Below are positions 1 to 64,000 of a DNA stretch of 64,000 bases, one piece after another. The DNA lies in the NCBI GenBank assembly GCA_020846005.1, contig JADLEQ010000022.1:1-64000 (forward strand), in the 5' to 3' direction. A program made the translations under genes and the position numbers. This DNA comes from Polyangiaceae bacterium. GTDB taxonomy: Bacteria; Myxococcota_A; Polyangia; Polyangiales; Polyangiaceae. How positions within the stretch are numbered: position 1 is the first letter of the stretch; each line of letters opens with the position of its first letter. The notes below the pieces were generated by a model. It saw only the letters and a program-made list of their open reading frames with translations. It made no database searches and had not been told where the DNA came from.

Positions 1-2
1 AC

Positions 3-1304
3 TGCGACGGCACGGCCGACAACGGCTTCAACAAGCAGACGAACCCGAACCACTGCGGGAGCTGCAACAACGTCTGCAGCTTCCCCAACGCCATCGCCGG
101 CTGCAGCGCCGGCGCGTGCACGATCGCCCAGTGCTTGCCGGGCTTCGCGAACCTGAACAACACCCTCGCCGACGGCTGCGAGCACACGTGCGCCGTGAGC
201 CCCCCGAGCACCGAGGTGTGCGACGGGGTCGACAACGACTGCGACAACCTGGTCGACGGCGCCGATCCGGGCATGGCGTCGGTCTCGAACTTCTGCGTCC
301 AGACGGGTCCGTGCAACGGCGCCGCGCCCGTGTGCCAGGGCGCGCAGGGCTGGCGCTGCAACTACGCCGCGATCGACTCGCGCATCCAGACACAGCCGGA
401 CGGCTCGATCGCCATCGTGGAGACGCTCTGCGACAACTTCGACAACAACTGCAACACGCAGGCGGACGAGACGTTCTCGAACAAGGGCCAGGCGTGCAGC
501 GTCGGTGTGGGGCGGTGCGCGGGGGCGGCGACGTACACGTGCCGCGCCGACCAGGCGGGCACCGAGTGCCTCGCGACCGCCCAGCCGACCCAGGCGATCG
601 ACGAGCTCTGCAACGGCACCGACGACAACTGCGACGGGCAGGTCGACGAGCGAAACCCGACGGGCAGCCTCACCTGCTACAACGGCGGCGCGCACGGCTG
701 CCTCGGCTACCAGGACCCGATGGTGCAGATCGGCAGCGTGTGGATGTACCGCTACGAGGCGTCGCGCCCCGACGCGACAGACACGCTCGCCGGCTCGGTG
801 GAGACGCGCGCCTGTTCCACGGCCAATGTGCTCCCGTGGGCCAGCGTCAACCAGGCCGGCGCCGTCGCGGCCTGCGGCGCGATCCGCGACTCCGCCAACA
901 ACCCGATGCGGCTCTGCACGGAGACGGAGTGGCAGACGGCCTGCCTCGCCGGAGGCGCCGCGAGCCCGTCGCGCTGGTCGTACTCGAGCAGCCCGACGAC
1001 CTACGTCGCGGGGCGGTGCAACGACGCGGACGCGGCGACCCCGGCCGGGATCTGGGCGTCCGGCACCGGCGCGGAGTGCTACTCGCCCTGGGGCGGCTCG
1101 GGGATCTTCGATCTCAGCGGCAACGTCGCCGAGTGGACGAGCTCGTGCCTGACGCTCGCGGGCAAGACCTACTGCCGAGTCCGCGGCGGGAACACCGCGA
1201 CCCTCGCGGCCGGCGCCACCTGCGACTTCAGCTTCGTCCTGCAGCAGAACACGTTCCGTAACTACGACGTGGGCTTCCGCTGCTGCTCCGGCGCGGCGCC
1301 GTGA
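3..1304 (+). CDS. Cys-rich MopE-like/FGE-fold secreted protein (5' partial)
   Basis: The 5' end lies outside the window; the open frame starts at base 3 and gives 433 visible residues. The first half is Cys-rich with several CDGxDNDCD-type segments (CDGVDNDCDNLVDG, CDNFDNNCNTQADE, CNGTDDNCDGQVDE). These resemble the putative metal-binding repeat of the MopE/Cu-binding family common in myxobacterial surface proteins. From about visible residue 240 the sequence resembles the formylglycine-generating-enzyme/sulfatase-modifying-factor fold (RYEAS, RLCTETEWQTAC, DLSGNVAEW, VRGGN, VGFRCC). The combination suggests an exported, disulfide-rich, possibly metal-binding protein whose FGE-like domain may be only a structural or binding module. 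I could not confirm the copper-binding cysteine pair of active FGEs. Substrate and partner are unknown. Confidence 0.8.
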   Translation, partial: CDGTADNGFNKQTNPNHCGSCNNVCSFPNAIAGCSAGACTIAQCLPGFANLNNTLADGCEHTCAVSPPSTEVCDGVDNDCDNLVDGADPGMASVSNFCVQTGPCNGAAPVCQGAQGWRCNYAAIDSRIQTQPDGSIAIVETLCDNFDNNCNTQADETFSNKGQACSVGVGRCAGAATYTCRADQAGTECLATAQPTQAIDELCNGTDDNCDGQVDERNPTGSLTCYNGGAHGCLGYQDPMVQIGSVWMYRYEASRPDATDTLAGSVETRACSTANVLPWASVNQAGAVAACGAIRDSANNPMRLCTETEWQTACLAGGAASPSRWSYSSSPTTYVAGRCNDADAATPAGIWASGTGAECYSPWGGSGIFDLSGNVAEWTSSCLTLAGKTYCRVRGGNTATLAAGATCDFSFVLQQNTFRNYDVGFRCCSGAAP

Positions 1305-1332
1305 GCCGGGCCGCGCCTCCCGCGCGGCCCGG

Positions 1333-1406
1333 TGGGTCGACTGGGACTCGAACCCAGGACCTACGGATTAAAAGTCCGCAGCTCTGACCGACTGAGCTAT
1401 CGACCC
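1333..1406 (-). tRNA. tRNA-Lys (anticodon UUU)
   Basis: On the minus strand the sequence folds as a standard cloverleaf of 74 nt. The 7-bp acceptor stem is GGGTCGA paired with TCGACCC. The D arm is GCTC/GAGC, the anticodon stem is GCGGA/TCCGT around loop CTTTTAA (anticodon TTT), and the T arm is CTGGG-TTCGAGT-CCCAG. The discriminator base is A. The bases after it read CCG, so the terminal CCA is not encoded and must be added by nucleotidyltransferase. There is no integrase nearby to suggest use as an attachment site. Confidence 0.95.
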
Positions 1407-1588
1407 GTGCGAGACGTTCGCGGCCGCCGTCCTAGCGCTTCCGCAGCAGCGGAGCCAGCCGTGGAGGTGGCGTGAACGCCTGTACTCGCCGGGACGCGAA
1501 CGGCGCGGCAGGCCATGCGGTGCGCTCCTTCGCCCGCGCCGGGGGGCCGCCCGAGGCCCGCTGGCATCCCGCTTGCTCTGCGCGCGGT

Positions 1589-1858
1589 ATGGCCCTCCCG
1601 ACGCTCGCCCGCCAGCTCGTCCCCTTCGTCGTCGCTGCCTCGGTCCTCGCGAGCTGCTTGTCGCGCGCCACCACCCCGGAGCCGGAGTCGGCGGACGACT
1701 TCGACCGGCAGGGGTGGGCGACCACGCAGTCGGGCTCGGGGGAGAGCGCGGACGGCGCGTACTACGGCGCGGGCACCCCGCCCGAGCCGGAGCGCACCCC
1801 CGCCTCGCCCCGCCCAGGCGGGCACGAGCCGTATCGCGCCCCGTCCCCGACACGCTGA
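1589..1858 (+). CDS. Small putative lipoprotein
   Basis: This 89-residue frame starts at an ATG and opens with a short signal-like segment (MALPTLARQLVPFVVAASVL) followed by the lipobox LASC, so the mature N-terminus would be Cys23. The rest is Glu/Pro/Gly/Ser-rich and looks unstructured, including a short SGSGESADGAYYGAG stretch. An earlier in-frame start at 1472 would add 39 residues that spoil the signal peptide, so the internal ATG is preferred. I do not recognise a family. In a genome this GC-rich, short frames can be spurious; the signal peptide plus lipobox is the only positive evidence. Confidence 0.5.
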   Translation: MALPTLARQLVPFVVAASVLASCLSRATTPEPESADDFDRQGWATTQSGSGESADGAYYGAGTPPEPERTPASPRPGGHEPYRAPSPTR

Positions 1859-1929
1859 CGCCCGGCCGCGACCCGCCCCGTGCAGCCGACCCCGTGCAGC
1901 CGACCCCGTGCGCCCGCCCGGCGCGGCCG

Positions 1930-3195
1930 CTACGCGCCCTGCGGCTGCAGGATCGCCAGGAACCCGCTCACGTCGCGCCCTAGCTCGGCCTCCCTCTCCG
2001 GGCTCAGGGCGGAGCCGGCGCTGAACACCGCGAAGCTCACGTACTCGTGGAGCATCTGCTTGAGGACATGCTCCGGATCGCTGCCCGCCGCGAGCAGCTC
2101 GGCGTTCTGCGCGACGATGTCCGGGTTGAGCGCGCCGTAGGCGTCCGGACCCGCCCCGCGGAAGAGGATGTCGTAGACGCCCGCCCCCACCGCGAACGAC
2201 GCCAGCGCCTCGCGGACGGCCGTGCCCTTGCCGATCGCGTCCATCGACTGCAGCACCGTACGCAGGCCGGAGTTTGCCGTCGCGACGATCGCCGGCAGGC
2301 CGCCCGTGAGCCGCGGCGGGTGGAGCCCGACGTGCTTGCTCTGCAGCAGGCCGTAGATCGCCTTCGTCGTCTCGAACTCGCCCTTGCCCGTGTGCCGGCC
2401 GAGCTCCTCGATGCTGAGGCGGCCGTCGACGAGGCCGAACACCTCGGCGAACTCCTCCGTCGGCGCGCCGCGATCGGCCTCGACGCGGTACGGGACGTAG
2501 TCGCTCGCCGGCACCTTCTGGCGGAAGTAGCGGAGCTCGTCGAGCCGCGTCACTCCGTCCATCAAGAGCGCGTTGATCGACACCGCGTGGTGCGTGACCA
2601 GCCGGTTGTCCTCGAACCCGTCCAGGAAGAAGAACGTGCCGTCGCCGATCGTGAGCGTCGCGAACACGATCTCCTCGGCCTGGCGGGCGAGGTACTTGTA
2701 GATCTGCTCCTGCGTCACGATCCCGAGCTCGACCGCGACCTGACCGAACTTGCGCGCCTCCGTCATGCTCTCGAGGATGAGCTGGTGCTGCTCGGCGCTG
2801 ATCACGCCGAACCGGTAGAGCACCATCCCGAGGCGCTCGTCGTCCACCGTCGTCTGCGCGCCGACGACGTTCCCGTTCGCGAAGAACACCGACCGCGCGG
2901 ACTCACCGTCGAGCACGACGAGCTCGCCGCGCCAGCCCGTCTGCGAGAGGAGCGCGAGCACGTCGCACATGGCGGCGGGCGCGGTGATCTCGCCCGCGAG
3001 GCGCACGATCGCGCCGTCTTCGGCGTCTCGCCGGCCGTCCTCCCCGGTGTAGCGCATGAAGACGACGTGACCCGGCGCGGGGAGGAGTCGGTACGCGCCC
3101 TCGCGCGCGCGCATGCGCTGGCTCGCCACCGTGCCGATGGGGTGCGCCTCACCGCGGGCGTCGATCCGGACGAGCTCGTCGCGCGCTTCACGCAT
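1930..3195 (-). CDS. DUF4388-domain protein
   Basis: A 421-residue cytoplasmic protein. Residues roughly 58-160 match the DUF4388 (PATAN-like) pattern seen in myxobacterial signalling proteins: AGEITAPAAMCDVLALLSQT, then a strand-rich segment with SVFFANGNVVGA and a helix LGMVLYRFGVISAEQ. A second portion (FGQVAVELGIVTQEQIYKYL) resembles the helical extension of these proteins. The middle part (GLVDGRLSIEELGRHTGKGE) looks like a winged-helix-like module. Members are usually linked to regulatory or gliding/EPS functions, but no specific role can be assigned here. The start MREARDEL was chosen because upstream in-frame sequence is low-quality Arg/Ser/Pro-rich and runs into the upstream region of the divergent metallophosphoesterase gene. 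Confidence 0.8.
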   Translation of the reverse strand: MREARDELVRIDARGEAHPIGTVASQRMRAREGAYRLLPAPGHVVFMRYTGEDGRRDAEDGAIVRLAGEITAPAAMCDVLALLSQTGWRGELVVLDGESARSVFFANGNVVGAQTTVDDERLGMVLYRFGVISAEQHQLILESMTEARKFGQVAVELGIVTQEQIYKYLARQAEEIVFATLTIGDGTFFFLDGFEDNRLVTHHAVSINALLMDGVTRLDELRYFRQKVPASDYVPYRVEADRGAPTEEFAEVFGLVDGRLSIEELGRHTGKGEFETTKAIYGLLQSKHVGLHPPRLTGGLPAIVATANSGLRTVLQSMDAIGKGTAVREALASFAVGAGVYDILFRGAGPDAYGALNPDIVAQNAELLAAGSDPEHVLKQMLHEYVSFAVFSAGSALSPEREAELGRDVSGFLAILQPQGA

Positions 3196-3337
3196 CGTCG
3201 CCACGATACTCCCGGGGGCGACGCTCCGTCGAGCCCCCGTCCGGGACACGGCGCGCGACTCGGGCGGCCAGCTGGGGCCTTCTCCCGCGGCGAGGTGGGG
3301 CTTGCGCGCCGCGGCGCGCGCGGCAATCCTCGGGTCG

Positions 3338-4306
3338 ATGCTGCGCTGGGTGACCCTCCCCTCGGCCCGGCGCGGCGGCCAGGTGGATGGCGACCCGCCG
3401 CGGGCGTCGAGCCCCCCCGCTCCGGCGAAGCGGCACCGGAGCATCGAGCTCCGGCGGTTCGCGGGGCCGTCCGCCCACGTGGGGGCGCTCGACGGGCTCC
3501 GGGTCGCGCACCTGACGGATCTGCACGTCGGCCGCGTCACCCCGCTCGCCGTCCAGCGAGACGCCGTCGCGCTGACGAACGCGCAGCGCCCGGATCTGGT
3601 CGCGCTGACGGGCGACTTCGTCTGCCACAGCCAGCAGCACCTGGACGAGCTCACCGAGGTGGTCCGGGGCTTCCAGGCGCCGGTCGTCGGAGTGCTCGGG
3701 AACCACGATCACTGGTCCGGCGCGAAGGAGGTCCGGCGCGCGCTGGCGCGGGCCGGGGCCCTCGTCCTCGACAACCGCCACACGACGCTCGAGCTCCGCG
3801 GCCAGCGCCTGCAGGTCGTGGGGCTCGACGACGCCTACACCGGGCACGCCCGGCTCGACGAGGCCGTGAAGGGCCTGCGGCGGGACACGCCGACGCTCGG
3901 CCTCTCCCACATCGGCGAGGAGGCCGAGGGCCTGTGGGCGCACGGCGTCCCCCTGGTGCTCTCCGGCCACACGCACGCCGGCCAGGTCACCCTCGCGCGG
4001 CTCCACGAGCTCGCGATCGGCCGGCTCGCCGGGCACCGCTACGTCCACGGCCTCTACGGCCGCCGCTCCGGGAGCGGCGCGGTGTACGTCGGCGCGGGGA
4101 TCGGCGCCTCGGTGATGCCGATCCGGCTCGGCGAGCGCGGCCGGCGCGAGGTCACGCTGTTCGAGCTCGGGGCCCGGCCGGGCTCGCTGCCCGAGCACCA
4201 CGACGAACAACCGCCGCTGCCCGGCCGCAAGCGTCGCGCCCCTGCCGCACGCCCGCGAGCGCCGCGCGGCGAGGCGAAGAAGGGCGCCCGCGGCCGCCCG
4301 CGCTGA
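3338..4306 (+). CDS. Metallophosphoesterase (calcineurin-like, YkuE type)
   Basis: A 322-residue protein with the full calcineurin-like metal-binding motif set: HLTDLHVGR (DxH), LTGDFV (GD), GVLGNHDHW (GNHD), LSHIGEE and SGHTHAGQ (GHTH). The architecture matches the YkuE-like branch of bacterial metallophosphoesterases, which often act on lipids or nucleotides near the membrane. This copy has no clear transmembrane segment. The C-terminal 40 residues or so form a basic Arg/Pro/Ala-rich tail, unusual for the family and perhaps used to contact membrane or nucleic acid (inference). The start is ATG 3338, the last plausible Met before the conserved core. The divergent DUF4388 gene starts 142 bp away. 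Confidence 0.88.
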   Translation: MLRWVTLPSARRGGQVDGDPPRASSPPAPAKRHRSIELRRFAGPSAHVGALDGLRVAHLTDLHVGRVTPLAVQRDAVALTNAQRPDLVALTGDFVCHSQQHLDELTEVVRGFQAPVVGVLGNHDHWSGAKEVRRALARAGALVLDNRHTTLELRGQRLQVVGLDDAYTGHARLDEAVKGLRRDTPTLGLSHIGEEAEGLWAHGVPLVLSGHTHAGQVTLARLHELAIGRLAGHRYVHGLYGRRSGSGAVYVGAGIGASVMPIRLGERGRREVTLFELGARPGSLPEHHDEQPPLPGRKRRAPAARPRAPRGEAKKGARGRPR

Positions 4307-4319
4307 CGCCTCCCTCCGC

Positions 4320-7895
<3,576 letters not shown>

Positions 7896-7896
7896 G

Positions 7897-8114
7897 GCGC
7901 GCCGCAAGCATAAGGGCGCGCCGCAAGCATAAGGGCGCGCCGCAAGCATATGGGCGCGCCGCGAGCAGAAGGGCGCGCCGCGAGCAGAAGGGCGCGCCGC
8001 GAGCAGAAGGGCGCGCCGCGAGCAGAAGCGCCCGCCGCGAGCAGAAGCGCCCGCCGCGAGCAGAAGCGCCCGCCGCGAGCAGAAGGGCGCGCCGCGAGCA
8101 GAAGCGCCCGCCGC
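7897..8114. repeat. 19-bp tandem repeat array abutting dnaE start
   Basis: Eleven full copies and one partial copy of a 19-bp unit, read on + as GCGCGCCGCGAGCAGAAGG. Three sequence classes are ordered along the array. The three copies next to dnaE have CAAGCATAAGG or CAAGCATATGG, the middle copies have CGAGCAGAAGG, and the distal copies mix GCGCGCC with GCCCGCC. Most copies contain the palindrome GGCGCGCC at unit boundaries. The unit is not a multiple of three, so the array is not selected as protein. It occupies the position where the dnaE leader and ribosome-binding site should be. Confidence 0.95.
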
Positions 8115-8246
8115 AGCACTGTCCGTGAGGAGCCGCGCCGAGCGCCCGCAGCGCCTGGCGGTGCGGCGCCACGGCAAACATGCGCCCCCGTTGGATGCAC
8201 CCGCGCCGACTCGCGAGAATCAGGCGGCTGGCGGGCCAGATCGACC

Positions 8247-8274
8247 TTGCAACATCTCGCCGGTACGGTAATCT
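8247..8274 (+). promoter_or_regulatory. Candidate sigma70-type promoter
   Basis: TTGCAA (8247-8252), a 16-bp spacer and TAATCT (8269-8274) resemble -35 and -10 elements. They stand out as AT-rich islands upstream of the lipoprotein gene at 8374, giving a leader of about 90 nt. Based on consensus resemblance only. Confidence 0.35.
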
Positions 8275-8373
8275 CCGTGCGTCCCCGAGTGCAGCGAGCG
8301 CCTGGGGCACGACCCGCCAGCGACAAGCTGGCGGTTGGTCGAGTAGCCCGCTTCGTCCTGGAGAGGAGATCCC

Positions 8374-9555
8374 ATGCTTCGTAAGAACCTCGGTCTGTGC
8401 GCGTTCGTGATCGGTTCCCTGTTCGCGGCCAGCGCCGTCACGGCGTGCGGCGGCGACGATGAAGGCGACGGCGGAGGGTCCGCAGCGGGCGGGACGGCCG
8501 GCACGGGCGGCTCGAGCGGCTCCAGCGGGACGGGCGGCAGCGCCGCGGCGCCGCCGACCGAGGGCGAGACGTGCGACGCCGACCCGTCGAAGTGCACGCT
8601 CCCGCCCACGCAGCCGAGCGCGCCCGCAGCGGCCGGCACGTCGGAGACGGTCCTGGCCGTGAGCAACCTCTACCTCGGCACGACGGACCGCTCCGGTAGC
8701 GCGACGACGACGGCGTGGAAGGACTACGGCTTCAACCTCGACAACCTGATCTCGAAGAAGACGGACTCGAACCACTGCAAGCCGCAGCAGGGCGCCAACC
8801 CCTCGACGGTGAAGACGGACGGCAACGGCGGCATCGACAACAGCTTCGGCGCCAACCTCATGCCGCTCATCTCGTCCCTCGCCTCGAGCGCGCAGGACGA
8901 CGTGAACCAGTCGATCACGGACGGCTCCTTCACCGTCATGGTGCGGCTGAAGAACCTGTCCGATCCGTCGGCGGACCAGACGGCCGTGGACGCGTCGCTC
9001 TACGGCGGCGCCGACATGGGCGCGGCGCCGAAGTGGGACGGCACGGACGCCTGGCCGGTGTTCCCCGAGCTCCTGAACGGCGGCAACATCGACGATCCGA
9101 AGGTGAAGTTCCCGAACAGCTTCGTCGCGGGCGGCACCTGGGTGTCGAACGGTGGCGGGTCGCTCGATCTCACCATCTCGATCCAGGGCTTCAGCCTGAC
9201 GCTCACGATCGTCCAGGCGGTCTTCGCCATGGACGTGACGGGCACCGGCGCCACGGCCTCCGCGACGAACGGCACCATCGCCGGCGTGCTCGAGACGGAG
9301 AACCTCATCAACGAGCTGAAGAAGGTCGCCGGCGCCTTCGACGAGTCGCTCTGCGAGGGCAGCACCTTCGAGAGCATCGCGCAGCAGATCCGCGCCGCCA
9401 GCGACATCATGTCGGACGGCACGAACGGCGACGACACCAAGACCTGCAACGCCATCAGCATCGGCCTCGGCTTCGACGCCAAGGCGGTGGTCCTCGGCAC
9501 GGTGGCGGCCCCGTCGACCGGCCCGGCCGATCCCTGCGCGGCGGCGGGCGGCTGA
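8374..9555 (+). CDS. Lipoprotein of unknown function
   Basis: A 393-residue predicted lipoprotein. A strong ribosome-binding site (GGAGAGGA) precedes the ATG. The signal peptide MLRKNLGLCAFVIGSLF continues to lipobox VTAC with Cys25. A Gly/Ser/Thr linker of about 35 residues follows, rich in GGTAGTGGSSGSSG, as is typical of myxobacterial lipoproteins. The globular part is Asn/Asp/Ser-rich with few charges and several pairable cysteines (CDADPSKC near the linker, single Cys further on). I do not recognise the family. It may be a surface or periplasmic binding protein. It is followed by a candidate terminator, so it is probably monocistronic. Confidence 0.88.
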   Translation: MLRKNLGLCAFVIGSLFAASAVTACGGDDEGDGGGSAAGGTAGTGGSSGSSGTGGSAAAPPTEGETCDADPSKCTLPPTQPSAPAAAGTSETVLAVSNLYLGTTDRSGSATTTAWKDYGFNLDNLISKKTDSNHCKPQQGANPSTVKTDGNGGIDNSFGANLMPLISSLASSAQDDVNQSITDGSFTVMVRLKNLSDPSADQTAVDASLYGGADMGAAPKWDGTDAWPVFPELLNGGNIDDPKVKFPNSFVAGGTWVSNGGGSLDLTISIQGFSLTLTIVQAVFAMDVTGTGATASATNGTIAGVLETENLINELKKVAGAFDESLCEGSTFESIAQQIRAASDIMSDGTNGDDTKTCNAISIGLGFDAKAVVLGTVAAPSTGPADPCAAAGG

Positions 9556-9612
9556 GCCGCTAGGCGACACGCGCTCCCGGCCCCTCCCTGGGGTGCGGGG
9601 AGCCGACCCGGG

Positions 9613-9649
9613 CCCTCGGAGCCTCACCGCTCCGGGGGTCCCGTGTTTT
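9613..9649 (+). terminator. Candidate hairpin terminator
   Basis: A 10-bp stem with one G-T pair (9613-9622 with 9629-9638), a 6-nt loop and a short T run (TTTT at 9646-9649). It lies about 60 bp after the stop of the lipoprotein gene and before the OmpA-family gene. Confidence 0.5.
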
Positions 9650-9813
9650 GTGGGCTTCGCGCCGGCTGGCGGCGGCGATTGAAGCTTCCACCCGCGGGGC
9701 CCGTCCAACCGCGCAGGCCGGGCCGGACCGGCCTCGCTTGCGTTGGACCCGCGACTTCGGCTACCGAAAGGCTGGCAACGGTTCGGCGTTACCCTCAGAG
9801 GAGGACGTTTTCG

Positions 9814-10443
9814 ATGATTCGCAAGGCATGCTTCGTGGCTCTCTCGGGCGTGATCGCCCTCGGCGGATGTACGGCCAGCCTGCAGGCTGGCGCTCAGGGG
9901 AACGCTGGCGGTAACGAGCCGCCGCCCCCGCCGCCCCCGCCGCCGGCCGCTTCGTCGGCCGCCCCTGCTCCGGCCCCGACGGCGCCCGCGCCCGAGGAGA
10001 AGAAGCCGATGAAGAGCACGGCGACGGTGAAGGGCGACAGCGTCAACATCCCCGGCAACATCGTCTTCGACACGGGCAAGGCGACGCTGAAGGAGGGCGC
10101 CGGCAGCGAGGCCGTGCTCGAGCAGCTCAAGATCTTCCTCGACGAGAACCCGCGCGTGACCAAGCTCCGCATCGAGGGGCACACGGACAACGTCGGCGTT
10201 CCAGCAGACAACGTGACGCTCTCCGGCCAGCGCGCGCTCACCATCAAGAACTGGCTGGTCGCGAAGGGGATCCCGAAGGAGCGCCTCATCGCAGTGGGCT
10301 TCGGCCAGGACAAGCCCATCGCGGACAACGCGACGGACGCCGGGCGCGCGCAGAACCGGCGCACGGAGTTCAAGATCGCCGAGATCAGCGGCAAGCCGTA
10401 CCTCGGCCAGGATCCCAACGGCGGCGGCAAGGTGTTCGAGTAG
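9814..10443 (+). CDS. OmpA/Pal-family lipoprotein
   Basis: A 209-residue outer-membrane lipoprotein that should anchor the envelope to peptidoglycan. The start is fixed by AGAGGAGGA, 8 nt upstream of ATG 9814. The signal peptide ends in lipobox LGGC (Cys19). Residues about 30-65 are a Pro/Ala linker that includes a run of nine prolines. The C-terminal domain is OmpA-like: IRIEGHTDN-type motif (LRIEGHTDNVG), LSGQRALTIKNWL, VGFGQDKPIADN and RAQNRRTEFKI, the last carrying the Arg typical of diaminopimelate binding. It is not beside tol genes, so whether it is the primary Pal or a paralogue cannot be decided. Confidence 0.92.
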   Translation: MIRKACFVALSGVIALGGCTASLQAGAQGNAGGNEPPPPPPPPPAASSAAPAPAPTAPAPEEKKPMKSTATVKGDSVNIPGNIVFDTGKATLKEGAGSEAVLEQLKIFLDENPRVTKLRIEGHTDNVGVPADNVTLSGQRALTIKNWLVAKGIPKERLIAVGFGQDKPIADNATDAGRAQNRRTEFKIAEISGKPYLGQDPNGGGKVFE

Positions 10444-10450
10444 TCGACCA

Positions 10451-10510
10451 GGCGCGCGGCGCGGATCCGCCGGCTCCCAGCGGGAGCGCGGATCCGCGCC
10501 AAGGCGCGCC
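10451..10510. terminator. Large GC-rich inverted repeat after the OmpA-family gene
   Basis: A 13-bp perfect inverted repeat (10458-10470 with 10488-10500, each containing GCGGATCCGC) encloses a second 6-bp stem GCTCCC/GGGAGC with loop AGC. Flanking GGCGCGC and GCGCGCC (10451-10457 and 10504-10510) can extend the structure. There is no T tract, so it could end transcription with Rho, block 3' exonucleases or act as a DNA cruciform. It lies 8-67 bp after the OmpA-family stop codon. Confidence 0.6.
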
Positions 10511-10574
10511 CTCGCTTCGAGCCGGGGGGATCCGGACGCCGAGGGGCGCTGCGCTCACGGGAGACTGCGCTAGG

Positions 10575-11189
10575 GTGCGCCGCGTGAAGCCGACGCTGCG
10601 CGTCCTGGGCCCGCTGATCCTCGCCGCGACGGCCTGCGAGTCGTCCACGGCGGCCCCGCGAGAGTGGACGCCGGCCGACCACACCCACACGACCAGCGGC
10701 GGCCAGGTGACGGGCGCGCCCCCCGCGAGCGGCTCGCCCATGGCCACGCTCGGCCTCGACGACGTGACGATCGTCACCTGGCGCGGGCAGTGCGTGCGCT
10801 GCCACGGGACGATCGGCATGGGGGACGGCCCTGAGGCGCCGATGACGCGGCCCCCAGATCTGACGGATCCGGCGTGGCAGCGCTCGGTGAAGGACGACGC
10901 GATCGTCCAGGTGATCCGGGCGGGACGCGGGAAGATGCCGCCGTTCACGGCTCTGCCGGAGGGTACCCTACGGGGGCTCGTGCGGCTCGTGCGGCTCCTC
11001 GACGCCAGCCGTGACGTGCCCGGCGCCCCGGCGCGCGCAGGCGCGCCGTCGTCGTCGGCGCGGCCCCCCGCGAGCGGCGCCGCGCCCGCGCCGCCCGCGG
11101 GCGCCCAGGCGGGCTCGGCGGGTGTCGCGCCCCGCGCGCTCGCGTCCGGCGCGCCGCTTCCCCCGGCCGTCGGCTCGGCGCAACGATGA
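10575..11189 (+). CDS. Mono-heme c-type cytochrome lipoprotein
   Basis: A 204-residue protein starting at GTG 10575 (a second GTG lies three codons on). The signal peptide ends in lipobox TAC (LAATAC, Cys21). One heme-binding site CVRCH occurs at residues 73-77 and a likely distal ligand Met121 lies in GRGKMPPF, as in class I cytochromes (cytochrome c family, CxxCH). The last 60 residues or so are an Ala/Pro/Ser tail without structure. It probably shuttles electrons in the periplasm; the partner is unknown. Its stop overlaps the next start by 4 bp (ATGA), so the two genes are translationally coupled. Confidence 0.85.
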   Translation: MRRVKPTLRVLGPLILAATACESSTAAPREWTPADHTHTTSGGQVTGAPPASGSPMATLGLDDVTIVTWRGQCVRCHGTIGMGDGPEAPMTRPPDLTDPAWQRSVKDDAIVQVIRAGRGKMPPFTALPEGTLRGLVRLVRLLDASRDVPGAPARAGAPSSSARPPASGAAPAPPAGAQAGSAGVAPRALASGAPLPPAVGSAQR

Positions 11190-11608
11190 GCTGGCCGCGC
11201 TGGCTCGCGGGCCGCGCCTCGCCGCCGGCTGCGGTCTCGCCCCGGCGTCGGCTCGTCGGGAGCGCCTTGATCGTCGGCGGCGTGGTCCTGGCGCTCGGAC
11301 TCGTTTCGCCGCTCTTCCCACGCCAGCAGCGGCTCGAGCTCCGCTTCGATCCGCCCCCCACCGGCTCGACGCTCCTCACGCTCAGCCTGCAGCGCGACGG
11401 CGAGCGCGAGGCGTGCGCCGGGGCCGAACTCCGCGTCGGCGCCGGCCAACGCCGGCTGGAGCACTTGATCGAGCTGCCGTCCGGCGCGTACCGCGTCGAG
11501 GCGACGCTCTGGCCCTCGGCGCCCGGGGACGCCCCGCTCGCCGCCCGCCGCGCCGCGGTCGAGCTGGACGGCGAGGTCGTCGTCGTCCCGCTCCGGATCG
11601 AGCCGTGA
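11186..11608 (+). CDS. Small single-span membrane protein, coupled to cytochrome
   Basis: A 140-residue protein starting in the ATGA overlap with the cytochrome gene. A basic N-terminus is followed by one membrane segment (LVGSALIVGGVVLALGLV). A periplasmic beta-rich domain comes next (LELRFDPPP, LIELPSGAYRVEATLW, VVVVPLRIEP), which resembles a small carboxypeptidase-regulatory/PEGA-like beta sandwich. No specific family was recognised. Coupling suggests a job linked to the cytochrome, perhaps as anchor or chaperone. Confidence 0.75.
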   Translation: MSWPRWLAGRASPPAAVSPRRRLVGSALIVGGVVLALGLVSPLFPRQQRLELRFDPPPTGSTLLTLSLQRDGEREACAGAELRVGAGQRRLEHLIELPSGAYRVEATLWPSAPGDAPLAARRAAVELDGEVVVVPLRIEP

Positions 11609-11702
11609 CGATCCTGGCGTCGCGCCGCGCGCGCGACGCGCCGGAGCCCGCGCGCTAGAGTGCTCCAACCGCACCGCGCGCCCCCAGCACGATCGAGCGT
11701 CC

Positions 11703-13061
11703 TTGACCGAGCCGAACGAGATCTCCACCCGCGCCGCGCGCTCCTCCGCGGCGGCGCCGCGCGAGCTCGTCCTCGTCGTGGTGAGCGGACGAGCGCGCGG
11801 CCAGCGCGTCCGCCTCGCCGACCGCCTGCGCATCGGGAAGGCGCCGGACAACGACCTCGTCCTCCCCGACGACACCGTGTCGCGCCACCACTGCGAGCTG
11901 GTGCGCTCTCCGGCCGGCGTGGTGGTGCGGGATCTCGACTCGACGAACCACACCCGCATCGGCCGGAGCGTGGTGCGCGAAGCGACGATCGAGCCGGGCG
12001 CGACGCTCGTGGCCGGCTCGGTCGAGATGGTGCTCCGAAGCGAGCCCGAGCGCGCCCAGGTGCTCCCGAGCGAGGCGACGCGCTTCGGCGAGGCGCTCGG
12101 GCCGAGCCTGAGCATGCGCGCGATCTTCGGGGTCCTCGAGCGCATCGCGCCGACGGACGCCGTCGTGCTGCTCGAGGGCGAGACGGGCACCGGCAAGGAT
12201 GTCCTCGCCCGCTCGATCCACCAGGCCAGCCCACGGCGCGCCGCCCCGTTCGTCGTCGTCGACTGCGGGGCGGTCAGCTACAACCTGATCGAGTCGGAGC
12301 TCTTCGGGCACGAGCGGGGCGCGTTCACCGGCGCCGTGGCGTCCCGGCAGGGGGCGTTCGAGCTCGCCGGGCGCGGGACGGTGTTCCTCGACGAGGTCGG
12401 CGAGCTCCCGCTCGATGTTCAGCCGAAGCTCCTCCGCGTCCTCGAGTCCCAGGAGTATCGCCGAGTGGGTGGCAACCGGAGCGCCCGCTCGGAGGCGCGC
12501 GTCATCGCGGCGACCAAGCGCAACCTGAAGAGCGAGGTCGAGCGCGGCAAGTTCCGTGAGGACCTGTACTTCCGTCTGGCCGTCGTGCCAGTCACCGTCC
12601 CGCCTCTCCGGCAGCGCCGCGAGGACATCCCCGAGCTGGTGCGCCACTTCCTCGAGGTCGCGGCCCGCCGCGATCGGGCGACCCACGAGGTCGAGCTCGC
12701 CCCGGCGACGCTCGCGGCGCTCCAGGCCCACGACTGGCCCGGCAACGTGCGCGAGCTCCGGAACGTCCTCGATCGGGCGATCTACCTGGCGACCGCGACC
12801 GGCGACCGCGAGCTGCGCCTCGTCGATCTCCCGCTCGCCGCGGCTCGTCCGCCGAGCCTGCCGCCGGAGCCCGCGGGGTTCGAGCCGAGCCTGTCGTATC
12901 GCGAGACGCGAGCGCTCCACGACGCGGAGTTCGAGCGCCGCTACGTGAGCTGGCTCCTCGGCCGCCACGCGGGCAACGTCACCGCCGCCGCGCGCGAGGC
13001 GCGCATGGATCGCAAGCACCTGGCCGAGCTGGCGCGCCGCCACGGCCTGCGCGAGGACTGA
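11703..13061 (+). CDS. FHA-domain sigma54-dependent transcriptional activator
   Basis: A 452-residue enhancer-binding protein. Residues about 25-110 form an FHA domain ([31 protein letters not shown]), which binds phosphothreonine. The AAA+ domain has Walker A GETGTGKD near residue 158, the sigma54 loop GAFTGA near 206, Walker [13 protein letters not shown] and [11 protein letters not shown] Fis-type helix-turn-helix ends the protein ([20 protein letters not shown]). FHA replaces the receiver domain, so the signal is probably phosphorylation by a Ser/Thr kinase, as is common in myxobacteria. The start is a TTG at 11703, the only start that keeps the whole FHA domain without running into upstream non-coding sequence. 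The target genes are unknown. Confidence 0.94.
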
Positions 13062-13104
13062 GCCCGCGCGAGGACTGAGCCCGCGCGAGGACTGAACCCG
13101 CGCG
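13049..13104. repeat. Three tandem 17-bp repeats spanning a stop codon
   Basis: GCGCGAGGACTGAGCCC occurs three times in a row (13049-13065, 13066-13082, 13083-13099, the last with one A for G) plus five bases of a fourth. The first copy contains the last codons and stop of the FHA-sigma54 gene. A TGA is repeated in each copy. Confidence 0.9.
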
Positions 13105-13132
13105 GGCGTCGGGCTGCGCGCCGCCGCTCGCG

Positions 13133-15373
13133 TCAGCGGTCGCGGCGCGGGCCGCGATCCCGGCCTCCGCGGTCGCGATCTCGGGGCCCGCGGTCCGGCC
13201 CGCCGCGCCCGCCGCGCGAGGGCGGGCCGGCGTCCCGCGCCTTCTGGATCCGCTCGCGCGCCCGCTCGCCCTCCTCCCCCTCGGGGAGCGGCAGGATCTC
13301 GCGACGCGAGAGGCGGACCTTGCCATCTCGATCCGCGGAGATGACCTTCACGTCGATGACATCGCCCTCCTTGAGCACGTCCGAGACGTTCTCGATGCGC
13401 TCGTGGGCGATCTCGGAGACATGGAGGAGCGCCTCGTTGTTCGGGAGGATCTCGACGAACGCGCCGAAGTCGACGACCCGCCGCACCGTCCCCTGGTACA
13501 CCCGCCCGACCTCGGGCTCCGCCGTAAGGCCCTCGATGATCGCGAGCGCGCGCTTCACCGCGTCCGGATCCGAGCCGGCCACGTTGACGGTGCCGTCGTC
13601 CTCCACGTCGATGCTGACGCCCGTCTGGTCGACGATGCCCTTGATGGTCTTGCCACCGGGGCCGATGATGATGCGGATCTGATCGGGCTTCACCTTGACG
13701 GTGGTGATGCGCGGCGCCCACTTGCTGATCTCGCCTCGCGGCGTGGAGAGGGTCTCGTTCATCTTCCGCAGGATGTGGAGCCGGCCCTCGCGCGCCTGGT
13801 CGAGCGCCCGCTCGAGCGTGCTGCGATCCAGCCCCTGGATCTTGATGTCCATTTGGATCGCGGTGACGCCGCGCTCTGTCCCGCACACCTTGAAGTCCAT
13901 GTCCCCGAGGTGATCCTCGTCGCCCAGGATGTCGCTCAGGATGGCGACGTCCTTGCCCTCCTGGATCAGGCCCATCGCGATCCCCGCGACGGGGCGCTTC
14001 ATCGGGACGCCGCAGTCCATCATCGAGAGCGTGGCGCCACAGACGCTCGCCATCGAGCTCGAGCCGTTCGACTCGAGGATCTCGCTCACGATGCGGATCG
14101 TGTACGGGAACTCCTCGTGGGGCGGGACCATGCGGACAACCGCGCGCTCGGCGAGCGCGCCGTGTCCGATCTCGCGGCGGCCGGGCCCTCGGAGCGGCTT
14201 CGTCTCGCCGGTGGAGAAGGGCGGGAAGTTATAGTGGAGCATGAAGCGCTTCCACGACTCGCCCGTCAAGGCGTCGATCTTCTGTTCGTCTCCGGAGGTG
14301 CCGAGCGTCGCGGTGACGATCGCCTGCGTCTCCCCTCGCTGGAAGAGCGCAGAGCCGTGGACGCGCGGCAGGAGGCCGACCTCGCAGGCGATGGGGCGGA
14401 TCGAGCGCTCGTCGCGGCCGTCGATGCGGCGCCGCTCGCCGAGGACCATGCGCCGGACGACGTGGTACTTGCGCTCCTCGACCTCGGCCTTGACGAGCTT
14501 CTCGATCGCGACGAAGGCCTCGTCGCCGACCTGGGCCTTCACGGCGGCGACCACGTCCTGCTTGATGGCGCCGTAGGCGTCGTAGCGGGCCTTCTTGTCG
14601 GCGATGACGCACGCGTCGCGCAGCCGCTTGTCTGCGAGCTCCGCGATGCGGCCGGCGACCGCCTCGTCGAGCTTGGCGACGGAGAACTGGCGCTTCGGCT
14701 TGCCGACCGCCTGGCGCAGCCGCTCGATGAGGGCAATGACGGCCTGGCCCTCGCGGTGGGCGAACATGAGCGCGTCGATGAGGTCCGCCTCGCTCGCCTC
14801 CGCCGCCCCACCCTCGACCATGACGATGGCGTCGCGCGAGACGGCCACCACGAGCTCGATGTCGGCCCGCGCCGACTGCTCGTGGGTCGGGTACGCGATG
14901 AGCTCGCCCTCCACCCGGGCGACGCGGATGCCGCAGACGGGGCCGTCCCACGGGATGTCCGAGATCGCGAGCGCGGCGCTGCCGGCGTTCAGCGCGAGGA
15001 CGTCCGTCGGGTTCGACTTGTCGGTGGAGAGGACGGTCGCGATGACCTGCGTGTCCTTCTTGTAGCCCTCGGGGAACAGGGGCCGCAGCGGACGATCCAT
15101 GAGGCGCGAGGTGAGCGTCTCGTAGTCGCGCAGGCGCCCCTCGCGCTTGAAGAATCCGCCCGGGATCTTGCCGGCCGCGTACGTCTTCTCGACGTACTCG
15201 CAGGTGAGCGGGAAGAAGTCGAGGCCCGGCCGCTCGTCGGTCGACGTCGCGGTGACGAGCACGACGCTCTCGCCGTACGTGATGAGGACGGCGCCATGCG
15301 CCTGCTTGGCGAGACGGCCCGTCTCGAAGACCATGGGCCGGCCGCCGACGGTGACGGATTCACGAACGAACAT
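13133..15373 (-). CDS. pnp: Polyribonucleotide nucleotidyltransferase (PNPase)
   Basis: A 746-residue 3'-5' phosphorolytic exoribonuclease, subunit of the RNA degradosome. It has two RNase PH-like domains (N-terminal DERPGLDFFPLTCEYVEKTY and FFKREGRLRDYETLTSRLMD; second FSTGETKPLRGPGRREIGHG and EILESNGSSSMASVCG), a KH domain (IIIGPGGKTIKGI) and an S1 domain (VYQGTVRRVVDFGAFVEIL). The C-terminus carries an Arg/Gly/Asp-rich tail beyond S1, which may add RNA or protein contacts. The start is preceded by AAGGAG about 11 nt upstream. It lies 159 bp downstream of rpsO, the classic rpsO-pnp order, so the two are probably cotranscribed. Confidence 0.98.
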   Translation of the reverse strand: MFVRESVTVGGRPMVFETGRLAKQAHGAVLITYGESVVLVTATSTDERPGLDFFPLTCEYVEKTYAAGKIPGGFFKREGRLRDYETLTSRLMDRPLRPLFPEGYKKDTQVIATVLSTDKSNPTDVLALNAGSAALAISDIPWDGPVCGIRVARVEGELIAYPTHEQSARADIELVVAVSRDAIVMVEGGAAEASEADLIDALMFAHREGQAVIALIERLRQAVGKPKRQFSVAKLDEAVAGRIAELADKRLRDACVIADKKARYDAYGAIKQDVVAAVKAQVGDEAFVAIEKLVKAEVEERKYHVVRRMVLGERRRIDGRDERSIRPIACEVGLLPRVHGSALFQRGETQAIVTATLGTSGDEQKIDALTGESWKRFMLHYNFPPFSTGETKPLRGPGRREIGHGALAERAVVRMVPPHEEFPYTIRIVSEILESNGSSSMASVCGATLSMMDCGVPMKRPVAGIAMGLIQEGKDVAILSDILGDEDHLGDMDFKVCGTERGVTAIQMDIKIQGLDRSTLERALDQAREGRLHILRKMNETLSTPRGEISKWAPRITTVKVKPDQIRIIIGPGGKTIKGIVDQTGVSIDVEDDGTVNVAGSDPDAVKRALAIIEGLTAEPEVGRVYQGTVRRVVDFGAFVEILPNNEALLHVSEIAHERIENVSDVLKEGDVIDVKVISADRDGKVRLSRREILPLPEGEEGERARERIQKARDAGPPSRGGRGGPDRGPRDRDRGGRDRGPRRDR

Positions 15374-15532
15374 TGGGGAACGCGCTCCTTGGCGCCGGTG
15401 CCGCTATCGCGCGGCGTGTCGCCGGATCGTCGTTCAACCTCGCCCTTCAGCCTCGGTTCCTGCGCGCGAGCGGGTCGTGCGCACGAATCGGGGTTGAAGC
15501 GTCGAGCCGAACCGACCCGGAGTGAGGTACGG

Positions 15533-15802
15533 TTACTTGCGCAGGCTCAGCGCCGAGACGACCTTGCGGTAGCGGTCGACATCGGAGCGCTTGAGGTAGT
15601 CGAGCAGGCGGCGTCGCTGCCCGACGAGCTTGAGCAAGCCACGCCGGGAGTGGTGGTCCTTCTTGTGCGTCTTGAAGTGCTCCGTCAGGTGCTCGATGCG
15701 CTGGCTCAGGAGCGCGACCTGGACCTCGGGGGAGCCCGTGTCGGTGGGGTGCTGGCGGTAGGTGTCGATGACGCGGCTCTTCGCGTCGAGCGGGAGGGGC
15801 AT
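15533..15802 (-). CDS. rpsO: 30S ribosomal protein S15
   Basis: 89 residues, the standard length of S15, with the family pattern [39 protein letters not shown] and LLDYLKR. It binds the 16S rRNA central domain and starts platform assembly. The ATG is preceded by AAGGA about 10 nt upstream, and a good sigma70-like promoter lies just before that. It is followed by pnp on the same strand. In Escherichia coli S15 represses its own translation by binding the leader; here an inverted repeat covers the ribosome-binding site. Confidence 0.98.
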
Positions 15803-15811
15803 GCGCTGGAA

Positions 15812-15825
15812 GTCCTTGAAAGGAC
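15812..15825 (-). promoter_or_regulatory. Inverted repeat over rpsO ribosome-binding site
   Basis: On the minus strand GTCCT-TTCA-AGGAC can form a 5-bp hairpin with a 4-nt loop, and the AGGA of the right arm is the rpsO ribosome-binding site. The site is at the extreme 5' end of the predicted transcript. It may contribute to autoregulation by S15 (inference). Confidence 0.3.
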
Positions 15826-15829
15826 GCGG

Positions 15830-15857
15830 ACTATACCTCCCGATCTCGGCCCGTCAA
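15830..15857 (-). promoter_or_regulatory. Candidate sigma70-type promoter of rpsO-pnp
   Basis: On the minus strand TTGACG (15857-15852), a 16-bp spacer and TATAGT (15835-15830) match -35 and -10 consensus closely. The resulting leader would be about 20 nt. The spacer contains GATCGGGAG, also found between the boxes of the candidate lon promoter. Confidence 0.65.
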
Positions 15858-15864
15858 CGCCGCC

Positions 15865-15906
15865 GTGAGGCCGGCGCCGGCCGGCGTGAGGCCGGCGCCG
15901 GCCGGC
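15865..15906. repeat. Duplicated 21-bp palindrome-rich repeat
   Basis: GTGAGGCCGGCGCCGGCCGGC occurs twice in tandem (15865-15885 and 15886-15906) and is followed by more GCCGGC-type sequence to about 15930. Nested palindromes (GCCGGCGCCGGC) make the region prone to hairpins. It lies between the rpsO promoter and the divergent lipoprotein gene. Confidence 0.85.
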
Positions 15907-15982
15907 GCCGGCCTGCCGGCCGCGGCGCCGTCGATGCGGCTCCGGCTTTGCCGAGCGCAGTTCCGGGGCTATCACGCCGCCC

Positions 15983-17053
15983 GTGGTGCTGAACCCCCGC
16001 CCCGGCCAAGCGGCCTCGCTCCGCCAGCGTGGCCTGCTGCCCAGGTACCGTCGGCTCGGACGGGTCGGAGCCCTCGGGGTCCTCGGCTCGGGTCTCCTCG
16101 GAGCCGCATGCGAGGACAACACCGTCGAGCCCGCCGGGCCCCCGTACGTGGGCGCGGTCACACCCGACGCTGGCGGAGCGGCGGGCGGAGGCGGGAGCGG
16201 CGGGAGCGGCGGGGGAGGCGGCGCCGGCGGAGGCGGGACGGGCGGCGCCGCGGCGCTCGACGCAGGCGCCGCGGAGGCGTGCCCCGCGCTCGCGCTGCCG
16301 ATCGGGGCCGGGCTCGAGGCCGGGGTCGGCGTCGCGCTCACGACCTCGAGAGCGTACCTCGCGAACGGGAGCACGCTGTTCGTGCACGAGCGTGCGGGCG
16401 GCTGCGCCGGCGCGCTGCTCGAGACGCACACCGCGGGCGCCCCGGGCGGGCGGATCTCCGGCGCGGGGATCCACGGTGTCGCGGGCATCGCCGCGACGGA
16501 CGACGCGCTGGTCGCCACGGACTCCGCCGCGCTCCGCCTGTCGAGCGCGGGGGCGATCGGGGATCGGCCGTGCAGCTTCGAGGCGGACTCGGTGGCGACC
16601 GCCGCCGGTGCGCTGGTGGGCGCGGCGCTGCTGCGCGCAGGCGGCGCCGCGGCGCGGGTCACGCTCGTCGGCGGCGGGTGCGAGTCGGAGGCGCAGACGC
16701 CGCCGGCGCTGGTGCACGTCGCGGTGGGCGCGCTCGCGAGCGGCGACCTGGTGGTCGCGGCGATCGACGAGCCGAGCGAGCCCGTGCGGGTGCGACGCGC
16801 CGGCGGGACGGGAGGCGTGGTGGCCTGCTCCGCGCGGGCCGTGGTGACGCTCGGCGCGCGGGTGGCCGTCCTCGACCCGGTCTGCGGCGCGGTGCGCCTG
16901 TTCGACGCAGCCCTGAGCGCCGAGGAGGAGGCGATCGCGCTCCCCGCCGGAGTCACCGCGCGCGGGATGGCGGCGGTGCCCGGCGAGGTCGCCCTCAGCG
17001 TACTGTCGGTCGACGCGGTCGGCGCGCCCGCGCTGCACGTGCTGCGCCTCTGA
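15983..17053 (+). CDS. Putative lipoprotein with Gly-rich linker
   Basis: A 356-residue predicted lipoprotein. The start at GTG 15983 is uncertain. The signal segment RVGALGVLGSGLL leads to lipobox GAAC, then CEDN at the mature N-terminus. A linker of about 45 residues is almost all Gly with Ala and Ser. The C-terminal part has repeated short strands with VALTTSRAYLANGS, GIAATDDALVATDS and GDLVVAAIDEPSE, consistent with a beta-propeller-like domain, and paired Cys residues. No enzyme motif was seen. It is monocistronic, convergent with the lon-side genes. Confidence 0.75.
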   Translation: MVLNPRPGQAASLRQRGLLPRYRRLGRVGALGVLGSGLLGAACEDNTVEPAGPPYVGAVTPDAGGAAGGGGSGGSGGGGGAGGGGTGGAAALDAGAAEACPALALPIGAGLEAGVGVALTTSRAYLANGSTLFVHERAGGCAGALLETHTAGAPGGRISGAGIHGVAGIAATDDALVATDSAALRLSSAGAIGDRPCSFEADSVATAAGALVGAALLRAGGAAARVTLVGGGCESEAQTPPALVHVAVGALASGDLVVAAIDEPSEPVRVRRAGGTGGVVACSARAVVTLGARVAVLDPVCGAVRLFDAALSAEEEAIALPAGVTARGMAAVPGEVALSVLSVDAVGAPALHVLRL

Positions 17054-17091
17054 CCTCCCCGGCGCCTCCGCGGCGCCAGCGCGGCCCGAGC

Positions 17092-17490
17092 TCAGCGCTC
17101 GCGGGGCGCCTCGCCCGATGCGCGGCGACTGCGCACGAAGAGGAACGCGGCCACCGCGGCGCCGAGCCCGGCGAAGAGCGCGAGGTTCCGGTTGCGCCGC
17201 GCGCGCTCCTCTGCCTCGATCTCGCGCTGGCGCGCCTCGAGATCGCGGGCGAGCGCCTCGGCCTGCTGCGTCAACCCGGTCAGCTCCTTGGAGAGGCGCT
17301 CCACGTCGCGGCGCTCGCCGGCGAGCGCGTCGGCGCTCGCCGGCGGCGACGGCGCCTGCGCGAACGCGACCGCGGGGACCGCCAGCGCCGCGACGACCCC
17401 GGCGGCACGCAGCCCCCGCGGGAGCGCGCGCCGCAGCGCCGCCGGGACGACACGGGCCGAGGGGCGAGAGCAGGGAACGAGCGTCGCCAT
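17092..17490 (-). CDS. Small exported coiled-coil membrane protein
   Basis: A 132-residue protein. The N-terminal signal-like segment (LRAAGVVAALAVPAVAFAQA) has a likely cleavage after AFA. A charged heptad-like stretch follows (ERRDVERLSKELTGLTQQAEALARDLEARQ), predicted coiled coil. One membrane segment near the C-terminus (NLALFAGLGAAVAAFLFV) is followed by a basic tail. It lies 50 bp downstream of lon on the same strand and may share its transcript. Family not recognised. Confidence 0.7.
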   Translation of the reverse strand: MATLVPCSRPSARVVPAALRRALPRGLRAAGVVAALAVPAVAFAQAPSPPASADALAGERRDVERLSKELTGLTQQAEALARDLEARQREIEAEERARRNRNLALFAGLGAAVAAFLFVRSRRASGEAPRER

Positions 17491-17540
17491 CGGCGCGCAG
17501 GATAGCGGCCCCTCCGGCGAGAGCCAGCGCGCAGCGAGGC

Positions 17541-19919
<2,379 letters not shown>

Positions 19920-20018
19920 CGATCTCCTGACCTCCGTCCTGCGCCGCCGGGCGGGCAGCCCAGCCTGCGGGGACGGACGATGAGCACGCGGTGCGTAGCT
20001 CGGTGTGGGTTCTGGCGG

Positions 20019-20046
20019 AACGTAAGCTCCCGATCCGGTCCGTCAA
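20019..20046 (-). promoter_or_regulatory. Candidate promoter of lon
   Basis: On the minus strand TTGACG (20046-20041), a 16-bp spacer and TACGTT (20024-20019). The -10 match is weak, but the block TTGACGGaCCGGATCGGGAG closely resembles the rpsO promoter block. No CIRCE-type inverted repeat was seen. Confidence 0.4.
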
Positions 20047-20118
20047 CGGCTTCGCGCAACCCGTGCGCGCCGGCGCCGCCTCGCGGCCGCGCGCGGGGGA
20101 CTCGTGGTAGGAGCGGCC

Positions 20119-20592
20119 ATGGCCGACACGCCCGGCGTCTGGATGCGACTGGTCACGGCCGGCGTGACGGCGACGTCGGAGGCGACCTTCCCCGACAGCG
20201 ACACCGGCGCGCCGGACTGGCGATCCACCGAGATGGTGCCGCGCACGCTCGAGTACCTGGAGGAGCTCCCGCCGCGCCAGCGGCGGCTGGTGCAGGCGCT
20301 CTTCGTGTTCGTCGAGCTGGCGGCGATCTTCCTGCTGCTCAGGGGGCGGCGCTTCTCGCGGCTCCCCGTCCCGGTGCGGACCGAGGCGATCCGGCGCTGG
20401 CGCGCCTCGCGCTACCTCGTGGGGCGAATCCTCGGGGACTCGCTCAAGGCGACGGCCACCATGATGTACCTGTCCCACCCCCGCGCCCTCGAATGGATGG
20501 GGGAGTATCGAGCGTGCGAGCGACCGCTGGACCGGATCCGCCTGCCGGTGCGCCCAGACGCGCTCGAGCCGCGTGACGGGGGCGAGGCGTGA
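20119..20592 (+). CDS. Small protein coupled to a GMC oxidoreductase
   Basis: A 157-residue protein. TAGGAG 5 nt before ATG 20119 favours this start over the GTG at 20104. It has a central hydrophobic helix (LVQALFVFVELAAIFLLL) and a second moderately hydrophobic stretch with YLVGRILGDSLKATATMMYL. The order, small helical protein followed by GMC enzyme with a 4-bp overlap (GTGA), recalls the helper subunits that accompany some GMC dehydrogenases (for example gluconate 2-dehydrogenase subunit 3), but no signature could be confirmed. It probably anchors or partners the oxidoreductase. Confidence 0.75.
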   Translation: MADTPGVWMRLVTAGVTATSEATFPDSDTGAPDWRSTEMVPRTLEYLEELPPRQRRLVQALFVFVELAAIFLLLRGRRFSRLPVPVRTEAIRRWRASRYLVGRILGDSLKATATMMYLSHPRALEWMGEYRACERPLDRIRLPVRPDALEPRDGGEA

Positions 20593-22118
20593 GGCACGGG
20601 CTCGCCGACGTACGGTCGGGGTTCGACGTCGAGGCCGACGTAGCGATCGTCGGCTCGGGGCCGGGGGGTGCGGTCGCGGCCGACAACCTCGCGCGCGCCG
20701 GGATGCGCGTGGTGGTGCTCGAGGCCGGGCCCGAGCTGCGCGCGGAGGACATGGTCCGGGACGCGCCGCGGTTCCTCGCGCGTAACTTCTGGGAAGGGGG
20801 GCTGCGCATGGTGCTCGGGACGGCCCCGAGCCCGAGCATGCACGCGCGCTGCCTCGGCGGCGGCAGCGTCGTGAACTCCGCCATCATGCTCCCGCTCCCC
20901 GCCTGGGTGCGCCAGGAGTGGCGCGCGGAGACGGGCGTCGCGCACTTCGACTCGCCGGAGCTCGACGCAGCGTACGCGCGCGCCTTCGCGCGTTGCCGCG
21001 TGAGCCCCACCCCGACGGCCGTGCTCGGTCGGCGCAACCGCCTCGTCCGTGCTGCGATCGAGGGTGTCGCGGGGGAGCGCGGCGGGGGCCTGCCCCGCGC
21101 CGTCGTCGACTGCGAGGGCAGCTCGGACTGCCTCACCGGCTGCCCGACGGGCAAGAAGCAGTCGGTCGACCGTACGTACCTGCCGGCCGCGGAGGCGAAC
21201 GGCGCCGAGATCTACACGCACGCGGAGGTCGAGCGGGTGCTGGTCGAGGGCACCCGCGTCACCGGCGTCGAGGGCACGGTCGTCGAGCTGCCGGGCTGGC
21301 AACGCCGCGGCAGGTTCCGCGTGCGCGCGCCGCGCGTGCTCGTCGCCGCCGGCACGACGCAGACGCCGGTGCTCCTGCAGCGGAGCGGCATCAACCCGCG
21401 CGGCCGGGTCGGCGCGACCTTCTTTTGTCACATCGGCGGCGGCCTGGTCGGCATCATGGACGAGGTCGTCGATCCTTGGATCGGCGCCACCCAGGGCTGG
21501 GGGGCGATCTCGCAGGAGATCCGCGGGCTCAAGTACGAGGGGCTGTGGGCGTCTCCGGCCGTGCTCATGGTGCGCTGGGGGGGCGTGGGGCGATCGTTCG
21601 TCGACCGGCTCGACGAGGTGAAGCACGCCGTCGTGATCGCCATCGTGTACCGAGGCGACGTGCGCGGGAGCGTGCGCGCGGGCCGCCGCGGCGATCCGGT
21701 CCTCCACCTGCGGATCCCGGAGAAGAACGTGGCGCCGGTGATGCGGGGGATGAAGACGGCCGCCGACTCGCTGCTCGCGGTGGGCGCCCGGTACGTGCAC
21801 ACGGGCCTCACGAGCGTGATGGACGAGATGCGCAGTCCGCGAGACACCGAGAGCCTGCTCTCGCCCCGCGTCCGCGCGAGCCACATGGCGATGACGATGA
21901 ACCACACCTTCGGCTCGTGCCGCATGACCGCCGACGACAGCGGCCCCGTCGACCCGCAAGGGCGCGTGCGCGGCGTCGAGGGGCTGTTCGTCTGCGACGC
22001 GAGCGTGTTCCCCAGCCCGAGCGCGGTAAACCCGCAGGCGACGATCCTGGCGCTCTCGGATCTCACCTCGCGGCGGCTGGCGGAGCTCCCGCTCGACGAG
22101 CCGCCGGCCCCGGGTTGA
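20589..22118 (+). CDS. GMC-family FAD oxidoreductase
   Basis: A 509-residue flavoprotein. The N-terminal Rossmann motif VAIVGSGPGGAVAADNLARA binds FAD, followed by ARCLGGGSVVNSAIML (GMC signature 1 region). A Cys-rich insert DCEGSSDCLTGCPTGKKQS near residues 175-195 resembles the one seen in long-chain alcohol oxidases and cholesterol-oxidase-like GMC proteins. The C-terminus has MTMNHTFGSCRM (catalytic His region) and LFVCDASVFPSPSAVNPQAT. It likely oxidises a hydrophobic alcohol; the substrate is unknown. It starts in a GTGA overlap with the preceding gene and has no signal peptide. Confidence 0.93.
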   Translation: MRHGLADVRSGFDVEADVAIVGSGPGGAVAADNLARAGMRVVVLEAGPELRAEDMVRDAPRFLARNFWEGGLRMVLGTAPSPSMHARCLGGGSVVNSAIMLPLPAWVRQEWRAETGVAHFDSPELDAAYARAFARCRVSPTPTAVLGRRNRLVRAAIEGVAGERGGGLPRAVVDCEGSSDCLTGCPTGKKQSVDRTYLPAAEANGAEIYTHAEVERVLVEGTRVTGVEGTVVELPGWQRRGRFRVRAPRVLVAAGTTQTPVLLQRSGINPRGRVGATFFCHIGGGLVGIMDEVVDPWIGATQGWGAISQEIRGLKYEGLWASPAVLMVRWGGVGRSFVDRLDEVKHAVVIAIVYRGDVRGSVRAGRRGDPVLHLRIPEKNVAPVMRGMKTAADSLLAVGARYVHTGLTSVMDEMRSPRDTESLLSPRVRASHMAMTMNHTFGSCRMTADDSGPVDPQGRVRGVEGLFVCDASVFPSPSAVNPQATILALSDLTSRRLAELPLDEPPAPG

Positions 22119-22121
22119 GCG

Positions 22122-23300
22122 TCACGGGCGGCGGCGGTCGCGCTTGCGCTCGAGGCGGCGCCGGCGCCGCTCCTCGCGCTCGGGCGGCTCGCCCGTGCCG
22201 GCGGCGACCAACTCCAGCGCGCGGACGTGGTCGCGAACGTGGTGCTCGTACAGCTTGGCGAGCGCGAGGCGCACCGCGGGGTCGTCCACGTCCCGCGCCA
22301 GCGCCTCGAAATCCGCGAGCGCGCGCGCGCGGTCGCCCTGGGCCCGCAGCAGCTCGGCCCGGGCCCGCAGGCCCTCCGCGCCGGCGCCGCGCGAGACGGC
22401 CACGTCGGCCAGCTCGAGCGCGCGCTCGGGCGCGCCGGCGCGCGCCAACGTGCGCGCCATCCCAGCGAGATCCGCGGGACACAGGGCGGGGAGCGGCTCG
22501 CCGTAGAGGCCGACCAGCGCCACCATGCTGAGCACGTCGAGGAGGTTGTGCTCGACCACCGCCTCGAGGGCCGTCTCGTCGCCGGTGCGGAGGAAGTGCG
22601 CGTAGCGCGCCGCGATCTCGGAGCCGTCGACGTCGCCCACGCGCACGTGCCCGAGGACCTCGGCCTCCAGGTTCCCGAGCCGCCGCTGGCGGAGGCGCCG
22701 GCCGTGGAGGCGCCGCGCGACGTGCACGAGGTCGAGGTGTGGGCGCGCAGGCCCCGGCGGCAGGCGGTTCATCACGCGCCGCGCCTCGAGCAGGGGCAGA
22801 TCGAAGGATTTACCATTGAACGTGACGAAGAAGCCCGCCGCCTCCACGCGGCGCGCCAGGTGCGCGAGCAGCAGCGGTTCCTCCGCGGGCGACCGCAGCA
22901 GGAGCTGCTCCACCCAGACGTCCTCGCCTTCGAGCCAGGCGAGCCCGACGAGGAACGCGAGCGTCCCGGCTCCGCCGAGGCCCGTCGTCTCCGTGTCGAG
23001 GTAGAGCGCGCCGCCCGGCGCGCACGCGGCCAACGACGGATCGAGGGCGAGCAACGCGAGCGTCCCCGGCGCGGCGTCGCGCGCCGCCGAGAGCGGGATC
23101 CGACCGACGTGGTGCGACCGCGCGAGGCGCAGCCTGCGCACCCACAGCGCCCCGCCGGGCTGCTCCTCCGCGACGAACGGCAGGACGCTCGGCCCCGCGA
23201 GGAGCGCGGCGCCCGCGCCCGCCGCGCTCGCCGCGCCGGCTGGCTCGCCCGGCCTCGCCTCGGGCGCCCGGAGCCGCGCGAGCTTCGATCGGAGATCCAC
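22122..23300 (-). CDS. RNase H-like exonuclease with TPR region (YprB/MrfB type)
   Basis: A 392-residue protein. The N-terminal two thirds show a DEDD-like exonuclease set: YLDTETTGLGG, FVTFNGKSFDLPLLEARR, HLDLVHVARRLHG and VEHNLLDVLSMVAL, as in the YprB RNase H-like family. The C-terminal 120 residues are helical TPR-like repeats (ARAGAPERALELADVAVSRG, AQGDRARALADFEALA) ending in a basic tail. Bacillus subtilis YprB (MrfB) has the same exonuclease-TPR layout and works with the helicase MrfA in repair of mitomycin C damage. A MrfA-like helicase is encoded 6 kb away at 29002. The gene ends 4 bp from the convergent GMC gene. Confidence 0.88.
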   Translation of the reverse strand: MDLRSKLARLRAPEARPGEPAGAASAAGAGAALLAGPSVLPFVAEEQPGGALWVRRLRLARSHHVGRIPLSAARDAAPGTLALLALDPSLAACAPGGALYLDTETTGLGGAGTLAFLVGLAWLEGEDVWVEQLLLRSPAEEPLLLAHLARRVEAAGFFVTFNGKSFDLPLLEARRVMNRLPPGPARPHLDLVHVARRLHGRRLRQRRLGNLEAEVLGHVRVGDVDGSEIAARYAHFLRTGDETALEAVVEHNLLDVLSMVALVGLYGEPLPALCPADLAGMARTLARAGAPERALELADVAVSRGAGAEGLRARAELLRAQGDRARALADFEALARDVDDPAVRLALAKLYEHHVRDHVRALELVAAGTGEPPEREERRRRRLERKRDRRRP

Positions 23301-23374
23301 CGCGGCCGACGCCTAGCACGCCGGCGACCGCCGCGCGCGCGGGCCGCGATGCCGCGCGCCGGTGCGCCCGCCCG

Positions 23375-24526
23375 TCACTCGAGGCTGAGCACCGCGACGT
23401 CGCCGGACGCGCTCGCCGCGACGACGCTCGCCCCGCCGTCGGTCACGATCGGCGAGAGCAGCGGCGCCCGGCCGATGCGCGCGGCGCGCCGCGGGCCGCC
23501 CGCCGCCGCGGAGACGAGCGCGAGCTCGCCCGACTCGAGCGGCACGAGCGCGCCGCCAGCGACACCGACCGGCGACGCGCTCGCCGCCGTGGCGAGCGGC
23601 ACCCTCGCGCGCTCCGCCCCGAGCGCGTCCAGCTGCACCAGCGATCCATCGCGGAGCGCAGCGACCCAGCCCTCGCCCGCGGGCCCCGCGTACAGCACGC
23701 CCCGGAGCGTGAACCGCTCGCGGAGCGATCCGTCGACGACCACCAGATCGTCGTCCAGCACCACCGCGATCGAGCCCCCGGAGCCCACCGCCGGATCCTG
23801 CCGAAACCGACCCCCGAGGCGCTCCTCGTGGCGCTCCGCGCCCTCGAGCGCGTGGAGCGTCCCTTCGGCGTCGCCGACGACGACGCGATCTGGCCCGACC
23901 ACGATCGGGCGCGTCGCCAGGCGCTCCGCCACCCGCCGACGCCACACGAGCGTGCCCCCGGCGACCGAGTAGAGCGCGCCGTCCACCCCAGCGACCACGA
24001 GCCTCCCGCCCGACAGCAGCGCCGCTCCGAGCGCCCCCGTCGCGATCGAGCGACGCCAGAGCTCCGTACCGTCGACGCGCAGCGCCTGGACGTGGCCGCC
24101 CGCCGTGGTGACATACGCCGTCCCGTCGCGCGCGACGGCGAGCGCCCCGACGACGGGCCCCTCCGCCCAGAACGACCACAGGAACCTGCCGCTGCGCGAG
24201 TACGAGGAGACGCAGCCGTCGAGCCCCGCCACCAGCAGGCGACCGTCGGGCGCGATCGCGGGCAGCGCCACGACCCGAGCGCCAGCGTGCGCGCGGAGCG
24301 CCGGGCGCCACTCCCTCCCCTCCCCTCCGGACGCGCCCCTCGCCCGCCCCTCGGCGGTCGTCGCGGCCCCATCGGCGGGCAGCGCGCCCCCGCGCAAGCC
24401 GCCCGGGCCACCGACCTCCCCGGCCCGCGGAGGCGGCGCGCCCCCCGCACAGGCCGACCCGAAGGCGGCCGCGGCCACGAGGAGGAGCGGAGCTCGAGCA
24501 GGGCGGAGCACGGCGGTGCACGGCAC
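23375..24526 (-). CDS. Beta-propeller (PQQ-like repeat) lipoprotein
   Basis: A 383-residue predicted lipoprotein with lipobox GSAC (Cys26) after a 25-residue signal peptide and a Gly/Ala/Pro linker. The rest consists of about seven repeated blades of the PQQ-like/WD type (AIAPDGRLLVAGLDGCVSSY, VARDGTAYVTTAGGHVQAL, GVDGALYSVAGGTLVWRRRV, GDAEGTLHALEG). The layout resembles BamB, the accessory lipoprotein of the outer-membrane assembly complex, but the gene is not beside bam or der genes. Identification as a periplasmic beta-propeller is secure; BamB identity is not. Confidence 0.85.
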   Translation of the reverse strand: MPCTAVLRPARAPLLLVAAAAFGSACAGGAPPPRAGEVGGPGGLRGGALPADGAATTAEGRARGASGGEGREWRPALRAHAGARVVALPAIAPDGRLLVAGLDGCVSSYSRSGRFLWSFWAEGPVVGALAVARDGTAYVTTAGGHVQALRVDGTELWRRSIATGALGAALLSGGRLVVAGVDGALYSVAGGTLVWRRRVAERLATRPIVVGPDRVVVGDAEGTLHALEGAERHEERLGGRFRQDPAVGSGGSIAVVLDDDLVVVDGSLRERFTLRGVLYAGPAGEGWVAALRDGSLVQLDALGAERARVPLATAASASPVGVAGGALVPLESGELALVSAAAGGPRRAARIGRAPLLSPIVTDGGASVVAASASGDVAVLSLE

Positions 24527-24605
24527 CGTACCACTCGCCGCGCGCGCGGCGACCTCGCGCCGGGCGGTGCGGGAGGGCGGCGCGTGTGCTTACTCTCGCG
24601 GGCGC

Positions 24606-25232
24606 ATGCTGGTCTTCGGCCTCACGGGCGGCATCGGCTCCGGCAAGAGCACGGTGGCGGCCCGCTTCCGCGAGCGCGGCCTGCCCGTGGTCGACGCCGA
24701 TCAGGTGGCGCGCGACGCGGTCGCGCCGGGCTCGGACGGGCTCGCGGAGCTCGTGGCCGCGTTCGGCCCGGGCGTGCTCGATCCCGACGGCGCGCTCGAT
24801 CGGAAGCGCCTCGCCGCCGTGGTGTTCGCGGATGCGGCGGAGCGCAAGCGCCTCGAGGCGATCGTGCACCCGCGGGTGCGCGCGCTCACGATCGCGCGGT
24901 TCGCGGCGCTCGCGGGCGCGGGCGAGCCGCTCGCGTGCAACGAGGTGCCCCTGCTGGTCGAGAGCGGGCTGGCCGCCGCGCTCCGGCCGCTGGTCGTCGT
25001 GAGCGTGCCGGAGGCCGTCCAGCTCGAGCGCACCGTGGCGCGCGACGGCTGCACCGCGGACGAGGCCCGGGCGCGCGTACGGGCGCAGCTCCCGCTCGCC
25101 GACAAGGTCGCGCTCGCCGACCACGTGATCGACAACTCGGGCGATCGGGCGGCGACGTGCCGGCGAGCCGACGAGGTGCTGGACACCATCTGCACGCACG
25201 CCGGGGTAGATCCGGCCCGGTATCCGCGCTGA
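24606..25232 (+). CDS. coaE: Dephospho-CoA kinase
   Basis: A 208-residue kinase that phosphorylates the 3'-OH of dephospho-CoA in the last step of coenzyme A synthesis. It starts MLVFGLTGGIGSGKSTVAARF with the P-loop at residues 8-16. VVDADQVARD and the CoaE-specific ACNEVPLLVESGL follow, then DHVIDNSGD near the C-terminus. The length is normal. The divergent lipoprotein gene starts 79 bp away, so the promoters of both must lie in that gap. Confidence 0.97.
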   Translation: MLVFGLTGGIGSGKSTVAARFRERGLPVVDADQVARDAVAPGSDGLAELVAAFGPGVLDPDGALDRKRLAAVVFADAAERKRLEAIVHPRVRALTIARFAALAGAGEPLACNEVPLLVESGLAAALRPLVVVSVPEAVQLERTVARDGCTADEARARVRAQLPLADKVALADHVIDNSGDRAATCRRADEVLDTICTHAGVDPARYPR

Positions 25233-25239
25233 GCCGACC

Positions 25240-26109
25240 TCAAGCGCCGCGCGCGCCGGCCAGCGCTCGCGCGCGCGCCGCGAGCAGCGTGTTCTCCAGC
25301 AACATCGCGATGGTCATCGGCCCCACCCCGCCGGGGACGGGCGTGAGCGCACCCGCGATCGGCTCGACGTCTGCGAAATCCACGTCGCCGCACAGCCTGC
25401 CGGACTCGTCGCGGTTCATCCCCACGTCGAGGACGATCGCCCCGGGCTTCACCCAGTCGCGCCCGATCATCCGCGCGCGGCCGACCGCCGCGACGAGCAC
25501 GTCCGCCTCGCGGCACACGGCGGGCAGCTCGCGCGTGCGGGAGTGGGCGATCGTCACCGTGGCGTGCGCGCCGAGCAGGAGCGCCGCCATGGGCTTGCCG
25601 ACGATGTTGCTCCGCCCGACGACCACCGCGCGGGCTCCCGCGAGCGACGCCCCGGCCTCGGCGAGGAGGCGCATGCACCCCCGCGGGGTGCACGGGACGA
25701 GCCCGCTCCGCCCTGACCAGAGCAGCCCGACGCTCTCCGCGTGGAATCCGTCCACGTCCTTGGCTGGGAGGATCGCGTCGAGCACCGCGAGCGAGTCGAT
25801 CCCGGGCGGGAGCGGGAGCTGGACGAGGATGCCGTCCACCGCAGCGTCAGCGTTGAGCTGGGCCACGAGACCGAGGAGCGCGGCCTGGCTCACGTCCGCC
25901 GACAGGCGGTGGACCCTGCCCGCGATGCCGACCTCGAGCGCGGCCTTCTCCTTGTTCCGCACGTACACCTGCGACGCCGGATCCTCGCCGGCGAGGACCA
26001 CGTCCAGCCCGGGCCGCCGCCCGTGCGCGGTGACGAACGCGTCCACGCCGCGCGCGACCTCGCGTCGCACCTCTGCTGCGACCGCTTTGCCATCCAGGAG
26101 CCGTGCCAT
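25240..26109 (-). CDS. folD: Methylenetetrahydrofolate dehydrogenase/cyclohydrolase
   Basis: A 289-residue bifunctional enzyme of one-carbon metabolism that interconverts methylene-, methenyl- and formyl-tetrahydrofolate. It shows the family signatures [15 protein letters not shown] with the catalytic Tyr/Lys pair, [35 protein letters not shown] (NADP-binding Rossmann) and [19 protein letters not shown]. Length and order are normal. It converges with coaE, 7 bp between stops. Confidence 0.98.
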
Positions 26110-26148
26110 GCGCGCTCGCCTACTACGAGCCGCGCGCGCGCTCCAGGC

Positions 26149-26985
26149 TCACTCGACCGCGACGCCCGCCACCGTCACGCCGCCCGCCGCGACGCGCAGC
26201 GCGGCCGTGTACTCGGCGCCGCTCGGACCCTCGACGGCGATCTCGCGCAGCGAGCCCGAGGACGCCGGCACGTTCAAGACCAGAACCCACCCGGTCGAGT
26301 CCGTCTCGTCGGCGATCCCGGACCACGTGCCCGCGTCGGCGTAGAGCAGTGCATCCCCTCCGTGGCGGACGACCCGCGCACCCGCCGCGGGCAGGCCCTG
26401 GGCCAGGCTCACGACCTGCAGCATCACGACGGCGCCGGAGCTGCTCCGCGCCGCCGTCACCTGCCCGAGCGCGAGGAGGGTGTCGATCAGGCTCAGGCGG
26501 ACGACCAGCGGCTCGACGGGCGCCTCGTCCGCGGTGTCGACCAGCGTGAGCGTCGTGAGCCAGTCGGTGGCGCCGGGCTCGGCCTCCACCGTCGCCCACG
26601 CGGCGGGCGATGCGAGCGCGCCGGCGACCTCGAACACGCCATCCGTCGTCTCGTCCGTGACCGTACCGCCGGTGACGCCGTCGAACCCCACCGTGAGCCG
26701 GACGCCCGCCGCAGGCGCGGTCTGCGCGAGGCCCACGTCGAGGAACGTCCCGACGGTGCCTCGCAGCGTGACCGCCTCGGCGTCGGGCGCCGCGTCGGCG
26801 ACCGAGTCGGCGCCGGCATCAGTCGTGCCACCGCCATGGGGCGGCGACACCGCGCAGCCAGCGTCGGTGCACGTCCCCACGCGCGGCGGGCGCGCAGGAT
26901 CCTCGGACACACACGCCGCGAGGCCCGCGACCCCCGCGACCCCCGCGACCCCCGCGACGACCAGCAGACCGACCCGGGCGTTCAC
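26149..26985 (-). CDS. Lipoprotein with repeat-encoded signal peptide
   Basis: A 278-residue predicted lipoprotein starting at GTG 26985. The hydrophobic core of the signal peptide is GVAGVAGVAG followed by lipobox LAAC (Cys25). A Cys-containing linker CTDAGCAVSPPHGGG and an Asp/Ala-rich stretch follow. The folded part is strand-rich with Gly/Thr/Val, containing TAPAAGVRLTVGFDGVTGGT and AAGARVVRHGG, consistent with a carboxypeptidase-regulatory-like or Ig-like beta domain. Function is unknown. It follows lgt by 11 bp on the same strand, so it may be the last gene of the lspA-lgt operon. Confidence 0.78.
   Translation of the reverse strand: MNARVGLLVVAGVAGVAGVAGLAACVSEDPARPPRVGTCTDAGCAVSPPHGGGTTDAGADSVADAAPDAEAVTLRGTVGTFLDVGLAQTAPAAGVRLTVGFDGVTGGTVTDETTDGVFEVAGALASPAAWATVEAEPGATDWLTTLTLVDTADEAPVEPLVVRLSLIDTLLALGQVTAARSSSGAVVMLQVVSLAQGLPAAGARVVRHGGDALLYADAGTWSGIADETDSTGWVLVLNVPASSGSLREIAVEGPSGAEYTAALRVAAGGVTVAGVAVE
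26923..26958. repeat. Four tandem 9-bp units inside a signal-peptide coding region
   Basis: On the minus strand GTCGCGGGG is repeated four times, the last ending in C, encoding Val-Ala-Gly units of the signal-peptide hydrophobic core. Gain or loss of a unit would keep the frame and change core length by three residues. Confidence 0.92.
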
Positions 26986-26996
26986 GCCTCGGGACT

Positions 26997-27974
26997 CTAG
27001 CCCACCGGGGCGGCCTCTGCGACCGCCGTGGCGCGCCGGCGGTGGACCCACGCGGCGCCGGCGATGAGCACCAGCCCGACGAGCTGCGAGGTGCTCAGCC
27101 CCAGCCAGCCACCGCGATCGTCGCTCCGGAGCCACTCGAGCGCGAACCGGAGCACGGCGTACGCCGTCACGAACGCCACGAACACGTGGCCGTCGTAGCG
27201 CTTCCTGCCGTGGAGGTGGAGCAGCAGGAAGGCGGCGATGCCGAGGCACCCCCACGCCTCGTAGAGCTGCGTGGGGTGCACCTCGAGCGAGGGCATCGCG
27301 GGCGTCTCGAGGAGCCCGGCCTTGAACTGCGAGTCGCTCGCCGGGCTGTACGGAGGGAACGCCAGCGCCCAGCTCTGGGCCGTCGGCGTGCCGAAACAGC
27401 AGCCAGCGAGCAAGCACCCCATCCTCCCGAAGACCAGCCCCACCGCGACCACGATGCCCGCCATGTCGGCGGCGCGCCAGAACGGGAAGCGATCGCGGCG
27501 CAGCAGGTACCACGCGGCCGGGATCGCCCCGAGGAGGCCGCCGTAGTAGGTGAACCCTCCGTTCCAGATCTCGGCCCACGCCCAGCAGTTCGCGCGGAGC
27601 GGCCGGCACACGCCGGCTGTCGCGTCCCAGGTCCCGAGCGGCTCGGCGGGCGCCGAGAAGAGCCCGAGGAACCCCTCGGAGCCCGAGCTGCGGACGCACT
27701 CGGCCTCGGTGATCCGCCAGCCCACCTGCGCAGGATCCGTGCAGAGGTGCACGTAGTCCCAGAAGTAGCCGTCAGCGAGGACGTGCAGCACCCGGGAGCC
27801 GGCCACCCCGGCGAGCAGCATCCCGAGGCCGAGATCGACGATCACGTCGGGGTCGTGACCGAGCCGCCTGGCCCACAGCGCGCCCATCGCCGTGGCGAAG
27901 ACGAAGCCGGTCACGAGCAGGACGAAATAGCTGGGGAAGCCGACCTCGAGGAGCGTGAAGAGGCGACCCTGCAT
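26997..27974 (-). CDS. lgt: Prolipoprotein diacylglyceryl transferase
   Basis: A 325-residue polytopic inner-membrane enzyme that transfers diacylglycerol from phosphatidylglycerol to the lipobox Cys of preprolipoproteins. About seven membrane segments are visible, the first at VLLVTGFVFATAMGALWA. Family motifs are present: GGFTYYGGLLGAIPAAWYL, LVFGRMGCLLAGCCFGTP in place of the usual GRxGNFxNxE region, LEVHPTQLYEA and the C-terminal FALEWLRSDDRG. The GCLLAGCC variant marks a branch of the family different from the E. coli type, so activity is likely but not certain. It lies 20 bp downstream of lspA, forming a lipoprotein-maturation operon. The N-terminal third carries an extra loop with paired Cys (LCTDPAQ, ECVRSS, VCRPLRANC). 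Confidence 0.9.
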   Translation of the reverse strand: MQGRLFTLLEVGFPSYFVLLVTGFVFATAMGALWARRLGHDPDVIVDLGLGMLLAGVAGSRVLHVLADGYFWDYVHLCTDPAQVGWRITEAECVRSSGSEGFLGLFSAPAEPLGTWDATAGVCRPLRANCWAWAEIWNGGFTYYGGLLGAIPAAWYLLRRDRFPFWRAADMAGIVVAVGLVFGRMGCLLAGCCFGTPTAQSWALAFPPYSPASDSQFKAGLLETPAMPSLEVHPTQLYEAWGCLGIAAFLLLHLHGRKRYDGHVFVAFVTAYAVLRFALEWLRSDDRGGWLGLSTSQLVGLVLIAGAAWVHRRRATAVAEAAPVG

Positions 27975-27994
27975 CGCGACGCCCCGCGCCCGCC

Positions 27995-28882
27995 TCAGCC
28001 CGCGGCGGGGGGAGCGCCCGCGCCGTCGCCCGCCGGCTCCGGGGACCCAGGTACCCGGGGAGGGGCATCCGCCGCGGCGCCGCGCCGGGAGGTCACCATG
28101 TCGACCGCCATCAGCCCCACGCCGACGCAGATGGCGATGTCCGCGACGTTGAACGTCGGCCAGTGATCCGTGAGCCCCCACGATCGGTAGAACCGCGCGA
28201 CGAAGGCGTTCATCGCGCCGACCCAGTCCGCCCGGTAGTCGATGAAGTCGACGACGCTCGAGCGCGTGATGCGGTCGGAGAGGTTGCCGAGCGCGCCGCC
28301 TAGCACGAGCGGGAGTCCCCACTTGAGGGCGCGTTGCGTCGGCGCGAGCTTCCCGTACAGTGAGAAGATGAAGCCGATCGCGAGCACGCTCACGGCGAGG
28401 AAGAACGGCTTGCGCACGTTCTCGCTCGCGTTCTGCAGGAGGCCCCACGCGCCTCCCTTGTTGTAGGCGAGCGTCAGGAACAAGTGCTCCTCGACGAGCA
28501 CCAGGGACGGCTCGAAGTACGCGCGCTTCGACAGCACGACCTCTGCCCAGGCCTTGCTCGCGATGTCGACGAGGAGCGAGACCGCCGCCACGACGCCGAA
28601 GAAGAGGTAGGACGGCCGCGCCCGGAGCGAGGCCAGATCGACCTCGGCGTCGTCCGTCGCCCGCGGAGCCTCGGGCGCCGCACCCCCGGCCGCACCCCCC
28701 GCGGAGGGCTCGGGATCGCCGGAGCCGGCCACGACCGACCCGCCCAGGGGAGCGGCGCCCCGGGGGCCCGGCGCGCCGCCCTCGGCGACCGCGCCGGCCG
28801 CCAAGGAGCCCTCGGCCGCGAGGCCCGGCGGCGACTCGCTCGGGGAGGCCGGCGGGGCGTCGGGAGGGGGCGTGTCACTCAT
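27995..28882 (-). CDS. lspA: Signal peptidase II with long N-terminal extension
   Basis: A 295-residue protein containing a complete lipoprotein signal peptidase: a first membrane helix (YLFFGVVAAVSLLVDIASKA), LAYNKGGAWGLL, LVLGGALGNLSDRITR with the first catalytic Asp, and WPTFNVADIAICVGVG with the second. Known LspA proteins are about 160-170 residues. Here about 90 extra residues rich in Ala/Gly/Pro/Ser/Glu precede the first helix, and an Ala/Pro-rich tail follows the last. The extension would lie in the cytoplasm. ATG 28882 is preceded by GGAG-like sequence (CTCCTCCC on the + strand), supporting the long form. Confidence 0.92.
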   Translation of the reverse strand: MSDTPPPDAPPASPSESPPGLAAEGSLAAGAVAEGGAPGPRGAAPLGGSVVAGSGDPEPSAGGAAGGAAPEAPRATDDAEVDLASLRARPSYLFFGVVAAVSLLVDIASKAWAEVVLSKRAYFEPSLVLVEEHLFLTLAYNKGGAWGLLQNASENVRKPFFLAVSVLAIGFIFSLYGKLAPTQRALKWGLPLVLGGALGNLSDRITRSSVVDFIDYRADWVGAMNAFVARFYRSWGLTDHWPTFNVADIAICVGVGLMAVDMVTSRRGAAADAPPRVPGSPEPAGDGAGAPPAAG

Positions 28883-29001
28883 CGGGAGGAGGCTCGGGAG
28901 GCCGGGGCGTCCTACGACGAAACCCTCATCGCGGCCAGCCTGGCCGCGGCGCGCGCGGGAGGCCCCCTGGACGACACCGCACATCCGTTTAGTATTCGCT
29001 C

Positions 29002-31500
29002 ATGATCGCCGCCGCCGCGCAGCCTTGGAGCCGCCCACCCCAAGGGGTCGACCACGTCGTCGAGGGCTGGCTCGCGGAGGGCTCCGTCCGGGAGTGCCTC
29101 GCGCTCGAGCGCCTCCTGCCCGAGGCCGGCGCGCGGTGGTCCGAGCTCCCGCCCGCGCTCGACGCCGGCCTCGCGCGGGCGCTCCGCGCTCGCGGTATCG
29201 AGCGACTCTACACTCACCAAGCCGAGGCCGTCGGCGCCGCGCTCGCGAGCCGCCACGTCGTGGTGGCGACGCCCACCGCGAGCGGGAAGAGCCTCTGCTT
29301 CCACCTGCCCGTGCTCGACGCGCTGGCCCGCGACCCGACGGCGAGCGCGCTGTTCGTCTACCCGACGAAGGCGCTCGCGCGCGACCAGGAGCACGCGCTC
29401 CACGCCCTCGCGCGCGAGTCGGGGCACGAGATCCCCGCGCTCGTCGTGGACGGCGACACCCCGGGCGACGCCCGCCGCGCCGCCCGCGAGCGCGGGCGCA
29501 TCGTGCTCACCAACCCGGACATGCTGCACGCGGGCATCCTCCCGAACCACGCGCGGTGGGCGTCGTTCTTCCAGGGCCTGCGCTACGTGGTGCTCGACGA
29601 GCTCCACGTCTACCGCGGGGTCTTCGGCTCGCACCTGGCGCACGTGCTCGCGCGGCTGCGTCGGGTCGCGGCCTTCCACGCCGGCGCCGAGCCGCCCGGC
29701 GCGCCGCCGCGCCCCGTCTTCCTGTCGGCGACGGCGACCATCGGCAACCCGCTCGAGCACGCGGCGCGGCTGCTCGGGGTCCCGGAGCGCGAGGTCAGCC
29801 TGGTCGCGGAGTCCGGCGCGCCGCGCGCGGCGCGCCGCCTGCTCGTCTACAACCCGCCGGTCGTCAACGCCGAGCTCGGCCTGCGAGCGAGCACGCTGAA
29901 GCGCGCCGTCGCCCTCACGGCCGATCTCGTGCGGGCCCGGGTGCCGACGCTCCTCTTCGCGCAGTCGCGCAATTCCGTCGAGGTGATGCTGAAGTACCTG
30001 CGCGCCGAGGTGGGCGCCGTCGCGGGGCCCGGCGCGCTCCAGGGTTACCGGGGCGGCTACCTGCCGGAGACCCGTCGCGCCATCGAGCGCGGCCTGCGCG
30101 AGGGCGAGATCCTCTGCGTGGTGGCGACCAACGCGCTCGAGCTCGGGATCGACATCGGCGATCTCGACGCCGTCGTCCTCGCCGGCTACCCGGGATCGGT
30201 CGCGGGCGCGTGGCAGCGGTTCGGCCGCGCCGGCCGGCGCGGGACCTCGAGCATCGCGCTGCTGGTCTGCTCGAGCGAGCCCACCGACCAGTACGTCGCG
30301 TCGGATCCGGAGTGGCTGGTCCGCGAGTCGGCCGAGGAGGCCCGCATCGACCCGAGCAACGCCGAGATCCTCCTCCAGCACCTGAAGTGCGCGTGCTTCG
30401 AGGCGCCGATCGTGCTCGAGGCGGCGCCCCCCCGCGTCACCGCCGCGGCGCCGCCACCGCGGGGTGAGGCGTGGCTCGGCCTCGACGCCGCGTCCACCCG
30501 GGACGCGCTCCAGTACCTCGCCGGGCACGGGCTCGTCCACGAGCGCGGCGACCGCTGGTACTGGTCGGGCGAGGCCTTCCCCGCGAGCCACGTGTCCCTG
30601 CGCAACATCGGCTGGGACAACTTCGTCATCGTGGACGAAGGGAGCGGCACCGCGCTCGCCGAGCTCGACTGGCGCGCCGCCCACACGATGCTCCACGAGC
30701 AGGCCATCTACCAGCACGACGCCGCCACGTTCCAGGTGGAGCGCCTCGACTACGAGAACCACAAGGCGTACGTGCGGCGCGTCGAGCCGGACTACTTCAC
30801 GACGGCGCTCACCTACCGCACGGTGGAGGTCATCGAGCCGCAGGGAGAGCGGGCGCTCGCCGCGCCGGGAGGGCGCGCGGCGCCTCGCGTCGGCCTCGGG
30901 GACGTGAAGGTCGAGGAGAAGGTGACCGGCTACAAGAAGATCCGCTTCTTCACCCACGAGAACGCCGGCTACGGCGACGTGCACCTCCCCGAGATGCAAA
31001 TGCACACGGTGAGCTTCTGGCTCACGCTACCGGAGGCGCTCGTCGCCGAGGTCGGCGTGCCGCGCGCGGCGGTCGTCGAGGGCCTGCGCGGGCTCGGGTG
31101 GGTGCTCGAGGCCGTGGCGTCGGTCGCGCTCATGTGCGATCCGCGGGATCTCGGCCGCACGCTGGGGGACGGCAGCAGCGACGACCCCGGCGCGCCGCCG
31201 CCGGGGCGCGACTGGTTCGCAGGGCGAACGGGCCGGGAGTCGCCCACGCTCTTCCTCTTCGATCAGCACCCGGGCGGCGTCGGGCTCGCGCCGCGGATCT
31301 ACGAGCGCGCAGAGGAGCTGCTGGCGCGCGCCGCGACGATCATCACCGGGTGCGGCTGCGCGCATGGGTGCCCCGCGTGCGTCGGGCCCGGCGCGGCCGG
31401 CAGCCTCCACAAGGCCGGCGCGCGCGCCCTCGTGGCCGCGCTCGGGCTCGGGGGCGGCGCGCGGGCGGCGCCGGTTGCCGCGACCGCCGCGCGGCTCTAG
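29002..31500 (+). CDS. DEAD-type helicase with DUF1998 (YprA/MrfA type)
   Basis: An 832-residue superfamily 2 helicase. Core motifs are Q-like YTHQAEAV, motif I VATPTASGKS, Ia YPTKALARDQ, Ib LTNPDML, II VLDELHVYRG (DELH), III LSATATIGNP, V ALELGIDIGDLDAVVLAG and VI QRFGRAGRRG. The C-terminal DUF1998 region carries the four-cysteine site CGCAHGCPACVGP near residue 790. This layout is that of B. subtilis YprA/MrfA and yeast Hrq1-like helicases, 3'-5' DNA helicases in damage repair. A MrfB/YprB-like exonuclease gene lies at 22122, so both parts of a MrfAB-like pathway may be present. It is divergent from lspA. Confidence 0.94.
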   Translation: MIAAAAQPWSRPPQGVDHVVEGWLAEGSVRECLALERLLPEAGARWSELPPALDAGLARALRARGIERLYTHQAEAVGAALASRHVVVATPTASGKSLCFHLPVLDALARDPTASALFVYPTKALARDQEHALHALARESGHEIPALVVDGDTPGDARRAARERGRIVLTNPDMLHAGILPNHARWASFFQGLRYVVLDELHVYRGVFGSHLAHVLARLRRVAAFHAGAEPPGAPPRPVFLSATATIGNPLEHAARLLGVPEREVSLVAESGAPRAARRLLVYNPPVVNAELGLRASTLKRAVALTADLVRARVPTLLFAQSRNSVEVMLKYLRAEVGAVAGPGALQGYRGGYLPETRRAIERGLREGEILCVVATNALELGIDIGDLDAVVLAGYPGSVAGAWQRFGRAGRRGTSSIALLVCSSEPTDQYVASDPEWLVRESAEEARIDPSNAEILLQHLKCACFEAPIVLEAAPPRVTAAAPPPRGEAWLGLDAASTRDALQYLAGHGLVHERGDRWYWSGEAFPASHVSLRNIGWDNFVIVDEGSGTALAELDWRAAHTMLHEQAIYQHDAATFQVERLDYENHKAYVRRVEPDYFTTALTYRTVEVIEPQGERALAAPGGRAAPRVGLGDVKVEEKVTGYKKIRFFTHENAGYGDVHLPEMQMHTVSFWLTLPEALVAEVGVPRAAVVEGLRGLGWVLEAVASVALMCDPRDLGRTLGDGSSDDPGAPPPGRDWFAGRTGRESPTLFLFDQHPGGVGLAPRIYERAEELLARAATIITGCGCAHGCPACVGPGAAGSLHKAGARALVAALGLGGGARAAPVAATAARL

Positions 31501-31512
31501 CCTTCGCGGGTC

Positions 31513-33624
31513 GTGATCGTCCGAGAACGAGCGTTCGGGGGGGTCGCCATCGTTGCCGGCGCGTGGGCGGCGAGCTGCCTCGCGCGCGGCGAGGGCACCT
31601 TCCGGCGTCAGACGGACGACGACGCGAGCACGGACGCCGGCGTCGTCCTCATCGACGCCCGCCCACCGTCCGACGCCCGCTCGGAGCTCCCCACGGCGAC
31701 GCCTCACGCCGTGCAGGGGGTCGACCCGCCGCACGGCCCGTTCCCGGGGGGGCAGCTCGCGATCGTGCGCGGGAACGGCTTCTCCAGCCAGGTGCGGATC
31801 TGGATCGGCGGCGCGGAGATCCCCGCTCCGGACGTGGTCCCGATCGACGCGACCCGCGCGCAGGTCGTGATCCCCGCGGGCACGCCCGGCCCGGCGGACG
31901 TGACGACGCAGAACGCAGACGACACCTCCACCCGCAGCACGCTCTCCGCGGGCTACGCGTACGACGCCTTCTACCTGGAGCCGTCGTCCGGGCCGACCTC
32001 CGGCGGCACCGTCGTCTCGGTGTCGGGTCAGGGGACGAGCTGGGTGCCCGGCACCGAGGTCTTCATCGGGCTCGAGCCGTGCGCGGACGTCACCGTCGCC
32101 AGCGCGACGCTCCTCACCTGCAGGGTCCCGCCCGCCCCGGCGGGCGCGCGCTCGGTCCGCGTGCGGACTCCGGATGGCGTCTCGATCGACGCGCTCGACG
32201 CCTATACGTATGGTGACAGCGACAACGGCTTTCGCGGCGGCCTCTCCGGTCAGGCGCTCGCTGGGCAGCTCCGGGTGCTCGCGCTGGACAACTTCGCCGG
32301 GGTCCCCATCCCCGGCGCCACGGTGATCGCGGACGACGGCAGCGCCGCCGGCCCAGCCGTCGCGCAGACCGACGCCTCCGGCAGCGCGATCTTCCAGGGG
32401 CCTCGCTTCTCGGCGCCGCACACCGTGACGATCGCGAAGCGCTGCTTCATGCCGCAGACGTTCGGGGCCGTCCCGGTGGAGTCGGTGACGGCGTACCTGG
32501 ATCCCGTCCTCTCCCCCAAGTGCTCCCCCGAGGGGGACCCACCCCCCGTCGGCGGCACCCCGGGAGGTGGGGGTACGGGCACCGGGATCCAGGGGGAGCT
32601 CGTGTGGAAGAGCGGCTCGGAGTTCGGTCGCGACGGCTGGGCGAACCTCCCCTTGCCCAAGGGCCCGGAGGAGCGCTTCGTCGCGTACGTGTACCGCGCG
32701 GTCACCGATCCGACCCGCCGGCTCGAGGCGATCGATCCGGCGCTGGCGATCACGCCGCTCGGCGAGGGCACGATCGGGTACGCGTTCTCCCTCACCGCGA
32801 GCCCCGGCAACCACACGATCTACGCCCTCGCCGGCTACGAGGACGCCGCGACCTCTCCCCCCACCTTCCACGCGTACGGCTTCGGCATGGCGCGCGGCGT
32901 GTCGGTGAAGCCCGGCGCCACGACGCGGGACGTGTTCATCTCGATGGATCAGCTCCTCGAGCAGGCGCTCACCGTGAGCGTCGTCCCCCCCGCGCCGACG
33001 ACCCGCGGGCCGGACCGCCTCTCCGTCGCCGCGGCGATCCGCCTCGCCGACCAGTCCTTCCTCGTCTTCCCCGGCAGCCCGGTCGAGCGGAGCCTTCCGT
33101 TCACCGGCGACGTCGCGTTCGTCGGCCTGCCGGCGCTCACCGGGCAGCTCGCGGGCGCCACCTACGTGACGACGGGCAGCGCCGCGACGGGCGCGAACCT
33201 CGGCAACCCGAAGAGCGTGAACGGCTCGTTCGCCGCGACCACGACCAGCGCGCCGATCCCGCTCGCTGGGTTCGTGGAGATCCCGCGCGTCGTCCGGCCG
33301 GCGGCCGGCGCACCGTGGGACGCCGCTCGCGTCGAGCTCGACTGGGCGCCCGGCGGCGCGCAAGTGGATCTCGTCGTCATCGACATCCAGAGCGCCGGGG
33401 GGCTGCTGGAGTGGTCGATCACCCTGCCGGGGCACGTACGCTCGCTCCCGCTGCCCGATCTGGACGCGCTCGGCCCCGAGCTCGGGCTCTATCCCGGCAC
33501 GCTCACCCTGAGCGTGGCCGTCGCGCACATCCCCGGCTTCGTGTACGGGAACCTCCGCTACCGCGATCTCACGACCCGCGCCTGGACGGCCCATGCCCGC
33601 GACACGGTCTTCGCCGTCCGCTGA
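31513..33624 (+). CDS. IPT/TIG-domain surface lipoprotein
   Basis: A 703-residue predicted lipoprotein starting at GTG 31513. The signal peptide ends in lipobox AASC (Cys22). Two IPT/TIG-like immunoglobulin-fold domains follow: VDPPHGPFPGGQLAIVRGNG, about residues 68-155, and LEPSSGPTSGGTVVSVSGQG, about 156-232. A carboxypeptidase-regulatory-like segment comes next (IPGATVIADDGSAAG), then a Gly/Pro linker (PPPVGGTPGGGGTGTG), and the C-terminal half is beta-rich. Probably a surface or adhesion protein. Its 3' end overlaps the next gene by 32 bp. Confidence 0.85.
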   Translation: MIVRERAFGGVAIVAGAWAASCLARGEGTFRRQTDDDASTDAGVVLIDARPPSDARSELPTATPHAVQGVDPPHGPFPGGQLAIVRGNGFSSQVRIWIGGAEIPAPDVVPIDATRAQVVIPAGTPGPADVTTQNADDTSTRSTLSAGYAYDAFYLEPSSGPTSGGTVVSVSGQGTSWVPGTEVFIGLEPCADVTVASATLLTCRVPPAPAGARSVRVRTPDGVSIDALDAYTYGDSDNGFRGGLSGQALAGQLRVLALDNFAGVPIPGATVIADDGSAAGPAVAQTDASGSAIFQGPRFSAPHTVTIAKRCFMPQTFGAVPVESVTAYLDPVLSPKCSPEGDPPPVGGTPGGGGTGTGIQGELVWKSGSEFGRDGWANLPLPKGPEERFVAYVYRAVTDPTRRLEAIDPALAITPLGEGTIGYAFSLTASPGNHTIYALAGYEDAATSPPTFHAYGFGMARGVSVKPGATTRDVFISMDQLLEQALTVSVVPPAPTTRGPDRLSVAAAIRLADQSFLVFPGSPVERSLPFTGDVAFVGLPALTGQLAGATYVTTGSAATGANLGNPKSVNGSFAATTTSAPIPLAGFVEIPRVVRPAAGAPWDAARVELDWAPGGAQVDLVVIDIQSAGGLLEWSITLPGHVRSLPLPDLDALGPELGLYPGTLTLSVAVAHIPGFVYGNLRYRDLTTRAWTAHARDTVFAVR

Positions 33625-35671
33625 GCCACGCCGCGCGCGTCGGCCCGCCGGTGCGAGGCTCGCGCTGCTCCTGGCCGGCGCCGTGCCGGCGTTCTCCGGC
33701 TCCTGCTACGACGAGTCGTACCGCTGGGAGGCGGAGAGCGACGGGCCTCCGGCCCCGGTCGGCTCCTGCACGCCCGGCGAGCTGCGGTGCGCCGGCGAGC
33801 TCCTCGAGCGTTGTGTCGCGGCGCGCCCGGCGGCCTACGCGCTCGTCGAGGACTGCGGCGCGACCGCGCAGAGCTGCTCGGCGGCGCTGGGCCGATGCAG
33901 CACGTGTCAGCCGTCCTCCGTGCGGTGCCGGGACGACACCGTCGAGCGCTGCGACACCACGGGGGAGGCGTGGTCGCCCGAGCGGAGCTGCGACCCAGCC
34001 GCAGGGGCACCGTGCCGCGACGGCGCGTGCATCGACCTCTGCGCGCGCGCGCGCGAACAGCGCAGCAACGTCGGCTGCGAGTACTGGGCCGTGGACCTCG
34101 ACAACGCGAACGTCGGCATCTCCACCAACGCCGCAGCGCAGCAGTTCGCCCTCGTCGTGAGCAACCCCCAGCCCGACGTCCCCGTCCGGGTGACCGTCGA
34201 GCAGGACGACACCCTCCCGGGCACCCCAGGCGCCCCCGTCGAGATCGCCGCGGTCGAGATCCCGCCGCTCGGCCTCCGCGTGCTCAAGCTAGGGCCGCGC
34301 GAGGTGGACGGCTCGTCCCCTGGGGAGTTCGACACGGGCACCCACACCGCGCACACCCGCGCCGCGTACCGCGTGAAGAGCCACCTCCCGGTCGTCGCCT
34401 ACCAGTTCAACCCGCTCGAGAACGTAAACGTCTTCTCCAACGACGCCTCGCTGCTGAAGCCGGTCGAGGCCTTGACGATGACCCCGGGGGAGCTCGCGCC
34501 CGCGTATGTCGTCGTCGGGTGGCCCCAAACGATCGCCAGCACCGACAACCCGGACACCAACTTCAACCCGCGAGCCCCGATCGATCTGCGTGCGTTCCTC
34601 ACCGTCGTCGGCACCCGGCCGGGTACGCGGATCCGCATCCACCCGTCGACCCGCGTGCTTGGCTCGGCCGAGAGCGGTCGAAGCGGCGCGCCGGGGCTGC
34701 CCGCCGTGCCGGCCGTCGTGGCCGGCGGCGTGCTCGAGGCGACCCTCGACCCGTTCGACGTGCTGAACCTCGAGACCGACGATTTCCGCGGCGACTTCAC
34801 CGGCACGTTCCTGGAGGCGGATCAGCCCGTGGTCCTGTTCAGCGGCAGCGAGGCGAGCGACGCCCCATTCTTCGACAAGCTCACCGAGCGACGCTGCTGC
34901 GCCGACCACCTCGAGGAGCAGCTCGACCCGGTGCGGACGGCGGGCAAGCGGTTCGTGGCGACGGTCTCCGCCAACCGGAGCGAGGCGGTCGCCGCGGCCG
35001 GCGCCCCCATCGGTACGGTCCCTCAGACGGAGTACTTCCGCGTGGTCGCGACGACCCCGCGCGGCGCCCGGGTGACGACGACCCTCCCCGGAGCGCAAGA
35101 GAGCTTCGTCCTCGACGGTCGAGGCGCGTTCGCCGATCTCGTCTCGACGCTCGACTTCGTGCTGGAGAGCGACGAGCCCGTCGTGCTGGCGAGCGTGTCC
35201 CCGAGCCAGGACGACGCGGCCGTGCCGCGCGGGCTCCCGGGGGGCGATCCGAGCCTGCTCGTGATCCCGCCAGTCGAGCAGTTCCGCGCGACGTACGTGT
35301 TCCTGACGCCGGACAAGTACGCGTTCGATTTCGTACGAATCGTCGCGCCGCCGGGCGCCACGATCGTGCTGGACGGCCGCTACCTCGACACGCGCCCCGG
35401 CTGCACCACCTGGCCCGGCGACGGCCTGACGGCGGCGGAGCGCGGCTCGCCCGTGCCGCCTTTCGTCGTGCATCGCTGCCAGCTCGGCTTCCCCGAGATC
35501 GATCCCACGGAGGTCGCGCCGGCGAACCTGGCCCCCGGCGTGCAGAACGACGGCGTACACCGGCTCGAGGCGGACGGCCCGGTCGGGCTGCTGGTGGACG
35601 GCTTCGATAGCTACGTGAGCTACGCGTACGCGGGCGGGACGGAGCTCACCGAGATCGCGCCGCCGGAGTGA
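33593..35671 (+). CDS. IgGFc-binding-like surface lipoprotein
   Basis: A 692-residue predicted lipoprotein. An Arg/Ala-rich leader and hydrophobic stretch (LALLLAGAVPAF) lead to lipobox SGSC (Cys38). The next 120 residues are Cys-rich with repeats of the form ELRCAGELLERCV, SVRCRDDTVERCDT, AGAPCRDGACIDLC. From about residue 160 the sequence resembles the IgGFc-binding N-terminal domain found in myxobacterial and metazoan adhesive proteins (YWAVDLDNANVGI, YQFNPLENVNVFSNDASLL, AYVVVGWPQT, VLFSGSEASDAP, FLTPDKYAFDFVRIV). A role in cell-surface adhesion is an inference. It begins inside the IPT/TIG gene, so the two are probably coexpressed. Its last 26 bp overlap the convergent zincin gene. Confidence 0.85.
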   Translation: MPATRSSPSAEPRRARRPAGARLALLLAGAVPAFSGSCYDESYRWEAESDGPPAPVGSCTPGELRCAGELLERCVAARPAAYALVEDCGATAQSCSAALGRCSTCQPSSVRCRDDTVERCDTTGEAWSPERSCDPAAGAPCRDGACIDLCARAREQRSNVGCEYWAVDLDNANVGISTNAAAQQFALVVSNPQPDVPVRVTVEQDDTLPGTPGAPVEIAAVEIPPLGLRVLKLGPREVDGSSPGEFDTGTHTAHTRAAYRVKSHLPVVAYQFNPLENVNVFSNDASLLKPVEALTMTPGELAPAYVVVGWPQTIASTDNPDTNFNPRAPIDLRAFLTVVGTRPGTRIRIHPSTRVLGSAESGRSGAPGLPAVPAVVAGGVLEATLDPFDVLNLETDDFRGDFTGTFLEADQPVVLFSGSEASDAPFFDKLTERRCCADHLEEQLDPVRTAGKRFVATVSANRSEAVAAAGAPIGTVPQTEYFRVVATTPRGARVTTTLPGAQESFVLDGRGAFADLVSTLDFVLESDEPVVLASVSPSQDDAAVPRGLPGGDPSLLVIPPVEQFRATYVFLTPDKYAFDFVRIVAPPGATIVLDGRYLDTRPGCTTWPGDGLTAAERGSPVPPFVVHRCQLGFPEIDPTEVAPANLAPGVQNDGVHRLEADGPVGLLVDGFDSYVSYAYAGGTELTEIAPPE

Positions 35672-37490
35672 CGCGCGGCCGCGTGAGCGGCCACGGCACG
35701 AGGAGCGGCGCGTCGGCGCTCGGGCCGCTCTCGATCAACGCGCGGCGGCACTCCGCCAGGGAGAGCTTGCGCGGGCCGAACAGCGTCGGGTCGGCCGCGT
35801 CCGCGTCCATCAGCGACGCGGTGGTGTCCGGGCCGAAGTCGTCCGGGTGGCCTGGCAAGTCGAGCAGGACGTGCCCGAGCTCGTGAGCGAGGACGTTGGA
35901 GCGCCCGCCGACTCGCAGCCCGGCCCGATCGAGCACGATCGCGTTGGCGATGCTGCCGCCGTCCGTCTGGATGAACGACTCGCCGATCCGCCCCGTCCGC
36001 ATGAAGGCCGGCACGAAGACGAGGTCGACGGTGGCTGGATCGGCGTCGAGGACGGCCTTGAGCAGCGTCCGCTCCTCGAGCGTGCCCGCCGCCGAGTCGT
36101 GATCCGAGAAGTGGGTGAGGCCGTCCGAGAGATCCACGCGCCCGAGGCACACTCCCAGAGTCGGATCGGTCGAGAGCGGGCGCTCGGCGTCCGGCGTGAG
36201 CTCGAGCGGGGCGCCTCGTTCGTCGAACGCCAGCACGTCCGCCGTCGCGAGCGCGCCCCCGCCCGTGAGCCCGTTCCGGCTGACACGCGCCGCCACTCCC
36301 GCCTCGACGAGCGCGTGCGCCAAGCCGACCGCGACCTCGATCGGCGACGCCCCGGGCTGCGTGGTGAGCTCCACGAGCTTGCCCTTCGCGCGGAGCGAGA
36401 CGCGACCGCCGCTGGCCGGGAGGCCGGACTCGCAGCCCACGGCGACGAGGTACGGCGGCGGCGGATCGACGATCGCCAGGTCGACCCCCGCGCTCCCGCC
36501 GAAGCCGAACCCGCACTGACCCCACACGCGCTCCGCAGCCTCGAGGTCGAGCCGCACGAGGCGGAGCGCCTCGGCGTCGTCGGCTCCGACGGGCGGACCC
36601 GCGCCCACCCCCGACCGGACGAGGCGCACACGGAGGCGCGCGCGATAGCGATCGCCGGGCAGCGCGCGCGGCGCGCCGACCCGCACCGACTGGGCGTCGC
36701 GCCGGTTGACCCGGGCGACGACGCGCCCCCCCACCCGCAGCACGAGCGCGCGACGCTCGAGCGCGGGGTGGCGACGCTCGACTTCGTCGACGCTGCCGCG
36801 GATCGGGCCGGATTGGCGACACTCTACCCCCGAGGGTGTATCCGGCGGGCAGGACACGGGCAGGAGCCCCACGACGATGGAGTCGACGGGCTGGCCGTCC
36901 GCCGCGCGGCTCACCAGCTCGAGCTGCGCGGGCAGCGCCCCAGCGGGCCCGGCGAGGCCCCAGCGGACCTCCTCGTCGTCGAGCTCGGGCTCGACCCCGG
37001 GCGCAGTCAGCTCGCGGGGCAAGCTGCGCCCGAGCGCGATCCGCCCGCGCGCGGGGTCGACGCGGGCGCCCTCGCGATCGAGGATGAAGACCTCGATCAC
37101 CTGAACGGTCACCGGGCGCCCGCCGACGTGGAGCCGCGCCGAGCCTGCACGCAGCCCCTGCAGGCGCACCTCGCGCGCCCCGGCGCCGACCTCGCGGACA
37201 GGCCGCCCGCCCACGATCAGCCGCGCGTCCTCGCCCTCCACGCGGCGCGCTGCGGGCCCTCCCGGCGCGAGCTCCAGCGCGGTGAGCGCCGCGTCGGCGA
37301 CGCGCGCCCCGACGGCGTCTGGGAGCCCGTCGTCGTCGTCGTCGTCGCGATCGGCGAACAGCACGACGGCGGCGTCCTCCGCGCCACGCGCCGGCTGCGC
37401 CCGCGCGGCGGCCACGCCGGCGAACCCGCACGCCATCGCGAGCGCGACCCGGCGCGACGAGTGCGCTCGCGAGACTCGCCTGCGGCTCAC
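35646..37490 (-). CDS. Secreted zincin-like protein (HELGH motif)
   Basis: A 614-residue protein starting at GTG 37490. The N-terminal basic region and hydrophobic helix (VALAMACGFAGVAAARA) look like a cleavable signal. An Asp run (FADRDDDDDDGLPD) and several beta domains follow. Near residues 536-540 lies HELGH in SNVLAHELGHVLLDLPGHPD, the zinc-binding and catalytic motif of zincin metallopeptidases. The third ligand could be His548 or Asp in GHPDD; the spacing does not fit classical metzincins (HExxHxxGxxH). Cys pairs suggest export. The start overlaps the stop of the upstream HEAT-like gene by 4 bp (GTGA). Peptidase activity is inferred. Confidence 0.8.
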   Translation of the reverse strand: MSRRRVSRAHSSRRVALAMACGFAGVAAARAQPARGAEDAAVVLFADRDDDDDDGLPDAVGARVADAALTALELAPGGPAARRVEGEDARLIVGGRPVREVGAGAREVRLQGLRAGSARLHVGGRPVTVQVIEVFILDREGARVDPARGRIALGRSLPRELTAPGVEPELDDEEVRWGLAGPAGALPAQLELVSRAADGQPVDSIVVGLLPVSCPPDTPSGVECRQSGPIRGSVDEVERRHPALERRALVLRVGGRVVARVNRRDAQSVRVGAPRALPGDRYRARLRVRLVRSGVGAGPPVGADDAEALRLVRLDLEAAERVWGQCGFGFGGSAGVDLAIVDPPPPYLVAVGCESGLPASGGRVSLRAKGKLVELTTQPGASPIEVAVGLAHALVEAGVAARVSRNGLTGGGALATADVLAFDERGAPLELTPDAERPLSTDPTLGVCLGRVDLSDGLTHFSDHDSAAGTLEERTLLKAVLDADPATVDLVFVPAFMRTGRIGESFIQTDGGSIANAIVLDRAGLRVGGRSNVLAHELGHVLLDLPGHPDDFGPDTTASLMDADAADPTLFGPRKLSLAECRRALIESGPSADAPLLVPWPLTRPRVTPAARSR

Positions 37491-38671
37491 GCGGGGGAGC
37501 CTAGCTGGAGACGACGGAAGCGTTGCTCGGTGACGACCCGCTCTCCCGCGCGCGGCCCGAGCGAGAGCAGCGCAGCCCAGGCGAGCGTCGCCGGGTGGCG
37601 GCTCCGCGCGAGCCGCTGCGCGAGCTCTGCGGGGGACGCGCCGAGCTCGACGAGCGCGGCGGCCGCGCACCCACGGAGCGGCTCCCGCTTGCCGTCGGCG
37701 ACGATCGCCTCGAGCGGGCGAGCGAGCTCGCTGCGCCCGAAGCCACGGGCGAGCTCGAACGCCGCGCGCACCGCCGCGGCGTCGGCGAGCGCCGCGCGCC
37801 CGACCAGCGTCCCGAGCATCCCCTGCGCGCCGGCGAGCCCCGCGCCGGCCACGCGGAACAGGAACGAGAGGTCCCGCTCGGAGCTCGGGCGGTCGCTCAG
37901 GCGCGCCATCAGCTCCAGCGTCGGCCGCACGGGAGGCGCGGGCGCCGCGCCGAGCGCCCAGGCGGCGTAGGCCCAGGCCGTCCGCGCGCTGTCGGCGCCC
38001 TCGTGGGATCGCGCGGCCGCCTCGCGCCCGGGAGCCGCATCGCCGGCCCGGGAGGCCAGCTCGGCCAGCACCAGCCAGCGGCCGATGTGCCGCTCGGTGT
38101 CGCGCAAGACAGCGAGCGCCTCGACCAGCGAGGGGACGACGCCGCCGGCGTCGCGCAGCGGCACGAAGACCTGCGCGCAGAGCTCCAGGCGGTGGGCCTC
38201 CTTGATCTTCGGCGCGAGCTCCGCGAGCCGGCGGCCGTCGGCCTCGCCGCGCACGCAACGCGCGACCTCCGCGGCGAACGCGCACGACGGCTGACGGTCC
38301 GTCGCGGCGCGAGCCAGCGGCTCGGCGAGCAGCGAGTCTCGACACCACGCGGCCGCGGCGAGGACGCCGACGCCGCCGCACCCGGCGCCCGCGAGCAGCG
38401 CCGCCAGAGCCGCCGCGGCGCGCGGATCGCCTGCGGCCGCGAGCCCGCCCGCCGCGCCAACGAACAGCGCCCGGTCCACCGCGCGCCGCCGCACGCCCGC
38501 CGCCATCACCGCGGCCGCGGCCTCCCGGAGCGCCGGCTCGCGGGGCGCGAGCTCACGGAGCGCGCCAGCGAGCAGCCCCTCATGCGCCGAGCGCCGCCCG
38601 AGCGCGGCGGAGGCGATCTTCGCGAGGCGGACGCCGGGCGCTTCAGTCTGTGGGTCGCCCCGCTCCGCCAT
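37487..38671 (-). CDS. HEAT-like repeat protein
   Basis: A 394-residue, almost entirely helical protein, very Ala/Leu/Arg-rich. Repeated helix pairs such as LLAGALRELAPREPALREAA, AAAALAALLAGA and LRGCAAAALVELGASPAEL resemble HEAT/armadillo repeats, a scaffold for protein contacts. No signal peptide was found, so it is probably cytoplasmic. ATG 38671 is used; a GTG six codons upstream is an alternative. It is coupled by a 4-bp overlap to the zincin-like secreted protein, suggesting coordinated synthesis, but the functional link is unknown. Confidence 0.78.
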   Translation of the reverse strand: MAERGDPQTEAPGVRLAKIASAALGRRSAHEGLLAGALRELAPREPALREAAAAVMAAGVRRRAVDRALFVGAAGGLAAAGDPRAAAALAALLAGAGCGGVGVLAAAAWCRDSLLAEPLARAATDRQPSCAFAAEVARCVRGEADGRRLAELAPKIKEAHRLELCAQVFVPLRDAGGVVPSLVEALAVLRDTERHIGRWLVLAELASRAGDAAPGREAAARSHEGADSARTAWAYAAWALGAAPAPPVRPTLELMARLSDRPSSERDLSFLFRVAGAGLAGAQGMLGTLVGRAALADAAAVRAAFELARGFGRSELARPLEAIVADGKREPLRGCAAAALVELGASPAELAQRLARSRHPATLAWAALLSLGPRAGERVVTEQRFRRLQLGSPA

Positions 38672-38832
38672 CGGATCCCGAGGATACACCGGTCACGCGG
38701 CTGCCGCAGCCGCGGAACGCCTCCGCCGCCCGTTTGACCGGCTCGCGCCCGCCGGGGTAGGCTCCCCGCGCATATCGAACCGGGATGCTGCGTGGCGACC
38801 ACGCTCACCCCGGAGTCCTGAGGAGCAGCCCC

Positions 38833-39258
38833 ATGCGAACCGCCATCGTCGGCCTCTTTACAGCCATCGTCGTCCCGCTCCTGCTGGTGGGCGCGTGCAA
38901 GAAGAAGGACGAGGCGCCTCCTCCGCAGCAGCCCGGTGCGTACGGGCAGCCGGGCTACGGCGGCCAGCCAGGCTATGGCGGCCAGCCGGGCTACGGCGGC
39001 CAGCCGGGCTACGGCACCGCGCCGCCGCCGGCCACTGCGCCGCCGCCCGCGACCACGGGCGGGCCGACCGCCGGCGGCGGCTTCCCGTGCCAGAGCGACG
39101 CGACCTGCCTCACGCACCGCTGTAACCTCGCCGTGGGCCGCTGCGCGTGGCCTTGCCAGAGCAACAACGACTGCGCCCCCGGCAACCAGTGCGTGCCGGG
39201 GGTCGGCCAGTGCCTGCCACCCGTAGGCGCACCGGCACCCACCACCACCGGCCCCTGA
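38833..39258 (+). CDS. Small Cys-rich lipoprotein with QPGYGG repeats
   Basis: A 141-residue predicted lipoprotein with GAGGAGC about 8 nt before ATG 38833. The signal peptide (IVGLFTAIVVPLLL) ends in lipobox VGAC (Cys22), followed by a lysine patch CKKKDE. Residues 38-62 are four QPGYGG-type repeats. A Pro/Ala/Thr linker precedes a C-terminal domain with eight cysteines (FPCQSDATCLTHRCNLAVGRC, WPCQSNNDCAPGNQC, VGQC) like small disulfide-rich modules of myxobacterial surface proteins. Function is unknown. The next gene starts 1 bp after its stop. Confidence 0.85.
   Translation: MRTAIVGLFTAIVVPLLLVGACKKKDEAPPPQQPGAYGQPGYGGQPGYGGQPGYGGQPGYGTAPPPATAPPPATTGGPTAGGGFPCQSDATCLTHRCNLAVGRCAWPCQSNNDCAPGNQCVPGVGQCLPPVGAPAPTTTGP
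38947..39018. repeat. Four tandem 18-bp units encoding QPGYGG
   Basis: CAGCCGGGCTACGGCGGC is repeated four times (38947-39018) with a few silent changes in the second copy and a change at the end of the fourth. The 18-bp length preserves the reading frame, so the number of QPGYGG units can vary without disrupting the lipoprotein. Confidence 0.92.
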
Positions 39259-39259
39259 C

Positions 39260-39616
39260 GTGCCGAACGAGAGTGAGCACGAGTACCTCGCCCGCGCGCT
39301 GCCCGAGCTCCAGGCCCTCCTCGAGTCGCTAGACGCCCTCGAGGACGTACCGCTCGAGGTCGAGCTGGCCAACGACATCCTCGAGATCGGCTTCGAGGAC
39401 GGCTCCAAGTACGTCGTGAACTCCCACCGGGCGGCGCGCCAGCTCTGGATGGCGGCGGAGCGCTCCGCGTGGCACTTCGAGTGGGATCCGTCGCGCGGCC
39501 GGTGGACCGCGACGAAGACGGGCGACGAGCTGTGGGAGACTCTGGCGCAGGTGCTGGGGCGCAAGCTCGGGCGCGACGTCGGGTTGGCCCGCGGCGCCGG
39601 GCCCGCGATCGACTGA
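39260..39616 (+). CDS. cyaY: Frataxin-like iron donor protein CyaY
   Basis: A 118-residue protein of the frataxin family, which supplies or regulates iron for Fe-S cluster assembly. It aligns well by eye with E. coli CyaY: an acidic first helix with EYLARALPELQALLESLDA, LEVELANDILEIGFEDGSKY, VVNSHRAARQLWMAAERSAWHF, RWTATKTGDELWETLAQVL. Acidic residues of the first helix and the conserved Trp residues are present. The start is GTG 39260, 1 bp after the upstream lipoprotein stop. No isc or suf genes lie nearby. Confidence 0.88.
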   Translation: MPNESEHEYLARALPELQALLESLDALEDVPLEVELANDILEIGFEDGSKYVVNSHRAARQLWMAAERSAWHFEWDPSRGRWTATKTGDELWETLAQVLGRKLGRDVGLARGAGPAID

Positions 39617-39645
39617 CCGGCCGCGACGAAAGGGGTACCGGGGAG

Positions 39646-40608
39646 ATGTATATCGTCACGATCAACCGGCTCGGCGCCACGGCCGAGCGCGCCGCCACGC
39701 TCCTCTCGGCGGCGATCCCGGAGACGGAGTGGGAGGTGCAGTGTCGGCTCCGCGGGAAGCCGCCGTGGGTCGTCCTGGCGACGGGAGATCGCGAGCGCGC
39801 CCTGCGCGTCCTCGGAGCCCTCCGCGAGGGAGGCCACTCCGCGGTCGCATGCGACTCGCGCGCCGTCCGATCGTCGACCGACCTGGCCTCGCTCCGGACC
39901 TTCCACTTCCGTCGCGACGGCGTCGCGGGCCACTCTCCGGCAGGCGACGACCTCGAGCTGCCCTACGCCGACGTGCTCGCGATCGTGCGTGCGCGCGCGA
40001 ACGGCGAGGTCGCCTACGTCTTCCGCGTCTCGGGCGCGCCGCCGTGGATCCTCCGCGAGCGGGGCACGTCGTACGCCGGGCTCGGGGCGACCGCGCCAGC
40101 GGAGCCGCACGCCGCCTACCTGGAGACGCTCCGCAGGCTGCGCATCGCGAGCGGTGGCCCCCCCTGCGACGACCGCCTCGTCCACGCGGATCTCGCCCCG
40201 GTCCTGGCGTACCTCACGCGCGGGCAGGCCGCCGCCGCCTTCGAGGCCACCGGAGCCCCCCGCGAGCGCCTCTCGTCGGCGCCGGGCGGCCTCCGCGCGA
40301 GATCGGTGCACCCGTCCGCGCCGCCGCCCGGGCACCTCCCGCCCGGTGCGGCGCTCGGCGCGCCGCGCCTCCCGGCCTTCGAGGGGCTCGACGCGACCCC
40401 CGCGCCACCCTGGAGCCGCCCGAGCGACTCCGTGCTGCCGCCCGGCAACCCCTGGCGTCGGAGCGAGCTCCCCGGCTCCTTCGCGCCGCTCCCGCTGGAG
40501 AATCAGACGCTCATCCCCGCGAGCACCCCGCCGGAGGACGTGACCCGACAGGCGGTCGACGTGCTCGCGCACCTCGTCGCGCTCGGGCTCGCGCGCCAGC
40601 AGCTCTAG
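39646..40608 (+). CDS. Unknown protein downstream of cyaY
   Basis: A 320-residue protein with GGGGAG immediately upstream of ATG 39646. The N-terminal 75 residues (MYIVTINRLGATAERAATLL, PPWVVLATGDRERALRVLGA) look like a small alpha/beta domain; a middle segment has YADVLAIVRARANGEVAYVF. The C-terminal third is Pro/Ala/Ser-rich linker ending in a helix (PPEDVTRQAVDVLAHLVALG). No membrane segment or catalytic motif is seen and I do not recognise the family. It is 29 bp after cyaY and converges with ileS. Confidence 0.75.
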   Translation: MYIVTINRLGATAERAATLLSAAIPETEWEVQCRLRGKPPWVVLATGDRERALRVLGALREGGHSAVACDSRAVRSSTDLASLRTFHFRRDGVAGHSPAGDDLELPYADVLAIVRARANGEVAYVFRVSGAPPWILRERGTSYAGLGATAPAEPHAAYLETLRRLRIASGGPPCDDRLVHADLAPVLAYLTRGQAAAAFEATGAPRERLSSAPGGLRARSVHPSAPPPGHLPPGAALGAPRLPAFEGLDATPAPPWSRPSDSVLPPGNPWRRSELPGSFAPLPLENQTLIPASTPPEDVTRQAVDVLAHLVALGLARQQL

Positions 40609-40612
40609 CGGC

Positions 40613-43600
40613 TCAGGCTCGCTCGACGCCGACCACGCACCGCTCCCCGGAGAGCTCCTCGCCCTCGCCCTCCGCGAGCTCGCGGGTGCGCACCTCGACG
40701 GCGAGGCACTCCTCGCGCAGCGCACCCTCCCCGGCGCGCGCCACGCGCAGGAGCCGCTCGGACCCGCCGAGGGTGAGCACGATCCGATCGGTGAATTCCA
40801 GGCCGGCGTCCTTGCGCGCCGCCTGCACGCGGCTCGCCAGCTCACGGAAGAGCCCCTCGTCGAGGAGCGCCTGCGTCAACGTGGTGTGCAGCACGACGAC
40901 TCCCACGCCGCCCGTCTCCGCGGCGAACCCGGCCTCCGCGGTCACCTGGACGTCCACGTCGGCGCGCTCGAGCTCGACGACCTCGCCGCCGAGATCCAGT
41001 GCGATGCGACCGCGCGCCTGCAGCTCCGCGTGGACCGCGCCCGCATCGGCGCGCTCGAGCGCGCTCTTGGCGGCCTGCACCTGCTTGCCGAGCCGCGGGC
41101 CGAGCGCGCGAAAGTTCACCTTCAGCTTGAACCCCACCGCTCCCGACTCGTGGCGCCCCGCCATGAGTCGCACCTCGTGGACGTTGAGCTCCTCGGCGAC
41201 GAGCGCCTCGTGCCCCTGCAGGCGCTCCAGCGCGACGCCGGCGTTCAGCACTACGTCAGCGCGCGCGAGCGGCTGCCGCACGCGGAGCTTCTCGCGCGTC
41301 CGCACCGCGAGCCCGAGGCTCACTACCTCGCGGACCGCCCGCATGTCGGCGGCGAGGGACTCATCGATGGCGGCGGCGTCCGGTGAGGGGTAGTCCTCCA
41401 AGTGGACGCTCGCCCGAGCACCGGCGACGCCGGGCCGGCGGACAAGGCTCTGATACAGCTCCTCGGCGAAGAACGGCACGAACGGCGCCGCGAGCTTCGC
41501 CAGGGTGACGAGCGCCTCGTGCAGGGTCGCGAGCGCGTCCAGCTTGTCCGGCGGCATGCCGGGCCCCCAGAAGCGCGCGCGGCTCCGGCGAACCCACCAG
41601 TTGGAGAGCGACTCCACGAGGTCGAGGAGGCGGAGCGCCGCGTCGTGGACGAGCCAGGCGTCCAGCGCTGCCCGCACGTCTCGGGTGGTCAGGGCCACCT
41701 CGCCGAGCAGCCACCGATCGAGCAGCGCACGCTCGGCCCGCGGGCGGCCCTGGTGCTCGGGCGCGCTGGGGGACCAGCTGTCGATGTTCGCGTAGATGAC
41801 GAAGAACGAGTACACGTTCCGCAGCTTCACGAGGAAGTCCTTCTGGAGCGTGCGCACGTTGCCGAGCGAGTGCCGCGTGTTGCTCCACGGCGGGCTCGAC
41901 GCATAGAAGAACCAGCGGAAGGCGTCCGCGCCGGGCGCCGGCGTCGACTCGTCCTCGAGCCACACCCGGGCGGCCGCGTCCAGGCGCGGCACCTCGACGG
42001 GGCGCACCTCGAGCCCGGCCGCCGCCGGCACCGCCCCGAGCGCCTCGCGATCCGAAGGGGCGAGGAGCGCGACGCGACGCGGGAGGCGCTTGTCGCCCCG
42101 CACGGTGAGGGCGAGGCGCGCGCCGTTCGCGCCAGTGACGGTGAGCGCCGCGCCGTCCGCCACGTCCATGCCCTCGAGATCCTCGCGCGCGATCCGCACG
42201 CTCCCGGCCTCCGCCGTGACGTTCGGTGCCTCGGACACCACCGCGAACTCCATGCGCACCCGATCGAGGATCAACTCCGGGGGGGTGTAGTTGCCGCGGC
42301 TCTTGCTCTCCTTCTTCCCCTCCTTGTCACCGACGTGCCCGAGCACGATGCACGTCCGGTAGGGGTGGGGCAGCGGGCGCACCGGCTCGAGCCCGACCTC
42401 GCGCTGCGTCTCCTCGTCGAAGACCAGGCTCGAGATCATGAGGAGCGAGTAGAACCACCCGCGCGTCTGGTCGATCGCCTCGCTGATGAAGTCCGCGGGG
42501 AACGCGTCCCGGAAGCGCTCGACGGAGCCCGCGCGGTGCGGGAAGCCCCACTGCGCGAACGGCATGCACCCGGAGTCGAACCAGCAATCGATGACCTCCG
42601 GGACGCGGCGCATGGTGCCCCCGCACCGCTCGCACGGCAGCGTGACCTCGTCGATCCAGGGCTTGTGCACGCGCAGATGATCGCTCAGCGTTGGATCGGC
42701 GGCCTTGTCGCGGCGCCACTTGGCGAAGGCGTCGGGGTTTCGCCGCTCGAGCTCCGCGACGGAGCTCGGCGCGATCTCGTGCCCGCAGCCCTCCGCGGTC
42801 GACCCGTCGCCGCGGCACTGCCAGATGTTGAGCGGCGTGCCCCAGAAGCGTTCCCGCGACAGCGCCCAGTCGACGTTGTTGGCGAGGAAGTCGCCGAACC
42901 GGCCGTCCCGGATGTGCTCCGGCAGCCACTGCACGACCTGGTTGTTCTCTCGCGCTCGATCGATCCTGGCGGTCGTCCGGATGAACCACGCCGGGCGCGC
43001 CATCTGGAGGAGCGGATCCTCGTCTGCCCGCCAGCAGAACGGGTAGTCGTGACGGTACGTCTCCTCGTGGACGAGGAGCCCGCGCTCGGAGAGATCGCGG
43101 AGGATCTCGCGGTCGCACGCCTTGACGTTGCGTCCCGCCCAGCGGGGCCCCACCTCGTCGCGGAACGTGCCGTCCGGGTGCACCGCCCCAAAGAGCACGG
43201 GGGCCTCCGCGCCGGCGTCGTAGCGGCTCCACTGGCGGAGGTGCGCCTGATGATCGTCCTCGCCGAACGCGGGCGCGACGTGCACGATGCCGGTGCCCGT
43301 GTCGAGGGTGACGAAGTCCTCGACGATCACGCGCCAAAACAGCGGCGCCTCTCCCCCGCCCCGCAGCGGCCGCGTGGCGGCCCAGTGCTCGCGGGTGAAG
43401 GCGTCGTACGGGGGCCGGTACCGCGCGCCGGCGAGCGCCTCGGCGCGGAGCGTCCGCTCGACCTCGAGCGGACGCCCGAGCTTCGCCTCGAGCGCCTCAC
43501 GCAGCGGCGCGGCGACGATCAGGCGCTGGCCCTCCGGCGGCCGCGACGGGGCTTCGCCGCCCGGAGCCACCCCGACTCGCGCGACGACGTAGTCCGTACC

Positions 43601-44341
43601 CGGCCGCACTGCGGCGTAGGCGTTCGACGGCAGCGTCCACGGCGTCGTCGTCCACACCACGAGGGCCGTGCCCGGGTCGTCCACCAGGGGAAACGCGACG
43701 AACGCGCTCGGATCGTCCACCTTCTTGTAGCCGAGCCCGACCTCGGCGCTCGAGAGCGCCGTGCCGCCCTGCGGCCACCACCAAACGACCTTGTGCCCGC
43801 GGTACAGGAGCCCCTGCTGGAACAGCCGCGAGAGTGCCCACCAGACGCTCTCGACGTAGCTCTCGTGGTAGGTGACGTAAGCGTCCTCCAGGCTCACCCA
43901 GAAGGCGATGCGCTCCGTCAGCCGCTCCCAGGCGTCCGTGTAGCGGAAGACGCTCTCGATGCAGCGCCGGACGAACGGCTCGACGCCGTGCTCGACGATC
44001 GCGGCCTTGCCGTGGATGCGGAGCTCCTTCTCGACCTCGACCTCGACCGGGAGGCCGTGGGTGTCCCATCCCCCCTTCCGCAGCACCCGGTACCCGCACA
44101 TCGCCTTGTAGCGGGGGAAGAGGTCCTTCATCACCCGGGTGAGCACGTGGCCGTTGTGGGGCGTCCCGTTCGCGGTCGGCGGGCCCTCGTAGAAGACGAA
44201 GTGCGGCGCGTCGGGGCCGCGCGCGGCCATCGCCTGCTCGAAGATGCCGTCGCGCCGCCACCCCTCGAGGATCGCCCGCTCGTAACGAGGGAAATCCAGC
44301 TCCTGCGGGACGGGGTCGAAGGACGGGGCGCGCGAGCTCAT
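40613..44341 (-). CDS. ileS: Isoleucine-tRNA ligase, type II with insertion
   Basis: A 1242-residue class I aminoacyl-tRNA synthetase that charges tRNA-Ile. The HIGH-type motif is HNGH in GTPHNGHVLTRVMKDLFPRY, and WWWPQGGTALSSAEVGLGYK and TTTPWTLPSNAYAAV mark the editing-domain surroundings. The KMSKS-type motif reads KESKS (residues 676-680) in KKESKSRGNYTPPELI. Sequence style is that of type II (eukaryote/archaea-like) IleRS. Between ELILDRVR and GADAFRWFFYASSPPWSNTR about 105 extra residues are inserted (see separate finding), which helps explain the large size. The anticodon-binding region follows. The start is ATG 44341; it lies 88 bp after the deacetylase gene on the same strand. Confidence 0.96.
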   Translation of the reverse strand: MSSRAPSFDPVPQELDFPRYERAILEGWRRDGIFEQAMAARGPDAPHFVFYEGPPTANGTPHNGHVLTRVMKDLFPRYKAMCGYRVLRKGGWDTHGLPVEVEVEKELRIHGKAAIVEHGVEPFVRRCIESVFRYTDAWERLTERIAFWVSLEDAYVTYHESYVESVWWALSRLFQQGLLYRGHKVVWWWPQGGTALSSAEVGLGYKKVDDPSAFVAFPLVDDPGTALVVWTTTPWTLPSNAYAAVRPGTDYVVARVGVAPGGEAPSRPPEGQRLIVAAPLREALEAKLGRPLEVERTLRAEALAGARYRPPYDAFTREHWAATRPLRGGGEAPLFWRVIVEDFVTLDTGTGIVHVAPAFGEDDHQAHLRQWSRYDAGAEAPVLFGAVHPDGTFRDEVGPRWAGRNVKACDREILRDLSERGLLVHEETYRHDYPFCWRADEDPLLQMARPAWFIRTTARIDRARENNQVVQWLPEHIRDGRFGDFLANNVDWALSRERFWGTPLNIWQCRGDGSTAEGCGHEIAPSSVAELERRNPDAFAKWRRDKAADPTLSDHLRVHKPWIDEVTLPCERCGGTMRRVPEVIDCWFDSGCMPFAQWGFPHRAGSVERFRDAFPADFISEAIDQTRGWFYSLLMISSLVFDEETQREVGLEPVRPLPHPYRTCIVLGHVGDKEGKKESKSRGNYTPPELILDRVRMEFAVVSEAPNVTAEAGSVRIAREDLEGMDVADGAALTVTGANGARLALTVRGDKRLPRRVALLAPSDREALGAVPAAAGLEVRPVEVPRLDAAARVWLEDESTPAPGADAFRWFFYASSPPWSNTRHSLGNVRTLQKDFLVKLRNVYSFFVIYANIDSWSPSAPEHQGRPRAERALLDRWLLGEVALTTRDVRAALDAWLVHDAALRLLDLVESLSNWWVRRSRARFWGPGMPPDKLDALATLHEALVTLAKLAAPFVPFFAEELYQSLVRRPGVAGARASVHLEDYPSPDAAAIDESLAADMRAVREVVSLGLAVRTREKLRVRQPLARADVVLNAGVALERLQGHEALVAEELNVHEVRLMAGRHESGAVGFKLKVNFRALGPRLGKQVQAAKSALERADAGAVHAELQARGRIALDLGGEVVELERADVDVQVTAEAGFAAETGGVGVVVLHTTLTQALLDEGLFRELASRVQAARKDAGLEFTDRIVLTLGGSERLLRVARAGEGALREECLAVEVRTRELAEGEGEELSGERCVVGVERA

Positions 44342-44429
44342 GACGGCCCGGGCCCATAGCACCGCGCCGGGCGCCGCGTCACCGCCCGGGCCACGCGCCC
44401 GGGCGCGGTGGGCCGGCGCCCGCCGGAGC

Positions 44430-45353
44430 TCAGGCGTAGCGCGCGGCGACCTCGTCGAGCCGACAGAACGCGTGGCCTCCGGCGCTGAGCCGCTCGAGCG
44501 CCGCCGCGAGCGCCTCGCGCTTCCGCCGCCAGGGGACGCGCACGTCGGGCTGGTGTGGCGCGAGCGCGCCGAGGCCGTCGCCAGCGTCGAGCAGATCGAT
44601 GCCGTGGAGCTCGAGGTTGACGAACGGCTCGCCGACGACCCCCTCCGCAAGGCGGACGGCCCCTCGCGGGCCGGCGAGCGTGAGCGCCGTCCCTATGAAC
44701 GGGAGCCGCAGCCGGCGGGTGACCTGGATGGGGAGCTCGAGCAGCCCGTGCCCGGTGCGGTGGTACGGGCGGCCGACGCGGTACGGCCGCACGGGCGCGG
44801 ACAGTACGCGCGGCGTGTCCAGGATCGACCGCGACCGCCGCCCCCCGAGGCGCTGCAGCCCCATCGCGGCCGCCTTCGCTCCCCAGTAGACCGGGCACGG
44901 GAAGACGGAGGAGTCCCACCGCACCTCGTGCTCGCGGAGCAGCGTCAGCACCTCGTCCGTGATCGTGTAGCCCGGCGCGCGGAACCCCGTGGGGCGGACG
45001 CCCGTCGCGCCCTCGAGCACCGTGATCCCGCTGGCGATCTGCCGGCGGATCTCCGAGCGACCGAGGCGGACGAGATCGTAGCGGTGGTCCAACGAGTGGT
45101 TCTCGAGCGCGTGGCCACGCGCCGCGAGCCGGCGGAGGCGCTCGGCGTTCCCGGGCCGCGCGAGATCCGCGCCGACGACGAACAGCGTCAGCGGCACGCC
45201 ATGCGCCTGCGCGAGGTCCTCGAGGCGTGCGAGCGCCATGTCGTACACGAGCCCCTGCGCGCGCGTGTCCGGCGGGGGCAGGCCGTGAATCGCGTGATAC
45301 GCTGGGATCTCGTCGAGGTCGACGGAGACGGCGGCGAGGAGCGGGCGGACCAC
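44430..45353 (-). CDS. Polysaccharide deacetylase family protein
   Basis: A 307-residue NodB-like deacetylase without a signal peptide, starting at GTG 45353. Motifs of the family are visible: VSVDLDE (catalytic Asp), ALENHSLDHRYDL (metal His pair, HxxxH), TGFRAPGYTITDE (RxPxG-like loop) and LELHGIDLLD (terminal LHG motif). Such enzymes remove acetyl or formyl groups from cell-wall or exported glycans, or related substrates. Codons and spacing suggest it is downstream of the cheR-like gene (58 bp). Confidence 0.88.
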   Translation of the reverse strand: MVRPLLAAVSVDLDEIPAYHAIHGLPPPDTRAQGLVYDMALARLEDLAQAHGVPLTLFVVGADLARPGNAERLRRLAARGHALENHSLDHRYDLVRLGRSEIRRQIASGITVLEGATGVRPTGFRAPGYTITDEVLTLLREHEVRWDSSVFPCPVYWGAKAAAMGLQRLGGRRSRSILDTPRVLSAPVRPYRVGRPYHRTGHGLLELPIQVTRRLRLPFIGTALTLAGPRGAVRLAEGVVGEPFVNLELHGIDLLDAGDGLGALAPHQPDVRVPWRRKREALAAALERLSAGGHAFCRLDEVAARYA

Positions 45354-45411
45354 GGCGGCATCCCCCCGCACACACGCGGCGGGGCTGCCGGACCGTACCA
45401 CGCGCGCGCGA

Positions 45412-46263
45412 TCAACCGAACACGACGACGCCAGGCGCGAGCTCGCGCGCCGCCAGGCCGAGCGCGCGGACCCGGGCCACCTCGCTCCGCGCGACGAGCA
45501 GCGCCCCGCCCGGCGCGAGCGCCGCGCCGAGCGCGCGGACGAGCGCCGCGCCCGCGTCGTCCCCGAAGTAGATGAGCACGTTCCGGCACACCACGAGATC
45601 CCACGCGCCGGGCGGCAGCCCCGAGGTCGCGTCGCGCTCCACGAACGCGACCGTGCGGCGCAGCGAGTCGACGACTCGCACGTGGTCGGCGGCGTCCGAC
45701 ACCAGGTATCGGGCACCGAGGTCGGCCGGCAGGTGCCGCGCCGCCTCCCGCGGGTACGTCCCGGCGCGCGCCACCGCCAGCGCCGGGCGGCTCCGATCGA
45801 GCGCGACGACGCGGGCGCCGCGACCACCGCAGGCCTCCTCGAGCACCATCGCGAGCGTCCACGCCTCCTCGCCCGTCGAGCAGCCCACGGAGAGAGCGCG
45901 CGCGCCGTCTCCACGGACGACGCCCGGGCGCCAGGCGGCGCGGAGGGCGTCCCAGGCGGGCGGGTCGCGGTAGAAGCAGGTCTCGCCGACGCGCAGCGAC
46001 TCGGCCAGCTCGGCGAGCGCGTCCCGATCTCGCTCCAGCCGCTCCCCCACCTCGACGGCGCCGCCCGCCGCGCCCGTCGCCAGGGCGTCCAGCGCACGGT
46101 CGAGGCGCTCGAGCATCCACGCCGGCGCTCCCCCCGCGCGCGCGCCGACGCCGTGGTGACGCTCGAGCAGCTCCAACGCGCGCCGCCGGAGCCGCTCCGC
46201 CGCCGCGGCGCCCGCCTCGGGGCCCGCCGACGCGCGCGCCGCAGGCCTACGACGAGCCGTCAG
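45412..46263 (-). CDS. CheR-type methyltransferase
   Basis: An S-adenosylmethionine-dependent methyltransferase of the CheR family that would methylate glutamates on chemoreceptors. The helical N-domain (LELLERHHGVGA, WMLERLDRALDAL, LAESLRVGETCFYRDP) precedes the Rossmann-like domain with ALSVGCSTGEEAWTLAMVLE (SAM site) and LVVCRNVLIYF. No ATG precedes the N-domain. The best-placed start is CTG 46263 in a CTGA overlap with the CheW-like stop (283 aa); a TTG at 46176 would give 254 aa, and a GTG at 46335 lies deep inside the upstream gene. No receptor or CheA gene is in the window. Confidence 0.82.
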   Translation of the reverse strand: MTARRRPAARASAGPEAGAAAAERLRRRALELLERHHGVGARAGGAPAWMLERLDRALDALATGAAGGAVEVGERLERDRDALAELAESLRVGETCFYRDPPAWDALRAAWRPGVVRGDGARALSVGCSTGEEAWTLAMVLEEACGGRGARVVALDRSRPALAVARAGTYPREAARHLPADLGARYLVSDAADHVRVVDSLRRTVAFVERDATSGLPPGAWDLVVCRNVLIYFGDDAGAALVRALGAALAPGGALLVARSEVARVRALGLAARELAPGVVVFG

Positions 46264-46766
46264 GGCTCCGTCGCTCCCGCCACCGCCTCGAGCGCGGGCG
46301 CGTCGAACAGCCGAGGCACGTCGAGGACGACGCACGGCGGCGGGTCGGGGATGACGCCCGCCGCGAGCGCCCGCAGCGACTCCGACACCGTGGTCGCGAG
46401 CGGCGCGAGGCCCGCCTCCGGGAGATCCCGCAGCCCGGCGAGCGCGCCGATGCGGAGCCCCGCGCGCCGCCGCCGCGGCCCGAGCTCCCGCACCACGACG
46501 ATGCGACCGCCGCGCCCAGACTCTGGCGCCGGCACGCCGAGCAGCAGCGCCAGATCGAGCACGGCGAGCACCTCCCCGCGCAGGCTGGTGACGCCGGCCA
46601 CCACCGGTGGCGCGTGGAAGACGCGAGTGACGGGACGATCCTCGCTCACCTCCTGCACGTACTCGATGGGCAGACCGTAGAGCCCTGCGCCGACGTGGAC
46701 CGCGATGCAGCGCGCGCGCGCGTCGAGCGCGCGCTGAGCACCTTCGGCGCCGACGCCAGCCGTCAC
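46260..46766 (-). CDS. CheW-like adaptor protein
   Basis: A 168-residue CheW-domain protein starting at GTG 46766. The pattern CIAVHVGAGLYGLPIEYVQEV, VAGVTSLRGEVLAVLDLALLLG and RIVVVRELGPR is that of CheW-type scaffolds that link receptors to CheA. A further C-terminal segment (VVLDVPRLFDAPALEAV) closes the fold. It lies directly upstream of the CheR-type gene, and together they look like part of an accessory chemosensory system whose receptors and kinase are encoded elsewhere. The adjacent thiE stop is 44 bp upstream. Confidence 0.87.
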   Translation of the reverse strand: MTAGVGAEGAQRALDARARCIAVHVGAGLYGLPIEYVQEVSEDRPVTRVFHAPPVVAGVTSLRGEVLAVLDLALLLGVPAPESGRGGRIVVVRELGPRRRRAGLRIGALAGLRDLPEAGLAPLATTVSESLRALAAGVIPDPPPCVVLDVPRLFDAPALEAVAGATEP

Positions 46767-46810
46767 GTCGAGGCCTGTAGCACGGCCCGGGCGCCAGCGC
46801 GCCGGCTCGC

Positions 46811-47515
46811 TCAGCTCTGGGGCTCGAGGCGGGGGTGCTCGCCGCGACTCAGCGGGCGATCGATGTCGAGCGCGCGCAGCAGCGCGCGCGGATGCCGGCC
46901 GTCGAGGACCGCGCCCAGGCACGCCACGCCGTGCGCGCCGGCCTCGAGGCACCTGGCCGCGCTCGTCTCGTCCACCCCGCCGAGCGCATAGAGCCGCCGA
47001 GTCGGCGCCACGCGCCGCAGCCCCGCGGCCGCGCGACGGAGACCCTCGATCCCGAGGGCCGGCGCGCCCTTCCGCGGCTCACACACCGGCGAGAGGACGA
47101 CCGCCTCGGCGTCGCGCACGCCCACGCGGTCGGGATCGTGGCACGCGCGCACTACGGCCACGCCGCCGACCAGGCGACGAGCGTCCTCCGTCGCGAAGGA
47201 TCGCTCGCCGAGGTGCACGGCGTCCGCGTCGAGGAGGCGCGCCAGGTCGAGGCGGTCGTTGACCGCGAGGAGCTGCCCCGAGCGGCGCGTGATCTCCCGG
47301 AGCTCCGCGCCGAGCGCCAGCCGCGCCCGCGCGTCGAGCGCGACGTCTCGGAGCTGGACGAGCACCGTCCCCTCCTGCGCCAGCGCGCACAGGCGCTCCA
47401 TGCGCTCGACGAGCAGCGGCGCCGGCGCGAGCCCGGTGTCCGTGATCGCCACGAGGCGAACCGTGCCGAGCGCGCGTCGGGCGGCGCCACCGCCAGCCGC
47501 GGTATCCCCCGTCAC
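46811..47515 (-). CDS. thiE: Thiamine phosphate synthase
   Basis: A 234-residue ThiE that joins HMP-PP and thiazole phosphate to thiamine monophosphate. Barrel motifs are visible: RLVAITDTG, GTVLVQLRDVALDAR, LLAVNDRLDLARLLDADAVH with LGERS, VVLSPVCEPRKGAPALG and LYALGGVDETSAARCLEAGA. The start GTG 47515 overlaps the stop of the upstream exported-protein gene (GTGA). thiG lies about 1.6 kb upstream on the same strand, separated by a transporter gene; no thiS-like gene is in between. Confidence 0.93.
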   Translation of the reverse strand: MTGDTAAGGGAARRALGTVRLVAITDTGLAPAPLLVERMERLCALAQEGTVLVQLRDVALDARARLALGAELREITRRSGQLLAVNDRLDLARLLDADAVHLGERSFATEDARRLVGGVAVVRACHDPDRVGVRDAEAVVLSPVCEPRKGAPALGIEGLRRAAAGLRRVAPTRRLYALGGVDETSAARCLEAGAHGVACLGAVLDGRHPRALLRALDIDRPLSRGEHPRLEPQS

Positions 47516-47781
47516 CTGGGCGCGCCCGCGTCCGCGCGCGCGGCATCGAGATCCGCGCGCGCCATGCGCGCCTCCCGCGAGTTCGGGTACCGCGCCACGA
47601 GATACTCGAGCGTCGCGCGCCACGCCTCACGCTCACCCCGCGCGCGGAACTGCTGCGCCAGCTCGTAGAGCGCCTCCCCCGGCGTCTCCCACCGCCGCTC
47701 CTCGTGCGCCGGCTCGCTCGCGCACTGCATCGGCGCCTGCGAGGCGACCAGCGAGGCGAGAGCCAGGGCGGCGAGGCGCAT
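47512..47781 (-). CDS. Small exported TPR-like protein
   Basis: An 89-residue protein with a signal peptide (LAALALASLVASQA). The cysteine in APMQC is a poor lipobox because Gln precedes it. The remainder is one helical hairpin pair (EALYELAQQFRARGEREAW, LEYLVARYPNSREARMA), like a single tetratricopeptide unit of the YbgF/BamD type. Its function is unknown. It is translationally coupled to thiE by a 4-bp overlap, although no link with thiamine is evident. Confidence 0.75.
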   Translation of the reverse strand: MRLAALALASLVASQAPMQCASEPAHEERRWETPGEALYELAQQFRARGEREAWRATLEYLVARYPNSREARMARADLDAARADAGAPR

Positions 47782-47829
47782 CGGCGACCAGAGAAAGCAC
47801 GGAGGGCCGGCGGTGTCGAGGTGCGGGGG

Positions 47830-49053
47830 TCAGACCGCGCGCGCCGTCTCCTCCAGCTCTCGTGCGTTGGTCTCGGGCAGCCAGAGCAGGATGAAGCCGA
47901 GCGCCACGATCGGCAACGCCATCGTCGCGGACACGGCGCTCCCCCACCCGACCTGGCTCGCCGCCAGGCCGACGAGCGCCGGCGAGGCCACGTACCCCAG
48001 CACGCGCCCGAGCACGTTGTTGGCCCAGGCGTAGGCATCGGCGCGGAGGTGCGTGGGGACGAGCTCTGCGCTGAAGGCGTTCAGCGCCGGGAGCACCGCG
48101 CCGGCGCCGAAGATCCCGAAGATGAGCGCGACGGTGAGCGGCCACACCCCTTGGAGGTTGTACGCGCAGAAGAGCCCGGTCGTGCCCACGCCGAAGATGA
48201 CGATCGAGCCGCGCCGCCGCCCGATGGCGTCCAGGAGCTTGCCCGCCAGGAAGACGAGCGGCATCGAGGCCACCGCGGCGATCGCGATCGTGCGACCGAC
48301 CTCGCCATCGGAGAGCCCGCGCTCCGCGACGGCGAACTCCTTCCAGAACGTGACCGCGTTGTGCGTGCACGCATAGGTGAGCATCCAGATCAGCCCGAGC
48401 TGAAGCACGCGCTTGCGATACGGCGTGCGCCACACAGCGAAAAACGACCGCCCCGCGCTCCGATCGGGCTCGCGATCGAAGCGCTGGGTCTCGCGCAGGC
48501 CCCGCCTCGCGTACGCGAGGATGACCAACGGCACGATCCCGACGAAGTACACCGTCCGCCAGCCCCACTGCGCCCTCAGCAGGAAGGGGACGACGCCCGC
48601 GCACACGATCGAGCCGAGGCTCGCGAAGGCGTTGATCACTCCCATCACCATCCCACGCCGGCGCGCAGGGAACTCCTCGGCGGCGTACACCATGCTGATG
48701 GCCCACTCCGCGATCAGGAAGATGCGCGCCACGAGCTGGAGCCCGGCGAACGCCCAGACGTTCGGGGAGAAGCCTGTCAGGAACGTGAAGGCGGTGTAGC
48801 CGGCGATCGTGATGGTGAGGATGCGCTTCCGCCCCCACCGATCGGCCATGCGAACCAGCAGGAACGCGAGGACGGTGCCGAAGGAGACCGTGGTGACGAT
48901 CAGCCCGCCGGCGACCTCGTCGAGCCCCATCTCGCGCCGCAGGTTCGGGAGGATCTGGGCGAGCGCGAACATGTCGTACCCCTCGAAGAGGGACGCGACG
49001 CTGAGGAAGACGAACAGCCGACGCTGGTACGGGGTGAACGCGTCGCCGGCCAC
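47830..49053 (-). CDS. MFS transporter (sugar/metabolite:H+ symporter type)
   Basis: A 407-residue major facilitator with about twelve hydrophobic segments. The loop between helices 2 and 3 is VRMADRWGRKRILT, the family GxxxDRxGRR-like motif; the equivalent in the second half is LLDAIGRRRGSIV. ELVPTHLRADAYAWANNVL lies near helix 10. It resembles the sugar- and carboxylate-porter branches. It sits between thiG and the thiE unit, so it might import a thiamine precursor, but the sequence itself gives no substrate. Confidence 0.9.
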   Translation of the reverse strand: MAGDAFTPYQRRLFVFLSVASLFEGYDMFALAQILPNLRREMGLDEVAGGLIVTTVSFGTVLAFLLVRMADRWGRKRILTITIAGYTAFTFLTGFSPNVWAFAGLQLVARIFLIAEWAISMVYAAEEFPARRRGMVMGVINAFASLGSIVCAGVVPFLLRAQWGWRTVYFVGIVPLVILAYARRGLRETQRFDREPDRSAGRSFFAVWRTPYRKRVLQLGLIWMLTYACTHNAVTFWKEFAVAERGLSDGEVGRTIAIAAVASMPLVFLAGKLLDAIGRRRGSIVIFGVGTTGLFCAYNLQGVWPLTVALIFGIFGAGAVLPALNAFSAELVPTHLRADAYAWANNVLGRVLGYVASPALVGLAASQVGWGSAVSATMALPIVALGFILLWLPETNARELEETARAV

Positions 49054-49099
49054 GGGGGCGCCAGCCTACCAGCGATCGGGCCGCGACGGGGCCGCCAGC

Positions 49100-49876
49100 T
49101 CACTCCAGGAGGCCGAGCTCGGGGCTCGAGGCGTTCGCATAGAGGCGCCGCGGCATGCGGCCGGCGAGGAACGCCTTCCGCCCCGCCGACACCGCCTCGC
49201 GCATCGCCTCGGCCATCAGCAGCGGCTCCTTCGCCTGGGCGATCGCGGTGTTCATCAGCACGCCGTGGCAGCCGAGCTCCATGGCGACCGCCGCATCGCT
49301 CGCCGTGCCGACTCCTGCGTCGACGATGACCGGCACCTTCGCGTGCTCGAGGATGATGCGGAGGTTGTACGGGTTCCGGATCCCGAGACCCGAGCCGATG
49401 GGTGCGGCGAGCGGCATCACGGCGCTGGCGCCGGCCTCCTCGAGCTTCCGGCAGACGATCGGATCGTCGATGCAGTACGGCAGCACCGTGAAGCCCTCCT
49501 TCACGAGGACATGCGTGGCCGCTAGCGTCTGCTCGTTGTCCGGGTAGAGCGTGCGCGGATCCCCGATCACCTCCAGCTTCACCAGCTCGCCGAGCCCGAG
49601 CTCTCGCGCGAGGCGCAGGGTCCGGACGGCGTCGTCCGCGGTGTAGCAGCCGGCGGTGTTCGGCAGGATCTGCCATCGCCCGCTCGTCACGAGCTCCATC
49701 AGCGAGCCGGCGCCGCGCTCGTTCAGGTCGACCCTGCGGAGGGCGACGGTGATCACCTCGGCGCCAGAGGCCTCGAGCGCCTGGCGCGTTTCGGCCACGT
49801 CTCGGTACTTCCCCGTCCCCACGAACAGGCGGGAGCGGAAGGTGTGGGGCCCGAGCCGGAGGACGTCTTCGCTCAT
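49100..49876 (-). CDS. thiG: Thiazole synthase
   Basis: A 258-residue ThiG that builds the thiazole ring of thiamine from deoxyxylulose phosphate, ThiS-thiocarboxylate and dehydroglycine. Signatures include [53 protein letters not shown] (catalytic Lys), [39 protein letters not shown] and [14 protein letters not shown]. No ThiS gene is found up- or downstream. No TPP riboswitch-like element was recognised in the 99-bp upstream gap. Confidence 0.96.
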
Positions 49877-49975
49877 GCGCGCGGGAGGTAGCGCCGGCGC
49901 CCGGGGCCTGCAACGGGCCAGGCACGCGCGCTGCGGCCCTCGCCCCAGCCGCCGGATGCCGCCGCGGGCGATCCG

Positions 49976-52510
49976 CTACTGCGCCTGCGACGCCGCCGGC
50001 GGAGCCGAACCGTCGCCGACCGCCGAGGCCCCCCGAGCGATGCCCGCTCTCGCGCGCGCCATGGCCTCTTTGGCACGTCCGGGCTGGTTCGCAGCCGCCG
50101 CGGAGTCGGCCAGCCCTGTCCAGCGCGCCGGCGTCGGAGCGGCCTCCACGGCGCGCCCCCAGTACTCGAGCGCGGCAAGGTGTTCGCCACGTTGGGTCAG
50201 CTCACGCGCGATCCACTCCCTGACTCGCGCGCACTGCTCCGGTGCGGCGCACTCGGTGGCCTCGAGCGCGCGCAGCGTCCGGTCCAGATCGGTCGACCAG
50301 CGCTCCGCGGCGTCGAGAGTCACGCGCGCTTTCAGACAGCGCGCCGGGCGCGACCGGCGCGGGCAATCGCCCTCGAGCAGCCGCTTGGCCTCGTCGATGA
50401 GCCCGCGGCCGACCAGGACCCGGGCTCGAAAGACGAGCGGCTCGGCGTCGTTCGGCCGGGCAGCGTCGTAGGCCTTGGCCGCAGCCTCGGCGCGCGTCAG
50501 GCACCGATCGCGCTCGCCCTCGCCGCAAGGAGCCCTCAAGGCCTCCACGGCGTCCAACAGCGCGCCGGCGGCGTCACGTTGTGCCTCGATCATCGCCGGC
50601 CCACGCGCCGCCGCCTCCTCCAGCAAGGTGAGCTGGTCCGCCTCGAACCGCGGGTCCTTCGCCGCGCGCAGCAACATCCGCGCACCGGCGTTCGACATGG
50701 GGGCCGCGCGGAGGAGGTCCGCGCCGTCTCGCGCCCAGCGGAGCGCCCGCGCCGCGGCGGCGTCGGCGAGCTTCTCGTCCCGCTCGACCGCGAGGCGGAG
50801 CGAGAGGAGGGCCTGGGAGCGGTTGCCTCGGCGAGCCGCCACCGTCGCGACGAGGAGGTGCGGCTCGCCGCTCGCCGGGTCTCGCTCGAGCGCGTGACCC
50901 ACGTAGCGCATCGCCGCTGGATCGCGCAGGCCGAGCAGCACACGCGCGGCGATGATCGGCGCGTACGGATCGGCGGGGCGGCGCAAGATCGCCGCGCGCA
51001 CCTCCTCGAGGAACCGGCGGCGCTCATCCTCCGGGGCGCGGCGGACCGCGCGGAGCTCGGCCGCGAGGCCCTCGCGCTGCTGGCGAGCGCTCGTCCGCCC
51101 TTGCGTGGCCGCGAGGAGCGCGACCCCAGCGCCGAGGGCAGCGCCGCCGAGCGCCACGGCGTGCGCCCGCCCGACGCTGCGACTCTCGGCGACCAGCGCG
51201 CCGATCACTGCGAAGGCGGCGAGCGCGACGCCCATGAGCTCGAGCCCCATGTCGACCGCGTTATGGAGCACCAGCACGGCGACCGCGATGCGCGCCACCG
51301 TCCGGGCGGCCGAGTCGCCCCGCCGCGGCCGGAGCCAGTACGCGAGGAGCCCGAACGCGACGATCGCCGCGGGGACGCCCCAGTCCACCATCCACTGCAG
51401 CGCGACGTTCTCGACATACTGGTCGACGAGTGAGCCTCCGGTCGTCCGATACGCTGGGAACGCGGTCTCGAACGCCCCGCGGCCGAGACCCGCGACCGGA
51501 TACTCGGCGATCACCCCGAGGACGACGCGCGCGGTGTCCACCTTGCTCAGGTCCGCGTCGGCGAGCGCGCCCGCCTGGTACTTGCCGGACAGCGCCCACG
51601 CGCCGAGCCCGGCGAGACCCAGCGCCGCAGCGAGCGGCGCGGCGCGCGTGAGCGCGAGCGTCGCCCCCGCGCGAGCGCGGCGCAGGAAGCCGACACCCGC
51701 GACGCCCAGGAGCAGGACCCCGGCCGCGAGCGCGACGTACGCGCCGCGCGACGCGGCGAGGAGCGCCAGGATCAGCAGGAGCGCCGCGGCGACCAGCGCC
51801 AGCGGCCGCAGCCGCGCCTGGCGACGCGAGAGCGCCAGCGCGAGCGCGCAGAACGCCCCGAGCTGCAGGTAGCCGGCGCGGTTGTTCGGGTTCAGCAACG
51901 GGCTCGTCGACCAGGGTCCGACGGCGAGCACGGGATCGTAGATGCCGTACAGGAGATCGAGCCCGAGCAGCCCGTGGGCGAGCGTGACGACGACGAGCAG
52001 CACGCCGGAGCCGACGACGACGCTGAGCACCGAGGCGAGCCCCCGCACCCGGCTCGCCTCGGCGGCGAGCACGATGACACCCGCGTACGCGGCGTGCTTC
52101 GTCGCCTCGACCCAGCTCGCGCCCGGATCCAGCGAGAGCGCCATGGCGCCGCTCGGCGCGCCGACGAGCTCGCGGGCGCTCCGCCACACCGCCGCCCCCG
52201 CGGGCGAGACGAGCGCGGTCACCGCCTCCGGCAGCGGCACCGCCTGGAGCGCCGTCCACGCGGCCAGACCGAAGAGGAGCGCCGCCGCCCACGGCACACG
52301 CGCGCCCCGTCCGAGGACGAGCCAGGCGGCTCCCCCCACCGAGAGCAGCGCCAGCGGGACGATCACCTCGACGTGCTGCGCGCCGAGCGCCAGCAGCGAC
52401 ACCGGCAGCAGGCACGCGAGCAGCCACAGCGCCGGCTCCCACCGGCCGGCGGACGGCTCGTCCTCCGGCGCGCGGCGCGCCGCCCTCACCCGGCGCCGGC
52501 GCTCGGCCAT
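49976..52510 (-). CDS. O-antigen ligase/polymerase-like protein with TPR domain
   Basis: An 844-residue protein. The first 480 residues contain about twelve hydrophobic segments, with a large periplasmic loop before YPVAGLGRGAFETAFPAYR, resembling the Wzy_C/O-antigen ligase (WaaL-like) fold. LLNPNNRAGYLQLGAF and AASRGAYVALA match motifs around the active loop. The C-terminal 350 residues are helical TPR-like repeats (RPADPYAPIIAARVLLGLRD, GNRSQALLSLRLAVERDEK), as in many myxobacterial Wzy proteins. Likely role: polymerising or ligating surface polysaccharide. It overlaps the GT2 gene by 25 bp. Confidence 0.87.
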   Translation of the reverse strand: MAERRRRVRAARRAPEDEPSAGRWEPALWLLACLLPVSLLALGAQHVEVIVPLALLSVGGAAWLVLGRGARVPWAAALLFGLAAWTALQAVPLPEAVTALVSPAGAAVWRSARELVGAPSGAMALSLDPGASWVEATKHAAYAGVIVLAAEASRVRGLASVLSVVVGSGVLLVVVTLAHGLLGLDLLYGIYDPVLAVGPWSTSPLLNPNNRAGYLQLGAFCALALALSRRQARLRPLALVAAALLLILALLAASRGAYVALAAGVLLLGVAGVGFLRRARAGATLALTRAAPLAAALGLAGLGAWALSGKYQAGALADADLSKVDTARVVLGVIAEYPVAGLGRGAFETAFPAYRTTGGSLVDQYVENVALQWMVDWGVPAAIVAFGLLAYWLRPRRGDSAARTVARIAVAVLVLHNAVDMGLELMGVALAAFAVIGALVAESRSVGRAHAVALGGAALGAGVALLAATQGRTSARQQREGLAAELRAVRRAPEDERRRFLEEVRAAILRRPADPYAPIIAARVLLGLRDPAAMRYVGHALERDPASGEPHLLVATVAARRGNRSQALLSLRLAVERDEKLADAAAARALRWARDGADLLRAAPMSNAGARMLLRAAKDPRFEADQLTLLEEAAARGPAMIEAQRDAAGALLDAVEALRAPCGEGERDRCLTRAEAAAKAYDAARPNDAEPLVFRARVLVGRGLIDEAKRLLEGDCPRRSRPARCLKARVTLDAAERWSTDLDRTLRALEATECAAPEQCARVREWIARELTQRGEHLAALEYWGRAVEAAPTPARWTGLADSAAAANQPGRAKEAMARARAGIARGASAVGDGSAPPAASQAQ

Positions 52511-53370
52511 CCCTCCCTCGCGATGAAGTCGGCGAGCCGCTCCCGCTCGGCGCGGTGACGGCTCACCTCACGCGGCCGCGCCGCGCGGAGGTTGCGGCGG
52601 CGGCTCGCCGCGAGGAGACGTCGCGAGGTCCGCTCGGGCAGCGCGCCGAGCAGCGCCCAGCGGGCTAGCGCGCTGCTCGCGCCGACGCGCGCGCGGAGCC
52701 CCCCCGCGTCGCCACGGCGCACCAGCACGCGCGCGACCTCGCGCTGCGTCGCGCGGTGCCGCGCCACGTCGGGCTCGCCCACCCGATACGCGTAGGCCGC
52801 GCCCGGCAGCGTGAGCCACCTCCGATCCTCGACGAGACGCAGCAGGAAGTCGAGGTCCTCCGCGTGGCGAAGCTCCGGAGAGAACCCCGCGCGCACGGCC
52901 TCACCGCGACGGACGACGCACGACGCGAACGGCCACGGCGGCCAGCGCCCGTCGCTCGGGTCGAGCACCCCGAGCACGCGCGCGCCCCGCTCCACGATCG
53001 CCGGCGCGAACACCGCGATCGCCTCGGGCGTCCGCTCGAGCGCCGCGGCGGAGCGCTCCAGCCGGTCGGCGTACATCCAGTCGTCCGAGTCGAGGAAGGC
53101 CACGAGCTCCCCGCGGCAGCGCTCGAGCCCGGCCGCGCGCGCGGCACCGCGCCCGCCATGGCGCTCCAGCGCGTGGACGCGCACGCCGCCGGGGAGCAGC
53201 CGCGCCGCCAGGCCCGCCGTGCCGTCCGACGACGCGTCGTCCACGAGCACGCACTCCCAGTCCCGGAGCGACTGGATCGCGACGGACGCCAGCGCACGTG
53301 GCAGCGTCGACGCGGCGTCGCGCGCGATCATCAGCACCGACACCCGGGGACCCGACACTCGGGCGCTCAC
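52486..53370 (-). CDS. GT2-family glycosyltransferase
   Basis: A 294-residue GT-A fold glycosyltransferase starting at GTG 53370. Motifs are VSVLMIARDAASTLPRALAS, CVLVDDASSDGTAGLA, ELVAFLDSDDWMYADRLE (the DxD-like metal site) and AEDLDFLLRLVEDRRW. No membrane segment is present. It overlaps the O-antigen-ligase-like gene, suggesting both act on the same glycan. It is divergent from the nucleotidyltransferase gene, with only 40 bp between starts. Confidence 0.92.
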   Translation of the reverse strand: MSARVSGPRVSVLMIARDAASTLPRALASVAIQSLRDWECVLVDDASSDGTAGLAARLLPGGVRVHALERHGGRGAARAAGLERCRGELVAFLDSDDWMYADRLERSAAALERTPEAIAVFAPAIVERGARVLGVLDPSDGRWPPWPFASCVVRRGEAVRAGFSPELRHAEDLDFLLRLVEDRRWLTLPGAAYAYRVGEPDVARHRATQREVARVLVRRGDAGGLRARVGASSALARWALLGALPERTSRRLLAASRRRNLRAARPREVSRHRAERERLADFIAREGWPSAGAG

Positions 53371-53410
53371 GTTACCACGCGCCCCTGCCCGCCGTGATAC
53401 GACCCCGGGC

Positions 53411-54307
53411 GTGGTGTCCGAACCCGCCGCGGCGAGCGCCGCGCACAATCTGCGGCTGCTCGCGGAGCTGGGGCTCGTGCTGGACACCCTCGCCACGGCG
53501 CGCGTCCCCGCGATCGTGCTGAAGGGGCTGCCGGATCTCGCGCGCTTCGGCGGCTCGCTCGCCGAGCGGCGGCTGCTCGACAACGACGTGCTGGTGCGCC
53601 GGGCCGACGCCGACGCCGCGACGCGCGCGCTCGAGTCGCTGGGGTACGTCGCGCTCCGCCTCGACGCTCGGCCGACGCACGAGCGCGCCCTCGCGCGCCC
53701 GGACACCGCGGGCGGCCGGCTCGTCTGCGAGCTCCACGAGGAGCCCTTCCCCCCGGAGCCGTTCGACCGCGCGGGCGAGGGTCCGTGGGTGCGCGCGGCC
53801 CGCGTCGAGGCGCACGGTCGGAGCTTCCCGGTGCTCGACCCCGAGTGGACGGTCCTCACGCTCGCGGCACACGCGTGGACGCACGACTTCTCGGAGGCGC
53901 GGACCATCACGGCGCTCGGGCGGGCGTGGCGCGCGCTCGGGCCGCAGCTCGACGCCGGGCGCGTCGCGACCCTGGCGCGCCACCACGGCCTGGCGCGCGT
54001 GCTGGCGCACGGGCTCGCCGCGGCGGGCGTCGCGCCGCCGGCAGAGCTCGCCGCTCGCCCGAGCGGGTGGCCCTGGCTCGCCCCGCGGCGCTTGGGCAGC
54101 GACGCGACCACGGCGCGCGAGCGCTACCTCCGCTGGCTCGGCTCGCTCACGCTCCTCGGCCCGCGCCGCGCGGGGCGGGCGGTGCGTCAGCGCGCCCTGG
54201 CGGGCGACGTCGGCCCGGCGGCGGTCGCCGCCCGGACGGCCGCCGTGCTCCGCCGCCTCGCGCGAGGGAGCGGGGTGGAGCCGCCCGGCGCGGCGCGCCG
54301 CCCGTGA
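53411..54307 (+). CDS. Nucleotidyltransferase (NTP_transf_5 type)
   Basis: A 298-residue protein starting at GTG 53411 or the next codon. AIVLKGLPDLARF, followed by LAERRLLDNDVLVRRAD, fits the NTP_transf_5 family pattern (LKG...R..xDxDLLV), in which the two acidic residues hold the metal. Members occur in RiPP clusters (for example paeninodin-type lasso peptides), next to HprK-related kinases and in exopolysaccharide loci. The reaction is not established. Here it lies about 3 kb from the B2-precursor-radical SAM operon, with the sugar dehydrogenase and ABC transporter between. Confidence 0.8.
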   Translation: MVSEPAAASAAHNLRLLAELGLVLDTLATARVPAIVLKGLPDLARFGGSLAERRLLDNDVLVRRADADAATRALESLGYVALRLDARPTHERALARPDTAGGRLVCELHEEPFPPEPFDRAGEGPWVRAARVEAHGRSFPVLDPEWTVLTLAAHAWTHDFSEARTITALGRAWRALGPQLDAGRVATLARHHGLARVLAHGLAAAGVAPPAELAARPSGWPWLAPRRLGSDATTARERYLRWLGSLTLLGPRRAGRAVRQRALAGDVGPAAVAARTAAVLRRLARGSGVEPPGAARRP

Positions 54308-54357
54308 GCCGGCGTGGCGGCGAGGCGGGCGTGGCGCACGACTGCGAGCCGGCGCGC

Positions 54358-55656
54358 TCACAGCGTGTGCACGTGCGCGCCACGCCCCGCGACGCCGCGG
54401 AGCGCGTCGCGCGTGTCGAGCACGAGCGGCGCCTCGCGCACGAGCCGCTCCCGATCGAGCGCGGTGTGGTCCGTGATGACGATGACGAGATCCCACGGCG
54501 CGAACGACGCCTCGGGGCGCTCGCTCGTCATGCGCACGCCATGCTCGTCGACCTCTGGGACGTGCGGGTCCACGTAGCTCACGGCCGCCCCGCGCTGCTC
54601 GAGGAGCTGGAGGACGTCGAACGCGGGCGATTCGCGCACGTCCGTCACGTCGCGCTTGTACGCGATCCCATAGACGAGGATCCGCGAGCCCTTGACCGGC
54701 TTGCCGGCGTCGTTCAGCGCGGCCGCGGCGCGATCGACCACGTACGCCGGCATGCCGGAGTTGATGGCGTCGGCGAGCTCGATGAACCGCGCTTGCGACT
54801 TCAGCCCGCGCAGCCGCCACGAGAGGTAGAGCGGGTCGATCGGGATGCAGTGGCCGCCGAGCCCGGGCCCGGGATAGAACGGCATGAACCCAAACGGCTT
54901 GGTCGCCGCGGCCCGGATCACCTCGAAGGGATCCACGCCGATCCTGCGGCAGATCTGCGCGACCTCGTTCACGAGGCCGATGTTGACGGCGCGGAACGTG
55001 TTCTCCAGCAGCTTCACCATCTCGGCGGCGTCCGTGGACGACACCGGCACCACGGTCTCGACGATGGGCCCGTAGAGCGCCGCCGCGTGCTCCAGGCACG
55101 CCGGCGTGGCGCCCCCGATCACCTTGGGCGTGTTTCGGATCCCGAAGCGTGCGTTCCCGGGATCGACACGCTCGGGCGAGAACGCGACGAACACGTCGCG
55201 GCCCAGCACGAGCCCGCCCTCGGTGAGCTTCGGCACCATGACCTCGTGGGTCGTGCCCGGGTACGTGGTGCTCTCGAGCACGACGACCATGCCCGGGTGC
55301 AGGTGCCGCACGATCATCCCCACGGCGTCAACGATGAACCGCATGTCCGGGTCGCGGGTCTTGTTGAGCGGCGTCGGGACGCAGACGATGACGGCGTCCG
55401 CTGTGGCGAGCACCGCGGGATCGGTCGACGCCCGGAGCGTGCCCTTCGCGACCGCGGGGGCGAGGGCGCTCGACGGAACGTCTTCGATGTAGGAGCGCCC
55501 CTCCGCGAGCGCGTCCACCTTGCGACGATCGGGATCGAAGCCGGTCACCCGGAACCCCGCCTTCGCCAGCTCGGCGACCAGAGGGAGACCGACGTACCCG
55601 ATGCCCATCACGACGACGTGGGCGGACCTCTGCTGCAGACGTTCGAGTAGGCTCAC
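54358..55656 (-). CDS. Nucleotide-sugar dehydrogenase (WbpA/UDP-sugar type)
   Basis: A 432-residue NAD-dependent dehydrogenase that oxidises the 6-OH of a UDP- or GDP-sugar to the uronic acid. Rossmann motif VVVMGIGYVGLPLVAELAKA opens the protein. VCVPTPLNKTRDPDM, LESTTYPGTT, FSPERVDPGN, EMVKLLENTFRAVNI and GPGLGGHCIPIDPLYLSWR with catalytic Cys270 follow, and then YGIAYKRDVTDVRESPAFDV. The features fit the WbpA/UDP-HexNAc dehydrogenase branch. GTG 55656 is preceded by AAGGAAGG and overlaps the ABC-transporter stop by 4 bp (GTGA), so the two are coupled. Confidence 0.94.
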   Translation of the reverse strand: MSLLERLQQRSAHVVVMGIGYVGLPLVAELAKAGFRVTGFDPDRRKVDALAEGRSYIEDVPSSALAPAVAKGTLRASTDPAVLATADAVIVCVPTPLNKTRDPDMRFIVDAVGMIVRHLHPGMVVVLESTTYPGTTHEVMVPKLTEGGLVLGRDVFVAFSPERVDPGNARFGIRNTPKVIGGATPACLEHAAALYGPIVETVVPVSSTDAAEMVKLLENTFRAVNIGLVNEVAQICRRIGVDPFEVIRAAATKPFGFMPFYPGPGLGGHCIPIDPLYLSWRLRGLKSQARFIELADAINSGMPAYVVDRAAAALNDAGKPVKGSRILVYGIAYKRDVTDVRESPAFDVLQLLEQRGAAVSYVDPHVPEVDEHGVRMTSERPEASFAPWDLVIVITDHTALDRERLVREAPLVLDTRDALRGVAGRGAHVHTL

Positions 55657-57236
55657 GATGACCTTCCTTGCGGTGCTGGGTGGGCTGGCTCGCCCGGCGG
55701 GCCGGCGAGCGCAAGGGTGACGACGCGCACGCCGGCGCCCCGGAACCGATCCGAGTGGGTCGCGACGGCGACTCGCCGCTCGGCGGCGACCTCCACGAGC
55801 AGCGCCACGACCCGACCGGTGGTCTCGGCGTCCAGCGCGGCCTCGGGCTCGTCCAGGACCAGGAACGGGCGCGCCTCCGCGACCAGCGCCGCCAGCAGCG
55901 CCCGCCGGAGCTGCCCGGTCGAGAACGCCTCGACCGGGCGGCCCGGCGCCGCCTCCGCTTCGTCCGGCGCGGCGCCGAGGCGGACCAAGGCGCGACGCAT
56001 CGCGGCCGGATCCGGCTGGATGGCCAGCGCGGCGAGCGCCTCGCCGAGCGAAGCGCGCCGCGGGAGGGATACCTGCTGGGGGAGGTAGGAAACGCCCGCC
56101 CTCCACGCGACGAGATCGAGCTCGCCGAGCGAGCGTCCCCCGACGCTGAGCTCACCGGTGGACGGCGCGACCGCGCCGAGCAGGGCCCTCAGCAGCGTGG
56201 ACTTCCCGGCGCCCGTCGGGCCCCGCACGACCAGCAGCTCCGCCGGCTCCCAGCGCAAGTCGACGGGCGGGAGCGCCTCGACGGCCCCGAGCCGGACGGC
56301 GAGCTGGCGCGCCTCGATCGGCGCGGCGGCCGGCGGGACCGGAGCCCCGCCGCCGCGAGGCAGCCGCGCTCGGTCGACGGCCTCCGCGTGGGCGACGATC
56401 GCGTCGACGCCACGCCTCACCTCGATCGCCCCGCGCGCGGCGTCCGCCGACGCGAGCGCACCGCCCGCGAGGAGCAGCGCGGACGCTGCGTCGTCGAGCG
56501 CGCGCGACAGCACCACCACCCCGACCACCGCCAGCGCGAGCGGCGCGCGCGCCGCAAGCGACGGGAGCGAGTCCGTCCGCGCCGCCACCTCCAGCCAGCG
56601 GCGCGACCGCGCCTGGAGCTCGGCGAGCGCGCCCGCTCCCCGCCCCGACGTCCCGATCAGCTCGGCGGCGGCGGCGAGCGTCGCCGCGCGCCCGGTGAAG
56701 CGCCGGACGGCCTGCTCGGCGTCACGCTCCACGGGCCGTTGGCCTGCCGCCAGCGAGAGCGCGATGACCCCGGCCAGCGCGAGCGCCCCCGCGGCGAGGA
56801 GCGTGGCGCGCCCCGAGCCGACCGCGGCGGCCACCGCCAGGAGCGCGCCCGCCGCGGCGGCACCGCCCGCGCAACCGGTGAGCCCCTCGGACACCGCGAC
56901 CTGCGTCCTACGCGCGTCGTCGAGCTCGCGCTCTACCGCGGCGGGCGGAAGCCCGGCCTCGACCGCGGCCCGGGTCGCCGCGAGGATCAGCTCGGCATAG
57001 AGCACGCGGGCGAGGCGAGCGCGCCCGCGCCCCCCCAACACGGCCACGGTGGCGAGCCCGGCCGCCGCCCCGAGCGCGAGCGCCGGATCGGCCTGGACGG
57101 CGCCGATCCCAGCCGCGACCAACAGCCCCCGCTCGAGCGCGCGGGCACCGCTCGCGAGCGTGAGCGCGCCCGCGCGCGGCGCGGCGACGCGCCGGAGTGC
57201 GGCGGCGGGCGTCATGGCTCGGGTTGCGGTGCCCAT
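55653..57236 (-). CDS. Fused ABC transporter (CydC/D-like layout)
   Basis: A 527-residue half transporter with a membrane domain (residues about 30-300, several hydrophobic segments such as LLAAGALALAGVIALSLAA) fused to an ATPase. ATPase motifs are VVRGPTGAGKSTLLRALLG (Walker A), VSYLPQQVSLP (Q-loop), FSTGQLRRALLAALV (a degenerate LSGGQ, reading FSTGQ), FLVLDEPEAALDAETTG (Walker B) and ATHSDR (H-loop). It looks like a type IV/CydCD-like exporter that would act as a homodimer. It lies divergently 30 bp from the B2 gene and may export the RiPP product or a glycan precursor. Confidence 0.88.
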   Translation of the reverse strand: MGTATRAMTPAAALRRVAAPRAGALTLASGARALERGLLVAAGIGAVQADPALALGAAAGLATVAVLGGRGRARLARVLYAELILAATRAAVEAGLPPAAVERELDDARRTQVAVSEGLTGCAGGAAAAGALLAVAAAVGSGRATLLAAGALALAGVIALSLAAGQRPVERDAEQAVRRFTGRAATLAAAAELIGTSGRGAGALAELQARSRRWLEVAARTDSLPSLAARAPLALAVVGVVVLSRALDDAASALLLAGGALASADAARGAIEVRRGVDAIVAHAEAVDRARLPRGGGAPVPPAAAPIEARQLAVRLGAVEALPPVDLRWEPAELLVVRGPTGAGKSTLLRALLGAVAPSTGELSVGGRSLGELDLVAWRAGVSYLPQQVSLPRRASLGEALAALAIQPDPAAMRRALVRLGAAPDEAEAAPGRPVEAFSTGQLRRALLAALVAEARPFLVLDEPEAALDAETTGRVVALLVEVAAERRVAVATHSDRFRGAGVRVVTLALAGPPGEPAHPAPQGRSS

Positions 57237-57266
57237 GGTTGCCGGTACCCTCGGGCGGGTTCAACC

Positions 57267-57689
57267 GTGGCGTCCCCTACCCCGACTCGACGAGCGCGGC
57301 GCGCCCTGGCGCTGGCCGAGTACGTCGCGCTCCGCGCCACCATCGCCGCACGCTACCGCGCCCGCCCGCTCGACACGCTCGTACGGGCCCTGGGCCGGCG
57401 TCGAACGCGCGCCCCCCTCCCGGCAACCGAGCTAGCCGAGGTGGTCCGGCAGGCGGACCGCCTGATCTCCCGGCTCCGCGTCGTGCCCGACACCTGCCTC
57501 TTTCGTTCGCTCGCGCGGTTCGGGCTCGCGGCGCGCTGGCTGGGCCACGGGCCGGCGGTCGTCTTCCGTATGGGGCTGCCGGCCTCCGGCTCGGGCCCCG
57601 GCCACGCGTGGCTCACGCTGGACGGAGCGGCCTGGCTCGAGCCGACACCCGCCGAGATGCTGGAGACCTTCACCTGCAGCCTGGAGTGA
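57267..57689 (+). CDS. Lasso-B2-type transglutaminase-like peptidase
   Basis: A 140-residue protein of the Transglut_core3 / lasso peptide B2 family, leader peptidases of RiPP clusters. The N-terminal helical part is ALALAEYVALRATIAARYRA. The catalytic region shows Cys77 in VPDTCLFRSLARFGLAARWL, His113 in GPGHAWLTLDG and a following Asp. GTG 57267 is the only start that gives the usual length. The precursor-like gene starts 3 bp after its stop. In known systems B2 cuts the leader after it has been delivered by a PqqD-like recognition domain; that domain is encoded three genes further on. Confidence 0.9.
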   Translation: MASPTPTRRARRALALAEYVALRATIAARYRARPLDTLVRALGRRRTRAPLPATELAEVVRQADRLISRLRVVPDTCLFRSLARFGLAARWLGHGPAVVFRMGLPASGSGPGHAWLTLDGAAWLEPTPAEMLETFTCSLE

Positions 57690-57692
57690 CCG

Positions 57693-57911
57693 ATGCCCGT
57701 CTTGACAGCCGCCGCCCGTTCCGCCAGAGTCCGCGCGATGTCCGGGGTTTCCTCCGAGGTCCGCGAGCCCACTCCGCACGGGGCGCCCGAGGGCGCCACC
57801 GCGAACCCACGGCGCGCGTACATCGCGCCGCGGACGGCGCTGCGCGGCAGCGTCGAGGCGTCGACGCTGGTGTCGGGCGAGCAGTGCGTCTTCGATCCGC
57901 CCCCTTGCTGA
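57693..57911 (+). CDS. Candidate RiPP precursor peptide
   Basis: A 72-residue peptide in the same strand and register of spacing as the RiPP genes: GGAG 7 nt before ATG 57693, 3 bp after the B2 stop. Residues 43-58 show the spacing of lasso leaders: Tyr43, Pro46, Gly52, Val54, Thr58 (YxxP, G at +9, T at +15). Known lasso leaders have Leu at +5, here Thr48. By analogy cleavage would fall after Leu59, leaving a 13-residue core VSGEQCVFDPPPC with Cys65, Asp68 and C-terminal Cys72. A second Met at residue 16 would give a 57-residue peptide. It has no similarity to the neighbours and no stop-codon problems. The role as precursor is inferred from position, size and motif. Confidence 0.72.
   Translation: MPVLTAAARSARVRAMSGVSSEVREPTPHGAPEGATANPRRAYIAPRTALRGSVEASTLVSGEQCVFDPPPC
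57702..57730 (+). promoter_or_regulatory. Candidate internal promoter in the precursor gene
   Basis: TTGACA (57702-57707), 17-bp spacer and CAGAGT (57725-57730). The -35 is a perfect match, rare in this GC-rich sequence; the -10 is weak. If used, transcription would begin near the second Met codon at 57738 and boost the downstream genes. Confidence 0.2.
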
Positions 57912-57948
57912 GGGCGCTCGCGAGCGCGCAGCCGGCCCGGCCCGATCG

Positions 57949-59127
57949 ATGCGACCGGGAGCGACCGATCGATCGACGGCCCGCTTGCCGGAGCGTCGCG
58001 TGACCCAGATCGGCGGGCGAGGGGGCGGCGCGGCTCGCGTCGAGGATCGTGCGCCCCGGCTAGGGGTCCACGTCACGGACCGCTGCCAGCTCGACTGCCA
58101 GCACTGCCTCAGGGATCCGGGCCAGAAGCCGCGGGATCTCGATCCGGGGCTGTTCGCCCGCGTGCTGGAGCAGGCGAGCCGCGTGCACGGCCTGAGCCGC
58201 GTGTCGTTCACCGGTGGCGAGCCGCTGCTGCACCCCCACTTCGACGCCCTCGTCGACGCGGTGATCTCGCGCGGGGGCTCGGTCGACTGGGTCAGCAACG
58301 GGCGCTTGGTCCCCGAGCTCCTCCAGCGGTGGGACACGACGCCCTCACGCCAGGCCGCGATCCGATCCCTCTCGCTCAGCCTCGACGCCGCGACGCCGGA
58401 GCTGCACGACGCCCTCCGCGAGCCGGGAAGCCACCGCGACGTGATGCGCGCGGCGGTCGCCTGCGCGGCGCGCGGGGTCCCGTTCGGCGTGCAGATGAGC
58501 GTCCACGCGCGCAACGAAGCCGAGCTCGAGCAGGTCGGGCTGCTCGCGGCATCGCTCGGCGCCAAGCACGTGTCGTTCGCGCTCACTCAGCCGACCGGCA
58601 CGGCGCACGACGCTGCGCTCTACCTGCCCCCCGCGAGGCTCCGCGCGCTCCGGGGGCGGATCGACTCGCTGTCGCGCGCGCTCGCGATCGCCGTCGTGCT
58701 CCCCGAGGGGCACTACGATCCGGCGCGGTTCACCACCTGCGCGCCGCTCCGCGGCGAGACGCTGCACGTCGACGTGGACGGTCGCCTCTCGCTCTGCTGC
58801 CTGCACGCGCAGGTCCCCGGCGCGGAGCCGGGCTCCGACGTGATCGCCGATCTCTCCGAGGTGACGCTCGAAGAGGCGCACGCCCGCTTCCTCGAGCGCG
58901 CCGCCGCGATCCAGCGCGAGCGGCTGATCCGGCTCGCCGCGAGCGCCGACTCGGTCTGGGATCACTTCGGGTGCAACGCCTGCCTGGCCGCGTTCGGCCG
59001 CCCGCACTGGGTCGACGGTGGCGCCGCCGGCGCGAGCGCTCGCCGCGAGCGGTGGCAGGGCGCGTGGGCGGCGGGCCCGCAGCGCCACGCTGCGCTCCCC
59101 AGCCGCCGGCTCCCGGTGGCGACTTGA
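57949..59127 (+). CDS. Radical SAM enzyme with SPASM/twitch-like C-terminus
   Basis: A 392-residue radical SAM protein. The CX3CX2C site is Cys46, Cys50, Cys53 in VTDRCQLDCQHCLRD, with the SAM-binding GGEP in VSFTGGEPLLHPH. The barrel continues with SLSLDAATPELHDALRE and VPFGVQMSVHARN. Five more cysteines lie towards the C-terminus: Cys264 in FTTCAPLRG, Cys283-Cys284 in LSLCCLHAQ, Cys342 and Cys345 in FGCNACLAAFGRP, which fit an auxiliary Fe-S cluster of the SPASM or twitch type used by RiPP-modifying enzymes. It should modify the precursor (for example C-C or thioether bond formation), but the reaction is not predictable. ATG 57949 gives a 30-residue flexible N-terminus; GTG 58000 is an alternative. 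It overlaps the PqqD-like start by 4 bp. Confidence 0.93.
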   Translation: MRPGATDRSTARLPERRVTQIGGRGGGAARVEDRAPRLGVHVTDRCQLDCQHCLRDPGQKPRDLDPGLFARVLEQASRVHGLSRVSFTGGEPLLHPHFDALVDAVISRGGSVDWVSNGRLVPELLQRWDTTPSRQAAIRSLSLSLDAATPELHDALREPGSHRDVMRAAVACAARGVPFGVQMSVHARNEAELEQVGLLAASLGAKHVSFALTQPTGTAHDAALYLPPARLRALRGRIDSLSRALAIAVVLPEGHYDPARFTTCAPLRGETLHVDVDGRLSLCCLHAQVPGAEPGSDVIADLSEVTLEEAHARFLERAAAIQRERLIRLAASADSVWDHFGCNACLAAFGRPHWVDGGAAGASARRERWQGAWAAGPQRHAALPSRRLPVAT

Positions 59128-59393
59128 GCCGCTGGTCCGTCGCGCCGGACACCGTCCACACCGATCTGCCGGACGGCAGCGTCGTGGTCCTCGCGCTCGG
59201 CTCCAAGCAGTACCATACGCTGAACGAGTCGGCAGCGCTCGTCTGGCGGGCGCTCGCGGTACAGCCACGTGAGACGCGCGAGCTCGTCGAGCTCCTCGTC
59301 ACCGAGTACGAGGTCGAGCCCGAGACCGCGCGCGCCGATCTCGAGCGCGTGCTCGAGTCGTGGCTCGGGGACGGCCTCGCGCGACACCCATGA
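59124..59393 (+). CDS. PqqD-like RiPP recognition protein
   Basis: An 89-residue stand-alone PqqD-family protein, the kind that binds RiPP leader peptides (RRE). The pattern DGSVVVLALGSKQYHTLNES, ALVWRALAVQPRETRELVEL and YEVEPETARADLERVLESW is typical. The start is TTG 59124, overlapping the radical SAM stop (TTGA). In lasso systems the equivalent domain reads the YxxP leader motif, which the precursor here carries. Its stop overlaps the HprK-like start (ATGA). Confidence 0.88.
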   Translation: MSRWSVAPDTVHTDLPDGSVVVLALGSKQYHTLNESAALVWRALAVQPRETRELVELLVTEYEVEPETARADLERVLESWLGDGLARHP

Positions 59394-60355
59394 GCGAACC
59401 CTCACGCGCGCGCTTCGCCCTGGGGCACGCGACGGTCGAGGTCGTCGCCGGCCGGGGCGCGGCGCACGTGCTCGCGCGCCTCCCGACGCCGCCGCCGACG
59501 GACGGCGCCGTCGACGTCCGCGTGCGTCTCGCCCGCGCGAGGCGCCGACACCCGGGCGGCAGAGCGCGCGATCTCCATTTCGACGAGGTGCGCGGCGGAC
59601 CGTGCGCCGGCGGGCGCTGGCTCGGCGACGGCCGCTCGCTCGTGCGCGTCGGAGGCGCCGGGGTCGTGGCGCTCCTCCACGACGAAACGCCCCCGTGGGT
59701 GGCGGACGGCGTGCTCGTGCTCGCTGGCCTGGCGTTCGCGCTCCGGGCCCTCGGCGTCTTCCATCTGCACGCGGCGTGCCTGCAGGCCGGCCGCGGGACG
59801 GTCGTGCTCGTCCCCGGGGGGTCCGGCGCCGGCAAGACGACGCTCGCGCTGGCGCTCCGCGCGGCCGGTCTCACGCTCGCGAGTGACGACGCGACGTTCG
59901 TCAGCCGTCGGGAGGGGTCGCTCCGCGTGAGCGGGTGGCCGCGCGCGCCGCACCTCGGCGCGGCGACCTGGGGCGCGTTCCGCCACACGCTCGCGCCGCT
60001 CGGCGACGTGCAAGACGGCCCGCGCCCGAAGCGCGCGGTCGCGTTCCCCGGACCCGCGCTCGGCGCGCTCGCGCCGGCGCGCGTCGCGCTGCTGTTCCCG
60101 ACCCTCGCCGAGGGCCAGACGTCCGCGCGCGTCTGCTCGGCCGAGGACACCCTGCTGGCGCTCCTCGAGCCCAGCGCCCTGGTCGCCCTGCCGGGCGATC
60201 CGGAGGCGAGCCGCGCGCACCTCGCGCTGCTGGGGCACCTCGCCGCGACCGCGCGCTCCCACCGGGTGGCGGTCGGGCGCGATCTGCTGGCGGGTCCGGC
60301 GGCGGCCGGCGCCCGTCTCTTGCGCCAGCTCGACCTGGAGCCCGTCTCACCGTGA
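59390..60355 (+). CDS. HprK-like kinase
   Basis: A 321-residue protein related to the C-terminal kinase domain of HPr kinase/phosphatase. FHLHAACLQAGRGTVVLVPG leads into the P-loop GGSGAGKTTLALAL near residue 144, and GLTLASDDATFVSRREG carries the acidic pair typical of the family. Related kinases phosphorylate the C-terminal Ser of paeninodin-type lasso peptides; here the predicted core ends in Cys and contains a single Ser61, so the substrate is uncertain. The N-terminal 130 residues form a less conserved alpha/beta region. It is linked by 4-bp overlaps on both sides. Confidence 0.87.
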   Translation: MSEPSRARFALGHATVEVVAGRGAAHVLARLPTPPPTDGAVDVRVRLARARRRHPGGRARDLHFDEVRGGPCAGGRWLGDGRSLVRVGGAGVVALLHDETPPWVADGVLVLAGLAFALRALGVFHLHAACLQAGRGTVVLVPGGSGAGKTTLALALRAAGLTLASDDATFVSRREGSLRVSGWPRAPHLGAATWGAFRHTLAPLGDVQDGPRPKRAVAFPGPALGALAPARVALLFPTLAEGQTSARVCSAEDTLLALLEPSALVALPGDPEASRAHLALLGHLAATARSHRVAVGRDLLAGPAAAGARLLRQLDLEPVSP

Positions 60356-61776
60356 CGGACGCCCACGGCGCCGCACGCCGAGCTCGCGCCGCGGCGCTCG
60401 TCGGCGCGCTCTGCGTCGGCGCGTGCGCGCGTACGGGGGCGTCCGACGCGCCGCCCAGCCCGTGCGCGGCGGCGAGCGTCGTCGCCGCTACCCCGCGCGC
60501 CGCCGCCTCGTCGCTGGCGACGAGCGCGCCGGTCGCGGCGGGCCCGACGGGGAGCGCCGCCGCGGGGCGGACGGCACGCCACCTGTTGCTCATCACCGTC
60601 GACTCACTCCGCGCGGATATGCCTTGGGTCGGCTACGGGCGCCCCATCGCGCCGCGGATGACGGCGCTCGCTCGGCAGAGCGTCGTCTACACGCACGCCT
60701 ACGCGCTCTCGAGCTACACCTCGATGTCGCTCGGCGGGCTGATGGCGGCCCGACATCCGTCGGAGCTCGAGCGGGACGGCCGCGCGACGAGCAGCTTCGG
60801 CGAGGCGAACGTCTTCTTCGCCGAGGTCCTCCGGGCGCAGGGCTTCCGCACCGTGGGCGCGCACGGGCACGTCTACTTCGCGGGCAACACCGGGATCCGG
60901 CAGGGGTTCGAGGCGTGGCGGCTCGTGCGGCGCGTCACCTCGCGGCGGGCGCGCGAGGGCGCCGTCACCGACGACGAGCTCGCCGAGCTCGTGATCGAGG
61001 AGCTCACCACGCACGCGCGCGATCCCGCCGCGCGGCGGCTCTTCCTCTGGGTGCACTTCATGGACCCGCACTTCGACTACGTGCCGCACCGCGAGGTGCG
61101 GCTCGACGCGCCCGCCGCGCCGCCGGTCCCCCCGGGGATCGAGCTCGACGCGACGGGAGCCGCCCTGAAACGCCGCTGGGAGACCGAGATCGCGTTCACG
61201 GACCGCCAGGTGGGGCGCGTGCTGGACACCCTGGCCGCGTCTCCCCTCCGGGACGACACCCTGGTCGTGCTCACCGCAGACCATGGCGAGGCGTTCGGGG
61301 AGAAGCCCCGATACTTCGAGCACGGCTTCCTCCTCTACGAGGTGACGGTCCGCGTCCCGCTGCTGTTCCATGCGCCTTGGCTCGCGCCGCGGACGCTCGC
61401 GGCCCGCCGGAGCCACCTCGATCTCGCGCGGACGCTGGCGGAGCTCCTCGGCGTCCCGCTGCCGGAGACGTTCCGCGGAGCGAGCCTGGTGCCCGAGCTC
61501 CGCGGCGAGGTCGTACCGCCGCGCGACGTGGTGATCGACATGCCCTACACCGACCAGTCCCCGCGCCGGCGCGCGCTCGTCCGCGGCGACTCCAAGCTCA
61601 TCGTCACCGAGTCGAGCCCTCGCCCGGAGCTCTACGACCTCGCCCGCGATGCCACGGAGCGCACCGACCTCGCCGAGCAGGACGCCGAGACGCGCGCCCG
61701 GCTCCAGGCGGCGCTCGACGCGCTCGACCGCGCCGTGCCCGACTACCCCGCCCCGCGCCGCAAGCGCGGCTACTGA
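60352..61776 (+). CDS. Sulfatase-fold lipoprotein (alkaline-phosphatase superfamily)
   Basis: A 474-residue predicted lipoprotein starting at GTG 60352 with lipobox VGAC (Cys25) and an Ala/Ser/Pro linker. The catalytic domain has LLLITVDSLRADMP (first metal Asp), a nucleophile region ALSSYTSMSLGGLMAARHPS with Thr123/Ser124 where sulfatases have Cys or Ser in CxPxR, FMDPHFDYVPH and VVLTADHGEAFGE (metal Asp-His). Lack of CxPxR points to a phosphatase/phosphotransferase-like rather than a classical sulfatase activity. It is the last gene of the RiPP operon (GTGA overlap). Its stop overlaps the convergent oxidoreductase by 7 bp. Confidence 0.88.
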   Translation: MTDAHGAARRARAAALVGALCVGACARTGASDAPPSPCAAASVVAATPRAAASSLATSAPVAAGPTGSAAAGRTARHLLLITVDSLRADMPWVGYGRPIAPRMTALARQSVVYTHAYALSSYTSMSLGGLMAARHPSELERDGRATSSFGEANVFFAEVLRAQGFRTVGAHGHVYFAGNTGIRQGFEAWRLVRRVTSRRAREGAVTDDELAELVIEELTTHARDPAARRLFLWVHFMDPHFDYVPHREVRLDAPAAPPVPPGIELDATGAALKRRWETEIAFTDRQVGRVLDTLAASPLRDDTLVVLTADHGEAFGEKPRYFEHGFLLYEVTVRVPLLFHAPWLAPRTLAARRSHLDLARTLAELLGVPLPETFRGASLVPELRGEVVPPRDVVIDMPYTDQSPRRRALVRGDSKLIVTESSPRPELYDLARDATERTDLAEQDAETRARLQAALDALDRAVPDYPAPRRKRGY

Positions 61777-62780
61777 GGCGTCACGACCTCCGCCTCCGCC
61801 AGCGCGCCGCGCGCGGCTCGCCGCACCGCGCGCCACCCGCCCCCGCGCGCCAAGGACTCGGCGCCGCTGGAGAGCACCGCCGCGGCGAGCAGGGTGTCCT
61901 CCTCCCCGCCGAGGAGCGCTCCCCCGTGGGCGACGGCGCGCGCGAACGCGCACAGCTCTCGCTGCAGCGGTCGCCCAGCGTCGGCGTCGGGCGAGATCCC
62001 GCGCACGCCGGGCGGCAGCGTGAGCGCATCCCCGGCGGCGTCCTCGCAGAACTCGACGGGGCCCGCCTCGGTCGACAGCACGAGGCGTCGCTCCCGAGTC
62101 GGGTGCACGTAGCTGGCGCGGAGCTCGGCCCGGGCGCCGCTGCGCCACGTGAGCTCCGCCACCACGGCGCTCGCCCCCGCGCTCTGCGCGCGGACGCGCA
62201 CGGCCTCGGGCGCCGAGCCGAGCAGGTGACAGACGACCGCCACGTCGTGCGGCCCGAGCTCCCACCACGCGTCGAGGCTCGATCGCGTCGTCGGCGCGAG
62301 GCGGTAGGCCTCCGCGCGCCGTACCTCCCCGAGCGCGCCGCTCGCGAGCAGGGCGCGCAGGCGCGCGATCGCCTCGTGGTGAAGGAGCTGGTGTCCCACG
62401 CCGACTCGGTGCCCGGTGCGCCGCGCGGCCTGCACGAGCTCCCGCGCCGCCGCGTGGGTGAGGGGCTTCTCGACCAGCGCAGAGACGCCGGCGACGAGCA
62501 GGCGCAGCCCGACGGCGCCGTGAGAGGCGGGCGGAGTGGCCACGACCGCGGCGTCGACCCCGACCGCGGCGAGCCCCTCGACCGTGGTCGCGACGACCGC
62601 GCCGTGCCGCTCGGCGACGCCGCGCCCCCGCGCCAGATCCACGTCGTACACCGCGCGCAGCGCGTGCCCGTCGAGCCCGGAGATCGCGTCCGCGACGCGA
62701 GCGCCCCACGCGCCGGCGCCGACCACGCCCCAGCGGAAGCCGTCCGGCAAGAGCCCGGAGCTCGGTCGGTTCGCGCTCAT
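61770..62780 (-). CDS. Gfo/Idh/MocA-family oxidoreductase
   Basis: A 336-residue NAD(P)-dependent oxidoreductase. The Rossmann motif is WGVVGAGAWGARVADAI, and the catalytic motif EKP lies in ALVEKPLTHAAARELV. DAAVVATPPASHGAVGL and LGPHDVAVVCHLLG follow. Members act on sugars, nucleotide sugars or biliverdin-like substrates. Together with the nucleotide-sugar dehydrogenase nearby it may belong to a UDP-sugar pathway (the WbpA-WbpB pair is of this kind), although it lies on the far side of the RiPP operon. ATG 62780 is 4 bp after the stop of the VWA gene. Confidence 0.92.
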   Translation of the reverse strand: MSANRPSSGLLPDGFRWGVVGAGAWGARVADAISGLDGHALRAVYDVDLARGRGVAERHGAVVATTVEGLAAVGVDAAVVATPPASHGAVGLRLLVAGVSALVEKPLTHAAARELVQAARRTGHRVGVGHQLLHHEAIARLRALLASGALGEVRRAEAYRLAPTTRSSLDAWWELGPHDVAVVCHLLGSAPEAVRVRAQSAGASAVVAELTWRSGARAELRASYVHPTRERRLVLSTEAGPVEFCEDAAGDALTLPPGVRGISPDADAGRPLQRELCAFARAVAHGGALLGGEEDTLLAAAVLSSGAESLARGGGWRAVRRAARGALAEAEVVTPQ

Positions 62781-62784
62781 CGGC

Positions 62785-64000
62785 TCACGAAGGCGTGGGC
62801 TCGTCGCAGCCGAACACCACGTCGACGTCCGCGACCGTCCCGGCCTCGAGGCGATCGCAGGCGTCCCCGTGGAAGCTGACGCGGTTCGTCGTGGGGTCGT
62901 AGTCCCAGCCGGACTGGTGGCTCGGATCACGCGGGAGCTTCTGCGCGTCGAAGAAGACGAACAGCTGGCTCGGATCCGGAGGCACGCCGCCGAGCGCGTA
63001 GTCGCAGCTCACCACGCTGCTCGCGATGGTCGCGAGCGCCGCGTCCAGCGTCGCTGCGTCGTCCGCCTGATAGTAGCGGGTCGTCGGATCGCTGCGCGGC
63101 ATCCCGCCCGCGTCGGCGAAGCGGTTCATCTGCGCCGGGTCGACCTCGTCGCCGAAGCCCACCACGAACGTCGCCACGCCGGTCGAGAACATCGAGCCGA
63201 GGAGCTGCTCGGTGCCCAGGTCACCGCCCGCGAGGTTGCAGCCCGCCTGCTTACCGTCCGTGAGGAGCAGCACGAAGCTCTTGCGAGTGGGGTCGGCGAG
63301 CGCGGTGTCCTGCGAGGCCTGCTGCACGGCGGTGTCGATGTTGGTGACGCACGGGCCGTCCGGATAGTTCACGTCCGTCAGCGTGAGTGAAGCGCCGAGG
63401 AGGCTCTGGATCGTGGGTGCGCTCCCGGCCCCGAGCGGGACGGCGCTCGCCGCCTGCTCACACTCGGGCGGCGTCGTGTCGGGGAAGAGGTTCAGCCCCC
63501 AGCGGATGTCCGTGGCGTGGGCCGTCGTGAGCGTCACGATGGCGTCCACCGCGACCTCCCACTTGGAGAGCACAGGGATCTTGCGCCGCATGCTGCACGA
63601 CCGGTCGAGGACGATGAGCAGGTTCGGCTGCACGCGCTCGATCGAGAACTCCTCCGCGCCGCAGCCGCCGCCCGGTGCGCACGCGGCCGCCGCGAGGTCG
63701 CAGATGAAGCCCCCGCTCTGGTCGCAGTCGGCGTCGCTTGCGCAGGTGCCGTCCGCGAGGCAGACGCGCGTCGCGCCGCAGAACGTCCCGGCGCCACAGT
63801 CGCCGGAGACGGCGCACGTCCCCGACGGGATGCACACACCCGCGACCGAGCACGCCTCACCGGCGGCGCAGTCGCTCGCCGAGGCGCAGGCGCTCCCGGC
63901 CGCCGCGAACCCGCCGCCGCCGCCAACGCCACCCCCGCCCGATCCGCCGGCGTCGGAGCCCGTACCGGCGCTGCCGCCTCCGAACGGCTGCTCGCCGGAC
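62785..64000 (-). CDS. VWA-domain Cys-rich surface protein (5' partial)
   Basis: The N-terminus lies beyond the end of the window; the frame stays open to base 63999. The visible N-terminal part is a Gly/Ser linker (for example GGSGGGGVGGGGG) then Cys-rich modules (SACASASDCAAGEACS, SGTCAVSGDCGAGTFCGA, GTCASDADCDQSGGFICD). From about 63640 a von Willebrand A domain follows, with MIDAS LIVLDRSCSM (DxSxS) and SFVLLLTDGKQAG. The C-terminal part is ADVDVVFGCDEP. Such proteins are surface or periplasmic binding proteins in myxobacteria. The adjacent oxidoreductase gene starts 4 bp after its stop. Confidence 0.85.
   Translation of the reverse strand, partial: SGEQPFGGGSAGTGSDAGGSGGGGVGGGGGFAAAGSACASASDCAAGEACSVAGVCIPSGTCAVSGDCGAGTFCGATRVCLADGTCASDADCDQSGGFICDLAAAACAPGGGCGAEEFSIERVQPNLLIVLDRSCSMRRKIPVLSKWEVAVDAIVTLTTAHATDIRWGLNLFPDTTPPECEQAASAVPLGAGSAPTIQSLLGASLTLTDVNYPDGPCVTNIDTAVQQASQDTALADPTRKSFVLLLTDGKQAGCNLAGGDLGTEQLLGSMFSTGVATFVVGFGDEVDPAQMNRFADAGGMPRSDPTTRYYQADDAATLDAALATIASSVVSCDYALGGVPPDPSQLFVFFDAQKLPRDPSHQSGWDYDPTTNRVSFHGDACDRLEAGTVADVDVVFGCDEPTPS

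Follow-up and report, generated by a model that had tools for sequence, protein, structure and literature searches.

The locus at positions 57267-60355 of the window (the whole 64-kb stretch of DNA analyzed here) raises the question whether a peptide pathway equipped like that of a lasso peptide can operate with a radical SAM (rSAM) enzyme instead of the lasso cyclase. We consider it probable that the locus encodes a RiPP pathway on a lasso-peptide chassis in which the rSAM replaces the cyclase; neither a product nor a mass spectrum is available. As far as sequence can establish it, this reading rests on the gene set and its conservation, a precursor under selection, intact catalytic residues and the absence of a linked cyclase.

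Locus layout and conservation of the cassette

The following features are relevant to the proposed pathway.

about 53219..54307, + strand: NTP_transf_5 nucleotidyltransferase, accessory (PF14907, 95.2 bits)
55653..57236, - strand: half-size ABC transporter, permease plus ATPase, likely exporter (PF00005, 76.4 bits)
57267..57689, + strand: B2-type leader peptidase (Transglut_core3, C96-like cysteine peptidase; PF13471, 32.6 bits, cut-off 26)
57693..57911, + strand: precursor peptide, 72 aa (family alignment of 20; leader pattern unique in the window)
57819..57869, + strand: leader motif YIAPRTALRGSVEASTL (Y0, P3, G9, T15, L16), predicted RRE-binding/cleavage region (precursor alignment)
57870..57908, + strand: predicted core VSGEQCVFDPPPC, assuming T(-2)-rule cleavage after L16 (core alignment)
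57949..59127, + strand: radical SAM enzyme with a C-terminal Twitch/SPASM-like auxiliary-cluster motif, C-x13-G-x4-CC ... C-x2-C (PF04055, 70.4 bits)
59124..59393, + strand: stand-alone PqqD-type RiPP recognition element, RRE (PF05402, 61.6 bits)
59390..60355, + strand: HprK-like peptide kinase (HprK_rel_A/B, about 1e-7, well under cut-offs)

The B2, precursor, rSAM, PqqD and HprK-like kinase genes run in one direction, with spacings of 3 bp (B2 to precursor) and 37 bp (precursor to rSAM) and 4-bp overlaps at the rSAM/PqqD and PqqD/HprK-like junctions; the order, strand, gaps and overlaps given in the initial annotation match these coordinates. Its gene identities are supported by Pfam matches for B2, rSAM and PqqD, with the kinase matched only weakly by HprK-related models, and the other non-cyclase lasso parts that it placed within 7 kb, the ABC exporter and NTP_transf_5, are found at about that distance. 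The ABC transporter gene is divergent from the B2 gene; several relative cassettes have a nearby ABC gene, and NTP_transf_5 is also present near three of them (L021, L024 and L060). A sulfatase-fold gene (60352-61776) that overlaps the 3' end of the HprK-like gene by 4 bp was rejected as a member of the system because no counterpart was present in the relatives compared.

A stretch of about 6 kb or less encodes all four enzymes in each of 21 distinct Myxococcota loci, and the cassette is kept in at least 25 related genomes. A conserved small peptide at this position, whose absence from relatives would have refuted the initial annotation, was found in every uncut copy: all 25 uncut copies from Polyangiales have a short ORF with a YxxP...TL leader immediately before the rSAM gene, and one family (f37) has the precursor about 2 kb upstream. 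Counting against the proposed pathway, one genome (G034) encodes a second rSAM-precursor pair (L071), with the other cassette genes absent on its 13.5-kb contig. A pattern scan of 84,980 genomes returned matches solely in Myxococcota or 'Deltaproteobacteria' records; the assessment of reach beyond Myxococcota rests on this single scan.

The B2 protein scores 31.4 bits against the lasso_biosyn_B2 model NF033537 (cut-off 33), which all 18 relative B2s match (best 4.8e-20). Its AF2 model (pLDDT 93) yields only weak fold matches (VIA-align), mostly to papain/transglutaminase-like peptidases with Z up to 4.5; no solved relative was found by sequence search, and Foldseek yielded no significant match. 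Among NCBIfam models, PqqD is matched best by the two for lasso PqqD chaperones, both under their cut-offs, and the kinase remains far under every curated cut-off, with His127, Walker-A G148-K149 and Asp166-Asp167 invariant in all 12 proteins compared. Degenerate rSAM or B2 active sites, which would have refuted the initial annotation, were not encountered: Cys77 and His113 are invariant in the 18 B2s (the third residue, Asp, varies), and the rSAM motifs CxxxCxxC (Cys46/50/53) and GGEP are intact in all 21 rSAMs.

Precursor peptide and the absence of a linked cyclase

The window precursor has no family match in a domain profile search. When its own genome was searched with the precursor profile, the window peptide was the sole strong match (1.6e-14); an alternative start at 57738 would give a 57-aa peptide, nearer the length of relatives. 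Across 15 non-redundant precursors, the leader aligns without gaps, with Y0, P3 and L16 invariant, and its motif spacing equals that of the lasso leader YxxPxL...T(-2). Scored against YxxPx[LIV]...T(-2), the agreement is 15/15 at Y0, 15/15 at P3, 14/15 for L/I/V at position 5 and 11/15 for T15. In six frames of the window, the pattern occurs once, at the precursor. It is found upstream of the rSAM gene in 11 of 11 relative loci, and the 33 matches among 3,496 sliding 400-bp segments of those loci are about the number expected from overlapping segments over 11 precursors, which argues against chance. Codon changes in six close pairs comprise 28 synonymous and 4 non-synonymous substitutions; by this sequence measure, the precursor reading frame is under purifying selection.

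Lasso clusters with an HprK-like kinase (paeninodin, pseudomycoidin and Bsf type) share with the cassette the YxxPx[LIV]...T(-2) leader, the discrete PqqD RRE, B2, the HprK-like kinase, the NTP transferase and the ABC exporter. Compared with paeninodin-type lasso clusters, the cassette has the rSAM where the Asn-synthetase-like macrolactam cyclase stands, Leu16 is invariant in its leader and positions 7-9 there are mostly basic, and its cores mostly lack a G/A/S first residue and D/E at positions 7-9. No PF00733 (Asn_synthase) gene is linked to the cassette in the 31 genomes encoding this rSAM family, so that the linked asparagine-synthetase cyclase that would have contradicted the initial annotation is missing from the relatives' cassettes. 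The nearest such genes are those of G077 and G074, at a distance of 9-11 kb; in G048 and G194 the distance is about 33 kb. All of them lie outside the cassette and were rejected as linked cyclases; the two proteins read, from 9-11 kb away, are glutamine-hydrolysing, AsnB-like and start with MCGI.

Sister genomes contain canonical lasso loci in which the same type of leader, HprK and PqqD are accompanied by an adjacent Asn_synthase gene. The lactam acceptor, D/E at positions 7-9, is present in 13/13 Polyangiales lasso-type cores versus 2/23 rSAM-type cores (p 5e-8), and a small first residue (G/A/S) in 12/13 versus 1/23. In the HprK and PqqD trees, rSAM-linked and lasso-linked proteins form separate clades (100/99), and at the sequence level the rSAM-linked RRE and kinase are thus shown to be deeply separated from those of the local lasso clusters; with three lasso B2s only, the B2 tree does not resolve the two groups. 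'In place of the cyclase' is meant as a comparison: the tree roots are unknown, so the ancestral arrangement is undecided.

The radical SAM enzyme and its possible chemistry

The extra rSAM cysteines noted initially are present, and C264, C283, C284, C342 and C345 are invariant in the 21 aligned proteins. The family does not meet the full SPASM pattern (seven C-terminal Cys, CX9-15GX4C...CX2CX5CX3C...C) and has just C264-x13-G278-x4-C283, C284 and C342-x2-C345, a Twitch-like arrangement. The rSAMs of relatives start at about window residue 34-38, so translation may in fact begin as much as about 100 bp downstream of 57949. The AF2 model (pLDDT 81) is structurally closest to SuiB (Z 24.3), SkfB (23.5), anSMEcpe (22.4) and BlsE (22.2); in this model, the fold is most like that of RiPP maturases. 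With SuiB, SkfB, CteB, PqqE, anSME and EpeE, the enzyme shares the radical SAM core and a SPASM/Twitch-like C-terminal part (Z 18-24), but identity is only 13-22%, five C-terminal cysteines stand against the seven of a full SPASM, and the cassette cores lack the residues that most of these enzymes cross-link.

Among named sets, SynChlorMet (NCBIfam ScmC/ScmD/ScmE/ScmF) is the nearest by profile. ScmF is the best NCBIfam match of the window rSAM, all 21 members of the family match it (best 3e-28), and the cassette is weakly ScmC- and ScmD-like. The scores, however, are far under the curated cut-offs (ScmF 80 and ScmE 58, each against 400 bits), and the cassette differs in having a B2 peptidase; precursor leaders were left out of this comparison. 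The models of the HPr-rel-A system are likewise unmet in the window (HprK_rel_A 29 against 200 bits, PqqD_rel_X 23.5 against 35 bits). RRE-Finder had detected about 300 discrete lasso-type RREs beside rSAM genes and called them false positives of the lasso model (PMC7470986); these co-occurrences were not presented as a system, and B2, the kinase and a precursor family were unreported there. We found no described family with this exact set in the literature, subscription-only papers being outside the search, which agrees with the initial annotation; a related family, discussed below, has been published.

The role of the rSAM in installing the defining modification is an inference. The sole conserved part of the core is positions 1-3 (hydrophobic, Ser/Thr, small), where 22 of 23 cores have S/T as the second residue and all 23 have a small third residue, and judging from the alignment, this is most likely the rSAM site; core sequences otherwise differ widely among genera, too much for conservation to reveal which residue is modified. 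The criterion for sactipeptides and ranthipeptides, a core Cys for the thioether, is unmet, with Cys in 2/23 cores, just those of the window and its closest relative. The cyclophane/triceptide/streptide criterion (core Trp, Tyr, His, Phe or a Lys/Arg partner) was also scored unmet: W, Y, H, K and R are absent from all 23 cores, and 9/23 also lack Phe and Cys. Because these nine lack every residue used by known rSAM cross-linking maturases, thioether or aryl/cyclophane cross-links are excluded as the general modification, and for want of such residues the chemistry may be new. Among known rSAM reactions, a non-crosslinking one, such as epimerisation or an oxidation located at Ser/Thr or at an adjacent carbon, fits best, a suggestion that may well prove wrong; the actual reaction is undetermined.

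Proposed pathway and competing readings

In the inferred pathway, PqqD would bind the YxxP leader and present the precursor, the rSAM would modify the short S/T/G-rich core, the HprK-like kinase would phosphorylate the conserved Ser/Thr 18 residues past the leader Tyr, the B2 peptidase would cleave near T15-L16, and the ABC transporter would export the product; NTP_transf_5 might contribute an additional tailoring step. The order of steps, the phosphosite, the cleavage site and export are all inferred. For other HprK-like kinases, phosphorylation of a core Ser adjoining such leaders has been published. A cyclase-free family of linear polyphosphorylated peptides (LPP), described in Bacillota in 2026, has clusters with an RRE, an HprK-like kinase, an NTP transferase and an exporter in a polysaccharide-locus setting, a precursor motif YxxPxVLxHQxIxFETxxS with Ser at Tyr+18, and leader removal by an SpI-like serine peptidase; its kinase, LppK, rejected Thr at the phosphosite (PMC13381572). 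Tyr+18 is S/T in 22/23 cassette cores, with Ser in the window and Thr in Polyangium, Minicystis and Byssovorax, and by analogy this near-invariant residue, at the same offset as the LPP Ser, is the inferred kinase site, although the Thr of these three genera tells against it in view of the LppK result.

The cassette shares so much with LPP (no cyclase, the RRE, HprK-like kinase, NTP transferase, exporter, YxxP leader, Ser or Ser/Thr at an equal offset, and the polysaccharide setting) that it might be an LPP variant whose main modification is the work of the kinase, with B2 standing in for the signal-peptidase-like protease and the rSAM adding only a secondary step. We regard this as unlikely, though the most serious competitor: LPP relies on an SpI-like peptidase, and an rSAM is unmentioned in PMC13381572, whereas the cassette of Myxococcota has a conserved one, which adjoins the precursor in every Polyangiales locus while the kinase gene is sometimes kilobases away. 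Measured by the LPP criteria themselves, the picture is mixed: the kinase and the Ser/Thr at Tyr+18 are there, the HQxIxFE part of the LPP motif is absent from the cassette leaders, and no SpI-like peptidase was seen among the annotated genes adjoining the cassette (without a profile search), where the B2 cysteine peptidase is present instead. The O-antigen-ligase-like, UDP-sugar dehydrogenase and glycosyltransferase genes of the window locus, together with the PqqE and mycofactocin maturases among the nearest NCBIfam models of the rSAM, could point instead to maturation of a cofactor, or of a tag for a polysaccharide or envelope component, and not of a free secreted peptide. This seems improbable given that the cores diverge widely between genera, which cofactor precursors do not, and that the polysaccharide setting is missing in some relatives.

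A lasso cluster with its cyclase elsewhere in the genome and the rSAM as an extra tailoring enzyme would account for the lasso-type B2, RRE, kinase, leader and exporter; the window genome does have two full Asn_synthase genes away from the cassette, and acidic residues occur in the window core (D9) and in that of L012 (E7/D8). We nevertheless give this possibility very little weight. The closest relative (G059), G064 and the two-contig G171 have only weak and partial Asn_synthase matches genome-wide, 21/23 cores lack D/E at positions 7-9 and 22/23 lack a G/A/S first residue, real lasso clusters of the same order have the cyclase adjacent, and the RRE and kinase clades are separate from the lasso-linked ones. 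The lack of a family match for the precursor might even suggest a spurious small ORF in a chance neighbourhood of unrelated genes, a notion refuted by the conserved gene set, leader, reading frame and substitution pattern and practically negligible.

Within the preferred reading, a RiPP pathway with the rSAM in place of the cyclase, we tentatively raise the possibility, which we would not rate as the likelier outcome, of a new RiPP class: the rSAM would act in an undescribed way on a core that is aliphatic and rich in Ser/Thr and Gly, its reaction being coupled to phosphorylation of the adjacent Ser/Thr, and the leader, protease, RRE and kinase would form a chassis held in common with lasso peptides. 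If so, one chassis would serve lasso, linear-phosphorylated and radical-modified products. For genome mining, the cassette is a source of false positives in lasso searches, and targets are at hand in the cultured, sequenced strains Polyangium fumosum and Minicystis rosea. The findings suggest that the lasso leader, RRE, protease and kinase form a module able to carry another core-modifying enzyme, a view that makes core-enzyme swaps directly testable.

Gene set, precursor and conservation of the cassette

The order, gaps and overlaps of the five genes at 57267-60355 agree with the initial annotation, as do the domains that it assigned (Transglut_core3 in the B2 peptidase, Radical_SAM and PqqD, and a P-loop kinase of the HprK-like type). 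Genes for an ABC exporter and for NTP_transf_5 are found just upstream, within ~7 kb. The precursor peptide received no family assignment in the domain search. A sulfatase-fold, lipoprotein-like protein (60352-61776), judged by eye to lack the C/S-x-P-x-R formylglycine motif, is encoded in translational coupling to the kinase gene, and no counterpart was found beside the cassettes of relatives.

Relatives of the radical SAM enzyme (rSAM), collected by whole-genome search and from named records, occur in Polyangium, Minicystis, Byssovorax and several MAGs. The small peptide proposed initially is conserved in position: each of the 25 Polyangiales copies left intact by contig ends has, immediately before its rSAM gene, a short ORF with the motif YxxPx[LIV]x9[T/A/V]L. 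In f37, a second family outside Polyangiales, the precursor ORF lies ~2 kb upstream (loci L060 and L061). Across 15 non-redundant precursors the 21-column leader aligns without gaps, and its Tyr0, Pro3 and Leu16 never vary. Six close precursor pairs differ by 28 synonymous versus 4 non-synonymous codon changes; the window precursor and its nearest kin, a more distant pair, differ by 12 synonymous and 13 non-synonymous changes in 34 codons. The precursor profile has a single strong match in the window's genome, the window precursor itself. Judged from sequence, the precursor ORF is genuine.

Profile searches found rSAM, B2, PqqD and HprK together within ~6 kb at 21 distinct loci; the four genes are arranged in several different ways. 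The exception is L071 (G034:C63, 5430-6740), a second rSAM-precursor pair with the core FSGGGSTFF on a 13.5-kb contig without B2, PqqD or kinase; the same genome carries a full cassette on another contig. Degenerate active sites, which would have undermined the original proposal, were not encountered: CxxxCxxC and GGEP are retained in 21 rSAMs and Cys77 and His113 in 18 B2s. His127, Walker A and Asp166-167 are likewise retained in 12 kinases.

PD40 beta-propeller proteins are encoded beside the cassette both in f37 (L060:10848-12518) and in the closest relative of the window (L014:3194-5299). In Polyangium fumosum, a methyltransferase-like gene (L016:6767-7621) lies upstream of the precursor, with homologous C-terminal sequence in the other Polyangium loci. 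Three further loci depart from the cassette:

L113 (G090:C268), 5819-8267: a different rSAM (CNLDCTFC) after HprK-like and PqqD genes, followed by a short ORF (...RRPYQPPQVLFREPLEAVATVCTNGKSPAQPIGNCAVIPSS); we read it as another case of an rSAM, here a divergent one, joined to an RRE-kinase pair like that of the cassette.
L063 (G201:C627), 186-2796: an HprK-like kinase, a distant member of the cassette rSAM family and PqqD, without B2 on this stretch; an upstream ORF ending FVRPKLIKRGDARQVTAGFFGTFYP has a lasso-spaced leader and an aromatic core.
L103 (G165:C35), 3084-4170: an rSAM-clade HprK adjoining a precursor ending YEPPKVTRGRSVQSATLFSPSQH, with rSAM, B2 and PqqD all undetected within 12.5 kb.

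Predicted processing and chemistry

The leader and the B2/RRE components of the cassette follow the rules of lasso peptides, in whose leaders Thr(-2) guides cleavage (PMC10368454; PMC10885120). B2 would cut the precursor after Leu16, a position that is inferred. The nearest published cyclase-free cousin is the linear polyphosphorylated peptide (LPP) system, in whose motif, YxxPxVLxHQxIxFETxxS, the phosphorylated Ser lies 18 residues after Tyr (PMC13381572). Since 22/23 rSAM-type cores carry Ser/Thr at this offset, and the residue of a lasso precursor that BsfK phosphorylates, Ser3, lies one position beyond it (PMC10368454), the HprK-like kinase likely acts on the conserved Ser/Thr at Tyr+18, even though the LPP kinase LppK does not accept Thr at its phosphosite (PMC13381572).

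The closest structural matches of the rSAM are to anSME and RiPP maturases (SuiB, Z 24.3; SkfB, 23.5; anSMEcpe, 22.4), and its C-terminal part holds five cysteines in a Twitch-like set. A known thioether or aryl cross-link as the general modification is excluded by core composition, because W, Y, H, K and R are absent from all 23 rSAM-type cores, Cys is present in just two, and nine have neither Cys nor Phe. Our best guess, a tentative one that we would not favor over all other possibilities combined, is epimerisation or oxidation close to the start of the core, where a hydrophobic-Ser/Thr-small pattern is conserved.

Against NCBIfam, every match to the rSAM, the kinase or PqqD falls far below cut-off. 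RRE-Finder recorded ~300 lasso-type RREs beside rSAM genes and counted them as false positives (PMC7470986); no paper describing RRE, B2, HprK and rSAM together was found in the open-access literature searched.

Relationship to lasso clusters

A linked lasso cyclase in relatives would have contradicted the initial annotation. A search for Asn_synthase (PF00733) in the 31 genomes with the rSAM family, with lasso-locus genomes as controls, found none inside any cassette. Three of the genomes, those of the window's nearest relative (G059), of Polyangium 15x6 (G064) and of a two-contig Polyangium (G171), contain nothing beyond weak partial matches anywhere. The full genes closest to a cassette, two in f6 genomes, lie 9-11 kb away; their proteins begin MCGI and look like ordinary AsnB.

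The precursor profile also has weaker matches in genomes without this rSAM, in regions whose leader is laid out in the same way (YxxPxLxxLGSVRELTLG); most of these regions also carry HprK and PqqD genes. Asn_synthase was detected in nine of these regions with a local profile and in two more with PF00733, and we assign those that carry it as canonical lasso loci. Two lasso loci, L100 (G140:C43, 273-425 and 6126-6290) and L114, each hold two precursors sharing one leader type.

Among 13 lasso-type precursors compared (the first copy in L100 and that of L108 being assigned by sequence only), all 13 cores have a lactam acceptor, versus 2/23 rSAM-type cores (Fisher p 5e-8), and the first core residue is small in 12/13 versus 1/23. 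In both the kinase and the PqqD tree, one branch parts rSAM-linked from lasso-linked members (support 100/99 each). These core differences and the tree split, without showing which arrangement came first, lead us to conclude that the rSAM cassette is no lasso cluster in decay and forms a separate lineage on the shared chassis.
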